Below are positions 1-53,781 of a DNA stretch of 53,781 bases, piece by piece. Position 1 is the stretch's first letter. Each line of letters starts with the position of its first letter. The translations under genes and the position numbers were made by a program. Source of the stretch: an uncultured Myxococcales bacterium. GTDB lineage: Bacteria > Myxococcota_A > Polyangia > Polyangiales > Polyangiaceae. The stretch is from contig CALFNG010000160.1 of NCBI GenBank assembly GCA_937902985.1, positions 1 to 53,781 on the forward strand, in the 5' to 3' direction. A model generated the notes under the pieces. It searched no databases, was not told where the DNA came from, and saw only the letters and a list, made by a program, of their open reading frames with translations.

Positions 1-1191
1 GCTGCCGCTGCGCCCCCGGGCGCCAGCCCCGTCGCATCGGCTTCCGCCGGCGCCGGCGCCCCCGAGTCACCCCTCGATGGGCTCGACTTCATCGACGAGG
101 CGCGGGTGCTCTTCCGCGTGGCGGCGTGCGGCCCCACGGGCGACGTTCCTCCGCGCTTGGATGCGGCCGTCGTCGGCAAGCACTGCTCCGAACTCGAGCA
201 GGCGTACGGCGAGTACAAGAAGGGCTGGGTCGACGTCGCGATGCCATTCATCGCGAACCTACGGCCACGAGAGCTCCCCCCGGTCGTGGTCTATCCGTTC
301 GGCGGTGGCGACCTCGTGACGGCCCTCGCGACGTTCCCGGACGCAACGGAGATCACCACCATCTCCCTCGAGCCCGCGGGCGACATCCGCCCCGTCGACA
401 AGATGGCGCCGGGCGGCCTGGCTCGCGAGCTCGCAGCCCACCGCGCGCATCTCGAGCGTCTGCTCGAGAAGGCGCACTCGCGCACCGACAACCTCGAGAA
501 AGAGTCCCAGACGGACATGCCCGGCGAGATCGTGTTCGATCTCGGGGCCCTGGTCATCCACGGGTACGAGCCCGTGAGCCTCCGGTATTTCCAGCTCCGT
601 CCGGATGGCAGCGTCGCCTACGTCACCGAGGCGGACATCGACGCGGCCGCGCACCATCCGGTCGCTCTCCACGCGCTCTTCCAAAACGCGGAGCTTCGTT
701 TTCGCATGGCCGCGAGCGGTCCTGTCAAGACGCTCCGGCACATCGCGTTCAACCTCGACGACGCGCACCTCAAGGCCGACGGGTCGCTTCTCGCGCACCT
801 GAACCCGAAAGGGAAGGTGTCGGCCATGACCAAGGCCGCGAGCCATCTCCTCTGGAACGACCATTTCTCCGCCATTCGCGGCTGGCTCATCGACCACACC
901 GACTGGATGATCTCCGACTCGACCGGCATTCCGCCCCGGTTCGCCGAGCCCGCAGGATTCGTGCAAGACACCTATGGCATTTTCGACGGCCCGATCTTCG
1001 GGCTCTACGACAAACGCGACGCCGATGATCTCAAGCGCCTCTTCAAGTCCGAGCCGACGCGTGAGCTCGAATTCCGCTACGGCTACCCTGACCAGGCTGG
1101 CCACGCCCACCTCGTCGTGACCCATCGTGGAGGCAACCTCGCGGATGGTAACGCGAAAACGTCTCCCGCCCCCACCTTATCCGATCGCTGA
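1..1191 (+). CDS. Hypothetical exported protein, 5'-truncated by the window edge
   Basis: The reading frame is open from base 1, so the true start lies upstream. The first 25 or so residues are Ala/Pro/Ser/Gly-rich, as in the linker that follows a lipoprotein signal in myxobacterial exported proteins. The body of about 350 residues looks globular, with segments such as VVYPFGGGDLVTALATFPDA and a Trp-rich stretch (HLLWNDHFSAIRGWLIDHTDW), and it ends at TGA 1189-1191. I recognise no catalytic family. It could be an uncharacterised periplasmic or outer-membrane lipoprotein, but no signal peptide is visible because the N-terminus is missing. Function unknown. Confidence 0.75.
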   Translation, partial: AAAAPPGASPVASASAGAGAPESPLDGLDFIDEARVLFRVAACGPTGDVPPRLDAAVVGKHCSELEQAYGEYKKGWVDVAMPFIANLRPRELPPVVVYPFGGGDLVTALATFPDATEITTISLEPAGDIRPVDKMAPGGLARELAAHRAHLERLLEKAHSRTDNLEKESQTDMPGEIVFDLGALVIHGYEPVSLRYFQLRPDGSVAYVTEADIDAAAHHPVALHALFQNAELRFRMAASGPVKTLRHIAFNLDDAHLKADGSLLAHLNPKGKVSAMTKAASHLLWNDHFSAIRGWLIDHTDWMISDSTGIPPRFAEPAGFVQDTYGIFDGPIFGLYDKRDADDLKRLFKSEPTRELEFRYGYPDQAGHAHLVVTHRGGNLADGNAKTSPAPTLSDR

Positions 1192-1581
1192 GCGCCGCTT
1201 GCGGGGGCGGTGGGGGCGCGGTGGCGGCACAGGGGCGACGCCTGCATATTGCCTGGGCCCTAGGCGCATCGGCCCGGCGTTCGCGCGGGCTTCGCGGCCG
1301 GCCTTGCGGTCAGCGGGGTCTGCGGCTAGCAGCCCCGAAGCGGCCACGATGGGCGACGTGAATGCCCTGGGCCCGCAGCGGTTGCCGCAGGGGAAATCCA
1401 AGGAAAAACGCGGGTCGCGCTCGCTGCCCGATGCGTTGACGAAGGCCAAATGGCCCTGGCCAAAACGTCCTTCATGGTTAATGTATGCCCTCCGGCGGGA
1501 AGGGCCGGTAGAGCCCGTGTGTTGTCCACCTTCAAGAGCGACCCTACGCCGTCGCTCGGCATCCCAACCCCGTAAGCGACC
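1192..1581. other. 390-bp gap upstream of the sigma-factor gene
   Basis: I see no convincing gene here. One frame stays open across most of it, but its Arg/Pro/Ser-rich translation looks like a GC-driven artefact. A TTGACG hexamer at 1436-1441 could be a -35 element, but no good -10 lies at the right spacing. The region is somewhat less GC-rich near 1390-1490 and probably holds the promoter of the downstream sigma factor. Confidence 0.3.
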
Positions 1582-2898
1582 GTGAACGTACCCAGCACTG
1601 CCCTAGCCCCCGTGAGATCCGCGCGAAGAGAACCGGTCCGACCGGCCCTCGAGCTCGAAACGTTTTCCGACGTGGCCGTCGCAAACGACGCTGCTCCTGC
1701 GTCCCTTGCGCCCCCGCCCGCGCCCAAATCCACGCGGCGGCGTGTGCTCACGCACGAAGAAGAGGTGGATCTCTCGCAGCGAATCGAGGCGGGAGAGCGC
1801 GACGCGCTCTACGCCCTCCTCGGGACCGCGCACGCCTCGGTGCCGCTCCGGGCGATCGCTGCCGAGCTGAAAGAAGGGCGGCTCATCCCGTCGCAGATGC
1901 TGCGTAACGCCGAAGAAGACGCCGACACGCCCACGGGCGTCGACCGGCTGGTCCGGCTCCTCGAGCGGGCCGCAACGGGCGTCACGGGCAAAGTCGTTCG
2001 CGACGAGGCGACGCGAGAGCGCCGCAAGCGCCGCCGTACGCGCCTGGCGATGGACCTCTCGTCGCAGCGCTTCGAGCGCGCCATCTTCGACCGCATCGCC
2101 CGCTCGCTCCGCACCCGCGGGGCCGACGAGCGAACGCGCCGCACGTTCACCCGCGGCCGTCGCGATGCCGAGCGCGCCGTTCACGAGTTCGTGGGCGCCA
2201 ACTTCGGCCTGGTGGTCACCTACGCCCGCCGCTTCGTGGGGCAGGGGCTCGACATGCACGACCTCGTGCAAGAAGGTCAGCTCGGTCTCATTCGCGCGGT
2301 GGAGAAGTTCGACTGGCGGCGCGGTCACCGGTTCTCCACGTACGCAGCCTGGTGGGTCCGGCAGGCCATGGCGCGCGCTCTGGCCGACCAGAGCAAGACG
2401 ATCCGCGTGCCCGTGCACCTCCTCGAGAGCCGTCACAAGCTCGAGCGGGTCAAGCGGGCCATGGCGCAGCAAGGCGTCCGCGATCCGAGCGACGAAGAGC
2501 TGTCGCGCGAGAGCGGTCTGCCGATCGACAAGGTGCGAGCGATTCGCGGTCTCGTGCGCGAACCGCTCCGTCTCGAGGCGCCCCTCGGCGACGCGGGCGA
2601 CGGCGGCCAACTCGGTGACCGCGTGGCCGACATGCGGTCTCCGGCGCCCGACGAGCAGCTCGCGCAGGGCCGCATGCAAGTGCAGACGCGCGCTCTCCTC
2701 GATCACCTCTCGCCTCGCGAGCAGCAGCTGCTGAAGCTCCGGTTCGGCATGGACGGCGGTCCCGGCCAAACGCTCGAAGAGGTCGGCAAGTCGTTCAATC
2801 TCTCGCGCGAGCGCGTGCGACAGATCGAAGCGGCGGCGTTGAAGAAGCTGCGCGCCATTTCCGAAGAGCGCGAGCTCGGCTCCTACATCGGCCGCTAG
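1582..2898 (+). CDS. RNA polymerase sigma factor, sigma-70 family (RpoD/group 2-like)
   Basis: This 438-residue protein would direct core RNA polymerase to a set of promoters. Region 1.2 starts near residue 52 (LTHEEEVDLSQRIEAGERDA). Region 2 has the expected core: DLVQEGQLGLIRAVEKF, then GHRFSTYAAWWVRQAM for -10 recognition and melting. Region 3 contains ADQSKTIRVPVHLLE. Region 4 ends with the HTH TLEEVGKSFNLSRERVRQIE that reads the -35 element. Between regions 1.2 and 2 lies a very basic insertion (ERRKRRRTR near residue 150). The start is GTG at 1582. The length and lack of a long acidic region 1.1 argue for a group-2 or stress/development factor rather than the vegetative sigma. A methyltransferase gene follows after 41 bp. 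Confidence 0.93.
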   Translation: MNVPSTALAPVRSARREPVRPALELETFSDVAVANDAAPASLAPPPAPKSTRRRVLTHEEEVDLSQRIEAGERDALYALLGTAHASVPLRAIAAELKEGRLIPSQMLRNAEEDADTPTGVDRLVRLLERAATGVTGKVVRDEATRERRKRRRTRLAMDLSSQRFERAIFDRIARSLRTRGADERTRRTFTRGRRDAERAVHEFVGANFGLVVTYARRFVGQGLDMHDLVQEGQLGLIRAVEKFDWRRGHRFSTYAAWWVRQAMARALADQSKTIRVPVHLLESRHKLERVKRAMAQQGVRDPSDEELSRESGLPIDKVRAIRGLVREPLRLEAPLGDAGDGGQLGDRVADMRSPAPDEQLAQGRMQVQTRALLDHLSPREQQLLKLRFGMDGGPGQTLEEVGKSFNLSRERVRQIEAAALKKLRAISEERELGSYIGR

Positions 2899-2939
2899 TC
2901 CTCGCTTCGGGCGCCCTCTCGCGCGACGAGAGGAGACTG

Positions 2940-4346
2940 ATGTGCCGTCCTTCCATCGCATCACTCGCCGGGCTAGAGATGCCTGCGGTGGTCGAGCTTC
3001 TCTGGGAAGGCAAGTACCGCGACGGCGTTCGCGTCGAGCCGTCTCGCGACGCTGCGCCCCTCGAGACCGACGAAGTGCACGATCCCCACGATGCGCCCGA
3101 CGGCGGCCCATCGTGCCGGAGCGACTGGAGCAACCGGCTCGTTCTCGGCGATCAGGAGCGCGTGCTGCCTGCGCTGGCCGCCGAGCTCGCGGGACGCGTC
3201 GCGCTGGTCTACATCGACCCGCCGTTCGACACCGGGGGCGCCTTCGACTTTCGCGCCTCGATCCCCGGCGCGCCCGACGACACGCCCCGCATCGCCGTGC
3301 CTGCGTACGAAGACGCGCGCGGGCTCGACGCCTGGCTCGCCTGGTTCGACGGCGCGGCGAGGCGGCTCTTCGAGTTGCTCGCCGACGGCGGCAGCCTCTA
3401 CGTTCACCTCGACGCTCACGTCGCTCACTACGCGAAGGTCGTTCTCGACGAGATCTTCGGTCAGGGAGCTTTTCAGCGCGAGATCGTCTGGCGCATCGGC
3501 TGGGTGAGCGGCTTCAAGTCGCAGGCGAGAGGCTGGATTCGTAACCACGACACGCTGCTCTTCTACGCGAAGGGGGGGCGGCCCGCCACCTTTCACAAGG
3601 AGTACGTGCCGTACCCGCCCGGGTACGTGCGGCGCGACGGCAAGCCTCCGCGCGGCGCTGGGTATCCGATCGAAGACGTGTGGAACGGCAGCGACGTCGA
3701 TCGCATGGATAGCATCCAGATCGTGTCGTTCTCTGGCGAGAAGGTCGGCTACCCCACGCAGAAGAACGAGGCCCTGGTGTCGCGCATCGTCCGCGCGTCG
3801 TCGAACCCGGACGACCTCGTCCTCGACTGCTTCGTCGGGTCGGGAACGACTGCGGTGGTCGCGGAGAAGCTCGGCCGCCGCTGGGTCGCATGCGACGCCT
3901 CGTCGATCGCCGTTCACACGACACGGAAGCGCCTCCTGCGCCTCCCGCGAATCGCGCCACTCGTCGTGCAGCGAGCCGTCACGTCGCCGGCGCACGCGAG
4001 CCTCGAGGGGGCGCCCCGCGATCTCGACGCCCGCGTCGCGATCGACGGCCGAAACGCGACGATCGAGCTCGCGTCGTTCGCGTTGCCTGCCCTCTCCGTG
4101 CCCGAGCCGGTGCGGGCGAGCGTGGATCACTGGTCGCAGTGGCTCGACGGGTGGTGCATCGACTGGGACCACCAGGGGGGCGCGCTCAACGCGGGCTCGC
4201 GCCTCTGGCGCACGCGCGCGCAGACGCCCTTGAGGCTGTCGGCAACGCACGCGTACGGCGGGCCCGGGCGCTACGTCGCGCTCGTGAAGACGTTCGACGT
4301 ACTGGGCGGCATGACGACCAAGCGAATCGACGTCGAGGTTGCATGA
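2940..4346 (+). CDS. Site-specific DNA methyltransferase, beta class (N6-adenine or N4-cytosine), orphan
   Basis: The protein should transfer methyl groups from S-adenosylmethionine to adenine N6 or cytosine N4 in a specific DNA sequence. Motif IV is DPPF (residues 93-96). The SAM-binding motif I, DCFVGSGTT, comes later (296-304), so the order IV-TRD-I marks a beta-class, Mod-like enzyme. The intervening region with NHDTLLFYAKGG is the likely target-recognition part. The C-terminus ends with a small beta-rich module (FDVLGGMTTKRIDVEVA) of the kind seen in other Mod-like proteins. The start ATG at 2940 has a strong ribosome site (GAGAGGAG). No restriction gene lies on either side, so it is probably a solitary, possibly regulatory, methyltransferase. 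The recognition sequence cannot be read from the gene. Confidence 0.9.
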   Translation: MCRPSIASLAGLEMPAVVELLWEGKYRDGVRVEPSRDAAPLETDEVHDPHDAPDGGPSCRSDWSNRLVLGDQERVLPALAAELAGRVALVYIDPPFDTGGAFDFRASIPGAPDDTPRIAVPAYEDARGLDAWLAWFDGAARRLFELLADGGSLYVHLDAHVAHYAKVVLDEIFGQGAFQREIVWRIGWVSGFKSQARGWIRNHDTLLFYAKGGRPATFHKEYVPYPPGYVRRDGKPPRGAGYPIEDVWNGSDVDRMDSIQIVSFSGEKVGYPTQKNEALVSRIVRASSNPDDLVLDCFVGSGTTAVVAEKLGRRWVACDASSIAVHTTRKRLLRLPRIAPLVVQRAVTSPAHASLEGAPRDLDARVAIDGRNATIELASFALPALSVPEPVRASVDHWSQWLDGWCIDWDHQGGALNAGSRLWRTRAQTPLRLSATHAYGGPGRYVALVKTFDVLGGMTTKRIDVEVA

Positions 4347-4403
4347 TGGCTCCGATGAACCGAGCCCGCGGCCCGTTCGCGCTCATGGGGCGGCGGTCAC
4401 GAA

Positions 4404-5177
4404 TCAGCAGAACCATCCGAGCTCGACGCCCTTGCGAACGAGGTCGTAGCGGCCGCGCACCTGGAGCTTGGAGTACACGCCGCGCAGCTGGCAGGCGATC
4501 GTCTGCGCCGACTTCGTTCGCTTGATGGCGATTTGCCATCGGGAGTCCCCCTCGGCGAGGTACGCCGCTACCTCCTCCTCGGCGCACGTGAGCGACTGCC
4601 GTCCGATCGCCGGCCTCGGAATGCTGAGGAGGACCCTAGGCTCGTCATCGCTGAAGAGGTCGGCGCATCGTGCCGCGACCGGAAGGGCCCGGTCGGCCTT
4701 TCGGGTTTGTGCGGCGATGACGAGCGGGAGCGGCAGCGGCCGGCGCCGGAACCCGAGCTTCTCGAGCGCGGACGTGTACCACTTCGAGGCGGTCGAGCAG
4801 GCCATCTCGAGCTCCGGGGCGACGGCCTTCTGCTGCTCACCGCAGAGCACCCGGCCGAGCACCGTGGTCTCGCGGTCGTTCAGGAACTCGCCGGCGGTCT
4901 TGTGGATGCTCATGAACACGTAGTGGCGGTCGGCGTCGGAGACGGTCGAGTCCACCCGCAGCCGGCCCCCGATGAAGTCGTGCCAGATCCGGGCGAGGTC
5001 GGCCGGCCCCGCCATCGCGTCGGCCTGCCGTGCCTCGGGGAGGATGTCGCGTGCGAGCGGCAGTGGCGGTTCACTCGGGCGTAGCGGCGGGATGCGCACG
5101 CCCGAACGGTCGTCACGTGCCAACAGCGTGTGTCGTGGAGTGCGTCGTGCCGATTCCGCCTGGAGTTGGAGCGCCAT
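4404..5177 (-). CDS. Transcriptional regulator with two tandem LuxR-type HTH domains
   Basis: Two copies of the LuxR/GerE HTH pattern are visible in 257 residues. The first (about 99-143) reads LNDRETTVLGRVLCGEQQKA then STASKWYTSALEKLG. The second (about 196-253) reads LTCAEEEVAAYLAEGDSRW then TIACQLRGVYSKLQVRGRYD, and it keeps the usual C-terminal helix. There is no receiver, PAS or autoinducer domain, only a 98-residue N-terminus. ATG 5177 is used here; ATG at 5015 (MAGPADLARIW) is a plausible shorter start and would still include both HTH units. The gene converges on the methyltransferase gene, 57 bp away. It probably binds DNA, but its target and trigger are unknown. Confidence 0.78.
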   Translation of the reverse strand: MALQLQAESARRTPRHTLLARDDRSGVRIPPLRPSEPPLPLARDILPEARQADAMAGPADLARIWHDFIGGRLRVDSTVSDADRHYVFMSIHKTAGEFLNDRETTVLGRVLCGEQQKAVAPELEMACSTASKWYTSALEKLGFRRRPLPLPLVIAAQTRKADRALPVAARCADLFSDDEPRVLLSIPRPAIGRQSLTCAEEEVAAYLAEGDSRWQIAIKRTKSAQTIACQLRGVYSKLQVRGRYDLVRKGVELGWFC

Positions 5178-5337
5178 GACGGGAAGATCATCCCGCCCCC
5201 GCCACGTGTCGATTACAGCCGATTACTTCGGTCCGGCGGCCGCTCGAACGAGCGCTCGAACGCTTCGCAATCGTGCCGCTATCCGTGCGGCGGACTGCCC
5301 GTCGAGCGCGCTCTGCGCGATTCTCTCGTCGGCCCGC

Positions 5338-5883
5338 TCAGATATCGCCGTTCGCGGTTTGCAAGGTCGGGCACACCGAGCAGCTGCTCGCCGAGCACGA
5401 GGCGAGATCCGTGAACGCCGTCACGGTGGCCGACGAAGCCTGCGCTTCGCACCCCTGGACGCACGACGGATCGGTGGGCAGGCAGTTCAAGACGCAGAAG
5501 GCGACCGACGCGCAGCTCGTGTCGTTGGGGCAGCTCGACGGGTTCGAGCAGCAACTCGCCGCGATGCAGGCGATGCAGGCCGCCGTTGTCGTGCCGAAGA
5601 TCTGAGTGGCTCCGGTGCACGACGTGGCGTCTCCGATCGCGCCGGTCGAGGTGCCTTCGGGGGCGCTGCCGTCACCCTCGGCCGAAACGCCTCCGCCGGC
5701 CACGCTCGCCGTGCAGGGGACGCCGTTCTTCTCGGTGCAGCCCGCGGGGATCGGCGGATGCGGCGCGCTGTTCGAAGAGCACGCGAGCACCGCTCCGAGA
5801 GCGGCGGCGGCGAGCGGTCCCAGCGCTCGCTTCGCTCCGGGCGACCTTCCATCGATCCGATCTCGTGTGACCATGACTCTCAC
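5338..5883 (-). CDS. Cys-rich lipoprotein, function unknown
   Basis: The 181-residue product starts with a basic n-region, a hydrophobic segment (LGPLAAAALGAVLACSS) and a lipobox-like LAC, so it is likely a lipoprotein. The mature part is low-complexity Gly/Ser/Ala followed by a Cys-rich domain (CIACIAASCCSNPSSC, CVLNCLPTDPSCVQGC) with about 17 cysteines, probably disulfide-bonded outside the cytoplasm. Proteins of this style are common in Myxococcota genomes, but none has a function I can assign. A divergent small lipoprotein gene lies 162 bp away. Confidence 0.75.
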   Translation of the reverse strand: MRVMVTRDRIDGRSPGAKRALGPLAAAALGAVLACSSNSAPHPPIPAGCTEKNGVPCTASVAGGGVSAEGDGSAPEGTSTGAIGDATSCTGATQIFGTTTAACIACIAASCCSNPSSCPNDTSCASVAFCVLNCLPTDPSCVQGCEAQASSATVTAFTDLASCSASSCSVCPTLQTANGDI

Positions 5884-6045
5884 CTCATTCGTCCGGCTGC
5901 GCGGCGCCTGTCAAGTTATGTGCGCTCGAATGGTGGTCGCCAGCACATGGCACCAACGTACGGGCACGCACACTTCCCGAGCGATCGCGCGCGTCGCAGA
6001 TTGGCGCGCTTGAGGCATCCCCGCTCGGTGAGGTCTAACTAAAGT

Positions 6046-6354
6046 GTGGACCCGCATGCCGCCGCGCCGATCGCGTCTGAAACGACGAAGGCTTCTCCGA
6101 AGACGCCGCAGGCCCCGGGCCTTCGAGCCTCGTGTTCCGGACACGTCCGGGGCGCGGTCGTAGCCCTCGCCGCGCTGGCCACGGCGGCATCGAGCGGCTG
6201 CGGCGGCGCCCTGCCAGGCGGCGGCGGCGCGGCTTCGTCGACGTCGGCCTCGACGCCGGCCGATGCGGCCGTCGTTCGCTTCGCGCACGTGGGCTACCGC
6301 GGCGTCGACGAGGTGCAGATCGAAAAGGAGGTCCAGGAGCTGTTGGCTCGATGA
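6046..6354 (+). CDS. Small lipoprotein-like protein, function unknown
   Basis: This 102-residue protein has an internal hydrophobic segment (GAVVALAALATAASSGCGG) with a lipobox-like Cys, followed by a Gly/Ser/Ala linker and a short acidic helix (DEVQIEKEVQELLAR). The start is taken as GTG 6046. A possible promoter (TTGAGG 6010-6015, an 18-bp spacer, TCTAAC 6034-6039) would place transcription start almost on the start codon, so the message may be leaderless. The stop codon overlaps the next start (ATGA, 6351-6354), so the two genes are translationally coupled and may act together. Confidence 0.6.
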   Translation: MDPHAAAPIASETTKASPKTPQAPGLRASCSGHVRGAVVALAALATAASSGCGGALPGGGGAASSTSASTPADAAVVRFAHVGYRGVDEVQIEKEVQELLAR

Positions 6355-7310
6355 TTGCGACTGCAATGGTGCCGGCGCGGGTGGCGAACGTGCGACGCGG
6401 TGCGAGTGGGGGAAAGACGAGGATGGCGCAGCGAATGTGGACGCTCGATGGGTCACGGTTCTTGCGGCGGGCGGTGGCTTGCGTGATCGTCGCCAGCGCC
6501 TTCGCGGGCACGGTCTCTGGCGTCTCGAGAGCCGAGGAGCCCAGCGCCACGATGCGCGATCTCTCCGAAGCCAACGACTTTCGCGTCCGCGTCAGCGCCG
6601 CGCTGGTGCTCGGCCACACACGGCCGGACGGGGCGCGCGAGGCGCTCGAAGAGGCCCTGGGAGACGTGCACCCCGCGGTGCGCGTGGCCGCGGCCCGCGC
6701 GCTCGGGTCCCTCGCGGACCCCGCCGCTCTGCCGGCCCTCGAGGGGCGCCTCGCGCGCGATGCGTCCGCGAGCGTCGCGGCGCAGCTCCGGGTGGCGATC
6801 ACGCTGCTACGGCGCGCCGCGGGCGCGGACAGCGAGACCAGCGACGCCCACCGCCTCGCGCTCGGCGTGCGGTATCTCGTGGAGCTGGGCTCGATGAGCA
6901 ACCACAGCTCCGTTGGCGGCGACCGCGGCGACGAGCTCGCGCACGTGCTTGGCGGCGCGGCGCGGGCCCGGGCGGGCGCCATGAAGGGCACGGCGTTGCT
7001 CGATGGCGACCCGGCGCTTCGCCAGCAAGCGGTCCAGCGTCACGTGCCGGTCATCACGCTCGACGGGAACGTCATACAGGTCACGGAGTCGCGCATCGGG
7101 GGCGCGACGCAAGTGCAGGTGCGCGTCGAGTTCGCGGTTCGCCGCGGGCAAACGTTGAGGGGTACGGTGTCGGGCGCGGCGACCACCTTCGGTCCGGGCG
7201 CGGACCTCACCGATCAAGGCCGCCGCAAGCTCGAAGAAGACGCGGTCCAGGCCGCCGTGCAGAGCGCGCTTCGCGGCGCCGAAGACGGGCTCCTGGTCGC
7301 CGCGCGCTGA
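6351..7310 (+). CDS. Exported HEAT-repeat protein
   Basis: A signal peptide-like segment (FLRRAVACVIVASAFAGTVS ending near SRAEE) is followed by two or three HEAT/PBS-lyase-type helical repeats (DFRVRVSAALVLGH, HPAVRVAAARALGSLADPAA). These are protein-protein scaffolds, not enzymes. The C-terminal half has a beta-rich stretch (NVIQVTESRIGGATQVQVRV) of unknown fold. ATG 6351 overlaps the stop of the preceding gene. ATG 6423 (MAQRMWTLDG) would leave a more typical signal peptide and is a good alternative. Probably periplasmic. Confidence 0.8.
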   Translation: MIATAMVPARVANVRRGASGGKTRMAQRMWTLDGSRFLRRAVACVIVASAFAGTVSGVSRAEEPSATMRDLSEANDFRVRVSAALVLGHTRPDGAREALEEALGDVHPAVRVAAARALGSLADPAALPALEGRLARDASASVAAQLRVAITLLRRAAGADSETSDAHRLALGVRYLVELGSMSNHSSVGGDRGDELAHVLGGAARARAGAMKGTALLDGDPALRQQAVQRHVPVITLDGNVIQVTESRIGGATQVQVRVEFAVRRGQTLRGTVSGAATTFGPGADLTDQGRRKLEEDAVQAAVQSALRGAEDGLLVAAR

Positions 7311-7437
7311 CGGCGCCGGCGAGTGGGCCGGAGCGAGGCCGCCGCGGCAGGCCGGCGCAGGCCGGCGGCGAGCGCGAGCGAGCGAGATGGCGACCCCTCA
7401 AACCGCGGGGGCGCCCGTGCTATAGCCCGCGCGCATC

Positions 7438-10170
7438 ATGTCCCCCGCGTCTGCCGAGGTCCGCCGCGCGTTCCTCGAGTTCTTCGAGAGCCGGGGGCAC
7501 AAGCTCGTCCCGAGCTCGTCGCTCGTTCCCCAGAATGACCCGACGTTGATGTTCGTCAACGCCGGGATGGTGCAGTTCAAAGACGTCTTCGTCGGTAAAG
7601 AGTCGCGCCCGTACTCGCGCGCGACGTCGAGCCAGAAGGTCATCCGCATCTCGGGCAAGCACAACGACCTCGAGAACGTCGGCGTGACCGCCCGCCATCA
7701 CACGTTCTTCGAGATGCTCGGAAACTTCTCGTTCGCCGATTATTTCAAGGAAGAGGCGATCGTCTACGCGTGGGATCTCCTGACGAAGGTCTACGACCTA
7801 TCGCAAGAGCGAATCCTCATCACGGTCTTCGGCGGCAGCGGGGGCGGGGCCGGCGGCGTTCCGCCCGACGACGACGCGCGCGCCCTCTGGCGCAAGGTCA
7901 CCGGCTTCTCCGACGAGCGCATTCTCGGCCTCCCGGGCATGCCCGGCGACAACTTCTGGCAGATGGGCGAGACGGGCCCTTGCGGGCCGTGCACCGAGCT
8001 CCACTGGTTCAACGGCGACATCTCGGGCGGCGTCCCTTACGGGCGCTTCGGTGACGAGCCCACGCCCGACGGGCTCGGGTGGACCGAGCTCTGGAACCTC
8101 GTCTTCATGCAGTTTGATCGAACGATCGACGCCGGCGGCGAGGCCAGGCTGACGGCGTTGCCCAAGCCCTGCGTCGACACCGGCGCGGGGCTCGAGCGCA
8201 TGGCGAGCGTCCTTCAGGGCGTCACCAGCAACTACGACACCGACGCGCTCCGCGGCCTGGTCGAGAAGGTGAGCGAGATCAGCGGCAAGCGGTACACCGG
8301 TACGCAGGGCGACGACGACGTGTCGATGCGCGTCATCGCCGACCACGCGCGCACGACCGCGTTCCTCGTGGCCGAGGGCATCTTTCCCGATCGCGCCGGC
8401 CGCGAATACGTCCTTCGTCGGGTGATGCGGCGCGCGATTCGCCACGGGCATCGCCTCGGCATCCGCCAGCCATTCCTGCATGAGGTCGCGCTCGAAGTCG
8501 TCGACCGCATGGGACAGGAGTATCCGGAGCTCGAGCGGCACAAGGAGCTCGTCGCGAGCGTCGCGCGCGCCGAAGAAGAGCGCTTTCGCGAGACCATCGA
8601 GCGCGGCCTCAAGATCCTCGACGAAGAGGTCGCGGGCATGCGGTCGACGGGTAAGGTCGTCATCGGCGGCGAGACCGCGTTCAAGCTCCACGACACCTTC
8701 GGCTTTCCGGTCGACCTGACGCAGGTCATCGCGCAAGAGCGCGGTTTCTCCGTCGACGTGGCCGGCTACGAGCGCGCCCTCGAAGAGCAGCGCTCCCGGA
8801 GCGAGGGCTCGAAGCTCGGCGACCAGGCCATCGAGCACGTGTGGCGAGACGTCCTCGACGCCGTGCACCGCGCGGCGCCCGCCGGCGTGAAGTTCATGGG
8901 CTACGAGCGCGAAGAAGGCGAGGGGCGCATCCTCGCGATCGTCGCCGGGGGGAAGCTGGTCGACCGCGTCGTCGAGGGCCAGGAAGCTGTCGTCGTGACT
9001 GACGCGACACCGTTCTACGGCGAGGCCGGCGGTCAGGCCGGCGACGCCGGCGTCATCGACGTCCGCGGCATCGAACCGGCGTGCTTTCGGGTGACCGACA
9101 CGCAGAAGCCGATCGCTGGCGTCATCGCGCACCACGGCACGGTGGCGAAGGGCGCGCTCGCGGTCGGGGAGTCGGTTCATCTCGCCGTGGATCACGAGCG
9201 CCGGAGCGCCACGCGCCGCAACCACTCGGCGACGCACCTCCTGCACTGGGCGCTACGAACCGTTCTGGGCGAACAGGCGACGCAGAAGGGGTCGCTGGTC
9301 GGCGCCGACCGCCTGCGCTTCGATTTTTCGCACGGCAAGGCCCTCTCGCCCGACGAGATCGTCCGCATCGAAGACCTCGTGAACGCCAAGGTCCTCACCG
9401 ACGCGCCCGTGCTGACCGAAGTGCTGCCCATCGACGAGGCCCGCAAGCGCGGCGCGGTCGCGATCTTCGAGGAGAAATACGGCGACGTCGTGCGCATGCT
9501 CACGATGACGAGCGACTCGGTCGAGCTTTGCGGCGGTACCCACGCGCGCTCGCTCGGCGAGATCGGTCTGTTCAAGGTCGTGAGCGAGCAAGGGCTCGCG
9601 GCCGGGGTGCGTCGCATCGAGGCGGCCACGGGCCTCAACGCGCTCGCCTACGTTCGCGTCATCGAGTCCTCGCTCCGCGGCGCGGCGCGGGCCGTGAAGG
9701 CGGCGCCGGGCGACGTCACCGAGAAGATCGAGAAGCTCGTCGACCGCGAGCGGCAGCTCGAGAAAGAGATCGCGGACCTGAAACGACAGGTCGCGATGGG
9801 CGCAGGCGCGGGCGTCGGCGGGCTCGACGAACAGCTCCGGGGCGCCCGCGAGATTCCCGGTGGCAAGGCCGTTGCCGTCCGCCTCCCGGTCGGCGACGCG
9901 GCGACTCTGCGCGAGATGGCCGAGAAGCTGCGCGACAAGCTCGGCGAGGCCGTGGTCCTTGTCGGGGGCGTGGGGCAGGGAAAGGCCATGCTCGTTCTCA
10001 CGGTCTCGAAGGGCCTCACCGGCCGCTACCGCGCAGGAGACCTCATCCGGGGGATCGCTCAAATGCTCGGCGGTTCCGGGGGAGGCCGGCCCGATATGGC
10101 GCAGGCGGGCGGCACCCAGATCGACAAACTCGACGATGCCCTCGAGAGCCTCTACGCGCGGCTTGCCTGA
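7438..10170 (+). CDS. alaS: Alanyl-tRNA synthetase
   Basis: This 910-residue cytoplasmic enzyme charges tRNA-Ala with alanine and removes mischarged serine or glycine. The class II catalytic core is at the N-terminus (VRRAFLEFFESRGHKLVPSS, then RHHTFFEMLGNFSFADYF and GPCGPCTELHW). The editing-site zinc ligands are present: H596 and H600 (NHSATHLLH), C698 and H702 (LCGGTHARS). A coiled-coil and the C-Ala/DHHA1-like domain (GGSGGGRPDMAQAGG) complete the usual order. A Gly-rich insert (GGSGGGAGG) sits in the catalytic domain. Start ATG 7438. Length and motifs are complete, so it should be functional. Confidence 0.99.
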   Translation: MSPASAEVRRAFLEFFESRGHKLVPSSSLVPQNDPTLMFVNAGMVQFKDVFVGKESRPYSRATSSQKVIRISGKHNDLENVGVTARHHTFFEMLGNFSFADYFKEEAIVYAWDLLTKVYDLSQERILITVFGGSGGGAGGVPPDDDARALWRKVTGFSDERILGLPGMPGDNFWQMGETGPCGPCTELHWFNGDISGGVPYGRFGDEPTPDGLGWTELWNLVFMQFDRTIDAGGEARLTALPKPCVDTGAGLERMASVLQGVTSNYDTDALRGLVEKVSEISGKRYTGTQGDDDVSMRVIADHARTTAFLVAEGIFPDRAGREYVLRRVMRRAIRHGHRLGIRQPFLHEVALEVVDRMGQEYPELERHKELVASVARAEEERFRETIERGLKILDEEVAGMRSTGKVVIGGETAFKLHDTFGFPVDLTQVIAQERGFSVDVAGYERALEEQRSRSEGSKLGDQAIEHVWRDVLDAVHRAAPAGVKFMGYEREEGEGRILAIVAGGKLVDRVVEGQEAVVVTDATPFYGEAGGQAGDAGVIDVRGIEPACFRVTDTQKPIAGVIAHHGTVAKGALAVGESVHLAVDHERRSATRRNHSATHLLHWALRTVLGEQATQKGSLVGADRLRFDFSHGKALSPDEIVRIEDLVNAKVLTDAPVLTEVLPIDEARKRGAVAIFEEKYGDVVRMLTMTSDSVELCGGTHARSLGEIGLFKVVSEQGLAAGVRRIEAATGLNALAYVRVIESSLRGAARAVKAAPGDVTEKIEKLVDRERQLEKEIADLKRQVAMGAGAGVGGLDEQLRGAREIPGGKAVAVRLPVGDAATLREMAEKLRDKLGEAVVLVGGVGQGKAMLVLTVSKGLTGRYRAGDLIRGIAQMLGGSGGGRPDMAQAGGTQIDKLDDALESLYARLA

Positions 10171-10249
10171 ACGGCTTGACCGAAGCAATGGCGGTCGTGG
10201 GCTCGATGTGAGAACCTGGGTCCACGGTCGGGCGTAGCTGCCCTAATCG

Positions 10250-10264
10250 TGGCACTATGGTCGC
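10250..10264 (+). promoter_or_regulatory. Possible sigma-54 promoter upstream of the kinase-FHA gene
   Basis: TGGCACT-ATGG-TCGC has the -24 TGGCAC element and the correct spacing, but its -12 element is TCGC rather than TTGC. It lies about 85 bp before the kinase start codon. One mismatch in the -12 core keeps this tentative. Confidence 0.3.
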
Positions 10265-10348
10265 GCTTCCACTGCGCCGCAATGTCGCGCGCGGGCACGG
10301 GTCGGGTCGAGGAATGATGTTCCGGAGCGAGGCGGCGTCGAGGCGACA

Positions 10349-12064
10349 ATGACGGAGGGCAGCCGGAGCGGCCTGCCGCCGCTGACGCACGGTACGGTCG
10401 TCAGCGACCGCTACGAGATCCGTCAGAGCCTCGGCAAGGGCGGAATGGGTGAGGTCTTCCTTGCCTACGACCGCACCACCCAGCAGCCCGTGGCCCTGAA
10501 GATCGTCCGCGAAGAAGCCCGGATGCCGGGCGACGACGAGGCGCTCCGGCAGGAGCTGCTCCTGGCGCGGTCGGTCAGCCACCCGAACGTTTGCCGCGTG
10601 CACGATCTCGCGTCGAGCCCGTACGGGCCGATCCTCGTGATGGAGCACATCACGGGGCAGACGCTCCACACGCACATCCGGCGCAAGAAGGCGCAGGGCG
10701 GCTATACGGCCGACGAGTTCCGTCGCATCGCCCACGACGTGGCCTCGGGGGTCGCGGCGATCCATCAGCAAGGCCTCGTTCACGGCGACCTCAAGCCCGG
10801 CAACGTCATGGTCACGACGAACCAGGACGGCTCGTTCGGCAAGGCCATGGTCCTCGATTTCGGCTTCGCCAAGGAGCGCGCGCGGGCCAGCGCGCGACGC
10901 CCGGGGGCCCCGCCCGACGGCGGAACCCCGAACTACATGAGTCCGGAGCGCATTCGTTCGGGCGGCGCGAGTCCCGAGGACGACGTGTATGCGCTCGGGC
11001 TGACGCTCCTCGAGATGTGGACCTGCCGGGTGCCCGAGCCCGGGTACAAGCCGCGCGCGAAGCCGATGCGCCAGCAGATCATGTTCGACGTGCCCTCCGG
11101 GCTGAGCATCGACGAGATCAAGCAGGTGTTTCGCTGCTTCGCCGACGACTCGCAAGAGCGTCTGCCCGCGCGCCACCTGCGGTTCTTCAACCCGGTGACG
11201 CTCACGACCAACCCCATTCAGGTGCCACGCGAGCGCCTCGACCCCGGGCCGCCGCCGGGCCGGAGCGCATCGCAAGCGTTCGTGTCGGGTTCGCAAGCGC
11301 TGCTCGCGACGTTCGCGACCAACGCACCCGAGTTCGTTGGCGAGCTGGTCAGCCTCGACAAGCCTGTCGTTTCGGCGGGTCGCCGGGCCGACAACGACCT
11401 CGTCGTGCCCGAGGCCACGGCGAGCGGGCAGCACGCGGTGCTCAAGTGGCAGAACGCAACCTGGATCGTCGAAGACGTGGGCTCGACGAACGGGACCTAC
11501 GTCGACTTCACCTACGAGCGCAGGAAGAGCGTGAACCTGATGCACGGCGGCGAGGTGCAGCTCGGGGAGCTGCGCTTCAAGCTCGTCAGCTTCGTGCGCG
11601 ACGGAGCGAACCACCGGCGCGCGCGAGCGTACCTTCAGAAGCGTGACGGTCTAACCGGCCTTCTCATCCGCGACCAGATGTTGAAAGCCCTCGACGAGGA
11701 GGCGGCGTTCTCCGACTGGGTCGAGGCGCCGCTCACGCTCGCTCGCTACGAGCTCCGCGGCCCGAACCGGCTGGTCAGCGACCGGCCCACGATCCTCGAG
11801 ATGCTCGCGCTCCGGCGAACGGCCACGCGCGTGGTCGAGCTCACCGACATGCTTCTGCTCTCGCTCATCGCGGTGACCGCGGGCCGCACCGGGCCGCTGC
11901 GCTTCTGCGTCGCGATGGTCGGTCCCGGCTCTCAGGAGGCGCGGAACCTCGTCGAACAGGTGGTCGGGCAGGTGCAGGGAATGCTGCCTGACGGGCTCGA
12001 CCTGGCGGCGACGATCGCTCGCTACGAGCTCGGCTTGAATGTTCGATCTTTGGTGGACTCATGA
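10349..12064 (+). CDS. Serine/threonine protein kinase with FHA and degenerate GGDEF-like C-terminus
   Basis: The 571-residue protein has three parts. A Hanks-type kinase domain (about 22-270) shows the Gly loop LGKGGMGEVFLAYD, the ATP lysine K51 (VALKIV), the catalytic loop HGDLKPGN with D147, and DFG at D170. The residue before the catalytic Asp is Gly, not Arg, so this is a non-RD kinase. An FHA domain follows (about 333-410: AGRRADNDLVV, GSTNGTYVDF) and should bind phosphothreonine, perhaps its own. The last 140 residues begin RDGLTGLLIRDQMLKALDEE, which resembles the start of a diguanylate cyclase domain, but no GGDEF motif follows. No transmembrane helix is seen, so it is probably cytoplasmic. 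The stop overlaps the first ATG of a repeat ladder that runs to the next gene. Confidence 0.93.
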   Translation: MTEGSRSGLPPLTHGTVVSDRYEIRQSLGKGGMGEVFLAYDRTTQQPVALKIVREEARMPGDDEALRQELLLARSVSHPNVCRVHDLASSPYGPILVMEHITGQTLHTHIRRKKAQGGYTADEFRRIAHDVASGVAAIHQQGLVHGDLKPGNVMVTTNQDGSFGKAMVLDFGFAKERARASARRPGAPPDGGTPNYMSPERIRSGGASPEDDVYALGLTLLEMWTCRVPEPGYKPRAKPMRQQIMFDVPSGLSIDEIKQVFRCFADDSQERLPARHLRFFNPVTLTTNPIQVPRERLDPGPPPGRSASQAFVSGSQALLATFATNAPEFVGELVSLDKPVVSAGRRADNDLVVPEATASGQHAVLKWQNATWIVEDVGSTNGTYVDFTYERRKSVNLMHGGEVQLGELRFKLVSFVRDGANHRRARAYLQKRDGLTGLLIRDQMLKALDEEAAFSDWVEAPLTLARYELRGPNRLVSDRPTILEMLALRRTATRVVELTDMLLLSLIAVTAGRTGPLRFCVAMVGPGSQEARNLVEQVVGQVQGMLPDGLDLAATIARYELGLNVRSLVDS

Positions 12065-12210
12065 CGCGTGGCCTCATGACGCGTGGCCTCATGACGCGTG
12101 GCCTCATGACGCGTGGCCTCATGAGCGTGGCCTCATGACGCGTGGCCTCATGAGCGTGGCCTCATGAGCGCGGACCCGTGAGCATGGGACTCGTGAAGGT
12201 CGACTCGTGA
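12061..12210 (+). repeat. Tandem 15/14-bp repeat forming a relay of overlapping stop/start codons
   Basis: Five copies of ATGACGCGTGGCCTC (12061, 12076, 12091, 12106, 12135) are interspersed with two 14-bp variants lacking one base (12121, 12150), then a degenerate tail. Read from the ATG that overlaps the kinase stop, this yields a chain of mini-frames: 12061-12138 (25 aa), 12135-12167 (10 aa), 12164-12181 (5 aa) and 12178-12210 (10 aa). Each start overlaps the previous stop as ATGA or GTGA, and the last stop overlaps the GTG of the next gene at 12207. No Shine-Dalgarno-like purine run precedes the mini-starts. Whether any peptide matters is unknown. Confidence 0.85.
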
Positions 12211-12866
12211 GCCCGCGCGAACCCTCGCATCCGCCGTCGGACCCTCGCCCGACCCGCGCACGGAGCAGCGGCGACGGATTCCCGACGCCCGAGCGGCCCC
12301 CACGTGCGCAGCTCGTCGCGGCGGCCATCGTGGGGCTGCTCCTCGTCGGGGGGGGCCTTTATCTCTGGCGCAGACCCCACGGCTCCGCGGAAGGGTCGGC
12401 GAGCGAAGCCGCGTCCCCGTCGGCGTCGGCGCTCGCCGTCGAAGACGCGCACGGCGCCGTGGCCACGCTCGACGCCGGCGGGCCCGCGCCCGTTTCCGTG
12501 TCGGAACCGCGCGTCCTGGCGTGCCACGACAAGGGCCCCCGAAAGACTCCCGCCGACCAGTGCGACCACGTGGCGACTATCGAGCAGGCTCTGGCCCAGG
12601 CGATCTCTCAGTCGGCCTCGTGCGGCGCGTCGTCGGCGAGCGGGGGCACGATCGAATACGTGGCCGACGTGAGCTTCTTGCGAAGAAAGGTTCGCATCAG
12701 CCTGCCGAGGGCCGGCCGCTCGCTGCGCGATCGCAAGATCGTCGGAGCCTGCGGCGCCGCCGTCCGCGAGGCGATGGACGCCCTGGCCCTCGAGGGCGCC
12801 GACCACGAGCACGCGCGCTACAAGATCTCGGTCACGGCGACCTACCGCGGCAAGATCCAGGGCTGA
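12207..12866 (+). CDS. Single-pass membrane protein, function unknown
   Basis: This 219-residue protein has a Pro/Arg-rich cytoplasmic N-terminus, one transmembrane helix (about 35-54, AQLVAAAIVGLLLVGGGLYL) followed by WRR, a low-complexity Ala/Ser linker, and a C-terminal domain (about 100-219) with four Cys and a beta-rich end (RYKISVTATYRG). The C-terminal part may be exported, but the positive residues after the helix leave topology uncertain. GTG 12207 overlaps the last stop of the preceding repeat relay, so its translation may be coupled to the kinase gene. It could be a partner or substrate of that kinase (inference). No family recognised. Confidence 0.7.
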   Translation: MSPREPSHPPSDPRPTRARSSGDGFPTPERPPRAQLVAAAIVGLLLVGGGLYLWRRPHGSAEGSASEAASPSASALAVEDAHGAVATLDAGGPAPVSVSEPRVLACHDKGPRKTPADQCDHVATIEQALAQAISQSASCGASSASGGTIEYVADVSFLRRKVRISLPRAGRSLRDRKIVGACGAAVREAMDALALEGADHEHARYKISVTATYRGKIQG

Positions 12867-12965
12867 GGGCCGCGGCCCCGGTCCCCGCTCGTGGCGTCGC
12901 GGGGATCAAACGTGGCCTCGCCCCTGGCCGGAAGACTCATCCGCGGTTAGGTTCCAGCTCGCCGA

Positions 12966-14447
12966 ATGTCCGACGCCAAGCGACGCCTCGTCGTGCTCGA
13001 TCCTGCTCCTGCTTCAGCGGGGCCTGACCGATCCGCGGAGATCGACGACGATCACTTCCACGATCAGTGCGGCGTCTTCGGGGTCTTCGACCACCCCGAG
13101 GCCGCCAACATGACCTACCTCGGTCTGCACGCCCTGCAGCACCGCGGCCAGGAGTCGGCCGGAATCGTCACCACCGACGGCGAGAAGCTCTACGCGCACC
13201 GCGCGATGGGCCTCGTGCAAGACTCGTTCAACCAGGAACAGCTGGGTCATCTCCCCGGTCGCATCGCGATCGGCCACGTGCGCTACTCGACCGCCGGCGG
13301 CTCGCACATCAAGAACGCGCAGCCCATCGCGGTCGACTACGCCCGCGGCTCGCTCGCCGTCTGTCACAACGGCAACCTCACCAACGCCGAAGACATCCGC
13401 GCCGAGCTCGAGGCCAGGGGCTCGATCTTCCAGAGCGGCACCGACACCGAGGTGTTCGTGCACCTCGTCGCGGCCAGTAAAGAGATCGCGATCGAAGATC
13501 GCATCGCCGACGCGCTGACCAAGGTCAAGGGGGCGTACTCGCTCCTCTTCATGACCGAAGAGGCGGTCATCGCGGTGCGCGATCCCATGGGCATCCGGCC
13601 GCTCTGCCTCGGCATCCTGTCGTCGAAGCGCGACGCGCACGTCGTCGCCAGCGAGCCCTGCGCGTTCGATCTCATCGGCGCCGAATACGTCCGCGACGTC
13701 GAGCCCGGCGAGATGATCGTCATTGACGCGACGGGCATGCGGTCGATGCGGCCGCTTCCGCCCGCACCTCCGCGCATGTGCGTCTTCGAGTACGTGTACT
13801 TCGCGCGTCCTGACTCCAAGCTCGGCGGACGCAGCGTCTACGACACGCGCAAGGCCCTCGGTCGCGCCCTCGCGAAGGAGCATCCCGTCGAGTGCGACGT
13901 GGTCGTGCCGGTGCCCGACTCCGGCGTCCCCGCCGCGATCGGGTATGCCGCGGCGCGGAACGTCCCCTTCGAGATGGGCCTGATGCGGTCGCACTACGTG
14001 GGCCGCACGTTCATCGAGCCCCAGGAGAGCATCCGGCATTTCGGCGTGCGCCTGAAGCTCAGCCCCGTCGAGCCGGTGCTCCGCGGGAAGCGCGTCGTCG
14101 TCATCGACGACTCCATCGTCCGGGGCACGACCTCGCGCAAGATCGTCAAGATGGTGAGGGACGCGGGCGCGCGCGAGGTCCACCTCCGCATCTCGAGCCC
14201 CCCGACCCAGTGGCCCTGCTACTACGGCATCGACACGCCGACGCGTCGCGAGCTCATCGCGTCGAGCCACTCGGTGGAAGAGATCACGCGCTACGTGACG
14301 GCCGACTCGCTCGGGTATCTGTCGCTCGATGGGATGATCGACACCCTGGGCGGCGGGAGCAGCTTCTGCCACGCCTGCTTCTCGGGCCAGTACGCGATTC
14401 CCTTCACGGCCGCCAACCGTCGCCAGATGCGCCTCGTAGGCGTGTAA
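12966..14447 (+). CDS. purF: Amidophosphoribosyltransferase (glutamine PRPP amidotransferase)
   Basis: This enzyme makes 5-phosphoribosylamine from PRPP and glutamine, the first step of purine synthesis. The N-terminal nucleophile is C35 ([20 protein letters not shown]), so a 34-residue propeptide should be removed. The PRPP loop is [16 protein letters not shown]. Cysteines at [25 protein letters not shown] and [10 protein letters not shown] match the ligands of the Bacillus-type enzyme, which carries a 4Fe-4S cluster and an autoprocessed propeptide. The length of 493 residues fits. Start ATG 12966. No other purine gene is adjacent. Confidence 0.97.
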
Positions 14448-14470
14448 CGGGGCGCTCTGCGAGAGAAGAG

Positions 14471-15283
14471 TCAGCCGTCGATGTCTTCGTAGACACGCAC
14501 CGAGTGGAGCAGGCCCGTCTCGCCGCGTTCATAGACCGCGAGGCCGGCCTGGGGAGCGACGTTCTTTCCGCGGACGCGGACGACCGTGTACTCCAGCGCG
14601 CAGATGCGCCCGTCGTCGGCGCGGGCGCCCTTGAGGACCTCGATGCCGGCGCCTTTGGTCTTTACGGAGGCGGGGGGGCACAGCGCCTCGTAGTACGCGC
14701 GCAGCGGGCCGCCGTCGTTCTCCTTGACGTGCGTCTGGCCGGCGGCGTCGCGAAGGACCGCGCCGTTCTCGAAGCTCGCCATGACCGAGGTGACGTCGCC
14801 GTGCGAGAGCGCGTCGAGCTGCGTGGCGACCTGCAGAGGAACGGCCACCTCGTCGTCTTGCGGCAGGAGCGGCGATCGAATCGCCCGAGTCCCCTTGATG
14901 GGCTTCGTGGAATAGTAGAGGCGAATCTCGACTTCGCGGCCCGGGCGCCGCTCGGCGACCACCGCCACGGGCACCTTCACGGCGCGGCCCTCGAACGTGA
15001 GCGATAGCGTCCCCTCGGTCACGTCGCGATCAGAGCCGGTGACGAACGCGACCTTGTCGAACGCGCCGCTATGCTTGCCCAGCCACGCGGCGATCTCTTC
15101 GAGATAGCGCGCCAGCGCAGGCATTCCGGTCGTTCGCCCGAAGATGGGGTCGTCGACCGTTGCGCGGTCGCCGAGGCGCCGCACGAGCTGATCGGCCTGC
15201 GCTGAAACGAGCGCCGGAAAATACACGTCCGACAACCAGCCGCGAAGGCCCGACGGTGCGTCGCGGTCAGGACCATCCTGCAT
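14471..15283 (-). CDS. Protein with two NTF2/SnoaL-like domains
   Basis: Both halves of this 270-residue protein look like NTF2-fold (SnoaL-like) modules. The first (about 15-125) starts with a helix and VDDPIFGRTTGMPALARYLE, a pattern typical of SnoaL-like proteins. The second (about 145-270) has LDALSHGDVTSVMASFENGA and ends with GLLHSVRVYEDID. Such folds serve as small-molecule isomerases, cyclases or plain binding domains, and no catalytic residue can be singled out here. No signal peptide is seen. It converges on purF (gap 23 bp) and is divergent from the HMG-CoA lyase gene. Confidence 0.7.
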   Translation of the reverse strand: MQDGPDRDAPSGLRGWLSDVYFPALVSAQADQLVRRLGDRATVDDPIFGRTTGMPALARYLEEIAAWLGKHSGAFDKVAFVTGSDRDVTEGTLSLTFEGRAVKVPVAVVAERRPGREVEIRLYYSTKPIKGTRAIRSPLLPQDDEVAVPLQVATQLDALSHGDVTSVMASFENGAVLRDAAGQTHVKENDGGPLRAYYEALCPPASVKTKGAGIEVLKGARADDGRICALEYTVVRVRGKNVAPQAGLAVYERGETGLLHSVRVYEDIDG

Positions 15284-15412
15284 ACGGGTAGGATAGCGGC
15301 AGCTGATGGCAGGGGTCTATACGTCCGGGGCGCTCATGACTTCGGCTTCAGCGCGCGGGGCTGTCGAGGGTCGTCGTGCGCCGCCCTTGCGGGGGGGAGG
15401 TTCCGGAGCAAT

Positions 15413-15427
15413 ACCTAAGCCTTAGGT
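15413..15427. promoter_or_regulatory. Perfect 15-nt palindrome upstream of mvaB, possible operator
   Basis: ACCTAAG-C-CTTAGGT is a perfect inverted repeat, 31 bp before the ATG of the HMG-CoA lyase gene, in an otherwise GC-rich 175-bp divergent intergenic region. The position fits a repressor or activator site for either gene. The cognate regulator is not identified. Confidence 0.4.
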
Positions 15428-15458
15428 CCTGCTCTCGGCCTGCTCGGCGCCGCCTGCC

Positions 15459-16373
15459 ATGCTCCAGAACCTACCTGACAGCGTCTCAGTGTACGAGGTC
15501 TCGCCCCGCGACGGCCTTCAGAACGAGCGCGCGACCGTGCCGCTCCGGAGCAAGCTGCGCCTCATAGACGCCCTCGTGCTCGCGGGGTTGAAGCGAATCG
15601 AGATCACGAGCTTCGTCTCGCCGAAGTGGATCCCGCAGCTCGCCGACGCCGACGAGGTGGGCCGGCACGCGAAGCCTCCGCCGGGCGTCGCGTTCAGCGC
15701 GCTCTGCCCGAACGGGCGGGGCCTCGAGCGGGCCCGCGCCGCGCGCATGAGCGAGATCGCGGTCTTCGTTTCGGCGAGCGAGACGCACAACCGGAAGAAC
15801 GTGAACAAGACGGTCGCCGACACGCTCGTCGCGTTCCAGGAGACCATTGGCCCTGCGCGCGCGCAGGGGATGCGCGTGCGCGGCTATCTGTCGACGGTCT
15901 GGGGCTGCCCCTTCGAGGGAGACATCGATCCCGAGCGCGCCGTGACGATGGCGAAGAAGCTGCTCGACATGGGCTGCTACCAGGTCTCGCTGGGCGACAC
16001 GATCGGCGTCGGAACGCCGCGGCACACCGCGAGGATCCTCGAGCGCATGTTCGGCGAGATCGCGCCTGCCCGGCTCGCGATGCACATGCACGACACACGC
16101 GGCACCGCGCTCGCGAACGTGCTCGTCGGCCTCGAGATGGGCATCCGTGACTTCGACGCGAGCGTAGGCGGCATGGGCGGGTGTCCGTATGCACCCGGTG
16201 CTGCGGGAAACCTCGCGACCGAAGATCTCGTGTACATGCTCGACGGAATGGGCATCGCCACGGGCATCGATCTCGAACGCCTGGTCGAAGCTGGAAAGGT
16301 CGCTGAGAGCGTCGTCGGCCGCAGTTTGCCTGGAAAAGTTCATTTGGCCGGCGTTCGCAGCCTGAAGGCCTGA
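15459..16373 (+). CDS. mvaB: Hydroxymethylglutaryl-CoA lyase
   Basis: This enzyme cleaves 3-hydroxy-3-methylglutaryl-CoA to acetyl-CoA and acetoacetate, the last step of leucine catabolism. The 304-residue TIM barrel has the N-terminal EVSPRDGLQNE, the metal-binding HMHDTRGTAL and the family signature SVGGMGGCPYAPGAAGN with the catalytic Cys loop, followed by TEDLVYMLDGMG. Isolated here: none of the liu genes (isovaleryl-CoA dehydrogenase, methylcrotonyl-CoA carboxylase) lies next to it. A 15-nt palindrome lies just upstream. Start ATG 15459, without an obvious ribosome site. Confidence 0.96.
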   Translation: MLQNLPDSVSVYEVSPRDGLQNERATVPLRSKLRLIDALVLAGLKRIEITSFVSPKWIPQLADADEVGRHAKPPPGVAFSALCPNGRGLERARAARMSEIAVFVSASETHNRKNVNKTVADTLVAFQETIGPARAQGMRVRGYLSTVWGCPFEGDIDPERAVTMAKKLLDMGCYQVSLGDTIGVGTPRHTARILERMFGEIAPARLAMHMHDTRGTALANVLVGLEMGIRDFDASVGGMGGCPYAPGAAGNLATEDLVYMLDGMGIATGIDLERLVEAGKVAESVVGRSLPGKVHLAGVRSLKA

Positions 16374-16566
16374 GCGGCGAAGACCCAGAGCCGAGCGGCG
16401 ATCTCTACCGGAGGGGACTTCGCGTCGATCTTCCCCAAGAAACCCACCGCATGTCCCCGGAGGCAATTTGCATTTGTGAAACGCGAAAGGCACCATCGAT
16501 TTCGATTGTGAATGATGAAGCGCTCGTGGATGGTTGCAAGTAGCTGGAATCACGTGGGTCGGCGGT

Positions 16567-16582
16567 TGGCACGCCGATAGCA
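16567..16582 (+). promoter_or_regulatory. Sigma-54-like promoter
   Basis: TGGCACG-CCGA-TAGCA matches the -24/-12 consensus TGGCACG-N4-TTGCA with exact spacing and a single change in the -12 box (TTGC to TAGC). Predicted transcription start is about 16593. The 100 bp upstream (about 16455-16545) is noticeably AT-richer than the surroundings, as expected for an enhancer-binding region. It points at the hairpin at 16595-16653 and the DUF192 gene. Confidence 0.42.
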
Positions 16583-16594
16583 AAAGGGATGTGT

Positions 16595-16653
16595 GGCACC
16601 GCGTAGGACGGCTCTCCCCCCCCGAGCCCCTACGCGGTGCCGCTTTCTTTTTG
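16595..16653 (+). terminator. Strong hairpin with U-C8 loop and U-rich tail (terminator or small RNA)
   Basis: A perfect 13-bp outer stem (16595-16607 with 16629-16641) is continued by a 5-bp inner stem GGCTC/GAGCC (16610-16614 with 16624-16628), with a 2-nt bulge on the left side. The apical loop is T followed by eight C. GCTTTCTTTTTG follows directly. This has all the marks of an intrinsic terminator. It is over 220 bp past the mvaB stop and starts about 2 nt after the transcription start predicted from the sigma-54-like promoter. It may therefore be a short RNA of about 60 nt, or a leader attenuator of the DUF192 gene. Confidence 0.65.
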
Positions 16654-16687
16654 TCGCCGTCGAGGCGGCTTGCTAAACGGGTTGCTC

Positions 16688-17395
16688 ATGCGCCCGGCGT
16701 TAGCGTTGCTCGCGTCCGTTGCGTCAATCGTGGCCGCGCTGACCGAAGCCGAGTGCGAGCGAGTCCCTCCCGAAGACTTCGGGCAGCACGGCGCGCTCGC
16801 GGCCCCTGCGACGCCAGCCGGCGCAACCGGGTCGGGGGCTGCAGCGGAGCCTTCGTCGCCGCCTCTCCCGCTCCAGCGCCCGGCGCTGGGCAACGACGGA
16901 GTCACCCGCGCCGGCGCCCACGACGACCCCGGCCGCTGCGTGCAGGCGACCCCGCTCGCGCCTCCACCGGCGGTGGCTGCCGCACCCGCGCCGGGGTGTC
17001 CGGCCGACCCGGAGGGTGGCGCGGGCACGCTGCCCACCGTGCGCGTCGCATTTCCCGACGCGAGCGGTGTCGCCGTCGACGCGGAGCTCGTCCGCTCGGA
17101 GCACGATACGATGCGCGGGCTCATGTATCGAAAGAGCCTCGGAGCCGAGCGGGGCATGCTCTTCGACCTATCGGTTCGCGACGACCACAAGTTCTGGATG
17201 CACAACACCTGCATTCCGCTCGACCTGCTCTACATCGATGAAGACGGCCTCGTTGTGGGCATCGTCGAGAACGCGCCCACGCTCGACGACACGTCGCGCG
17301 GCGTGGGATGCCCGTCGCGATGGGTCCTCGAGGTCAACGCAGGGTGGTCCCGGCGCCACGGCATCAAGGCCGGCCAGCGCGTGAAGCTCCCCTAG
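16688..17395 (+). CDS. Exported DUF192 domain protein
   Basis: The 235-residue protein begins with a signal-like segment (MRPALALLASVASIVAALTE), then an Ala/Pro-rich linker, then a DUF192 domain (about 115-235) with the recognisable pattern MRGLMYRKSLG, GMLFDL, FWMHNTCIPLDLLYID and a second conserved half ending in KAGQRVKLP. The domain is a small beta-barrel found in secreted bacterial and archaeal proteins, with no established activity. The frame is open from 16637, inside the hairpin, so ATG 16688 is preferred. It converges on a PEBP gene, whose stop is 9 bp away. Confidence 0.85.
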   Translation: MRPALALLASVASIVAALTEAECERVPPEDFGQHGALAAPATPAGATGSGAAAEPSSPPLPLQRPALGNDGVTRAGAHDDPGRCVQATPLAPPPAVAAAPAPGCPADPEGGAGTLPTVRVAFPDASGVAVDAELVRSEHDTMRGLMYRKSLGAERGMLFDLSVRDDHKFWMHNTCIPLDLLYIDEDGLVVGIVENAPTLDDTSRGVGCPSRWVLEVNAGWSRRHGIKAGQRVKLP

Positions 17396-17404
17396 CCTTT
17401 GCGC

Positions 17405-17983
17405 CTAGTGAGAGAATTCGCCCACGAGCGAGCCGGCGGCGAGCACGTGACCACGCAGCGCGGCGTCGATCCCGTCACGGTTCGGCTCGGGACCCGCGCG
17501 CAGCGGGGCGTCGAGCGCGAAGACGCGGAAGGCGTACCGATGGATCTCGAGCTGAGGAGGGCAGGGGCCTCCGTAGCCGGGTCGCTTGAAGTCGTTGAGG
17601 CCCGTGGACCCTCCGGTCGAGGCGAGGTCGACGGCCTCGGGAAGCGAGCGTGCATCGCCGCTGATGTCGTAGGCGATCCAGTGCGTGAACGTGCCGCTCG
17701 GCGCGTCGGGGTCTTCGACCACGACCGCGAAGCCGTGGGTGCCAGGCGGCGGCGCGCTCCAGGTGAGCTGCGGCGAACGGTTCGCGCCGTCGCAGGTGTA
17801 GTCGACCGGAATCTGACCGCCCGATGGAAACGAGCGACTCGTCACCGCGAGCGACTCGACGACCTTGCCCGGCGGGGCCAGCGAGCCCGTGGTGCCGCAG
17901 GCGATGCCGGCGAACGAGGCGAACGAGGCGAACGAGGCGAACGAGGCGAACGAGGCGAACGAGAGAAAGCTCCATCTCTTCAT
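17405..17983 (-). CDS. PEBP family (YbhB/YbcL, Raf-kinase-inhibitor-like) exported protein
   Basis: This 192-residue protein has the bacterial PEBP motifs IPVDYTCDGANRSPQLTWS, VEDPDAPSGTFTHW and GPCPPQLEIHRYAFRV that form the anion-binding pocket. Bacterial members have no settled function. The N-terminus is a short basic start (MKRW) followed by six copies of Phe-Ala-(Ser) coded by a perfect 9-bp tandem repeat, ending in GIACGTTG, which looks like a lipobox. ATG 17983 is 4 nt downstream of the stop of the membrane-protein gene, so the two are probably one transcription unit. Confidence 0.88.
   Translation of the reverse strand: MKRWSFLSFASFASFASFASFASFAGIACGTTGSLAPPGKVVESLAVTSRSFPSGGQIPVDYTCDGANRSPQLTWSAPPPGTHGFAVVVEDPDAPSGTFTHWIAYDISGDARSLPEAVDLASTGGSTGLNDFKRPGYGGPCPPQLEIHRYAFRVFALDAPLRAGPEPNRDGIDAALRGHVLAAGSLVGEFSH
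17910..17963 (-). repeat. Six perfect 9-bp repeats coding the hydrophobic core of a signal peptide
   Basis: Six head-to-tail copies of GCGAACGAG (plus-strand sense) encode (SFA)n in the h-region of the PEBP protein's signal sequence. The 9-bp unit keeps the reading frame, so copy-number change would only lengthen or shorten the hydrophobic core. Confidence 0.95.
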
Positions 17984-17987
17984 GGCG

Positions 17988-19427
17988 TCAGTCCGGCTGA
18001 TAGACGACCGTCTGCGATCCGTCCCTGAAGTAGAAGCGGTCGAACGCCGCCTTGTCGAACGTCGCCGCGCCGAACACGCTCCAGGCGACACCCCACGCGG
18101 CGAAGACCGCGAAGAGGCGTCGCATCGGCCGCGCTCCGACAGCGAGAAGCACGAACAGGAGCACGGCATAGTCGTTCGAGAAGCGGTAGCCGAACTGGCG
18201 CCATCCGGAGTTCTGGTAAAGCAAATCGAGGGCCGCCGGGACCGCGGCCGAAAGCGCCACGACGGTGTAGAGCCACTTGCGGTCGGGTTGGTCGTCGAAG
18301 CGCTTTGGGTAGAGCAGCCAGAAATAGAGCGGGGTCGTGAACCAGAGCGCGAGCCCATGCTCGTTGATCTTGAACGGCGCCCCGAACTGAGCCACGGCGT
18401 CTTTCGGGGGTAGCCAGGGAAGGCTGGTCAACGCGATGCCGAGGTTCTTGCCGAGGAAGTGATAGCCGACGAGACCCCAGCGAACGATGCGGGATCGCCA
18501 GCCCACCGTCAGGTACTCGTGGCCGGGATCGAACGGGCTCCACGTGCCGTAGCGGGAATGGTTCAGGAGCGAGTTGGCCCCGAACGCCACGAGGATCGGC
18601 AGCGCGAACGCCGCGTAGCTCCTGGCGAGCGCCGCCCGATCGAGCCCGCGCCATGCAGCTCGCGCATGCTCGCCGAGGGTCGCGCCAGCGGCAAACGATG
18701 CGCCGCCGTGCACTCGCGCCGCCTCCAGCGCGAAGAGTGGAGCCGCGAACACCATCGTGGGCCGGCTCATGAACGCGCACGCCAGCATCGCGCCCGCGAG
18801 GCCGGGTCGCTCGGCGTCGAGGGCAAAGAGCGCATAGAGCGCCTGACACCCTACGCCGACTACCATGGCGGCGAACCAGACGGTGCCCTCGACGGCGGTG
18901 AAAAAGTACACCGTGCCGAACGCGAAGAGCGCCGCGAGGACGACGTTCTCGACCTCCGTGCGCGGAGAGCGACCCGTGCGCCGGAGCTTCTCGAGCACCA
19001 GGAACAGGACCGCCGGTCCGATCCCGGCCAGCCAGATGACGAACTGCCCGTCGCGAAAGTTCTCTGGGGAGCCGGCGAGCTTCACGAACGGGAGCATGAG
19101 TACCGCGGGGAACGGCGGGAAGCTGATGTACGTCTTGCCGTTCACCTCGGCGAAGTCGTTGTTCATCGCGTAGGCGGGCGGGCCGTGAGCGAGATCTTGC
19201 CTTCCGTGGAGCCACGCGTCGGCCAGGAGGGCATAGTGATTGAAGGAGGTGTGCTGGCCGAGGCGCTCGGGGCCCGCGAACGCGGCGAACACAGCGCTCG
19301 TAACCACGTATAGGGCCGTCGCCACGAGGAGCCGCCGTCGCCGCGACCCGGGCTGGATCCAGCTGGTGCGCAGGCTCGCCCGGGTCGAACTTCGGGCCTC
19401 GGTCGAAGGGGAATCGGGGGTCGCCAT
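17988..19427 (-). CDS. Polytopic membrane protein, GT-C glycosyltransferase-like
   Basis: From ATG 19427 the product has 479 residues with about ten hydrophobic segments. The first is at LVATALYVVTSAVFAAFA. It is followed by an extracytoplasmic-looking loop with HTSFNHYALLADAWLHGRQD and by FPPFPAVLMLPFVKL. The early acidic/His loop and multi-helix layout resemble GT-C-fold mannosyl/arabinosyl transferases of the inner membrane, but I cannot identify a decisive motif, so this is a structural guess. An upstream in-frame extension exists but reads as noise. It lies 4 nt before the PEBP gene in the same direction. Confidence 0.8.
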   Translation of the reverse strand: MATPDSPSTEARSSTRASLRTSWIQPGSRRRRLLVATALYVVTSAVFAAFAGPERLGQHTSFNHYALLADAWLHGRQDLAHGPPAYAMNNDFAEVNGKTYISFPPFPAVLMLPFVKLAGSPENFRDGQFVIWLAGIGPAVLFLVLEKLRRTGRSPRTEVENVVLAALFAFGTVYFFTAVEGTVWFAAMVVGVGCQALYALFALDAERPGLAGAMLACAFMSRPTMVFAAPLFALEAARVHGGASFAAGATLGEHARAAWRGLDRAALARSYAAFALPILVAFGANSLLNHSRYGTWSPFDPGHEYLTVGWRSRIVRWGLVGYHFLGKNLGIALTSLPWLPPKDAVAQFGAPFKINEHGLALWFTTPLYFWLLYPKRFDDQPDRKWLYTVVALSAAVPAALDLLYQNSGWRQFGYRFSNDYAVLLFVLLAVGARPMRRLFAVFAAWGVAWSVFGAATFDKAAFDRFYFRDGSQTVVYQPD

Positions 19428-19743
19428 CGGCGCGGCGCACGCTATCACCGCTCGTAACGCGAGGCGCCGGCCTCGAACCGGCGCGATGCACGGGAACTCC
19501 CCACGCGAGCCCTGCGAGCGCGCCTCGCCCGAGCTCGAAAGATGCGCGCTAAGCGGACGCAGAGAGGGCCCGATCGACGTGTCGAACGCGAACGCGATTG
19601 CGCGGCCTGGCCGCGCGGCCTGCGAAACGGCCTGCGCATGGCGCAGCGCGTGACCGCATCCAGGCGCGCAAATATCGAACAAAGCTCGGGACAAAGACTT
19701 GGCACGTGCCTTGTAGAGCTGAGAAAGTCACGGTTCAGAATCC
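19428..19743. other. 316-bp gap holding a tRNA-like fold and a promoter
   Basis: No gene is supported here. On the minus strand, 19528-19459 forms a 7-bp acceptor-like stem with an adjoining 5-bp stem and a 7-nt TTCGAGG loop, as in the 3' half of a tRNA, but the other arms fail. The right end carries the sigma-54-like promoter of the small gene at 19744. Confidence 0.5.
19700..19715 (+). promoter_or_regulatory. Sigma-54 promoter, near consensus
   Basis: TGGCACG-TGCC-TTGTA matches TGGCACG-N4-TTGCA with exact spacing and one change (TTGC to TTGT). The predicted start site is near 19726, 18 nt before the ATG at 19744. Confidence 0.5.
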
Positions 19744-19935
19744 ATGGCGCTACCCTTCGGCGAAACCACCGGTGCACGCGACGCGCGGACGCTCGCTATC
19801 CTGGCGAGGACCATCTACCGAGAGCTCCGCAGCAGCGGCTTCGAGGCTCGCGACGTGATTGCCCTCGCGGGTGAGCTCCTCGGTCAGGTGACGAGCGAGT
19901 TTCGGCGCGGCAGCTCGGCCCCGCGCGGCGAATAG
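19744..19935 (+). CDS. Small helical protein, function unknown
   Basis: This 63-residue protein starts at ATG 19744, just behind a near-consensus sigma-54 promoter. Its core (ARTIYRELRSSGFEARDVIA, then LAGELLGQVTSEF) is an amphipathic two-helix unit with sensible hydrophobic spacing, unlike the Arg-rich shadow frames nearby. No signal peptide or known domain is seen. The promoter position and the composition are the main reasons to call it a gene. An FHA-protein gene follows about 300 bp downstream. Confidence 0.55.
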   Translation: MALPFGETTGARDARTLAILARTIYRELRSSGFEARDVIALAGELLGQVTSEFRRGSSAPRGE

Positions 19936-20231
19936 CGCGACCCGGCGCCCCGGGGCGACCGGCGCGGCCCGAGTCACGCTCGCACCTCCGATCAGGTGTG
20001 CCTCGAACTGTCACGAGCCCGCGTTGACGCCCTGCCCGTGTCTCGCTCTCCTCCCGAGAGCGCGCCTCGTCGGCAGCCCGTCGGGCTTTCGATGGCATGC
20101 AGTTGACACGCTTGCGGCCCTGCTTCGACAATCGGCCGCACGCCGAGGCTTTCGGATGGCTCGTCGTCGAGTGACGCTGGAACCGCCAGCGTGCGCTCGA
20201 TGGCCGCCGAGGCTGCTCCCAAGAAGACGGA

Positions 20232-22160
20232 ATGTTCACGACCATCATCAGCGAAAAGGGGGGCGCCGAGCGTCGCGAGACCTTCGACAGAAACGAGATC
20301 AACGTCGGACGGGTGCAGGGCAACGACCTCATGCTTCCGAAGGGGAACGTTTCGAAGCACCACGCTCGCCTCCTCTATCGCGATGGCCGATTCATCGTCA
20401 CCGACTTGAAGAGCACGAACGGCACGTACGTGAACGGGCGCAAGATTTCGCAGGCGACCATCGTTCGCGAGGGCGACAAGATCTACATCGGCGACTTCGT
20501 CCTTCGGCTCGAGACGGGGCAGCCCCCCGCGGTCGTCGACGGAGACGAGTCCCACCGCGCGGTGGCCAGGATCAGTCCCGTCATGCGCGACGCGGCGGTG
20601 TCGGCGGGCGCACCCGGCGAAGTGAGGAGTGAAGCCCCGCCCGCGCTGGGCGCGCCGGGTGCGATCCTGGGGTCCGTCTCGTCCCCACCGACCACGCCCC
20701 GCCGCGCTGCGGAGTCCGCGGTCAGTCACTTCCCGCTCGAGCGCGATCCGGACAGCGAGAGCGCACCCGACCTGCAGGAGCTCCCGGCGGGTCGCGTTCC
20801 CCGTCCACCGCGGTTGCCCGACCCGGATCCGCGACCTCGCGCCACCACCGCGATGCTCGGGGTGATCGCCCCCGCGGCCCCTCCTGTCGTGCGGGCCTCG
20901 ACCCGCTCGACGCCGCAGCAAGCCGCTCGCCGGCGGGCGCTCATCGCGCTCATCGATCGCGTGGCCGATGTTGTCGATCTCGCGCCGCTCGATGCCTCGC
21001 CCCTCGTTGACGACGCGCTCGTGAAGCGAATCGACGACGCGGTGAACGAACAATCCAAGGCGATGCGCGATGAGGGCGAGGCGCCCGAGGGCGTCGATCA
21101 CGAGCTCCTGGCGCGCGACGCCCTTCGCGAGCTGCTCGGCCTCGGCCCGCTCGGGGTGCTCCTCGAAGACGATCAGGCCGACGAGATCCTCGTGCCGCGG
21201 CCCGACGTGGTGCTCGCGATGCACGGGGGGCAGGCCTCGCTCGTCGACCCGGCGTTCACGAGCCACGAGGCGCTCGCCCGCACCGTCGCGCGACTCGCGC
21301 AGCAATCGGGCGAGCCTGTCTTGCCCGGCGAAGCCATCATCGATCGCCGGCTCGCGCGAGGCGCGCGAATGATCGCCATCGCGCCCCCGGTCGCGAGCAC
21401 GTGGACGCTCTCGATCCGAAAGCAGGTTCGCGCCGAGGGGTCGCTCGAAGACCAGGTCCGGGCCGGGACGCTCTCGCGCCCGATGGCCACGTTGCTCGAC
21501 GCCTGCGTCTCCGCGCGGGCCAACGTGCTCGTCGTCGGTACCGGAGCTGGGCTCGTCGCTTCGATGGTCGCAGCGCTGGCCTCTGCCGCCGCAGCCGGCG
21601 AGCGCGTCGCCGTACTGGCCGACTCCGACGACATCCAGGTCGGTCACGCCTACGTCACGCGCCTCGCGCTCGCCGATCGCGGCGCACGGGGCGAAGAGGT
21701 GCTCTGGGCCGCGACGAGGCTCCGGCCAGATCGGCTCGTGATCGCGTCGCTCGCGGGCGCCGTTGCGGCCGCGGTAGTCGACGCCGTCAGCGACGGGAGC
21801 CAGGGCGTCATCGCGGGCCTGTCTGCGCCCTCTCTGCGCCAGGGCCTCGCCAGGCTGGCCGCGCAGGTGGCCCTGGCGAGGCCGGGCGCGTCGGTGGAGT
21901 CAGCGCGGGAGGCGGTGGCCGAGTCGTTCGATCTCGCCGTCGAAGTCACCCGGTCCAGCGACGGCCGCCTCCGGGTGGCGCGCATGGGCGAGCTCGTCGG
22001 CGCCGATGCTGGCGGAATCGTTGTTCGCGACCTCTTCTTGAGGAGCGCCGACGGCACCGACGAAGCCGGTTTCGCGCCCACCGGCATAATTCCCCGGTTC
22101 GCCCAGGACTTCGCCGCCCGAGGGCTAAAGCTCGACGTCGCCCTCTTCAAGCGAAGGTGA
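20232..22160 (+). CDS. FHA domain fused to a catalytically degenerate CpaF/TadA-like (VirB11 family) domain
   Basis: Residues 1-96 form a clear FHA domain (INVGRVQGNDLMLPKGNVSK, then STNGTYVNGRKI), a phosphothreonine reader. A Pro/Ala-rich linker (about 100-230) leads to a domain aligned with type II/IV secretion ATPases: LGLGPLGVLLEDDQADEI, LPGEAIIDRRLARGARM, then the Walker A position near residue 433. There the usual GGTGSGKT is VVGTGAGLVAS, so the Lys and Ser/Thr are gone. The Walker B region RLRPDRLVIASLAG lacks the expected Glu (usual GEVRG), and the HANS-type motif reads LSAPS. All three nucleotide-hydrolysis elements are lost, so it should not act as an ATPase. It may be a structural or regulatory scaffold at a secretion or pilus complex (inference). 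No tad genes are adjacent. Confidence 0.85.
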   Translation: MFTTIISEKGGAERRETFDRNEINVGRVQGNDLMLPKGNVSKHHARLLYRDGRFIVTDLKSTNGTYVNGRKISQATIVREGDKIYIGDFVLRLETGQPPAVVDGDESHRAVARISPVMRDAAVSAGAPGEVRSEAPPALGAPGAILGSVSSPPTTPRRAAESAVSHFPLERDPDSESAPDLQELPAGRVPRPPRLPDPDPRPRATTAMLGVIAPAAPPVVRASTRSTPQQAARRRALIALIDRVADVVDLAPLDASPLVDDALVKRIDDAVNEQSKAMRDEGEAPEGVDHELLARDALRELLGLGPLGVLLEDDQADEILVPRPDVVLAMHGGQASLVDPAFTSHEALARTVARLAQQSGEPVLPGEAIIDRRLARGARMIAIAPPVASTWTLSIRKQVRAEGSLEDQVRAGTLSRPMATLLDACVSARANVLVVGTGAGLVASMVAALASAAAAGERVAVLADSDDIQVGHAYVTRLALADRGARGEEVLWAATRLRPDRLVIASLAGAVAAAVVDAVSDGSQGVIAGLSAPSLRQGLARLAAQVALARPGASVESAREAVAESFDLAVEVTRSSDGRLRVARMGELVGADAGGIVVRDLFLRSADGTDEAGFAPTGIIPRFAQDFAARGLKLDVALFKRR

Positions 22161-22192
22161 CTGTCGACAGCCTCGGGCACGCGAGATTGAGA

Positions 22193-22217
22193 GCGCTTTT
22201 CCTCTAAGGTGAGCGGG
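22193..22217 (+). repeat. Single-arm copy of a dispersed intergenic repeat
   Basis: TTCCTCTAAGGTGAGCGGG at 22199-22217, preceded by GCGC at 22193-22196, is identical over 19 nt to the minus strand of 40944-40926, the right arm of a long hairpin. Both copies lie within 60 bp of a stop codon. This copy does not form the full hairpin. Confidence 0.7.
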
Positions 22218-22316
22218 CGGGTCTGGCTCGGCGGTCGCCGCGCGGAGACGTACTTCCCGTACGTCGAGCACGGCGAGCGTCGAGACGGGCCCGATCGCCG
22301 ACGAGGAAAAGTGCTC

Positions 22317-23582
22317 TCACCGTTCGATGTGGACCTTGAGCTTGCGGTGGAACGACGGCAGGCGGAGCTTGCGGAGGGCCTTGGTCTCGATCTGGCGGAT
22401 GCGCTCGCGCGTCAGCTCGAAGCTCTTGCCGACGTCCTCCAGCGTTTGATCGCCCGGCGAGTCGATGCCGAAGCGCATGCGGAGAACCTGCTCCTCACGC
22501 GGCGTCAGGAGCTTCAGCAGCTCGCGCGTCTCGCGAGAGAGCTCCTTGTCGCCGACGGCGTCGTCTGGAGGCGGAAAGGACAGGTCTTCGACGAAGTCGC
22601 CGACCGTGGCCCCGCCGTCTTCGCCGACCGGCGAGTCGAGGCTGACCGGATCGCGCGTCGCTTCGAGCAGCATGCGAATCTTCTCGACGGGCACGTTCAT
22701 GCGCGCCGCGATCTGCTCCGGCGTCGGCTCGTCGCCGCCCTCTTGCACCATGTCGCGGAGCGTCTTCGAGAGCTTGTTGTGCGTCTCGACCATGTGCACG
22801 GGGATGCGAATCGTCCGCGCCTGGTCGCTGATCGCGCGGCTGACGCTCTGGCGAATCCACCAGCTCGCGTAGGTGCTGAACTTGTAGCCGCGCTTGTATT
22901 CGAACTTGTCGACGGCGCGCATCAGCCCGAGGTTGCCCTCTTGAATCAGGTCGAGCAGGTGCAGACCACGATTTCGATAGCGCTTGGCGATCGAGACGAC
23001 GAGCCTGAGGTTCGCCGCGATGAGATCGGCCTTCGCCCTCTCGGCCTCGGCCTCCCCGGCGCGGATGGCGGTGAGCGTTGCGTCGACGGCGCGCCTTCGC
23101 GGAAGGGGAGCCCCGTCTCGCGCCGCGCGAAGCTTGGCGACCACACGATCGAACGCCCTTCGCGCGAGGCGCACCTCGAGGAGAGCCTCGACCAGGTCGT
23201 CGCGGGTGCGGGCGCTCGCTCGACCCGCCCTGGCCACGGCGGCGGCGCGCTCGAGGGCCTCGCCGATGGCACGGCCCGCGCTGTCTTCGTCGTCTCCCGA
23301 CTCGTCGTCGACGGTCGCCCTCGTGACGTCTCGCAGGCGCAGCTTGCGGTCGCGCAGCGCCTTTCCGAGCGCGCCGAGCTCTCGCGCGCCCACGGCCGAC
23401 GCGACGATGGCGCGCAACGCATGCCGCTCACCCTCCTCGATGCGTTTCGCGAGCTCGACCTCGCCCTCCCGCGTGAGGAGCGGCACGCGGGCGAGCTGCT
23501 CGAAGTAGGTGGTTACCGCGTCGGACGACGAGTCGCCGGCGGCGGGAGAGCGAACGGTTTGCAAGGGAAGGGGAGTTGTCAC
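22317..23582 (-). CDS. RNA polymerase sigma factor, sigma-70 family (RpoD/group 2)
   Basis: From GTG 23582 the product has 421 residues. Region 1.2 is [20 protein letters not shown], then a long variable insert rich in Arg/Ala/Asp. Region 2 is very close to RpoD ([55 protein letters not shown]). Region 3 has [16 protein letters not shown], and region 4 ends [20 protein letters not shown]. The core is more RpoD-like than the factor at 1582. The short N-terminus suggests a group-2 factor, but I cannot exclude that it is the main sigma of this strain. The gene is the last of the long minus-strand block. Confidence 0.95.
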
Positions 23583-23781
23583 TATCTGATGGGGGAGTAC
23601 GGGGTGACGTAGACGTTCGGTCCATCCGAAACGCGCCGCTGGACTAGAATGTTTCCACGTGCGTCGGTGAAGTTCGACCTCGACCGGCACAAAATCGAGC
23701 GAATTCGTAGCGGCAGCAAGGCAGGGGGGTGAGATAGGGCCTGTGTGCGGGCAAGTAGAGCAGGGCATCCCCCGGCCCCTG

Positions 23782-24303
23782 TCAACCTGGCCCCGGTGCG
23801 TAGGCTTCGCCGCGCCTCAGCATCTTTCGATGCAGGAACCTCTTCTTCAGGGGGCCCAGGTGGTCGATCATCAAGACACCCTGTAAGTGGTCATATTCAT
23901 GTTGGATTGCGATGGCCAAGAGCCCCTCGGCCTCGAGCTCGAACCAGCGACCGTCCTGGTCTTGGGCCCTCACGCGCACCTTCTCCGCGCGCTCGACGTC
24001 TTCGCGAGCGGTGGGAAAGCTGAGGCAACCCTCTTCGGACGTGACGGCCCCTTCTGTGGTCAGGATCTCTGGGTTGACGAAGACCCGGAGGTCGCTGGGC
24101 TCGCCGTCAGCGGCACAATCAACCACGAAGATCTGCCACGGAGCGCCCACCTGGGTCGCCGCCAGGCCGCATCCGGGGGCTGCATACATCGTCTCCGCCA
24201 TGTCGTCGACCAGCTGGCGGAGCTCAGGTGAAAGGTTTGCTACCTTTTTGCCCGGCTCGCGGAGCCGTGCGTCCGGGTAGTGGAGGATGGTGCGGACAGC
24301 CAT
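23782..24303 (-). CDS. def: Peptide deformylase
   Basis: This cytoplasmic metalloenzyme removes the formyl group from nascent N-terminal methionine. All three family motifs are present in 173 residues: GCGLAATQ (44-51), EGCLSFP with metal ligand C93, and QHEYDHLQG with H135, E136 and H139. Start ATG 24303. It lies 86 bp after ribD on the same strand; the intervening stretch probably holds its own promoter. Confidence 0.98.
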
Positions 24304-24389
24304 GGCGCGTGACTTGAATCTAATCCTCTGGCGAGCCCGCTGCCACTATCTTGCTCCGCCGTCAAGCCGCGGGCGAGGAGCGCGGCATT

Positions 24390-25532
24390 TCAGGGGTGAT
24401 ATCGGAGCGAGCCCCACACGTGCGCGTCGAGGCCGCAGACCTCCCATTGGGGGTCGATAATGCGTGGCGCCTCGGCCGGGGTCGCGGGGCCCGCCCAGTC
24501 GACGGCGCCGGGGCGGCCGCGGGGGCCGAGCAGGATGGGCCCGATGAATGCGTGGAGCTCGTCGACCACGCCGCCGGCCAGCGCGCTGCCGGCCAGCTCG
24601 GCCCCCCCTTCGATCATGGCCGCGACGATGCCGCGGGCCGCGAGCATGCGGAGCGCCGCGATCGGGTCGATGCGCCCCTCGGCGGAGGCCGGTGCCCGGA
24701 GCACCTCGACGCCCCGCTCGACGAGCTGTTCCTCGGCCAAGGAGGGGGCGTCGATCGTGCAAACGACCCAGGTCGGCACGTCACGAGCGGATTGCACCAG
24801 CTGGCCGGTCAGTGGCAGGCGCAGCTTGGTGTCGAAGACGACGCGCAGCGGGCTGGGCCCCGGGGCGTCGCGGACCGTCAGTCGCGGGTCGTCGGCGAGG
24901 GCTGTGCCGATGCCGATGACGACCGCGTCGTTCTGGGCGCGCAGCACGTGCACGCGCGCGCGGGCCTCGGGGCCGGTGACCCACTTGGACGCCCCCGAGC
25001 GCGACGCGATGCGCCCGTCGAGCGAGAGACCCTGCTTGAGGGTCACGTAGGGCATCCCCGTGGTGACGAACTTGGTCCAGGGGGCGATGAGCCGGCGGCC
25101 GTCGGCCTCCCGGCAGCCGACATCGACCTGTACCCCGGCGGCGCGCAAGCGTTCGACGCCGCCGCCGGTCACGTGCGGGTTCGGATCGCGGCAAGAGACC
25201 ACGACCCGCGCGACTTTCGCCGCCAGGACGACGCCCGTGCACGGAGGCGTGCGCCCGACGTGATTGCAGGGCTCGAGCGTCACGTAGAGCGTCGCGCCCT
25301 TCGCGCGGGCACCGGCCTCGCGCAGCGCACCGACCTCGGCGTGGTCTTCGCCCGCCCGCTCGTGATGGCCGGCACCGACGACCACGCCGCTCTTCACCAC
25401 GACCGCACCGACGTGGGGGTTGGGCGACGGGGTGCCGCGCACGCCGCGTTCGAGCGCCGCGCCCATCCACTTCGCGTCGTCGGCTGAAAAAGCGACCTCC
25501 AGAGTCCCGCCCTCGCCGCTCCCGCTGCTCAC
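24390..25532 (-). CDS. ribD: Bifunctional diaminohydroxyphosphoribosylaminopyrimidine deaminase / reductase
   Basis: RibD carries out the second and third steps of riboflavin synthesis. The N-terminal deaminase domain (about 10-150) has the zinc motif HAEVGALREAG and LEPCNHVGRTPPC. The C-terminal DHFR-like reductase (about 150-380) has TLKQGLSLDGRIASRSG, KWVTGPEARARVH and MIEGGAELAGSAL. From GTG 25532 the length is 380, normal for the family. The GTG overlaps the nrdR stop (GTGA), so the two are translationally coupled. No other rib gene follows. Confidence 0.96.
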   Translation of the reverse strand: MSSGSGEGGTLEVAFSADDAKWMGAALERGVRGTPSPNPHVGAVVVKSGVVVGAGHHERAGEDHAEVGALREAGARAKGATLYVTLEPCNHVGRTPPCTGVVLAAKVARVVVSCRDPNPHVTGGGVERLRAAGVQVDVGCREADGRRLIAPWTKFVTTGMPYVTLKQGLSLDGRIASRSGASKWVTGPEARARVHVLRAQNDAVVIGIGTALADDPRLTVRDAPGPSPLRVVFDTKLRLPLTGQLVQSARDVPTWVVCTIDAPSLAEEQLVERGVEVLRAPASAEGRIDPIAALRMLAARGIVAAMIEGGAELAGSALAGGVVDELHAFIGPILLGPRGRPGAVDWAGPATPAEAPRIIDPQWEVCGLDAHVWGSLRYHP

Positions 25533-26005
25533 GACGCGTCTCCTGCGGCCCCTCGGGCCAGGGCCATCTTGTCGAGCTCCGACCGGAACTCTTCGATGTC
25601 CCTGAAGCTCCGGTAAACGCTCGCGAAGCGGACGAAGGCCACCTCGTCGAGTTCGCGCAAGATGCGCATGACCCGCTCCCCGATCTCCTTGCTGGCCACC
25701 TCTTTGGCCTCTCCCTCGATGAGCTCCCGTTCGAGCTCGTCGATGAAACGCTCGATGCGGACGATCGCGACGGGCCTCTTGTTGCAAGCGAGGCGAACGC
25801 CGCGCAGCACCTTCTCGCGGTCGAACGGCTCGCGGACGCCGTCTTTCTTCACGACCATCGGGAGCACGTCTTCGACTCGCTCGCGGCTGGTGAAGCGACG
25901 GCCGCAACCCTCGCACTCGCGCCGCCGGCGGATCACGTCGCCCGCCGCCGACACACGCGAGTCGATGACCTTGCTATCGAGCTGGGAGCAGAACGGGCAC
26001 CTCAC
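25529..26005 (-). CDS. nrdR: Transcriptional repressor NrdR
   Basis: NrdR represses ribonucleotide reductase genes in response to ATP/dATP. The 158-residue protein starts with a zinc ribbon (MRCPFCSQLDSKVIDSR; C3, C6, C31, C34), followed by an ATP-cone domain (VKKDGVREPFDREKVLRGVR, through FASVYRSFRDIEEF). The nrdR-ribD order is common. The target NrdR boxes would be upstream of nrd genes, outside this window. Start ATG 26005. Confidence 0.97.
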   Translation of the reverse strand: MRCPFCSQLDSKVIDSRVSAAGDVIRRRRECEGCGRRFTSRERVEDVLPMVVKKDGVREPFDREKVLRGVRLACNKRPVAIVRIERFIDELERELIEGEAKEVASKEIGERVMRILRELDEVAFVRFASVYRSFRDIEEFRSELDKMALARGAAGDAS

Positions 26006-26063
26006 GTGCGACGCTCTAGCATGCGCGACGCGACGTCACGACCGACGTCACGACGCCCGACTT

Positions 26064-27320
26064 TCACCCCTCGACGCGGGAAAGCAAGAGCGCGCAGTTC
26101 GTCCCTCCGAAACCGAACGAGTTGTTCATGGCGTGCCGGACGCTCCGTTCGCGGGCCGTGTTGGCCACGAAGTCGAGCGAACACTCCGGATCTGGATCGG
26201 TGAGATTCGTGGTGGGCGGAACGCGGCCCTCGCGAACGGCGAGCGCGCAGATCGCCGACTCGACCGCCCCCGCGGCGCCGAGCAGGTGGCCCATCATCGA
26301 CTTCGTCGAGCTCACCCACAGTCGTCGCGGGGCTTTCTCGTCGGTGGCGCGCGCGCCGAACACGGCTCCGATGGCGCGCGACTCTTCGAGGTCGCCGATC
26401 GGCGTCGACGTCCCGTGCGCATTCACGTAGTCGATGGCATCGGGGGCGACGCCCGCGTCTTCCATCGCCATGCGCATGGCGCGCTGGGCGCCTTCGTGCT
26501 GCGGCGCGGGCTGCGTCACGTGGTACGCGTCGGTCGACGCGCCGTAGCCGGTCACCTCGGCGTAGATCGCCGCGCCCCGGCGCTTCGCGCGGGTGAGCGA
26601 TTCGAGGACCAGCACGCCCGAGCCCTCGCCGCACACGAAGCCGTCGCGCCCGCGGTCAAACGGTCGGCTCGCGCGCTGCGGGTCGTCGTTGCGCTTGCTG
26701 AGGGCGAGCATCGCTTCGAAGCCCGCGATGCCGACTGGCGTGATCGTCGCCTCGGAGCCGCCGGCGATCATCACGTCGCACTTGCCGCGACGGATCCACT
26801 CCGAGGCTTCGCCGATCGCGTGCGCCCCGCTGGAGCACGCGCTGGTCGTGCAATAGCTCGGACCCTTGAGCCCGTGCGCGATGGCCACCTGCCCGGCGGC
26901 GAGGTTCGCGATGATCCCGGGGATCGAGTAGGGGCTCACCTTGCTCGAGCCCTTGGCCATCACGGTCTCCTTGGTCTTCTCGAGCGTGGCGAGGCCGCAG
27001 AGCCCCACGCCGATGAAGCACCCGGCTCGCTCCCGTTCACGCTCGGAGAGCTCGAGCTTCGCGTCGTCGAAGGCCAGCGCGGCAGCGCCCACGGCGAACT
27101 CCGTGAAGCGATCCATCTCCTTGTTCTTCTTCTTGTCGATCCAGCGCGACGGGTCCCAACCTTTGACCTCGCCGGCGATTCGCACGCGAAACTGGGAGCA
27201 GTCGAACCGGGTGATGGGGCCGATACCGCTTTCGCCTGCAAGGAGGGCTCGCCACGTCTCGCTCGTCCCGATGCCGAGGGGCGTGACGAGGCCGATACCG
27301 GTGATGACGACGCGCTCCAT
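26064..27320 (-). CDS. fabF: Beta-ketoacyl-ACP synthase II
   Basis: FabF condenses malonyl-ACP with a growing acyl-ACP in fatty-acid elongation. The catalytic triad is in place in 418 residues: C162 in [13 protein letters not shown], the first His in [11 protein letters not shown], and the second His in [12 protein letters not shown]. The C-terminus [12 protein letters not shown] is typical. It follows acpP by 12 bp, as in most fab clusters. Confidence 0.98.
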
Positions 27321-27332
27321 GATCGAGCCTGG

Positions 27333-27575
27333 TTACTTCTTAGCGTGCTTCTCGATGTAATCGATGGCGTCCTGCACCGTGCGAATCTTCTCGGTGTCCT
27401 CGTCGGGGATGTCGATCTCGAAGGCCTCTTCGAAGGCGAGAACGAGCTCGACGAGCCCGAGCGAGTCGGCGCCCAGGTCGTCGATGAAGTTCGACTCGGG
27501 CTTGATGTCTTTCTCGTCGACGTCGAGCTGTTCCTTGATGATCCGCTTGACGTCGCTGGGGATGTCGATGGCCAT
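27333..27575 (-). CDS. acpP: Acyl carrier protein
   Basis: The 80-residue acidic four-helix protein carries acyl chains on a phosphopantetheine attached to S38 in the motif [10 protein letters not shown]. The sequence is typical throughout (FIDDLGADS near the centre, [10 protein letters not shown] at the end). It lies between fabG (81 bp) and fabF (12 bp). Confidence 0.99.
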
Positions 27576-27656
27576 TGGTCTGTCGCCTCGTATCGGAAAA
27601 ATGGGCTCGAGTCGAGCGCCAGAGGCGCAAAAGCCCCTGCGCGCGCCACGTTGAGT

Positions 27657-28403
27657 TCACACGTGCATGCCGCCGTTCACGCGCAGAACCTGGCCAGTGA
27701 CGTAGCCGGCCTCTTCGCTCGCCAGGTAAACGCAGGCCGCCGCGACGTCGCTGGCGGCGCCCGTTCGTCCGAGGGGCACGATCTTCACGAGCTGCTCTTT
27801 TTGCTCGGGCGTCATTCCCTCGGTCATGTCGGTATCGATGTAGCCCGGCGCGACGATGTTCGCCGTGACGCTTCGCGACGCGTATTCGCGGGCGATGGAG
27901 CGCGCGGCGCCCAGGACCGCAGCCTTGGTGGCGGCGTACGCGGTTTGACCGACGTTGCCCATCTCGCCGACCACGCTCGACATGAAGACGATGCGGCCCC
28001 ATCGCCCGCGCATCATGCTGCGGCTCGCGGCGCGGGCGCACGCGATGGAGCCGCGGACGTTGGTTGCCCAGAGCTTCTCGAGGTCCTCGTCTTTCAGGCG
28101 CAAGAGGAGCCCATCGATCGAGATGCCGGCGTTGGCGATGAGGATGTCGAGCTTGCCGTGCCGCTTCACGATCTCGCCGATGCCGGCGTCGACCGCCGCC
28201 GAATCGGCCACGTCGAAGCCCGACACGTCGGCTTTGCCACCGGCGGCCGCGATGGTCTCGGCCACGCCGCGCGCGGCCGCTTCGCCCTTCACGTAGTTGA
28301 CGACCACGGTCGCCCCCTGGGCCGCCAGCGCCTCGCAGCACGCGCGTCCGATGCCGCGCGACCCGCCTGTCACCAGGGCGATTCTTCCGTCGAGTCGGAA
28401 CAT
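27657..28403 (-). CDS. fabG: 3-oxoacyl-ACP reductase
   Basis: FabG reduces 3-ketoacyl-ACP with NADPH. It is an SDR protein with the cofactor loop [12 protein letters not shown] at the end of strand 4, N115, and the catalytic S143, Y156 and K160 (YAATK). ATG 28403 is preceded by GGGAGAAG and gives 248 residues, normal for FabG. An in-frame extension to 28499 is less likely. Confidence 0.97.
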
Positions 28404-28458
28404 GTCTTCTCCCACGTAGTCGTGGGCGCTCGCGACACCGCGCGCGCCTGGATTCACT

Positions 28459-29466
28459 TCAACCAGGGCGTTCGGCGCCGTTCGCCCCGGCGACGCCATG
28501 CGCGCCGCTGGTCAGGAAGGCGGGCACTTGAGCGAGCGTCGCTGCATCGTTCACGCTGAGCACCCGGATTTCCTTGGCAATTCGCTTCACGAGACCCGCG
28601 AGCACCTTCCCGGGGCCGATCTCGAGCGCGTGGGTCACCCCTGACGCTGCCATGAGGCGAATGGTCTCGTCCCACCGGACCGCGCCGTCGACCTGTCGGA
28701 CGAGGAGTTCCTTGGCGCGTGAAGGATCGCGGTTGGGGCGCGCGTCGAAATTGGCGACCACCGGGAACCGCGCCTCGGCGAGGGTGAGCCCGTCGAGCGC
28801 GGCCTGGAGGACGCGCGCGGCAGGCGCCATGAGGGCGCAGTGGAAGGGCGCGCTGACCTTGAGCGCGATCGCACGACCCTTCTCGGCGGCGACCAGCTCA
28901 CCGAGCCGCGCCACTGCCCCCGCGTGCCCGGCCACGACGATCTGCCCCGGCGCGTTGAAGTTCGCCGGCGCCACGACTTCGTCGGGGTGGCCTTCGACGG
29001 CTTGCGAGCAAAGCGCGCCCAGGCGGGCGGCATCGACGCCCATGATGGCGCTCATCGCACCCGTTCCCGCGGCTACGGCAGCCTGCATTGCCTGGCCCCG
29101 CGACCGCACGAGGCGTAACGCGTCTTCGAGCATGAGCGCCTCGGCGGCGACGAGAGCCGAGTACTCGCCCAGGGAGTGGCCTGCAGCGAAGGCCGGCGAC
29201 GCGTCGGGCACTCGTTCACGGATCGCCTCGAGGATGGCGCAGCTCGTCGCGACCAGCGCGGGCTGCGCATTGGCGGTCAACGTGAGCACCTCTTCGGGCC
29301 CCTCGAGGACCAGCTTCGAAAGGCGCCCGCCACCTTGCCAGACATCCGCGAGGGCCGCGTCCGCGCGCTCGAACACCGCACGCGCAGCAGGCGAGGCGTC
29401 GAGGATGTCGCGGCCCATGCCCACGGACTGGGAACCCTGCCCCGGAAACAGCCAGGCGACCGTCAT
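28459..29466 (-). CDS. fabD: Malonyl-CoA:ACP transacylase
   Basis: FabD loads malonyl groups onto ACP. The 335-residue protein has FPGQGSQSVGMG at the N-terminus, the catalytic S98 in GHSLGEYSAL and H209 in SAPFHCALM. Gene order with fabG, acpP and fabF is canonical. rpmF lies only 21 bp upstream, where many genomes have plsX and fabH. Confidence 0.98.
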   Translation of the reverse strand: MTVAWLFPGQGSQSVGMGRDILDASPAARAVFERADAALADVWQGGGRLSKLVLEGPEEVLTLTANAQPALVATSCAILEAIRERVPDASPAFAAGHSLGEYSALVAAEALMLEDALRLVRSRGQAMQAAVAAGTGAMSAIMGVDAARLGALCSQAVEGHPDEVVAPANFNAPGQIVVAGHAGAVARLGELVAAEKGRAIALKVSAPFHCALMAPAARVLQAALDGLTLAEARFPVVANFDARPNRDPSRAKELLVRQVDGAVRWDETIRLMAASGVTHALEIGPGKVLAGLVKRIAKEIRVLSVNDAATLAQVPAFLTSGAHGVAGANGAERPG

Positions 29467-29487
29467 CGGTCTCGAGCTAGGCCCGCA

Positions 29488-29679
29488 CTATTCGGGCGTC
29501 GCGGTTCCCCGCTTCACCACGCGGCCCTTGTAATGCCCGCACGACGCGCACGCACGGTGCGGAACGGCGGGCTCTCCGCAGTTGGGGCAGGCCACGAGGT
29601 TCGGCGCGGCGACCTTGTCATGGTTGGCGCGGCGCATGTCGCGCTTCGAACGGCTGGTGCGACGCTTGGGGACGGCCAC
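29488..29679 (-). CDS. rpmF: 50S ribosomal protein L32
   Basis: The 63-residue protein starts with the L32 hallmark [20 protein letters not shown] and carries a zinc ribbon ([18 protein letters not shown]). It is the standard partner of the yceD-like gene, 47 bp upstream. The C-terminus is slightly long for the family. Confidence 0.99.
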
Positions 29680-29726
29680 GACGACTCTCCTTGCACTGGC
29701 CGGGACGCTCGAACGAGCTCCCGATA

Positions 29727-30311
29727 CTAAGTCTTGTTCTTGAGCTTCAGGAGCGGGAGAAGGCGGGGATCGATCCCCGCGCCTTCTTCGCTCGCCGAAT
29801 TCTCAGGGCTGATACCCGGGCAAGCCTCGGAACACAAGGGGATCATCGGAATCCCCAGCAAAAGCTCGTCTCGCACGAGCTCGTCGAGCACCAGATGGTC
29901 CCCTTCGTAGAGGATGACGTCGGCCTCTTCCGAAGTCAGATCGGCGGCATCGAGGTCGTCGGCGTCCTTGGGCTTTTTGTCTTTCTTGTCTTTCGGTCCG
30001 CGGGCCCCAGCGGGGGAGCCAGCCCCCTTGGGTACGGCCAGGACGCTGATCTCTTCGCGAACGAGCACGACCGTGGGATCGAGGCACCGCGAGCAGGGCA
30101 CTACGAGCTCGGACGAAAGAGCGCCCCTGACCACCACGTCGGTCCCGCTCCTCGAGAGCCTGAGCTCGAGCTCACCGTCGCGTTCGGGGGCGCCGATGCT
30201 CGTGCCCTCGAGGGCGCCCCGGAGCCATGCGGCCCGCACCGGCAGCTGGAAGCTCTTGCCTCCGGGATCGAGCTCGTTGACCGGAAATGAGAATTCGGGG
30301 GAAGTCGTCAT
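29727..30311 (-). CDS. YceD/DUF177 family protein
   Basis: From ATG 30311 the product has 194 residues. It shows the DUF177 pattern: an N-terminal beta-rich half, VPCSRCLDP in the middle, and a late [12 protein letters not shown]. An unusual Lys/Asp-rich insert ([20 protein letters not shown]) lies between them. The family sits almost universally next to rpmF and is linked to rRNA maturation or ribosome assembly. An in-frame extension to 30530 runs into the divergent MarR promoter region and is not supported. Confidence 0.93.
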
Positions 30312-30501
30312 GGGGAGCGATAACCGGGCAGCAACATGAGGCCGCCCGCCCTCGCGAGCAAGCGGTGGTGGCGGACGCTTGACGACGGCCGCCTGGGGTC
30401 TCAATACTTCGTATGCTAAAGGATTGGGTGGCTCGGCGGGCGCAGCCACGCGCATCGTGAGCGCCGAGCGACTCGAGCGAGCGAGACCCCCCGGACCTTC
30501 C

Positions 30502-31014
30502 GTGTCGCAGGCCATTCCGACTGACTTCAAGCCCGAGGTCGACTCGATCCTCGAGGCGACGGTGTACCTCTATACGGAGAGCCGGCGGATCACCAAGGAG
30601 GTCGCTCGCCGGGTCGAGCTGACCGGCCCGCAGGTCACTGTGCTCAAGGTGCTCGAAGGGGTCGGAGATCTCTCGCTCTCGGAGCTCTCGGAGCGCATCC
30701 GGGCGCAGAACAGCACGGTGACGGGGATCATCGACCGGATGGAGCGCGAGGGTCTGGTCGTCCGGGCTCGGTCCACCGAAGACCGGCGCGTCATCAACAT
30801 TCGCCTGACCGAAAAGGGCGCGAAGATCGCGCGCGAGATCGCCGTCGAGCCGATGGAGGTGTTCCGGAGCGCGCTCGAGAGCCTCTCGCCCGACGAGATG
30901 CAGGAGCTCTTCAAGATCCTCACCAAGATCGCCGTGCGCGTGAAGACGATCGTGAAGCGCGACATCGGGGCGCACGCGCGCGACACGAAGGAACCGAGGG
31001 AGCGAGGCCCATGA
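30502..31014 (+). CDS. MarR family transcriptional regulator
   Basis: The 170-residue protein is a winged-helix MarR repressor. The HTH and wing are SLSELSERIRAQNSTVTGII and EREGLVVRARSTEDRRVINI, flanked by dimerisation helices. The start is uncertain: GTG 30502 is used, GTG 30457 is an alternative, and TTG 30379 is probably too far upstream. Upstream, TATGCT (30412-30417) could be a -10, and ATACTTCGTAT (30404-30414) is a small inverted repeat that could serve as its own operator. Its stop overlaps the next start (ATGA), so it heads the operon and probably senses a CoA thioester or aromatic/keto acid of the encoded pathway (inference). Confidence 0.92.
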   Translation: MSQAIPTDFKPEVDSILEATVYLYTESRRITKEVARRVELTGPQVTVLKVLEGVGDLSLSELSERIRAQNSTVTGIIDRMEREGLVVRARSTEDRRVINIRLTEKGAKIAREIAVEPMEVFRSALESLSPDEMQELFKILTKIAVRVKTIVKRDIGAHARDTKEPRERGP

Positions 31015-31889
31015 ATCGCCGCGATCAGGATCTTTGCGTCATCACGTGCGCGCTCACCGGCGTGCTGGCGAACCGAAAGCAGTGCCCGAACCTGCCGTAC
31101 ACCCCCGCCGAGATCGGCGAAGAGGCGCGGCGGGCGCACGAAGCCGGGGCGAGCGTCGTGCACATCCACGCCCGCAACGACGACGGAACCCCGACCGCCA
31201 GCCCCCAGACGTTCGCGCGTATCAAAGAAGAGGTTCGAAAGCGCTCGCCCGTGCTCCTCAACTTCTCCACGGGGACGATCGCCGACGACGTGATCGAGCA
31301 GGTCGCCTACGTGCGCGAGAGCCGGCCCGCGATCGCGGCGCTCAACATGGGGACGATGAATTACTCGAAGTACTCGGAGAAGAGGAAAGAGTTCGTCTTC
31401 GACATGGTGTTCCCCAACACGTACTCGAAGATCCTCAAGCTCGCGGGCGCCATGAACGAGGCGGGCGTCAAGCCCGAGCTCGAGTGCTTCGATTCGGGTC
31501 ACACGCAAGGCGTCTGGCCGCTCATCGACATGGGCGTGCTGAAGCCGCCGCTTCAGTTCTCGTTCATCGTCAACGTGCTCGGCGGTATTCCGCCGAGCGT
31601 CGAGAGCGTCCAGCTCCAGAAGAAGATCGCCTCCGACATCGCGCCCGGAAGCGAGTGGGAGGTGATCGGCATCAGCCACTGCCAGTGGCGCATGCTGGCG
31701 ACGGCGCTGGTCCTCGGCGGCAACGTTCGCGTCGGGCTCGAAGACAACCTCTATTTGCCAAGCGGCGAGATGGCGAAGTCGAACGGCGATCTCGTCGAGG
31801 TCGCGGCGCGCATGGTCCGCGACGTCGGGCGCAAGCCGGCGACGGTGGACGAGACCCGCGTGATCCTCGGGCTCCGAGCGGACGCGTGA
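31011..31889 (+). CDS. Beta-keto acid cleavage enzyme (BKACE, formerly DUF849)
   Basis: BKACE proteins condense a beta-keto acid with acetyl-CoA to give acetoacetate and a new CoA thioester. The 292-residue TIM barrel shows the zinc ligands H51 and H53 (VVHIHARNDDG) and E244 (VGLEDNLYL), plus NFSTGTI and the ending VDETRVILGL. The Kce enzyme of lysine fermentation is the best-known member, but other members use many substrates, so the substrate here is open. ATG 31011 overlaps the marR stop. The following hydratase and carboxyltransferase suggest a multi-step acyl-CoA route. Confidence 0.93.
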   Translation: MNRRDQDLCVITCALTGVLANRKQCPNLPYTPAEIGEEARRAHEAGASVVHIHARNDDGTPTASPQTFARIKEEVRKRSPVLLNFSTGTIADDVIEQVAYVRESRPAIAALNMGTMNYSKYSEKRKEFVFDMVFPNTYSKILKLAGAMNEAGVKPELECFDSGHTQGVWPLIDMGVLKPPLQFSFIVNVLGGIPPSVESVQLQKKIASDIAPGSEWEVIGISHCQWRMLATALVLGGNVRVGLEDNLYLPSGEMAKSNGDLVEVAARMVRDVGRKPATVDETRVILGLRADA

Positions 31890-31897
31890 CGCGGGCC

Positions 31898-32671
31898 ATG
31901 AATCGAGCGTACGAGCGCATCCGCGTGGCGAGCGCGGGTGGGGTCGCGACGATCGTGCTCGACAATCCGCAGCGGCGGAACGCCATCGGCCCGCAGATGA
32001 TCAACGAGCTCCTCTGGGCGCTCGACGACGCCCTGGGCGACGACGAGGTGCGCTCGATCGTCCTCACCGGCGAGGGCAAGGCCTTCTGCGCCGGGGGCGA
32101 TTTCACGGCTGCGCCCGACCGGTCGGTGCTCCCTCCGAAGGGCGACTTCGCCGATCTCCTCCTGGCGATCTACCAGAGCGACAAGCCCGTGATCGCCAAG
32201 GTGAACGGAGACGCGATGGGCGGCGGTCTCGGCCTCGCGGCGGCGAGCACGTTCGCCGTTGCCTCGCTGAACGCTCGCCTGGGGACGCCGGAGATCGACC
32301 TCGGCATCTTTCCGATGATGATCATGGCCGTCCTGGCGCGCCACATTTCCCGGCGGCGACTGACGGAGATGATGCTGTTCGGCGAACGCTTCGACGCACG
32401 AGAGGCGGCCCGCCTCGGCCTCGTGAACCGCGCGGTGCCTCCGGAGCAACTCGACGCCGAAGTGAAGAAGATCACGGACGCGATCGCGAGCAAGAGCGCG
32501 ACGACCGTGCGCCTCGGTCTCCGCGCCTTCGCCGCGCAAGACGACTTCGAGCTCGAGCGAGCCCTCCCGATGCTCCGCGACCGGCTCGCCGACTGCCTCG
32601 CGACCGACGACGCGCGCGAGGGGCTGATGGCTTTCCTCGAGAAGCGCCCCCCTCGCTGGACGGGGAAATGA
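31898..32671 (+). CDS. Enoyl-CoA hydratase/isomerase family protein
   Basis: The crotonase-fold protein (257 residues) has the oxyanion-hole segments GEGKAFCAGGDF and GDAMGGGLGLAAAS and the conserved Glu in GTPEIDLGIFP. The C-terminal helices are complete. GTG 31886, overlapping the BKACE stop as GTGA, is an equally good start; ATG 31898 is used. Substrate unknown: it could hydrate an enoyl-CoA or isomerise or decarboxylate a related thioester of the operon pathway. Confidence 0.93.
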   Translation: MNRAYERIRVASAGGVATIVLDNPQRRNAIGPQMINELLWALDDALGDDEVRSIVLTGEGKAFCAGGDFTAAPDRSVLPPKGDFADLLLAIYQSDKPVIAKVNGDAMGGGLGLAAASTFAVASLNARLGTPEIDLGIFPMMIMAVLARHISRRRLTEMMLFGERFDAREAARLGLVNRAVPPEQLDAEVKKITDAIASKSATTVRLGLRAFAAQDDFELERALPMLRDRLADCLATDDAREGLMAFLEKRPPRWTGK

Positions 32672-32684
32672 ACCGCCGGAGGCG

Positions 32685-34259
32685 ATGATGTCGAACATGC
32701 GCGAACTCGTGGCCGAGCTCGAAGCGCGCCGCGCGAAGGTGCGCGAGATGGGCGGACCGGACAAGATCGCCAGGCAGCACGCACGCGGCAAGATGACGGC
32801 TCGCGAGCGCCTCGCCGTGTTCTTCGACGAGGGCGCCTTTGTAGAGATTGGCGCCCACGGCACGCAGATGGGGCTCGCGGCAGGCGCAGACGGGAGCGAC
32901 AAGCCCGCCGCCGACGGCGTGGTGACGGCGTTCGGCAAGGTCGACGGGCGAATGGTCACCTGCGCCGCCTACGACTTCACCGTCAAGGGCGGAAGCATCG
33001 GGTACACCGGCGAAGAGAAGGTCACCCGGCTCCGCTCCATGGCGCTCCGTGGGCGGTGGCCGATCGTGTGGCTCATCGACTCGGGCGGCGCGCGGATCGA
33101 CCCCGGCTCGAGCCACCCCGACATGATCTCGGTGTTCGCGGGGACGGGGCACCTCTTTCGCGAGCAAGTGATCATGAGCGGCGTCGTCCCGCAGGTCGCG
33201 GCCATGGTCGGCCCGGGCGCGGCGGGCACGGCGTACATCCCGGGTCTCGCGGACTACGTGCCCATGGTGAAGGGCATCGGTAGCCTCGCGCTCGGCGGGC
33301 CGGCGCTCGTCAAGGCGGTGACGGGCCAGGAGATCGCCGAGCAAGACCTCGGCGGCTCGACGATTCACAGCGAAGTGAGCGGCGTCGGCGACGGGGAGTT
33401 CGAAGACGACGCGGCGTGCCTCGCTGCCGTGCGCAAATACCTCTCGTACCTGCCGTCGAACTGCGACGAGCCGCCGCCCGACGCAGCTTGCGACGACCCG
33501 ATCGATCGCCGCGACGAGTCGCTGCTCGACGTGCTCCCGGAGTCGACGCGAAAGCCGTACGACATGTACAAACTGCTTCGCGCGGTGGTCGACCGCGGAG
33601 AGCTCTTCGACGTGAAACCGCGGTTCGCGCGGAGCATCATCACCTGTTTCGCGCGCATCGGTGGCAAGAGCGTCGGCATCGTCGCAAACCAGCCGATGCA
33701 CCTCGGCGGCATCCTCGACAACGACTCGGCGGACAAGGCGGCTCGGTTCATCCAGATCTGCGACGCCTTCAACGTCCCGCTGATCTTCTTCCAGGACGTG
33801 CCCGGGTTCATGGTCGGCTCGAAGGTCGAGCACGCGGGGATCATCCGGCACGGCGCCAAGATGCTCCACGTGATGAGCGCCGCGACCGTGCCCAAGCTCA
33901 CCGTCGTGGTTCGCAAGGCCTACGGCGCCGGGTACTACGTCATGTGTGGCCGCGCCTACGAGCCCGACCTCATCGTCACCTGGCCGACCGCCGAGATCAG
34001 CGTCATGGGCGCCGAAGGCATGGTCTCGATCGCGGCGAAGAAGCTCTTTGGCGAAGGAGAGCCGCCGCCCGAGGCCAGGAAGACCGTCATCGAGATGATC
34101 CAGAAGAACATCGACGTGTACAAAGTCGCCGGGTGGGGTCTCGTCGACGATGTCATCGACCCGCGAGACACCCGGCGCGTGCTCGCCTGGGGCCTCGAAC
34201 TAGCCAGACACAAGCGCATCGAGCGCCCCGCCAGGAAGCGCGGCGTGATACCCGTCTGA
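32685..34259 (+). CDS. Acyl-CoA carboxylase, carboxyltransferase (beta) subunit
   Basis: The 524-residue protein has the two crotonase-like halves of a biotin-dependent carboxyltransferase: ARGKMTARERLAVFFDEGAF and IDSGGARIDPGSSHP in the first, IGGKSVGIVANQP and FFQDVPGFMVGSKVEHAGII in the second, which should bind carboxybiotin. The acyl-CoA pocket sequence differs from both the propionyl-CoA and the methylcrotonyl-CoA types I know, so the substrate is unclear. No biotin carboxylase or biotin carrier gene is nearby, so it must borrow one from elsewhere or act as a decarboxylase. It lies 13 bp after the hydratase gene. Confidence 0.94.
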   Translation: MMSNMRELVAELEARRAKVREMGGPDKIARQHARGKMTARERLAVFFDEGAFVEIGAHGTQMGLAAGADGSDKPAADGVVTAFGKVDGRMVTCAAYDFTVKGGSIGYTGEEKVTRLRSMALRGRWPIVWLIDSGGARIDPGSSHPDMISVFAGTGHLFREQVIMSGVVPQVAAMVGPGAAGTAYIPGLADYVPMVKGIGSLALGGPALVKAVTGQEIAEQDLGGSTIHSEVSGVGDGEFEDDAACLAAVRKYLSYLPSNCDEPPPDAACDDPIDRRDESLLDVLPESTRKPYDMYKLLRAVVDRGELFDVKPRFARSIITCFARIGGKSVGIVANQPMHLGGILDNDSADKAARFIQICDAFNVPLIFFQDVPGFMVGSKVEHAGIIRHGAKMLHVMSAATVPKLTVVVRKAYGAGYYVMCGRAYEPDLIVTWPTAEISVMGAEGMVSIAAKKLFGEGEPPPEARKTVIEMIQKNIDVYKVAGWGLVDDVIDPRDTRRVLAWGLELARHKRIERPARKRGVIPV

Positions 34260-34441
34260 AGCGGGAGCACACCGGCGAAATACGGAATAGAGGGTGGTTG
34301 CCCGCAGTGCTGGGGGACCGTCCCCCCCCTTCGCGCGAACGCTGTGGCGTGCATCGGGCCGCCAGCGTGGTTCGAGCGGTCGCTAGAGGGTCGGTTCGCT
34401 GTTTGCTACGTCGAAGCCAAGGAACGAGGAGTCGACTACCG

Positions 34442-35779
34442 ATGTCGCGAAGATGGGGTCGGTTGGAGCCCAGGTTGGGCGATCGTCTCGAGCTCCGGAT
34501 CGTCGACGAGTCTCTCGCGCGCGCGCTCTATCAGGGGATCCCGGCCGCGAGGCTCCTCGCGTGCACCCGCCCTGCCGCCGACGGCGCCGAGGTTGTCGCT
34601 GCCTGGGAAAGCCAGCTTCGCGCGCTGCTCGGGCCTTGCTACGAACGCGTGCGCCGCGCGCTCGCGCGCCACGCCCGCGTCGCGCTCGACGAGCGGACGC
34701 TTCCCGCCAGCGAGGTCACCATGGCCGTGCTCGCCTGGGCCGTCGCCTGCGCGCCCGAGACCGACGCATCGCTCGCCGAGATCGCGCCCGCCGCGGGCGA
34801 GCCGTCGATGTGCGATCCCACGGTTCTCGCGGAATGCGCCGCCTACGACGAGCGGCTCGCCGACCTGCACGCCGATCGGCGCGCGCCTGCCTTCGAGGCC
34901 TGTGTCCGCCTCGCCACGCGGGCCGTGCTCGGGCCGCTGTCGTGGGACCGGGTGCTAGAGATAACCGAGCAGCTCGAGCGCGTCGCGCTCGGCGTCCGGT
35001 TGGTGGGTGAGACGCCGGCGACGATCTTCCCCCGGCGAGTCGACGACGAGATCGCGGCAGGCGACCGTCGCATGACCGCGCTCGACCGGGGGCCACTCGA
35101 CGCCCTGGTGGCGAACGACCCGCGAAAGCTCGCTGCGGCGCTGGGCCGAACCGGCGCGAGTGCAGGAGAGGGCGCGCAGCTCGCTACGTTCCTGGCGGAC
35201 CTCGGCCGGCTCCTGGTCCACGAGGGTACGATGGTCGCCACACTCCTCGCGCCTACCCCACCCGACTCGGAAGACGCGCATGACGCCGACCGGTCGTGGA
35301 TCTCGGCGGAGTGGACGCCGTCGACGGCGGCCCTACTGGCCGACGCGCTCGAGCGGGGCACGACCACCGTCTCGCGCGTGCGAGCCGCGGCGGAGAGGGG
35401 CGGCGAGGCGGCCCTCGACGCGCTCGGAGCCGAGATGCTCGACGTCGCGGGCCACGCGGCCGCCAGCGCGGCGTTCGCGGAGATCCTGTCGCGTAGCAGC
35501 CGCCCGCGAGACGTCTTGCGCCTCGTCACCTACTTCGCCATCGCCCCGGATCCCGTACCCGCGGCTCGCGCCCTCGGTGCGTGCGCCGCCGCCGAGCTGC
35601 CGCGGGTGCTCGGCGCGTGGCTCGACGCCATGCTTCCGCGCGAGGGCGACGACGCGCTCGACTCGAGCGCAGCGCGCGTGACCGCGTGCATCGCGTCCCT
35701 CAAGCCGTACCCGCAGCTTTACCGCGCCGTACACCCCCTCCTCTCGCGCCTCGACCTCGTGCCCATCAGCACCCACTGA
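34442..35779 (+). CDS. Hypothetical all-alpha protein
   Basis: From ATG 34442, with GAGGAG upstream, the product has 445 residues and is almost wholly helical: ARALYQGIPAARLLACTRPA, ATRAVLGPLSWDRVLEITEQ, AALLADALERGTTTVSRVRA. No signal peptide, membrane helix or known motif is visible. The composition is much more protein-like than the overlapping frames. The preceding 180 bp includes a perfect GGGGGAC/GTCCCCC palindrome near 34310-34326. Function unknown. Confidence 0.75.
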   Translation: MSRRWGRLEPRLGDRLELRIVDESLARALYQGIPAARLLACTRPAADGAEVVAAWESQLRALLGPCYERVRRALARHARVALDERTLPASEVTMAVLAWAVACAPETDASLAEIAPAAGEPSMCDPTVLAECAAYDERLADLHADRRAPAFEACVRLATRAVLGPLSWDRVLEITEQLERVALGVRLVGETPATIFPRRVDDEIAAGDRRMTALDRGPLDALVANDPRKLAAALGRTGASAGEGAQLATFLADLGRLLVHEGTMVATLLAPTPPDSEDAHDADRSWISAEWTPSTAALLADALERGTTTVSRVRAAAERGGEAALDALGAEMLDVAGHAAASAAFAEILSRSSRPRDVLRLVTYFAIAPDPVPAARALGACAAAELPRVLGAWLDAMLPREGDDALDSSAARVTACIASLKPYPQLYRAVHPLLSRLDLVPISTH

Positions 35780-35796
35780 GCCCGCAAGAGAAAATC

Positions 35797-35912
35797 AACC
35801 GCAAAGACACGAAGACGCGAAGGGATCAGAGGGTCGGAGACCGCGACCCCCCCGCATAGACCCAGTCGACGAAGGCTTACACCCCGGAACAGATCTTCGC
35901 GTCTTTGCGGTT
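35797..35912. repeat. Intergenic inverted-repeat element, copy A
   Basis: ACCGCAAAGACACGAAGACG at 35798-35817 and the inverted CTTCGCGTCTTTGCGGT at 35895-35911 flank a spacer of about 70 bp. Two further elements with the same arms occur at 42548-42662 and 44399-44552. All lie between genes. Confidence 0.75.
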
Positions 35913-35920
35913 CATCTGCT

Positions 35921-37096
35921 CTACGGAGGCGGAGGTTGGAGACGGGGGCGGACGAGTGGTTCGGGCGCGGAGCCGTGGCGGAGGCGGATCAGGGTGGGCG
36001 CGGCGGCGATCACCTGGCCGTCGAAGGTGCGGAGGCCAATTTCGGCGCCTGAGGCCTTGCGCGTGTCGAGGGAGGCACGTACGACGTAGAAGCCGGCGCG
36101 GTCGAACGCTCGCGTCGGGCAATAGTCCGAGAGCATCACGGTCAACGCCGTCGAGCCGCCGGGCCCGAGCGTAGCGAAGAGGTCCCGGGTGGGCGCCGAC
36201 GCCAGGGTCGACCATCCACAATGGTCCGCGCCGCTGGGGCCCAGCACTTCGAAGGCGATCGTCTCCGGTCGGAATCGGACGATGGCCGCGCGATGCCCCT
36301 TGTTCACGAGCGTGAGGGCGACCGCGATCTCGTTCCGCGACGACGCGTCGACCGAGCGCTGGGCATCGAGCGCCAGGAGCGTCTCGACGTGCGCGACGGG
36401 CCGGCCTTCGGCGAAGTCCTTGGTCGCGGGGATCGGGGTCGGTTCGTCGGGGAGGGCGATCGCCGCGGACGTGATCGATTTGCTCGGAGCGAGCTGCGAT
36501 TCCATCCCCTCGACCGGCGCGACTTCGAGCGGCGGACGGGCCGTTTTACCCGGCCAGCCGAGGCGAGCGACGACGATGGAGCCCGCGGCGAGGGAATCGA
36601 GACGGCGGCTCTCGAGGCAGTAGAGGCGCGGCTCGAAGCGCTCGGCGTACGTTCGCTTGGGCGGCAAGACGATCGGGCGGCCCAGATCGTCTTGAGGGCG
36701 CATCTCGGCGGGGAGCTCGCAGTGCTCGGCCGCGCGGGCACCGCGGGCCGTCACCTCGAGGCTCAAGAGCCGCGCGTCGGCCACGAGGGTGACGGGTACG
36801 TCGCCGTCGTTCGTGACGTGCATCGTCCACGGCCCGCGGGTCGTCGGCGCGTCAATCGTGAGCGACACGCTCGCCGAAGGAGGCGCCGGCGAGAGCTCCG
36901 CCTTCGCGTCACCGGGAGTGGTCTTCGCGGAAGACGGGTGCGCCGCGGCCGGCGACGCGCCCGCGTTCGCCGTGGCGAACGCGGCGAACGCGACGAACGC
37001 GACGAACGCGACGAACGCGACGAACGACGCGAGGCCCCCGCGCATGCGGCGGAAGGTCACCGACGTCGAGGACGCCGAGCGCGTCGAGCCCGTCAT
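35921..37096 (-). CDS. Secreted protein with repeat-coded signal peptide, function unknown
   Basis: From the ATG at 37096 the product has 391 residues; ATG 37045 (MRGGLASF) is a likelier start because it leads straight into the signal peptide. The h-region reads FVAFVAFVAFVAFAAFA and is coded by a 9-bp tandem repeat, followed by NAGASPA. The rest appears to be two beta-sandwich domains (LTIDAPTTRGPWTMHVTNDG early; VALTLVNKGHRAAIVRFRPE later), each starting like an Ig/transglutaminase-like accessory domain. No catalytic motif is seen. The gene is convergent with the hypothetical gene at 34442. Confidence 0.75.
   Translation of the reverse strand: MTGSTRSASSTSVTFRRMRGGLASFVAFVAFVAFVAFAAFATANAGASPAAAHPSSAKTTPGDAKAELSPAPPSASVSLTIDAPTTRGPWTMHVTNDGDVPVTLVADARLLSLEVTARGARAAEHCELPAEMRPQDDLGRPIVLPPKRTYAERFEPRLYCLESRRLDSLAAGSIVVARLGWPGKTARPPLEVAPVEGMESQLAPSKSITSAAIALPDEPTPIPATKDFAEGRPVAHVETLLALDAQRSVDASSRNEIAVALTLVNKGHRAAIVRFRPETIAFEVLGPSGADHCGWSTLASAPTRDLFATLGPGGSTALTVMLSDYCPTRAFDRAGFYVVRASLDTRKASGAEIGLRTFDGQVIAAAPTLIRLRHGSAPEPLVRPRLQPPPP
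36972..37025 (-). repeat. Six 9-bp repeats coding a second signal-peptide core
   Basis: GCGACGAAC (plus-strand sense) is repeated four times exactly, with two variants at the left end, and encodes (FVA)n in the signal peptide. It is similar in design but not in sequence to the repeat at 17910-17963. Confidence 0.95.
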
Positions 37097-37115
37097 AACG
37101 TGTGGGTCGCCCGGA

Positions 37116-38777
37116 TCAGCCGCGAAGGGCTTCGAGGAGCTCGAGATCAGGGATGGCGACCGCGAACCGCGTCTTCACCACGCCGACCTCGAGGTCTTCG
37201 AGGAGCTTGCACAGTGCGATTCCGTCGAAGAGCGCAACGGGGGGAGCGCCCGGAGCTGCGGCCTCTTCCCGGGCCCCCGAGAGGACCTGACCTGCGGTTA
37301 TGAGCCAGCCGACGGTGGCTGGGCCGTAGTGGTGGAGAGCCCCCCGCACGTCGGTCACACGCTCGCGGCCGATCTCGCGGCCGTCTTTCCGGATGACGAT
37401 GGCGGTGGGAATCGCGTCGCCTCCGGTCTTGTGAGTCGCGGCAAAGTGCGCCTCGCCGCCGGGCGAGCCGGAGCGGCGAACCGGCCGCAGGTTCGTCATG
37501 CCCGTGCGTTCGAGCGCCAGCAGGGCCAGCTCGATGAGGGCGTGACCGGGGAGCTCCTGGATGCGTCGAAGGAGCGCGCGCCGTGACGCCTCGCGGTAGC
37601 GATCGAGCGCCGCCACGACGTCGGCTTCGAGCCTGGGGAGCTCGCCGCCGAGGGACCAGTCGGTGAGCGCCACGCGCCCGTTGCTCGCGAACCGAAAGCG
37701 CGCGCGCTGTCCGTTCGCGGAGCGACGCAGGTTGTCGGCGCGGATCGAGGCGCCCGTCTGCGCCACGGCCAGCTGCGGATCACCCTGCAGGCGGCCCCGC
37801 CGGATGAGCGCGTCGGCGACGGCACGAATGGGCGCGGGACCCGCGTTGCGGTCGAACGACGAGAGGACGACGGACACGGCATCGGCGAGCTCGCGCCCGC
37901 TGAGCTCTTCGCCTTCGCCGAGCGGCACGTCGATGCCCGTCGGCTGGCCGCTGGCCATGATCTGCTGGCGGTCGCGGACGACGGGGCGCGCCGCGGCACC
38001 GTTGTTGTCGCGCGCTTCGGCGACGCCGCCGTTGTCGCCATTCTCGAGGGCGCCGACGGGGGCAGCCTGCGGCCCGCTGTCGAGCCGAGGTTGCGATGCG
38101 CGCTCCCCCGCGGGGCGATCGAAGCTCGCGCCCGGAAGGTCGCCCTGGGCGTTGCCGCCGCGACCGCGACGTCGCCGCCGGCGCCGCCTGCGTCCGCCTT
38201 CGCCGGCCGCGCCAGCAGCGCCAGCAGCGCCAGCAGCCCCTGCGGCTCCGCCCTGGTTGAGCGGCGCGAGGATCGGCTGGTCGTCGTCGTCTTCGTCGTC
38301 GAAGAGATCGGCGCCGCTCGCCGCGAGGTCGGCCCGCAGCGCGTCTTCGCCCGAGACGACCGTCTCGGTCTCGCCGTCTTCGTCGTCGCCGTCTTCGTCG
38401 TCGCTTGCGCGCTCTTCACTCGGGCCGCGCAGGGCCGCTTCGATCTCGAGGGCGTTCACCTCGACCCCGCCCGGATCGGCGCCGGTCTCCCCGCTATCGT
38501 CGACGGAGGCTTCGGACGCCGCCGCGGCCGCGCCCTTCTTGCCTTTCTTTTCTTCCCATTCGCGAAGCGCGAAAACGCCGGGCCGAATCTTCGTGATCGG
38601 CACGTCCTTGTCGTTCTTCTTGATGGCCGACGTGAGCCGGTGGCTCATCGTGACTTCTGGTGTCTTACCCACGTGCGAGAGGAGGTTCTTCGCGATCGCG
38701 AGCTCGGTGATCTCTTTGTAGTGCAGAGGCTTGCCCGCATGGCGGAGCACCTCCGCTGCAGCTTCGATGAACGTCAT
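37116..38777 (-). CDS. HARE-HTH domain protein with Mrr-like (degenerate nuclease) C-terminus
   Basis: From ATG 38777 the product has 553 residues. Residues 1-72 form a HARE-HTH winged helix (MTFIEAAAEVLRHAGKPLHY to ITKIRPGVFALREW), the domain shared by the RNA polymerase delta subunit, ASXL and some restriction proteins. A strongly acidic stretch (DDEDGDDEDGETE, DDEDDDD) leads to an Ala/Gly repeat and an Arg/Gly patch (GGRRRRRRRRRGRGG). The C-terminal 150 residues follow the Mrr nuclease plan (LIELALLALERTGM, VTDVRGALHHYGPATVGWLI, PPVALFDGIALCKLL), but the QxK element reads VIRK and the usual GGDGGID site is GGEAHFAAT. It probably binds DNA or RNA polymerase without cutting (inference). Confidence 0.8.
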   Translation of the reverse strand: MTFIEAAAEVLRHAGKPLHYKEITELAIAKNLLSHVGKTPEVTMSHRLTSAIKKNDKDVPITKIRPGVFALREWEEKKGKKGAAAAASEASVDDSGETGADPGGVEVNALEIEAALRGPSEERASDDEDGDDEDGETETVVSGEDALRADLAASGADLFDDEDDDDQPILAPLNQGGAAGAAGAAGAAGAAGEGGRRRRRRRRRGRGGNAQGDLPGASFDRPAGERASQPRLDSGPQAAPVGALENGDNGGVAEARDNNGAAARPVVRDRQQIMASGQPTGIDVPLGEGEELSGRELADAVSVVLSSFDRNAGPAPIRAVADALIRRGRLQGDPQLAVAQTGASIRADNLRRSANGQRARFRFASNGRVALTDWSLGGELPRLEADVVAALDRYREASRRALLRRIQELPGHALIELALLALERTGMTNLRPVRRSGSPGGEAHFAATHKTGGDAIPTAIVIRKDGREIGRERVTDVRGALHHYGPATVGWLITAGQVLSGAREEAAAPGAPPVALFDGIALCKLLEDLEVGVVKTRFAVAIPDLELLEALRG

Positions 38778-38951
38778 GTTCTCTTTCGTCTGTCCCTTCG
38801 CCGGGGACCTTTTTTGCGGCGCGCCTCGCACCTCCAAGGGGGGACCCGAATGGCCGCCCGGGGCGCTCGATCGATCAACCCTCAGTGTCCGCCGTCTGCG
38901 CGGGCCCCGCCCGACCTAAGGGCAGACCTACACGAAACGCGTTCTTTAAGG

Positions 38952-38980
38952 CTCTTACCGCGCTTCACGGACCGCGTCAA
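38952..38980 (-). promoter_or_regulatory. Sigma-70-type promoter for the HARE-HTH gene
   Basis: On the minus strand TTGACG (38980-38975), a 17-bp spacer and TAAGAG (38957-38952) make a reasonable promoter about 175 bp upstream of the ATG at 38777. The -10 matches the consensus poorly. Confidence 0.35.
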
Positions 38981-39015
38981 ACGGCGGTCTTGTGTGGCCG
39001 GCGTGACAGTCGGGG

Positions 39016-40134
39016 CTACTGGGCGGGCGCAGCAGACGCTGCCGGAGGCGCCGGCACCGCTGGCGTGGGCTGTGCGGCGGGCGCGTCCGTTGACCCGCTC
39101 GCAGGGACCGGCTCGGTCTTGCTGCGCTCGAGCAACCTCTCGAGGAGCTTCTGGCGCGCCGCTTCTTCGGCTGGGCTCGTTCGCTCCATCTTGCTGACGT
39201 CGAAGGTCAGAAGGGGCAGGGCGCCCGCGCTGTACTGAGGGAGCTTGCCGTCCCAGTGGTCGATTGCCCGATACTGCAGCACAGTCGGCGTCGTCGACAG
39301 CCGGATGATTTCGTTCGCTTGCGCCTCGGAACGCGCGCGAATGAGGAGCGCGTCGCCGTCGCCCTCGGCCTTCTGGCGGGCGGCTTCGGCCTGCCCGTGC
39401 GCCTGCGTGATTGCCTGGGTCGCCTCGGCCTCGACCTGCGCCACGCGGTTCCGGCTCTGGATGGCGTTCTGCGTCGCCTCCATCGCCCGGTTGATGGCGT
39501 CCATCACGTTCGGCGGGAGGCGGAGGGCGCCGTTGATGGTGAGCTGATCGATCACGATGCCGTCTTTGCCGAAGACGTCACGGCACTTCTGCGCCACGTC
39601 GGACAGCATCTTGCTCTTGCCGACGCCGTAGATCTCCTGGACGGGCAGCTTCGACGCGACGTCGTTGATGGCCTCGCGGACCGTATTCCGCATGTACCCG
39701 TCGGAGAGGATCGAGAGATCGTTCAAGCGAAAGCGCCCGTAGAGCCTGGGCGCCAGTGTCGGCTCGATGTGAAACGAGAGGCCAATGTCGGCGCTGATGT
39801 TCACCCCCTCGCCGGAGCTGAACGTGATCGACTCGTCGACCGCGCGGCCTTCGTTGACCGATTGTGTCCACACGACGTTCTGGACGCTGGTGGGGAAGAG
39901 AACGATCTGCTCGGTGAGGGGGTTGTAGAACACCCAGCCGGTGACGACCGGCATGTCCTGGATGCCGCGATCGCTGCCGGCAAGCTTCACGCGGATGCCG
40001 ACGTGCCCCGCGTCGACCCGCGTGGTCGCCTGGCATCCGATCACCATCACCAGCGCGGCGAGCGCGACGAAGGCGGCGAGGCGTTTGGCGGAGCGGCCCG
40101 CGCTGGCAGCGTCTATCGAGACCAATCGGGCCAT
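39016..40134 (-). CDS. SPFH/prohibitin-family lipoprotein
   Basis: From ATG 40134 the 372-residue protein has a short basic start, a hydrophobic segment and the lipobox VMVIGCQA, so it should be lipid-anchored outside the inner membrane. An SPFH (band 7) domain follows (VDAGHVGIRVKLAGSDRG, GEGVNISADIGLSFHIEP), then a long Ala/Glu coiled-coil (EAEATQAITQAHGQAEAARQ) and a Pro/Ala-rich tail. SPFH proteins form membrane-bound rings around proteases or organise membrane domains. A CPBP membrane protease starts divergently 53 bp away, which may be a functional pairing. An in-frame extension beyond 40134 is not supported. Confidence 0.92.
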   Translation of the reverse strand: MARLVSIDAASAGRSAKRLAAFVALAALVMVIGCQATTRVDAGHVGIRVKLAGSDRGIQDMPVVTGWVFYNPLTEQIVLFPTSVQNVVWTQSVNEGRAVDESITFSSGEGVNISADIGLSFHIEPTLAPRLYGRFRLNDLSILSDGYMRNTVREAINDVASKLPVQEIYGVGKSKMLSDVAQKCRDVFGKDGIVIDQLTINGALRLPPNVMDAINRAMEATQNAIQSRNRVAQVEAEATQAITQAHGQAEAARQKAEGDGDALLIRARSEAQANEIIRLSTTPTVLQYRAIDHWDGKLPQYSAGALPLLTFDVSKMERTSPAEEAARQKLLERLLERSKTEPVPASGSTDAPAAQPTPAVPAPPAASAAPAQ

Positions 40135-40187
40135 GAAGGCGGAGCGTATCCGATCGGGCCGAGATACGCTCGCCGCCGGTCCCATCG

Positions 40188-40889
40188 ATGCCTTCCGCCA
40201 TCCGTCCCTTCGCAGTCGCCTTCCTCGCGACCGCCCTAGTCGTCTCGGGCACCGCGTCGTACTTCGCCTTCTCGCCGGAGCGCTCCGGCCGGCTTGACTT
40301 CTGGGTGCTCGCCGTCGTTCCAACGGTCATCCTGGCCGTCATCGCGGCCGCCTGGGCTCGCCGTGAAGACCACCTGAGAGAGTGGCTCTCCCCGCGCTGG
40401 GGCGATTTCTCGCGCGGGCTCCTGGGCGCCGTCGGCCTCTTTCTGGCGGCTTGGGGTGTGACTCACTTCGTGGCGCCGGTGGGCTCACCGAGGGAGATCT
40501 GGCTCGTCTCGCTCTATGGTCAGATCGGCGACCCGCGCGGGCTGCAGGCGCACGCGCCCGCCGTAGTTGCGGTGGTCGTGGCGGCGGCGGTCGGCGAAGA
40601 GATCGTGTGGCGGGGCGCCGTGACGCAGCTCCTCGCCGAGAGCGTCGGTTCGCGCGTCGCGTGGCTCTGGGCGGCGGGTCTCTACACGCTCGCGCTCGCG
40701 CCAACGGCCTGGTCGCTCGGTTCGGCGAGCGGTCTCAATCCGATGCTCGTGGTTGCCGCTGCCGGCGGGGGGCTCGTCTGGGGTGGCATGGCCCGCGTCT
40801 TCGGAGGCCTCGTTCCCAGCATCCTCGCCCACGCCCTCTTCGACTGGGCGGCTCTCATGATGTTCCCCCTCTGGGGCCCCCCCCGGTAG
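40188..40889 (+). CDS. CPBP family intramembrane metalloprotease
   Basis: The 233-residue, six- to eight-helix membrane protein shows the CPBP (Abi, Rce1-like) motifs: E137/E138 and R142 in GEEIVWRGAV and a late H215 with D219 in HALFDW. The middle motif is weaker (LALAPTAWSLGS). Family members cleave within membranes, and many sit in peptide-tailoring or immunity contexts. No bacteriocin or prenylation gene is near. It is divergent from the SPFH lipoprotein. Its stop codon TAG is the first triplet of a 68-bp hairpin. Confidence 0.9.
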   Translation: MPSAIRPFAVAFLATALVVSGTASYFAFSPERSGRLDFWVLAVVPTVILAVIAAAWARREDHLREWLSPRWGDFSRGLLGAVGLFLAAWGVTHFVAPVGSPREIWLVSLYGQIGDPRGLQAHAPAVVAVVVAAAVGEEIVWRGAVTQLLAESVGSRVAWLWAAGLYTLALAPTAWSLGSASGLNPMLVVAAAGGGLVWGGMARVFGGLVPSILAHALFDWAALMMFPLWGPPR

Positions 40890-40954
40890 CGCGCTGTTCC
40901 TCTAAGGCGATCGGGCCGAGCTGGCCCCGCTCACCTTAGAGGAACAGCGCGCTA
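40887..40954. repeat. Perfect 21-bp inverted repeat hairpin (REP-like)
   Basis: The arms 40887-40907 and 40934-40954 are exact reverse complements (TAGCGCGCTGTTCCTCTAAGG). The 26-nt interior can form a second short stem (GGGCC/GGCCC). There is no T-run, so a simple rho-independent terminator is unlikely, although it may end or stabilise the CPBP transcript. The right arm plus part of the loop recurs at 22199-22217. Confidence 0.95.
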
Positions 40955-40963
40955 CGCCGCGCC

Positions 40964-41028
40964 CGCAACAACGACAAAACGAGAGACAGCACGAGTTGCA
41001 CGGCGCTCGCAACAACGACAAAACGAGA
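40964..41028. repeat. 21-bp direct repeat pair
   Basis: The same 21-mer beginning CGCAACAACGACAAAACG occurs at 40964-40984 and again at 41008-41028, a period of 44 bp. The two copies lie just right of the long hairpin in the 726-bp gap 40890-41615. Confidence 0.9.
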
Positions 41029-41320
41029 CGTGCGAGAGCGCCGAACGGTTCGTTCATGCGGCAGCGCGTTCCTCGAGGCGCTGGATCGTCTCGAGGTCGA
41101 GGACAGCCGCGTGCCGTCGCACATCGAACAGGTTCTTGCGCGAGGCGCGATATCGGGCGCGTGGGCCTTGTTTCCGCGCGCGCGACGTCCCGTCCTCAGC
41201 GCGTCCGAAGGACGCGACTCCTGGCGAAGCCGAACGGTCCAGCTCGCACAAGGGAGAGGTCCGTCGCCGAGGAAGGCCGATCCGCTCGCCCCAATGAGCC
41301 AATCGTCGGCGGCGTAGCTC

Positions 41321-41488
41321 GATCGGCTCCCTCGAGGAGCCCGTCGATCAACGACGCGACCCGATCAGCTCAACTGAGGAATCCGTCCCTCAGCGAAGTA
41401 GCCCGATCGGCTCGCCTGAGAGACCCGTCGCTCAGCGAAGCAGCCCGATCGGCTCGTCTCAGCGACGGGTCGCTCAGCGAGGGGAGCC
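41321..41488. repeat. Four 42-bp tandem repeats in a 0.7-kb gene gap
   Basis: Units at 41321, 41363, 41405 and 41447 begin GATCGGCTC or GATCAGCTC and share CGTCGCTCAGCGAAGCAGCC-like ends. The 42-bp unit keeps one plus-strand frame open, giving a 14-residue repeat of the type ARSARLRDPSLSEA, but the remainder of that frame (40996-41577) is Arg/Pro/Ser noise and I do not call it a gene. The rest of the gap (41029-41320, 41489-41615) shows nothing convincing apart from a small TCAGGT/ACCTGA inverted repeat at 41590-41607, just past the desaturase stop. Confidence 0.85.
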
Positions 41489-41615
41489 CACGGCTCTGCG
41501 GAGCCGATCGCCCGGTCAGCGCGAGCCATCACCCTGCCCTGCCGAAGGATGCGGCCCTCGGCGATCCCTGCACGTAAGTGATCGGAATCTCAGGTGGAAC
41601 AACCTGATCGGTGCT

Positions 41616-42398
41616 CTAGGCCGCGTCTAGCTCGGCTTTGGCGGGTGGGCGCATGACCTGGGCGCCGCTCATGTCGATGATGCCTACGGCGTTGAAGACC
41701 CGCATGACCTGGTAGGTCGGATCGAGCTCGAACCAGCGGGCCGCGAAGTTGGGGCTCATGCCGTATTTGTGGTGGTTGTTCTGAAAGAGCTCGCCGGCGG
41801 TGACGAAGTCGAACACGAGCGTGTTCCGAGACTGGTCGCCGTTGTCGAAGTTCTTGTAACCGTATTTGTGCCCGCACCAGTTGACGATGGCGCCGTGCAC
41901 CGGCCCCATGATCCATTGGACGGGGAGGAGCGCGTACTCCCAGGGGTGGGTCGCGAACTTGAAGTAGAAGAGCGCGTACGCGGCGCCCCACGCGACCCGA
42001 CCGCCCCACGACTGCCCGAGGCGGTCGAGGGCCGGCCAGGCGGGCAAGCCCCCGTCGAAGCGCGCGTCGGGCTGCACGCGGTTGTACGCGTAGTCGTCGT
42101 ACTTTTTCTTGGTGGCGAGCATCATCGTCCACAGACCGACGGGGCCCAGCTTGTGGTTCGTCGGCGAGTGCGGATCCTTCGGCGTGTCGCTGAAGGCGTG
42201 ATGCATGCGGTGCAAGATCGCGTAGCCGCGAGGAGACAGGAAGCTCGGCCCCTGCGTCATGTACGTGCAGAGGTAGAAGAAGCGCTCCCAGCCCTTGCTC
42301 ATCGCGTACATGCGATGCGCGCCGTATCGATGCAGAAAGAAGGTCTGAAAGAAGACCGACAGCTGCCAGTGCGCGACGAAAAAGATGGCGATGGCCAA
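41616..42398 (-). CDS. Membrane fatty-acid (acyl-CoA type) desaturase
   Basis: This di-iron enzyme would introduce a cis double bond into fatty acyl chains. The three histidine boxes are present: HRYGAH (23-28), HRMHH (63-67) and QNNHH (206-210), with an extra His in NWCGHKYG. Hydrophobic segments between boxes fit four membrane spans. The TTG start at 42398 is supported by GGGAGAGAG a few bases upstream. At 260 residues it is somewhat short at the N-terminus for the family. It stands alone, with repeats on both sides. Confidence 0.92.
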   Translation of the reverse strand: MAIAIFFVAHWQLSVFFQTFFLHRYGAHRMYAMSKGWERFFYLCTYMTQGPSFLSPRGYAILHRMHHAFSDTPKDPHSPTNHKLGPVGLWTMMLATKKKYDDYAYNRVQPDARFDGGLPAWPALDRLGQSWGGRVAWGAAYALFYFKFATHPWEYALLPVQWIMGPVHGAIVNWCGHKYGYKNFDNGDQSRNTLVFDFVTAGELFQNNHHKYGMSPNFAARWFELDPTYQVMRVFNAVGIIDMSGAQVMRPPAKAELDAA

Positions 42399-42547
42399 GG
42401 CTCTCTCCCGGGTTGGCTCCCCAATCGGGGAACGGTGTAGGTCTACCCGTACGGGGGCGCGTCGACCGTCATCGTTCGGTCATCCGACAGCGGACACTGT
42501 CACGGACCACTCGCGCCTCCCTGGTCGCGCCTCCCTGGAAGAGGAGA

Positions 42548-42662
42548 AACCGCAAAGGCGCGAAGACGCAGAGCCGAGGAGGGTTTCGAAGTCACGAATG
42601 CGTGATGTATTCGGCGATTTGAACAACCATCATCCCCTCTGCGCTCTTTGCGCCTCGGCGGC
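42548..42662. repeat. Intergenic inverted-repeat element, copy B
   Basis: AACCGCAAAGGCGCGAAGAC at 42548-42567 (continuing GCAGAG to 42573) and the inverted CTCTGCGCTCTTTGCGCCTC at 42637-42656 match the arms of copy A at 35797-35912. It fills much of the 295-bp gap between the desaturase start and the helicase stop. Confidence 0.7.
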
Positions 42663-42693
42663 TAATCTCGCTCTCGCTCGCCCCGACCGGGGC

Positions 42694-43983
42694 CTAGCGG
42701 TAGCGAGCGCCGCCGCCGCCGCGGAAGCTGGAGCCTCCCTGACGGCGAGGAGCGGGGCCGTTCAAGGACGGGGCCGGGGCGGCGGCCGCGGTCGCGGGGC
42801 GGGGGTCGCCGCCGCTGACGGGGAGGCGCTTCCGAATGAGGCGCTCGATGTCGGCCAGGAACGTCCGCTCCTCGCGGTCGCAGAACGAGATCGCCTTGCC
42901 CGTTGCGCCGGCGCGGCCGGTTCGGCCGATCCGGTGCACGTAGCTCTCGGCGACGTTGGGCAGGTCGAAGTTCACGACGAGCGAGATGCCCTCGACGTCG
43001 ATTCCGCGCGCGGCGACGTCGGTCGCTACGAGGACCCGGGTGGTCCCGCGGCGGAACGCTTCGAGCGCGCGCTCGCGGGCGCCCTGCGTCTTGTTCCCGT
43101 GGATCGCGGCGCTGCCGATGCCCGCGCGATCGAGTTGCTCCGAGAGGCGGTTGGCCCCGTGTTTGGTGCGCGTGAACACCAAGGTGCGCGCGACGTCGCC
43201 GTCTTGCCCCGTGGCCTTGGCCTCGTTGAGGATGCGCTCGAGCATCGCGCGCTTGTCAGCCTTGTCGACGAAGACGACGGACTGATCGACCGACTCGGCG
43301 GTCGTCACGGTAGGGGTGATGGAGACGCGCGCCGCGTTGGCGAGCATCGTCCGCGCGAGGGTCTCGATCTGGGGGGCGATCGTGGCCGAGAAGAAGAGCG
43401 TCTGGCGCGCCGCCGGCAAGGTCGCGACGATGCGCCGGACGTCGTGGACGAAGCCCATGTCGAGCATGCGGTCGGCTTCGTCGAGCACGAAGTGCGTGAC
43501 CGTATCGAGGCGAACGAGGCGCTGCTGCATGAGGTCCAGCAGCCGGCCCGGCGTGGCCACGATCAGGTCGGGGCCGGCGCGAAGAGCGATCTCCTGCCGC
43601 TGCTGACTCACCCCTCCGTAGATGACGGCGTGGCGGATTCGCAGGTGCCGCCCGTAGGCAGCCACGCGGTCGGCGATCTGCGACGCGAGCTCGCGGGTCG
43701 GTGTGAGGATGAGGGCGCGGATGCCCGGCGAGAGGGATCCGGCCGGGCGGTCGGCCGAGGTGAGCTTCGCCAGGATCGGCAGGACGAACGCGGCCGTCTT
43801 GCCCGTGCCCGTCTGGGCGCCGGCGAGGACGTCCCGGCCTTCGAGGGCGCGGGGAATGACCTCGTCTTGGACGGGTGAAGGCTGGGTGTACTCCTCTTCG
43901 AGAACCGCGCGGACGATCGCCGCCGGGAGACCGAGCGCCGTGAAGGGCGACGTGGCGATGGCTTGCTCGATCGCGGGGGTCAT
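42694..43983 (-). CDS. DEAD-box RNA helicase, RhlE-like
   Basis: From ATG 43983 the 429-residue protein has the full DEAD-box set: the Q motif (YTQPSPVQDEVIP), AQTGTGKT, PTRELASQ, TPGRLLDL, VLDEADRM, SAT, and in the second RecA domain ARTLVFTRTKH, TDVAARGIDVEGI and HRIGRTGRAG. The tail is Pro/Ala-rich and ends with Arg/Gly (SSFRGGGGARYR), as in RhlE-type proteins that remodel RNA in the cold or in ribosome assembly. The frame continues upstream to 44235, but the extra residues look non-coding. Confidence 0.95.
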   Translation of the reverse strand: MTPAIEQAIATSPFTALGLPAAIVRAVLEEEYTQPSPVQDEVIPRALEGRDVLAGAQTGTGKTAAFVLPILAKLTSADRPAGSLSPGIRALILTPTRELASQIADRVAAYGRHLRIRHAVIYGGVSQQRQEIALRAGPDLIVATPGRLLDLMQQRLVRLDTVTHFVLDEADRMLDMGFVHDVRRIVATLPAARQTLFFSATIAPQIETLARTMLANAARVSITPTVTTAESVDQSVVFVDKADKRAMLERILNEAKATGQDGDVARTLVFTRTKHGANRLSEQLDRAGIGSAAIHGNKTQGARERALEAFRRGTTRVLVATDVAARGIDVEGISLVVNFDLPNVAESYVHRIGRTGRAGATGKAISFCDREERTFLADIERLIRKRLPVSGGDPRPATAAAAPAPSLNGPAPRRQGGSSFRGGGGARYR

Positions 43984-44398
43984 GGGAACGGGACGGAACT
44001 CCTCTTCGCGGGGAGCGTCCTGAAACCCGTTTTGCGACCCGTTGATGCGGACGCCCGACGGACCGGTGCGCGCCGGGCGCGCCGAAGTGAAACGACGACG
44101 TGAACGATGAAAATTCAAGAAACCTTGGGCTTTCGCGGCCGTGCCCTGACAGGGCACTAAAGATGGTCCATCCTCGCTGCCGCGGGCTCGGAAGGGCGGG
44201 ACGGGACCGTCATCGGTCTCGTCGTCACGCTCCACTGCCGAACGCCGTCTGGTTCTGTCGCCCGCGAACGAGCGCGGGTGAACGAGAATGGGCTCTGGCT
44301 CGTCTCGTGACTGCGAGGGGTAATAACCCGTGCTGTGGCTTGACGCAAGGTGCCAACGCTCGAGCTCGCGCCGGCATCGCCCCTCGAGACCGAGAGAG

Positions 44399-44552
44399 AT
44401 AGCCGCTGAGGGCGCAGAGGATTTCAGGGGGGCCCGAACAGAGCCCGCTGGCGTTCGGACGGCTCACGTTCGCAAACGCCCATCATCCTGTTCGCGTTCG
44501 CGAATGCGCTTGGTACCGAGCCCCGACTCATCTCTGCGCTCTCTGCGGCCAA
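44399..44552. repeat. Intergenic inverted-repeat element, copy C
   Basis: AGCCGCTGAGGGCGCAGAGG (44401-44420) and the inverted TCTCTGCGCTCTCTGCGGCC (44531-44550) are a more diverged version of copies A and B. It lies in the gap 43984-44661 between the helicase start and glnE. I see no gene or other structure in the rest of that 678-bp gap, although it must hold the promoters of both divergent genes. Confidence 0.6.
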
Positions 44553-44661
44553 TCTCCCTCTCCTCATGCGCCCATGGCGAGTCGAAAAAACGCGCCGCGC
44601 GCCGCAGCGAACCGCGTTATCCAAAACAAAACGCGCCCACGCAGTACTAGGCTGAGCGCCG

Positions 44662-47616
44662 ATGCGCGCCGAGGATGTATCGCCCCGAGAGGCAACGGCC
44701 GCGCGGGCTCGTATCGCGCCTCTCGTCGCGAGCGCCGGCGACCGGATGCGCGACGAGCTGGTCGAGCTCGGCGCGCTTCTCATCTGCACGTATCCGGCCT
44801 TCGCGCCGCAGATCGACGCGCATCCCGAAGACCTGCTCGCCCTCGCGCGCGGCACCCGCCAGGCCCGCGATCTCCGTGCTTACCGGCGCCTGGCCTCGAG
44901 CGCGGTGGGCGATCTCTCCGACGGGGCGCGCGTGCGAACGGGCCTCCGCCGGTGGGCGGCTCGCGAAAAGCTGCGAATCGCGGCCCGCGAGCTCATCGCC
45001 CACCCCGGACACGACGTTGACGTCACCGCCCGCGAGCTCTCCGATCTCGCCGACGTGTGCTGCGAGATCGCGCTGGCCGAGGCCTCGGCGTGGGCCGAGA
45101 CCCGTTTCGGCACGCCCATCGCGTCGAACGGCGCCTCGTGCGCGTTCGTCGTCATCGGCATGGGCAAGCTCGGAGGCCGCGAGCTCAACGCCGGCAGCGA
45201 CATCGACCTGATGCTCTTTTACGAGACGGACGACGGGTTCGTCGTCCCGCGAGCGCCGTCGAGCCCCGCGCACTCGCTCCACGAGCACTTCACGCGGGTG
45301 GCCCAGCGCCTCGTGGCGACGCTCGACGAAGCCACCGACGACGGCGTCGCGTGGCGCGTGGACCTGCGATTGCGCCCCGAGGGGACGCGCGGCCCTCTCG
45401 TCAACGCCCTGGCGGCGGCCGAGAGGTACTACGAGACGTGGGGGCGCACCTGGGAGCGGGCGGCGCTCGTTCGCGCGCGCCCCGTCGCCGGCGATGCCGC
45501 CTTCGGAGCCCGACTCCTTCGCGCCTTCTCGCCGTTCGTGTGGCGGCGGGCGGTCGTCCCCGGCGTGGTCGACGAGATGGCCGGGATGCTCAACCGCTCT
45601 CGCGCTGAAGCGGGGCCTGGCGTCGACGACGACGTGAAGCTCGGGCGCGGCGGCATTCGCGAGATCGAGTTCTTCGCCCAGGGATTGCAGCTCGTGTGGG
45701 GCGGTCGCGAACCGCGCGTGCGGGGCCCAAACACGATCGACGCGCTCCGTCGCCTCCGCGCGCACGGATTCGTCACCGAGCGCGAGGAGCGCCAGCTCGC
45801 CGACGCCTATCTCATGCTCCGGCGGCTCGAGCACCGCATCCAGTTCGCGACCGGCCAGCAGACCCATCTCATCCCGGCCGACCCCGCCCTCATCGACCGA
45901 ATCGCGCGGTCGCTCGGCTACGACGGGGCCGACCCGCTCCTCCGCGAGATCTATCGGGTTCGCTCCGGGGTCGCGGCGCGCTTCGGTTCCCTCGGGCAGG
46001 CCGAGTCGCGCCCGGCTGAGCCCACCTTCGATCGGCTCTGGGCGGCCCTCGACGCCCAGGACGAGATGGCCGTCGCCGCCGCGGCGGTCGAGTCGTTCGG
46101 CGGCCTGGCGTCGAGCGATCTTCCGCGGCATCTGCTGGCGCTCGCCCGACCGCCTCACAGTCCCCTCGGGGCCACCACGCGCGACCGCGACCCCGCCTTC
46201 GCCCGCCGCCTCATAGGCGCCCTGGCCGACGCGGCCGATCCCGAGCAGGCCACGCGCCTGCTCGCCGCCTTCTTCGCTCGTTTCTCCACTCCTGGCGCGT
46301 ACGTGCGCGCCCTCGCCGACGACCCCTTCCGCGTCCGCGCGGTCTGCTCGCTCCTGGGAGCGAGCTCGTTCCTCGGCGACGCGCTGGCGGCGCACCCGGA
46401 CATGGCCGACCTGGTCTTCTTCGGGCGCGGCGTCCCGACTCCGGAGGTCGCGCGCGCCCAGGTCGACGAAGAGATCGGCGCGCTCACCCCCAACGACGCG
46501 CGCGACGTCGACGCTTTCGTCGGCGCGATGCGGCGCGCCAAGCGCCGCGTGATGTTCGAGGTGGGGCTGGCCGACCTCGCCGGCGAGCTCGGCACGCGCG
46601 AGGTCGCCCACGTGCTTGCGGCCCTCGCCGACGCGACCCTCGACCAGGCGTGCCGTTTCGCCTTGCGCGAGCGCCGAGATCTCGAGCTCGCCGAAGACAA
46701 GGCCAGTGGTCGCCGCCGCCCCAACCTGGCGACGGTGCTCGCGGTGGTCGCCATGGGCAAGCTCGGGGGCCGCGAGATCGGCTACGGCTCGGACCTCGAT
46801 CTCTTCTTCGTCTACGAAGCGCCCGATGAAGCCGGCGCCGAGCGCGCCGCGAGGGTGGCCCAGCGCGTGATGCGCCTGCTCGAGACCCCTCACGCCGAGG
46901 GCCCGGGCTACGAGCTCGACACGCGACTCCGGCCTTCGGGCAGCCAGGGTCTGCTCGTCGTCTCGCTCGAGGGTTTCGTGCGCTATCAGTCGGAGCGCGC
47001 CGAAGCGTGGGAGCGACAGGCCCTGGTGAAGGCGCGCGCCTGCGCGGGCGACCGCGACCTCGGCTCTCGCGTGATCACGGTCGCTCGCAAGGCCGCGTAC
47101 GAGCGCGGTGCGCCCGACCCCGAGCGCTTGCACCATCTGCGGCTCCGCATGCAGCGCGAGCTCGGGCACGAGCGTCTCGATCGCTCGCCCGCTCGCTACG
47201 ATCTCAAAGTCGGCCGCGGCGGCATCGTCGACGTCGAGTTCGCGACCCAGTGGCTCCAGATGCATCACGGACAGGACCCGCGCATTCGATCGACCGAGAC
47301 CGAGGTCGCGATCTCGGCGCTCGAGACCTGCTCGCACCTCGACGCCTCGCTGGCCGAGGCGCTCCGCGACGGCTGGCGGTTCCTGCGGCGCCTCGAGCAA
47401 CGCGTGCGCGTCTCGCACGGGACGAGCGTGAACCTCCTCGAAGAGGGCGCTCCGGGCCTCGTGACGCTCGCTCGCCGCATGGGAATGCGCGACGGCCCGC
47501 GCGCCCGGGCCGACCAGACGCTGCTCGAACGCTACGTGGCGGTCACGTCCGATGTCCGGACCGCGTATCTGCGGGTCCTCGGCCTCAAGAGCGGAGTAGA
47601 CTCCGGGGCCCCATGA
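44662..47616 (+). CDS. glnE: Glutamine synthetase adenylyltransferase/deadenylase
   Basis: GlnE attaches AMP to, and removes it from, glutamine synthetase in response to PII signalling. The 984-residue protein has two nucleotidyltransferase modules. The first is GMGKLGGRELNAGSDIDLML (from about residue 166), the deadenylase side in the usual order. The second is AMGKLGGREIGYGSDLDLFF (from about 697), the adenylylation side. Each is followed by a helical GlnD/PII-uridylyltransferase-type domain (DVKLGRGGIREIEFFAQGLQ; LKVGRGGIVDVEFATQWLQM). All metal-binding Gly-Ser-Asp-x-Asp motifs are intact. The stop overlaps the ATG of a broken kinase gene. Confidence 0.97.
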   Translation: MRAEDVSPREATAARARIAPLVASAGDRMRDELVELGALLICTYPAFAPQIDAHPEDLLALARGTRQARDLRAYRRLASSAVGDLSDGARVRTGLRRWAAREKLRIAARELIAHPGHDVDVTARELSDLADVCCEIALAEASAWAETRFGTPIASNGASCAFVVIGMGKLGGRELNAGSDIDLMLFYETDDGFVVPRAPSSPAHSLHEHFTRVAQRLVATLDEATDDGVAWRVDLRLRPEGTRGPLVNALAAAERYYETWGRTWERAALVRARPVAGDAAFGARLLRAFSPFVWRRAVVPGVVDEMAGMLNRSRAEAGPGVDDDVKLGRGGIREIEFFAQGLQLVWGGREPRVRGPNTIDALRRLRAHGFVTEREERQLADAYLMLRRLEHRIQFATGQQTHLIPADPALIDRIARSLGYDGADPLLREIYRVRSGVAARFGSLGQAESRPAEPTFDRLWAALDAQDEMAVAAAAVESFGGLASSDLPRHLLALARPPHSPLGATTRDRDPAFARRLIGALADAADPEQATRLLAAFFARFSTPGAYVRALADDPFRVRAVCSLLGASSFLGDALAAHPDMADLVFFGRGVPTPEVARAQVDEEIGALTPNDARDVDAFVGAMRRAKRRVMFEVGLADLAGELGTREVAHVLAALADATLDQACRFALRERRDLELAEDKASGRRRPNLATVLAVVAMGKLGGREIGYGSDLDLFFVYEAPDEAGAERAARVAQRVMRLLETPHAEGPGYELDTRLRPSGSQGLLVVSLEGFVRYQSERAEAWERQALVKARACAGDRDLGSRVITVARKAAYERGAPDPERLHHLRLRMQRELGHERLDRSPARYDLKVGRGGIVDVEFATQWLQMHHGQDPRIRSTETEVAISALETCSHLDASLAEALRDGWRFLRRLEQRVRVSHGTSVNLLEEGAPGLVTLARRMGMRDGPRARADQTLLERYVAVTSDVRTAYLRVLGLKSGVDSGAP

Positions 47617-48151
47617 AGGTCTGCGCCCGTTGCGCCGAGCCGTATGCCGGCGACGCGGGTTTGTGCCCCCTCGACGGCACGCCGCTGACGCGGGACCCCG
47701 ACCCGTTCGTGGGCCGCACGCTCGCCGCGAGGTACCGCCTCGTGCGCAAGATCGGCAGCTGCGGAATGGCGGTCGTGTACCTCGCCCGTCACGTCATGAT
47801 CGAGCGCCTGAGCGCGATCGATCCCGGCAACACGCGCATATCGAAGCGATCGTCGCCCTCCGTGGCGGCATCCGCGACGAGACCGCGACGCGGAAGTCCG
47901 GTGACGTCCGGCGCGAGGCGATCATTTGGGAAGGCGCGGCCTTCGAGGCCGAAGAGGGCGGCGCGCGCGCGCTCGAGGCCGACCTCAGCTACCAGATCGA
48001 GACGCTGCAGCGTGAGTCCGACGCGCGGAACGCCGAGCTCGAAGGCAAGCTCGCCGAGTCCACGGGGATGCTCGAAGGAGCGCTGTCGGCGATGCGACGG
48101 ATCACCGGCGAGCTCGTTCGGACCATGGCCGACGCCGCGAACTCCCTGTGA
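47613..48151 (+). pseudogene. Remnant of a zinc-ribbon serine/threonine kinase gene with internal deletion and frameshift
   Basis: The ATG overlapping the glnE stop opens a frame reading MKVCARCAEPYAGDAGLCPL (zinc-ribbon-like), then FVGRTLAARYRLVRKIGSCG and MAVVYLARHVMIERLSAI, the first two strands of a Hanks kinase domain. At about 47820 the kinase stops, with no catalytic loop or DFG. A different frame then carries a plausible tail (HIEAIVALRGGIRDETATRK, then a coiled coil with LEADLSYQIETLQRESDARN) that ends at 48151. The simplest reading is a kinase gene that lost most of its catalytic domain. The Gly loop is also altered (GSCGMA instead of GxGGMG). Confidence 0.7.
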
Positions 48152-48515
48152 GGGGCCGGTCCGTGCCCTGAGCACGTTCACACGCGTGTGAGTATGAGGC
48201 CCTCGCAGGCCGTCCGAGCGCCCCGCCAGCCTTCCCCCCCATGCCGCCGCTCATGGGCGACTCCGGCGACGTGCGAACAATCCAGCCTCCCCGGACCTCG
48301 CCCCTGATCGCCACGATTCCTGGGATCGCTCGCGGCGTCGCGCGCATGTAATGCCTGAAGGGGACTTCCATGACGTCGAGATCTCAACCGCGCCTCTCCT
48401 CGGATCACGTTCGATCAAGACGACTGGGTGGTGCTCGGCAATCCGCTCTTTCCATAACGCGTCGCCTCCGCGCGGGGGCTGTACGGTATTCTCCGCGTGC
48501 CCGACCAAGGAGCCA
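48152..48515. other. Intergenic region with a 14-nt palindrome
   Basis: This 364-bp gap before the aldo/keto reductase holds a perfect palindrome TCACACGCGTGTGA at 48178-48191, a possible operator. The reductase ribosome site AAGGAG lies at its right end. No gene is seen. Confidence 0.45.
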
Positions 48516-49520
48516 ATGAACTACACACCACTCGGTCGTACCGGTCTCAAAGTCTCGCGCGTATGCCTCGGGTGCATGAGCTACGGCGACCCCGATCGGG
48601 CGGCGCCCGATGGCTCACGCAGGTGGCCCTGGGCCCTCCGTGAAGACGAGTCGCGCCCGTTCTTCAAGCGCGCGCTCGAGCTCGGGATCAACTTCTTCGA
48701 CACGGCCAACGTCTACTCTGCGGGTGCGAGCGAAGAGGTCACGGGCCGCGCCCTCAAGGACCTGGCGCGGCGCGAAGACATCGTGCTCGCCACGAAGGTC
48801 CACGGCGCCATGAGCGCGGGGCCGAACGGTCACGGCCTGTCGCGGAAGGCCATTTTTCACGAACTCGACGCGAGCCTCCGGCGGCTGGGCACGGACTACG
48901 TCGATCTCTATCAGATTCACCGCTGGGACTACACGACGCCCATCGAAGAGACGCTCGAGGCGCTGCACGACGTCGTGCGCGCTGGCAAGGTCCGCTACCT
49001 CGGTGCGTCGTCGATGTACGGTTGGCAGTTCAGCAAGGCCCTTTATCTGGCCGAGCGTCACGGGTGGACGAGGTTCGTGTCGATGCAGAACCACTACAAC
49101 CTGCTCTATCGCGAAGAAGAGCGCGAGATGAACGGCCTCTGCCAGGACCGCGGCGTCGGCCTCATCCCGTGGAGCCCCCTCGCGCGCGGACGCCTCGCTC
49201 GCGGCGCTTCGTCGCCCGAGGCGACTTCGCGTTCCAAGACCGACGGCTTCGGCAACTCCGTCTACGGCGCCTCGGCCAGCCTCGACGTGCCCGTGCTCGC
49301 GCGCGTGGACGCCGTTGCCGAGGCCCGCGGCGTGCCGAACGCGCAGGTCGCGCTCGCGTGGCTGCTCCGGCAAAAGGGCGTCGCTTCTCCCATCATCGGG
49401 GCGACCAAGATGCAGCATCTGGACGACGCGGTCGCCGCGCTCTCGGTGAAGCTCTCCGACGACGAGGTCGCACGGCTCGAAGAGCCCTACGTGCCGCACG
49501 CCGTCGCGGGCTTCGGCTGA
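48516..49520 (+). CDS. Aldo/keto reductase
   Basis: This NADPH-dependent (beta/alpha)8-barrel oxidoreductase should reduce aldehydes or ketones. ATG 48516 follows AAGGAG and gives 334 residues. The catalytic Asp and Tyr are in FFDTANVYS, Lys in LATKVHG and His in YQIHRWD; the cofactor end has SPIIGATKMQHLDDAVAAL. It belongs to the YajO/general-stress-like group by its N-terminus (MNYTPLGRTGLKVSRVCLGC). Substrate unknown. Broken genes lie on both sides. Confidence 0.95.
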   Translation: MNYTPLGRTGLKVSRVCLGCMSYGDPDRAAPDGSRRWPWALREDESRPFFKRALELGINFFDTANVYSAGASEEVTGRALKDLARREDIVLATKVHGAMSAGPNGHGLSRKAIFHELDASLRRLGTDYVDLYQIHRWDYTTPIEETLEALHDVVRAGKVRYLGASSMYGWQFSKALYLAERHGWTRFVSMQNHYNLLYREEEREMNGLCQDRGVGLIPWSPLARGRLARGASSPEATSRSKTDGFGNSVYGASASLDVPVLARVDAVAEARGVPNAQVALAWLLRQKGVASPIIGATKMQHLDDAVAALSVKLSDDEVARLEEPYVPHAVAGFG

Positions 49521-49560
49521 TCGCGGCTGGCGCGGCAGCCGCGGCAGACGGGAGCGGCGG

Positions 49561-49907
49561 TCACGTGGGCAACTTTCGCGGGGTCCGGGCGTCCGTCTCG
49601 TGCGGCACGACGCCGATGGCGCTCCTCGGCCGCGGGGCTACGCCGGCGAGGTCGTCGACGATCATGCGGTCGATGAGCTGCGCGACGCCCTCGCCTCGCT
49701 CGCCGTGCGTGACGAGGTCGGCTTGATCCTTGAGGGAATCGAGCGCGTTCGCGACCGCGACACCCAGCCCGCACGCGCGAAGGAGGGTGTGGTCGTTCTC
49801 GGCGTCGCCGATCCCGACCAGGTTCGAGAGGGCCAGCGAGAGCTCCACGGCCGCGCGAGCCACGCCGCTTCCCTTGTCGAGTCGGCGGCAAGGCCAAGGT
49901 ACCGCAT
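49561..49907 (-). pseudogene. Remnant of a HAD-superfamily phosphatase gene with internal deletion
   Basis: ATG 49907 starts MRYLGLAAD, the usual N-terminus of a HAD protein whose next residues should be YDGT. Instead the frame runs into noise. Immediately after this Asp, another frame continues KGSGVARAAVELSLALSNLV, GIGDAENDHTLLRACGLGVA and VANALDSLKDQADLVTHGER, which is the C-terminal core of a Cof/trehalose-phosphatase-type HAD domain with the GDAENDH metal motif. About 170 or more residues are missing at one junction near 49880, with a frame change. The frame then stops at 49561. It cannot be an active phosphatase. Confidence 0.65.
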
Positions 49908-50186
49908 CGCCGAGGCGCGCATAACGTCACGCAGTCTACGCGAAGCTCCCGGGCGCCCGCAGTCCGGCTGCATGCCGGGGATGTGCACGCCGGCCACAGC
50001 GAGCCCTGGCGCCACAACCGAACTCGGCGGGAGCGGCCGTCCGGAGGCACGTTTTCACGGTTTCGACGCGGTGCGTGATTTGCTTACGCACTTGGTGCCT
50101 CGGCTCTTGCTGGCATCTCGTTCTCGCTCTTCCGGAGCGCGTTTGGCCTCTCTCGTTTCGTCTCTGTTTCGTGTCCGCACTTCTTC

Positions 50187-52223
50187 ATGAAGAAACCAGA
50201 CCCGTCGTCCGCATCTCTACCTCGAGAGCCGCTGCATGTGCTCGCCGACGCTCCGTCGACGCCGACTCTCCCTGGCGTCCCGGCCGTACGTGACCGCGTG
50301 GTCTCGATCGTCGACGTTTCGCAGGGCCAGTTGCCCCGGCCGAGTCTCCTCGCGCTGACGCAGACGCAGCACCGGGGCGCCCTCTTCCGCCTCTGGACGC
50401 TGCTGCGGGTCGAGCCGAAGGTCATCGCCTGGGGGGCCCTCTGGCAGGTGCTCCAGGCCGTCTCGCATATCCCGTTCGCGGCGGGTCTCGGCTATTTCAT
50501 CGACCGGATCCTCCCCGCGCGCCGGCTCGACTTCATCGGCTACTACGCGCTCGCGAACCTGGCGCTCTTGCCCATCCACGGGGCATTCGCGCTCGCGGCG
50601 TATGTGAACGCCCAGCGGCTCGTGCGGGCGACGATTGCGCGGCTGCGCCGGCTCGTCGTCGACCAGATGCAGCGCCTGTCGGTCTCGTTCTTCGCGGCGA
50701 GGGGCACGGGCGCGCTCTCGAACCAGATGACCCTCGACATGAACCGGGTCGAGGTCTTCCTCGAGCACGTGAGCAACGCGCTCATCGTGAACGTGGCGGT
50801 GGGCGCCGCCACCCTCGTGTACCTCTTCATCGCGAACGCGCAGCTCGCCTGGATCGCCATCACTCTGGTGCCGCTGCAACTGTTGCTCGTGTACCTCCCG
50901 CGGCGGCGGGCGCGCCGCCTCCAGGCTCGTGTGCAGGCGCGGGGCGAAGGCTTCTCGGAGCGAATCGTCGAGCTCATCTCCGGCATTCGCGTCGTCAAGA
51001 GCTTCGGCAACGAGCGGCACGTCACCGACGGGATCGTTCGGCAGATCGACGCGTTGCGTGACGCGGGGCTCCGCGCCACCCTGGCGTTGCGCGGGCAGCT
51101 CCTCCGGGTCGACCTAATCTCGCTCTATGTGCCGGTGCTCGTCGCGTCGTTCGGCGGGTATCTCTACGTGCACGGGCGCGTATCGATCGGACAGATCGTC
51201 GCCTTCGTGGGGCTGCTCGCCTACGTGCAGTGCGGCTTCTCGGCCTTCTCGAACGCCTACGAAGAGTGGACCAAGGCGCGACCGCACCTCGAAGCGGTGC
51301 TCGCGGTCCTCGACTCGCAGGAGCTCGAGGCCTATCGGCACCCGCGGCACCCGCGGCGGGCGGTCACGCTCCGCGGCGACGTGGTCTTCCGTGACGTGAG
51401 CTTCACGTACCCCGGTCAGACGCGGAGCGCGCTCTCGGACGTGTCGCTCCACGTGCCGGCGGGGCAAAGGGTCGGCCTCGTGGGTGAGAGCGGCGCGGGC
51501 AAGAGCACGATGCTCGACCTCTTGCTCGGCTTCTACCAGCCCACGTCGGGGCAGATCTTCTACGACGGGTCGATGCTCCCTGACGTCGGCCTCCGCCCGC
51601 TTCGCCGCGCGACCGCCATCATGAGCCAGGAGGCTTTCCTCTGGGACACGTCGGTTCGCGAGAACATCCGCTTCGGCAGGCCGAGCGCCACCGACGCGCA
51701 GGTCGAAGCGGCGGCAAAGCGCGCGCAGGCCGCGGACTTCATCGAGCGGCTCGAAGGCGGATACGACGCCCCCTGCGGAGAACGCGGCGGGCGGCTCTCG
51801 GGCGGGCAGCGCCAGCGGATCGCGCTCGCGCGCCTCTTCTTGCGAAACCCCGCCATCGTGGTGCTCGACGAGCCAACGAGCGCGCTCGACCTCCAGACCG
51901 AAGCGCGGCTCGAGCGAGACCTCGCGGCGCTGTGCGCTGGACGCACGACGTTCATCGTTGCGCACCGGCTATCGACGCTACGATCGGTCGACCGCGTGCT
52001 GGTCTTCGACGCCGGCCGCATCATCGAAGACGGGACGCCCGAGAAGCTCCTCGCCGACGGCGACAGCGCCTTCGCGCGGCTGCACGCGCTCGCGACGCAA
52101 ACGCCCCAGCCGCCTCGCTCTCCTCGCGACTCGGGCGATTTCGACTCACCGCGGGAAGGGGGCGAGGCAAAGGAGGGACACCGAGGGCCCGACGGCGAGC
52201 CACTTTCGCCGCCGGCCGCGTGA
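50187..52223 (+). CDS. ABC exporter, fused permease and ATPase
   Basis: The 678-residue half-transporter has a six-helix membrane domain (about 75-370; early helices VIAWGALWQVLQAVSHIPFA and LANLALLPIHGAFALAAYVN), then an ATPase domain with Walker A GESGAGKST (from about 433), LSGGQRQRIALARL, Walker B IVVLDEPTS and the switch His in FIVAHRLST. It should work as a dimer. The N-terminal 70 residues and the acidic C-terminal tail are low-complexity and unusual in length. The glycosyltransferase gene 78 bp downstream suggests export of a glycolipid or polysaccharide precursor (inference), but peptide or drug export is as likely by sequence. Confidence 0.95.
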   Translation: MKKPDPSSASLPREPLHVLADAPSTPTLPGVPAVRDRVVSIVDVSQGQLPRPSLLALTQTQHRGALFRLWTLLRVEPKVIAWGALWQVLQAVSHIPFAAGLGYFIDRILPARRLDFIGYYALANLALLPIHGAFALAAYVNAQRLVRATIARLRRLVVDQMQRLSVSFFAARGTGALSNQMTLDMNRVEVFLEHVSNALIVNVAVGAATLVYLFIANAQLAWIAITLVPLQLLLVYLPRRRARRLQARVQARGEGFSERIVELISGIRVVKSFGNERHVTDGIVRQIDALRDAGLRATLALRGQLLRVDLISLYVPVLVASFGGYLYVHGRVSIGQIVAFVGLLAYVQCGFSAFSNAYEEWTKARPHLEAVLAVLDSQELEAYRHPRHPRRAVTLRGDVVFRDVSFTYPGQTRSALSDVSLHVPAGQRVGLVGESGAGKSTMLDLLLGFYQPTSGQIFYDGSMLPDVGLRPLRRATAIMSQEAFLWDTSVRENIRFGRPSATDAQVEAAAKRAQAADFIERLEGGYDAPCGERGGRLSGGQRQRIALARLFLRNPAIVVLDEPTSALDLQTEARLERDLAALCAGRTTFIVAHRLSTLRSVDRVLVFDAGRIIEDGTPEKLLADGDSAFARLHALATQTPQPPRSPRDSGDFDSPREGGEAKEGHRGPDGEPLSPPAA

Positions 52224-52301
52224 AGGCCCGCGGGAACGATACGTGCTTCTGCTCCGACTGTTCGATCTCAGCCGACGCGTCGCTCGACGCAGGAGTACGC
52301 A

Positions 52302-53441
52302 ATGCGCATCGCGCTCGTTTCATCGTGTGCCGTATCCGTTCCCCCGCGCGCCTACGGGGGCACGGAGCTCGTCGTTGCCGAGCTGGCAAAGAACCTGACG
52401 CGGCTCGGGCACGACGTCACTACGTTCGCCACGGGCGACTCGGAGCCTTCCGGCAAGCTTCAGTGGCGATTCGAGAAGCCGGTCTGGCCCCCTTACGAGT
52501 CCGCCGAACTCCGGCACGCGGCACACGCCTGGCAAGCCATCACGGCGCCCTCGGCGGCGTTCGACATCGTCCACACCCACCAGGCGCCGTCGCTCGCGTT
52601 CGCCTCGATCGCGCCCTCGATTCGAACGGTCTATACGATCCACCATTGTCGCGACGAGCGGCTCATCGATCTCTATCGCGACTTCCCGAACGCGACGTAC
52701 GTCGGCATCTCGCGGCGGCAGGCCGAGCTCATTCCCGAGATTCCCGTCGACGAGATCATCTTGCACGGCCTCGACCCCGACCTCTACGAAGCAGGGCGTG
52801 GCAACGGCGGGTACGTCGCCTTTCTCGGTCGCTTTGCGCCCGAGAAGGGGCCGCACTTCGCCATCGACGCCGCGCGACGCGCCGGGGTCACCGTGCGCAT
52901 GGGAGGCGGGGTGCACCCGCCGGACCGGCCGTTCTTCGAGCGCGAGGTGAAGCCGCGCCTCGAAGACGGAACCGGCGGCGTCGAGTGGCTCGGCGAGCTG
53001 TCGCACGCGCCCAAGCTGTCGCTCCTCCGGGACGCCCGGGCGATGCTCTTCCCGATCGACTGGGAAGAGCCGTTCGGTCTCGTCATGATCGAGTCGATGC
53101 TCGTGGGCACGCCCGTCATCGGCTTTCCGCACGGAAGCGTGGCCGAGGTCATCGAAGAGGGGGTGACGGGCTTCATCGTCCGCGACGTCGCCGAGATGGC
53201 TGCGCGCATTCGCCAGCTCGATACCTTCGACCGCGAGCGATGCCGCGAGCGTGCCCGCGAGAAGTGGTCGTCCCTCCGGATGGCTCGCGAGCACGAGGCC
53301 CTGTACGAGCACGTCATGGCGCGCGCACCGCGGGGCCGGCTGTCGTCGGGCGTCCACGATTTGAGCCGGATGCACCCTCGCGCGACATCGGTCGATGGCC
53401 GCCGAGCGGAGGCCGCTCCGTCGGGGCGCCGTCCGTTGTAA
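52302..53441 (+). CDS. Glycosyltransferase family 4 (GT-B fold)
   Basis: The 379-residue retaining transferase uses a nucleotide sugar. The N-terminal Rossmann domain opens MRIALVSSCAVSVPPRAYGG, TELVVAELAKNLTRLGHDV. The C-terminal domain has the GxGRFAPEKG-type motif (YVAFLGRFAPEKGPHFAIDA) and the E-x7-E motif in EEPFGLVMIESMLVGTPVIG that contacts the donor. No membrane helix is present. It probably acts on cell-surface or compatible-solute glycans; the acceptor is unknown. The last 40 residues are Arg/Ala-rich and may be a disordered tail. Confidence 0.95.
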   Translation: MRIALVSSCAVSVPPRAYGGTELVVAELAKNLTRLGHDVTTFATGDSEPSGKLQWRFEKPVWPPYESAELRHAAHAWQAITAPSAAFDIVHTHQAPSLAFASIAPSIRTVYTIHHCRDERLIDLYRDFPNATYVGISRRQAELIPEIPVDEIILHGLDPDLYEAGRGNGGYVAFLGRFAPEKGPHFAIDAARRAGVTVRMGGGVHPPDRPFFEREVKPRLEDGTGGVEWLGELSHAPKLSLLRDARAMLFPIDWEEPFGLVMIESMLVGTPVIGFPHGSVAEVIEEGVTGFIVRDVAEMAARIRQLDTFDRERCRERAREKWSSLRMAREHEALYEHVMARAPRGRLSSGVHDLSRMHPRATSVDGRRAEAAPSGRRPL

Positions 53442-53451
53442 CCTCGTGGTC

Positions 53452-53706
53452 ATGGCGGTAGATTCGCCCCGGCGTCAAAGGAAACGGTTCGCGATCGCGG
53501 CGTGCGTGACGTTGCTTCCGGTCGCGGGGGCGGCCTGTGCGCCCATCGACACGCCGGGCCCCGAGCACCTCGACGCCGTCGCTACGCTGTTCGATGCGCA
53601 ATCGATCCCTCCCGAAGCGGGCAACGAGGCCGGCGCCGACGCGGGGGCTCCCCCGATCGACGGCGGCCTCGGATGCGACGACGGGGGCCCGTGCGCCGGC
53701 CCCTAG
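53452..53706 (+). CDS. Small lipoprotein, function unknown
   Basis: From ATG 53452 the product has 84 residues: a basic start (MAVDSPRRQRKRF), a hydrophobic segment (AIAACVTLLPVAGAACAP) with a lipobox-like Cys, and an Asp/Gly/Ala-rich mature part with two Cys (GLGCDDGGPCAGP). Such short acidic lipoproteins are frequent in Myxococcota. A GTG at 53447 and an in-frame ATG at 53395 are alternative starts. The window ends 75 bp further on with nothing recognisable. Confidence 0.6.
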   Translation: MAVDSPRRQRKRFAIAACVTLLPVAGAACAPIDTPGPEHLDAVATLFDAQSIPPEAGNEAGADAGAPPIDGGLGCDDGGPCAGP

Positions 53707-53781
53707 ATCGCTCCCGGGCGAGCGAGACTAGTACCTCGAATCTACGACATGGAAGGGTAGAGGCGGCGCAGTTTGATCCGG

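Follow-up and report, generated by a model that had tools for sequence, protein, structure and literature searches.

A tandem repeat carrying serial stop/start overlaps between a kinase gene and a putative membrane-protein gene in an uncultured member of the Myxococcales

Introduction

Does a chain of stop/start overlaps laid out by a tandem repeat between two genes serve to pass ribosomes from the first gene to the second, or is it what such a repeat produces of itself? The question is raised by a junction in an uncultured Myxococcales bacterium (assembly GCA_937902985.1, 8.3 Mb in 563 contigs), in which a 14/15-bp array lies between the gene of a Ser/Thr protein kinase and that of a 219-aa protein. 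The window analysed here is contig CALFNG010000160.1 (C160) at its full length of 53,781 nt, and coordinates refer to it unless another locus is named.

Overlaps of -4 nt are an experimentally demonstrated route for termination-reinitiation (PMC6728339, PMC10666635), and overlaps couple translation in both E. coli and Haloferax (PMC6728339). In E. coli coupling falls with distance: a gap of 14 nt costs 40-80% of it and one of 38 nt nearly all (PMC10666635). With so steep a fall, little coupling would be expected across a spacer of 43-47 nt, whereas serial overlaps could in principle hand ribosomes on from one to the next.

Results

The kinase gene and its downstream neighbour

The two genes have the same direction and are probably co-transcribed, in a neighbourhood with an alanyl-tRNA synthetase upstream and a PurF-like amidotransferase downstream (Table 1). 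The kinase, which terminates at TGA 12062-12064, has orthologues of 87% identity in both same-genus genomes (L062 and L004). The 219-aa protein gave no match in a Pfam search and appears from its sequence to have a single membrane segment and a Cys-containing C-terminal domain. Alignment backs GTG 12207 as its start, the sequence being MSPREPSHPPSDP here, MADPREPSHPPSDP in L062 and MQRREPSHPPSDP in L004.

Table 1. Features of the junction in the window
Feature	Coordinates	Strand	Source or remark
Ser/Thr protein kinase with FHA domain, 571 aa	10349..12064	+	Pfam Pkinase 2e-44, FHA 5.7e-15
Tandem array: ATGACGCGTGGCCTC (15 bp, 5 copies) and ATGAGCGTGGCCTC (14 bp, 2 copies)	12053..12172		TRF
Mini-frame 1, 25 codons	12061..12138	+	ATGA start overlapping the kinase stop
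Mini-frame 2, 10 codons	12135..12167	+	
Mini-frame 3, 5 codons	12164..12181	+	
Mini-frame 4, 10 codons	12178..12210	+	ends on the membrane-gene start
Three degenerate RTGA units (14, 15, 14 nt)	12164..12206	+	sequence
GAAGG, weak Shine-Dalgarno-like motif	12195..12199	+	sequence; 7 nt before GTG 12207
219-aa protein	12207..12866	+	start backed by alignment; upstream neighbour is the kinase

Layout of the array and the relay

The array covers the kinase stop codon and is described by TRF with a period of 15 bp, 8.1 copies, 94% matches and a score of 210. Its head-to-tail, near-identical copies have the form of a minisatellite, and a score of this size over 8.1 copies places them above chance. 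The motif RTGA (ATGA or GTGA, each a stop/start overlap) occurs at 11 sites (12061, 12076, 12091, 12106, 12121, 12135, 12150, 12164, 12178, 12193 and 12207) with spacings, in order, of 15, 15, 15, 15, 14, 15, 14, 14, 15 and 14 nt, none of the ten being 1 mod 3. The earlier note had described a chain of five overlaps here, at 12061/12135/12164/12178/12207, and every one of these coordinates is right: the relay runs unbroken from the kinase through ATG 12061, ATG 12135, ATG 12164 and GTG 12178 to GTG 12207 of the 219-aa gene, so that the stop/start overlap between the two genes is made via four mini-frames and not directly. The RTGA pattern extends beyond these five overlaps. As it recurs at 14 or 15 nt up to the gene start, the last three units look like degenerate relatives of the regular ones, and RTGA is intact at 11/11 sites though these three have otherwise diverged. 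The antisense strand of the array also carries an overlap relay, because TCATGA is a palindrome.

The relay as a consequence of unit length

When two RTGA motifs are 0 mod 3 apart the second is read through in frame, and when they are 2 mod 3 apart its TGA falls in frame; an RTGA-bearing unit of either length class must therefore relay, and units of 14 and 15 nt do so in any mixture provided that no further stop lies inside them. The fit of 14- and 15-bp units, which had been read as exact tuning, is not a tuned coincidence, since any RTGA unit whose length falls one base short of a multiple of 3 ends its frame on the RTGA that follows, and 17,932 of 20,000 arrays of random-core ATGA units with identical layout relay unbroken. 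Dinucleotide shuffling of the spacer, repeated 20,000 times, still gave an RTGA relay without a break between the kinase stop and 12207 in 5,350 cases (27%), and one of five links in 519 (2.6%); by arithmetic only 2, 5, 8... links are possible between these points. In ~1.1 Mb of the same genome (about 13% of the assembly, the part that our genome-wide counts cover) five-link relays into another frame of at least 100 codons were found for 3 of 2,296 long open frames, ours included. Chance does not account for the array itself, but once the array is there the relay follows almost automatically, and it is as such weaker evidence than its appearance suggests.

Duplicated stop/start junctions elsewhere, sought in 2.1 Mb, provided few cases for a comparison of unit length mod 3. 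At one gene junction on contig C410 of the same genome (L223 5200-5240) three ATGA sites lie 11 nt apart, at 5206/5217/5228 (ATGAGCCGGGG ATGAGTGGGGT ATGAGCGGCG), and form a three-step relay joining the gene of an AAA/TPR protein to an 83-codon frame, which in turn overlaps an IF-2B-family gene by GTGA.

Changes in copy number

Slipped pairing had been proposed to make the array an expression switch through its repeat number. Exhaustive deletion and duplication of units refutes this: the 219-aa gene frame is still reached after 10/10 single deletions, 10/10 single duplications, 55/55 block deletions and 55/55 block duplications, and 5,000/5,000 random arrays deliver the ribosome into it, an in-frame N-terminal extension not being scored as failure. 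A copy-number on/off switch is thus ruled out, as all gains, losses and reorderings of units stay linked, and slippage by whole units would have no effect beyond making the reinitiations more or fewer. The gene is reached, via 4 links, from an altered array with 13- or 16-bp units as well, so the chain tolerates more than the 0/2 mod 3 rule would allow. The changes that do break a link lie inside a unit: of 426 single substitutions 24 have this effect, and of single-base indels roughly one in five.

The junction in related genomes

The kinase/membrane-gene pair is widely conserved in the family. Its spacers within the genus measure 43 nt (L062) and 47 nt (L004) and have neither array nor overlap. 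A start could be assigned in 73 distinct junctions, whose gaps have a median of 35 nt, and 67 of these 73 lack a direct overlap (the present one entered as a 142-nt gap); overlaps of -4 nt occur in L129, L131 and L132 and of -1 nt in L007, L024 and L110. Automatic start assignment is uncertain in some of these junctions, as in L074, where the start was set too far downstream and more likely lies at 5809. Conserved overlaps with a variable number of units, which the earlier note predicted for related genomes, were accordingly not found among these junctions, nor is the overlap conserved in the orthologous pairs, a property that supports the assignment of a coupled pair without strictly defining it.

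Strong tandem arrays are present in 5 of 86 junctions, the present one included, and their units are unrelated: 14 bp x 4.9 in L074 and 20 bp x 2 in L134, both covering the kinase stop, 18 bp x 5.4 in L094 and 55 bp x 2.4 in L140. Absence from L062 and L004 and unrelated units in these four junctions are the distribution expected of a minisatellite, and unrelated arrays in the same spacer across genera suggest that the spacer acquires different minisatellites in different lineages. Without its seven regular units the present spacer would be 39 nt long, near the 43 and 47 nt of its same-genus relatives, so that the simplest history would be expansion within an ordinary short spacer.

The L074 array (5709-5778, in another genus) is an independent 14-bp array with the consensus ATCCGGCCTGACGC in which the stop codon of the kinase itself recurs; as it does so in the form CTGA, no RTGA overlap or chain arises there. 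At the same locus a GGGAGAGG motif precedes the membrane-gene start. The 20-bp duplication in L134 (TAGCCTGGTCGAGTGACGGC, 4818-4857) copies the kinase stop codon too.

Initiation at GTG 12207

The absence of a Shine-Dalgarno site, as first claimed for this junction, was too strong a statement, since the AGG within GAAGG ends 7 nt before GTG 12207. The upstream window pairs with the anti-Shine-Dalgarno sequence at -6.1 kcal/mol, in a duplex that is not one contiguous helix. A sigma-70-like promoter was sought near the junction and not found. In predicted folds the start region (-5..+9) has a mean unpaired value of 0.18 with the array and 0.34 without it, and this lower predicted accessibility would favour coupled over independent initiation.

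Distribution of the unit and other repeats of the genome

Exact copies of the array unit are confined to contig C160, and matches with 1-2 mismatches are scattered singletons; a dispersed or mobile unit is ruled out by the lack of exact copies elsewhere. Across 60 family genomes TCATGA arrays gave a few matches, one of which (L163) lies inside an apparent coding region. Similar-sized neighbouring contigs were considered as strain variants of one another and rejected as not homologous.

Arrays scoring at least 210 occur at 13 places in 1.12 Mb of the same genome. Within the window a perfect 9-bp repeat of 6 copies (17909-17963) encodes on the minus strand a repeated Phe-Ala-Ser set in the apparent signal-peptide core of a secreted protein, whose length could vary, and a second 9-bp repeat, CGAACGCGA, has 5.7 copies (36976-37026). 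Arrays with a 42-bp period and similar-looking units lie on different contigs (window 41314-41480; L194 7311-7657; L146 187-281), suggesting a dispersed 42-bp tandem-repeat family in the genome. Arrays with a 44-bp period, rich in GATCGC and ATGGC (L201 2589-2867; L157 1-372), are perhaps a second dispersed family. Several arrays are found at contig ends and probably broke the assembly.

Discussion

The junction is probably best explained by a lineage-specific minisatellite whose units happen to hold ribosomes in a stop-start chain. Slipped-strand duplication would have enlarged the array in the spacer between the two co-directional genes, starting from a seed unit that held the kinase stop region GGACTCATGA and giving each unit an ATGA, with GTGA in what would be the older, degenerate units. 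Since RTGA units measure 14 or 15 nt, any frame that a ribosome enters on terminating at the kinase stop would end on an RTGA further along, the chain leading at last to the start of the gene. With RTGA in every such unit the array is self-closing, able to grow, shrink and reorder without cutting the chain, and this property may be the reason that it is tolerated; the array itself is presumably neutral. Stepwise termination-reinitiation is plausible in that the geometry allows it, and expression of the 219-aa gene would most likely combine weak de novo initiation at GTG 12207 with the reinitiation that the relay permits, with no switch. Three observations weigh against a mere minisatellite: RTGA at all sites together with the lack of 1 mod 3 spacings would also be expected under selection for the chain, a second RTGA cluster with 11-nt spacing stands at a gene junction of the same genome (L223), and accessibility of the start is predicted to be lower in the presence of the array, which would favour coupled initiation.

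The first alternative is that the relay is functional, with ribosomes that terminate on the kinase reinitiating at successive RTGA sites and synthesis of the membrane protein tied, entirely or for the most part, to that of the kinase. On this account the array would have turned a 40-50-nt spacer without coupling into serial -4 nt overlaps. The chain is indeed unbroken, the start region is more closed in its presence and the degenerate units retain RTGA. Strict coupling was reported for 13 of 14 overlapping pairs tested (PMC6728339), and mini-frames of 5-25 codons may be long enough, since the last 15 nt of an upstream gene are sufficient (PMC10666635). However, losses at each of five steps would multiply over the four extra reinitiations, chains arise as well in 27% of shuffled spacers, none of the relatives examined conserves the relay, and GTG 12207 has a weak Shine-Dalgarno-like motif of its own. 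We regard both coupled synthesis and the conversion of the spacer as possible but rather unlikely. A stronger form, in which a frame-proof, expandable relay turned an uncoupled spacer into a coupled one and selection kept RTGA and unit lengths of 0/2 mod 3 while the rest decayed, we consider doubtful and less credible still.

Each link of the junction, ATGA or GTGA, belongs to the commonest type of overlap, as in -4 nt overlapping pairs; unlike those pairs, where one overlap joins two genes, the junction has five in series with non-conserved mini-frames between them. The only precedent that we found in the literature for repeat arrays with serial overlaps is the mycobacterial interspersed repetitive units, or MIRUs (Supply et al. 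1997), here taken as they are summarised in PMC12548453 and PMC4213456: mycobacterial repeats with -4 nt overlaps, for example in the senX3-regX3 spacer, where the units are 53-77 bp long and vary between strains (PMC4213456). On these summaries, both are tandem repeats that separate a kinase gene from its downstream neighbour, the MIRUs being strain-variable, and in both a -4 nt overlap links an internal frame with that neighbour. The MIRUs are described as lying at many places and as apparently mobile, whereas our unit is single-site (C160 only) and presumably locally grown, and their 53-77 bp contrast with the 14/15 bp and several serial overlaps found here. The array thus resembles a MIRU in outline and is not a member.

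The remaining explanations carry little weight. The array might be a set of DNA-binding sites or an RNA structural element with incidental overlaps, as TCATGA and ACGCGT are both palindromes and the folding of the RNA is slightly more stable than that of shuffled sequences (z -1.9); this is very unlikely, because neither an array nor an exact copy of the unit occurs elsewhere in the genome, no promoter-like site was found in the region, and so modest a z is expected of a palindromic repeat. Phase variation, in which slippage would alter the unit number and switch the downstream gene on or off, is more improbable again: adjacent identical copies do suggest recent, perhaps ongoing, slippage, and short tandem units beside a start codon recall phase-variable tracts (variable number tandem repeats), but here the frame stays linked whatever the number of units, and the relay is broken by changes within a unit and never by deletion, duplication or reordering of units. 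An assembly artefact in the copy number or the array itself, as might be suspected with 563 contigs and several tandem arrays at contig ends where assembly broke, is scarcely credible for a 120-bp array that lies in the interior and has distinguishable unit types, a stretch of ~120 bp often being contained in one read.

If the relay is used, the junction would offer a natural experiment on the number of reinitiations that one ribosome can make in succession, and on whether stop-start repeats are tolerated in operons because ribosomes stay on the message. If it is unused, the minisatellite would be a clear case of a striking frame pattern arising automatically from a repeat unit, and a caution for the reading of genomes.
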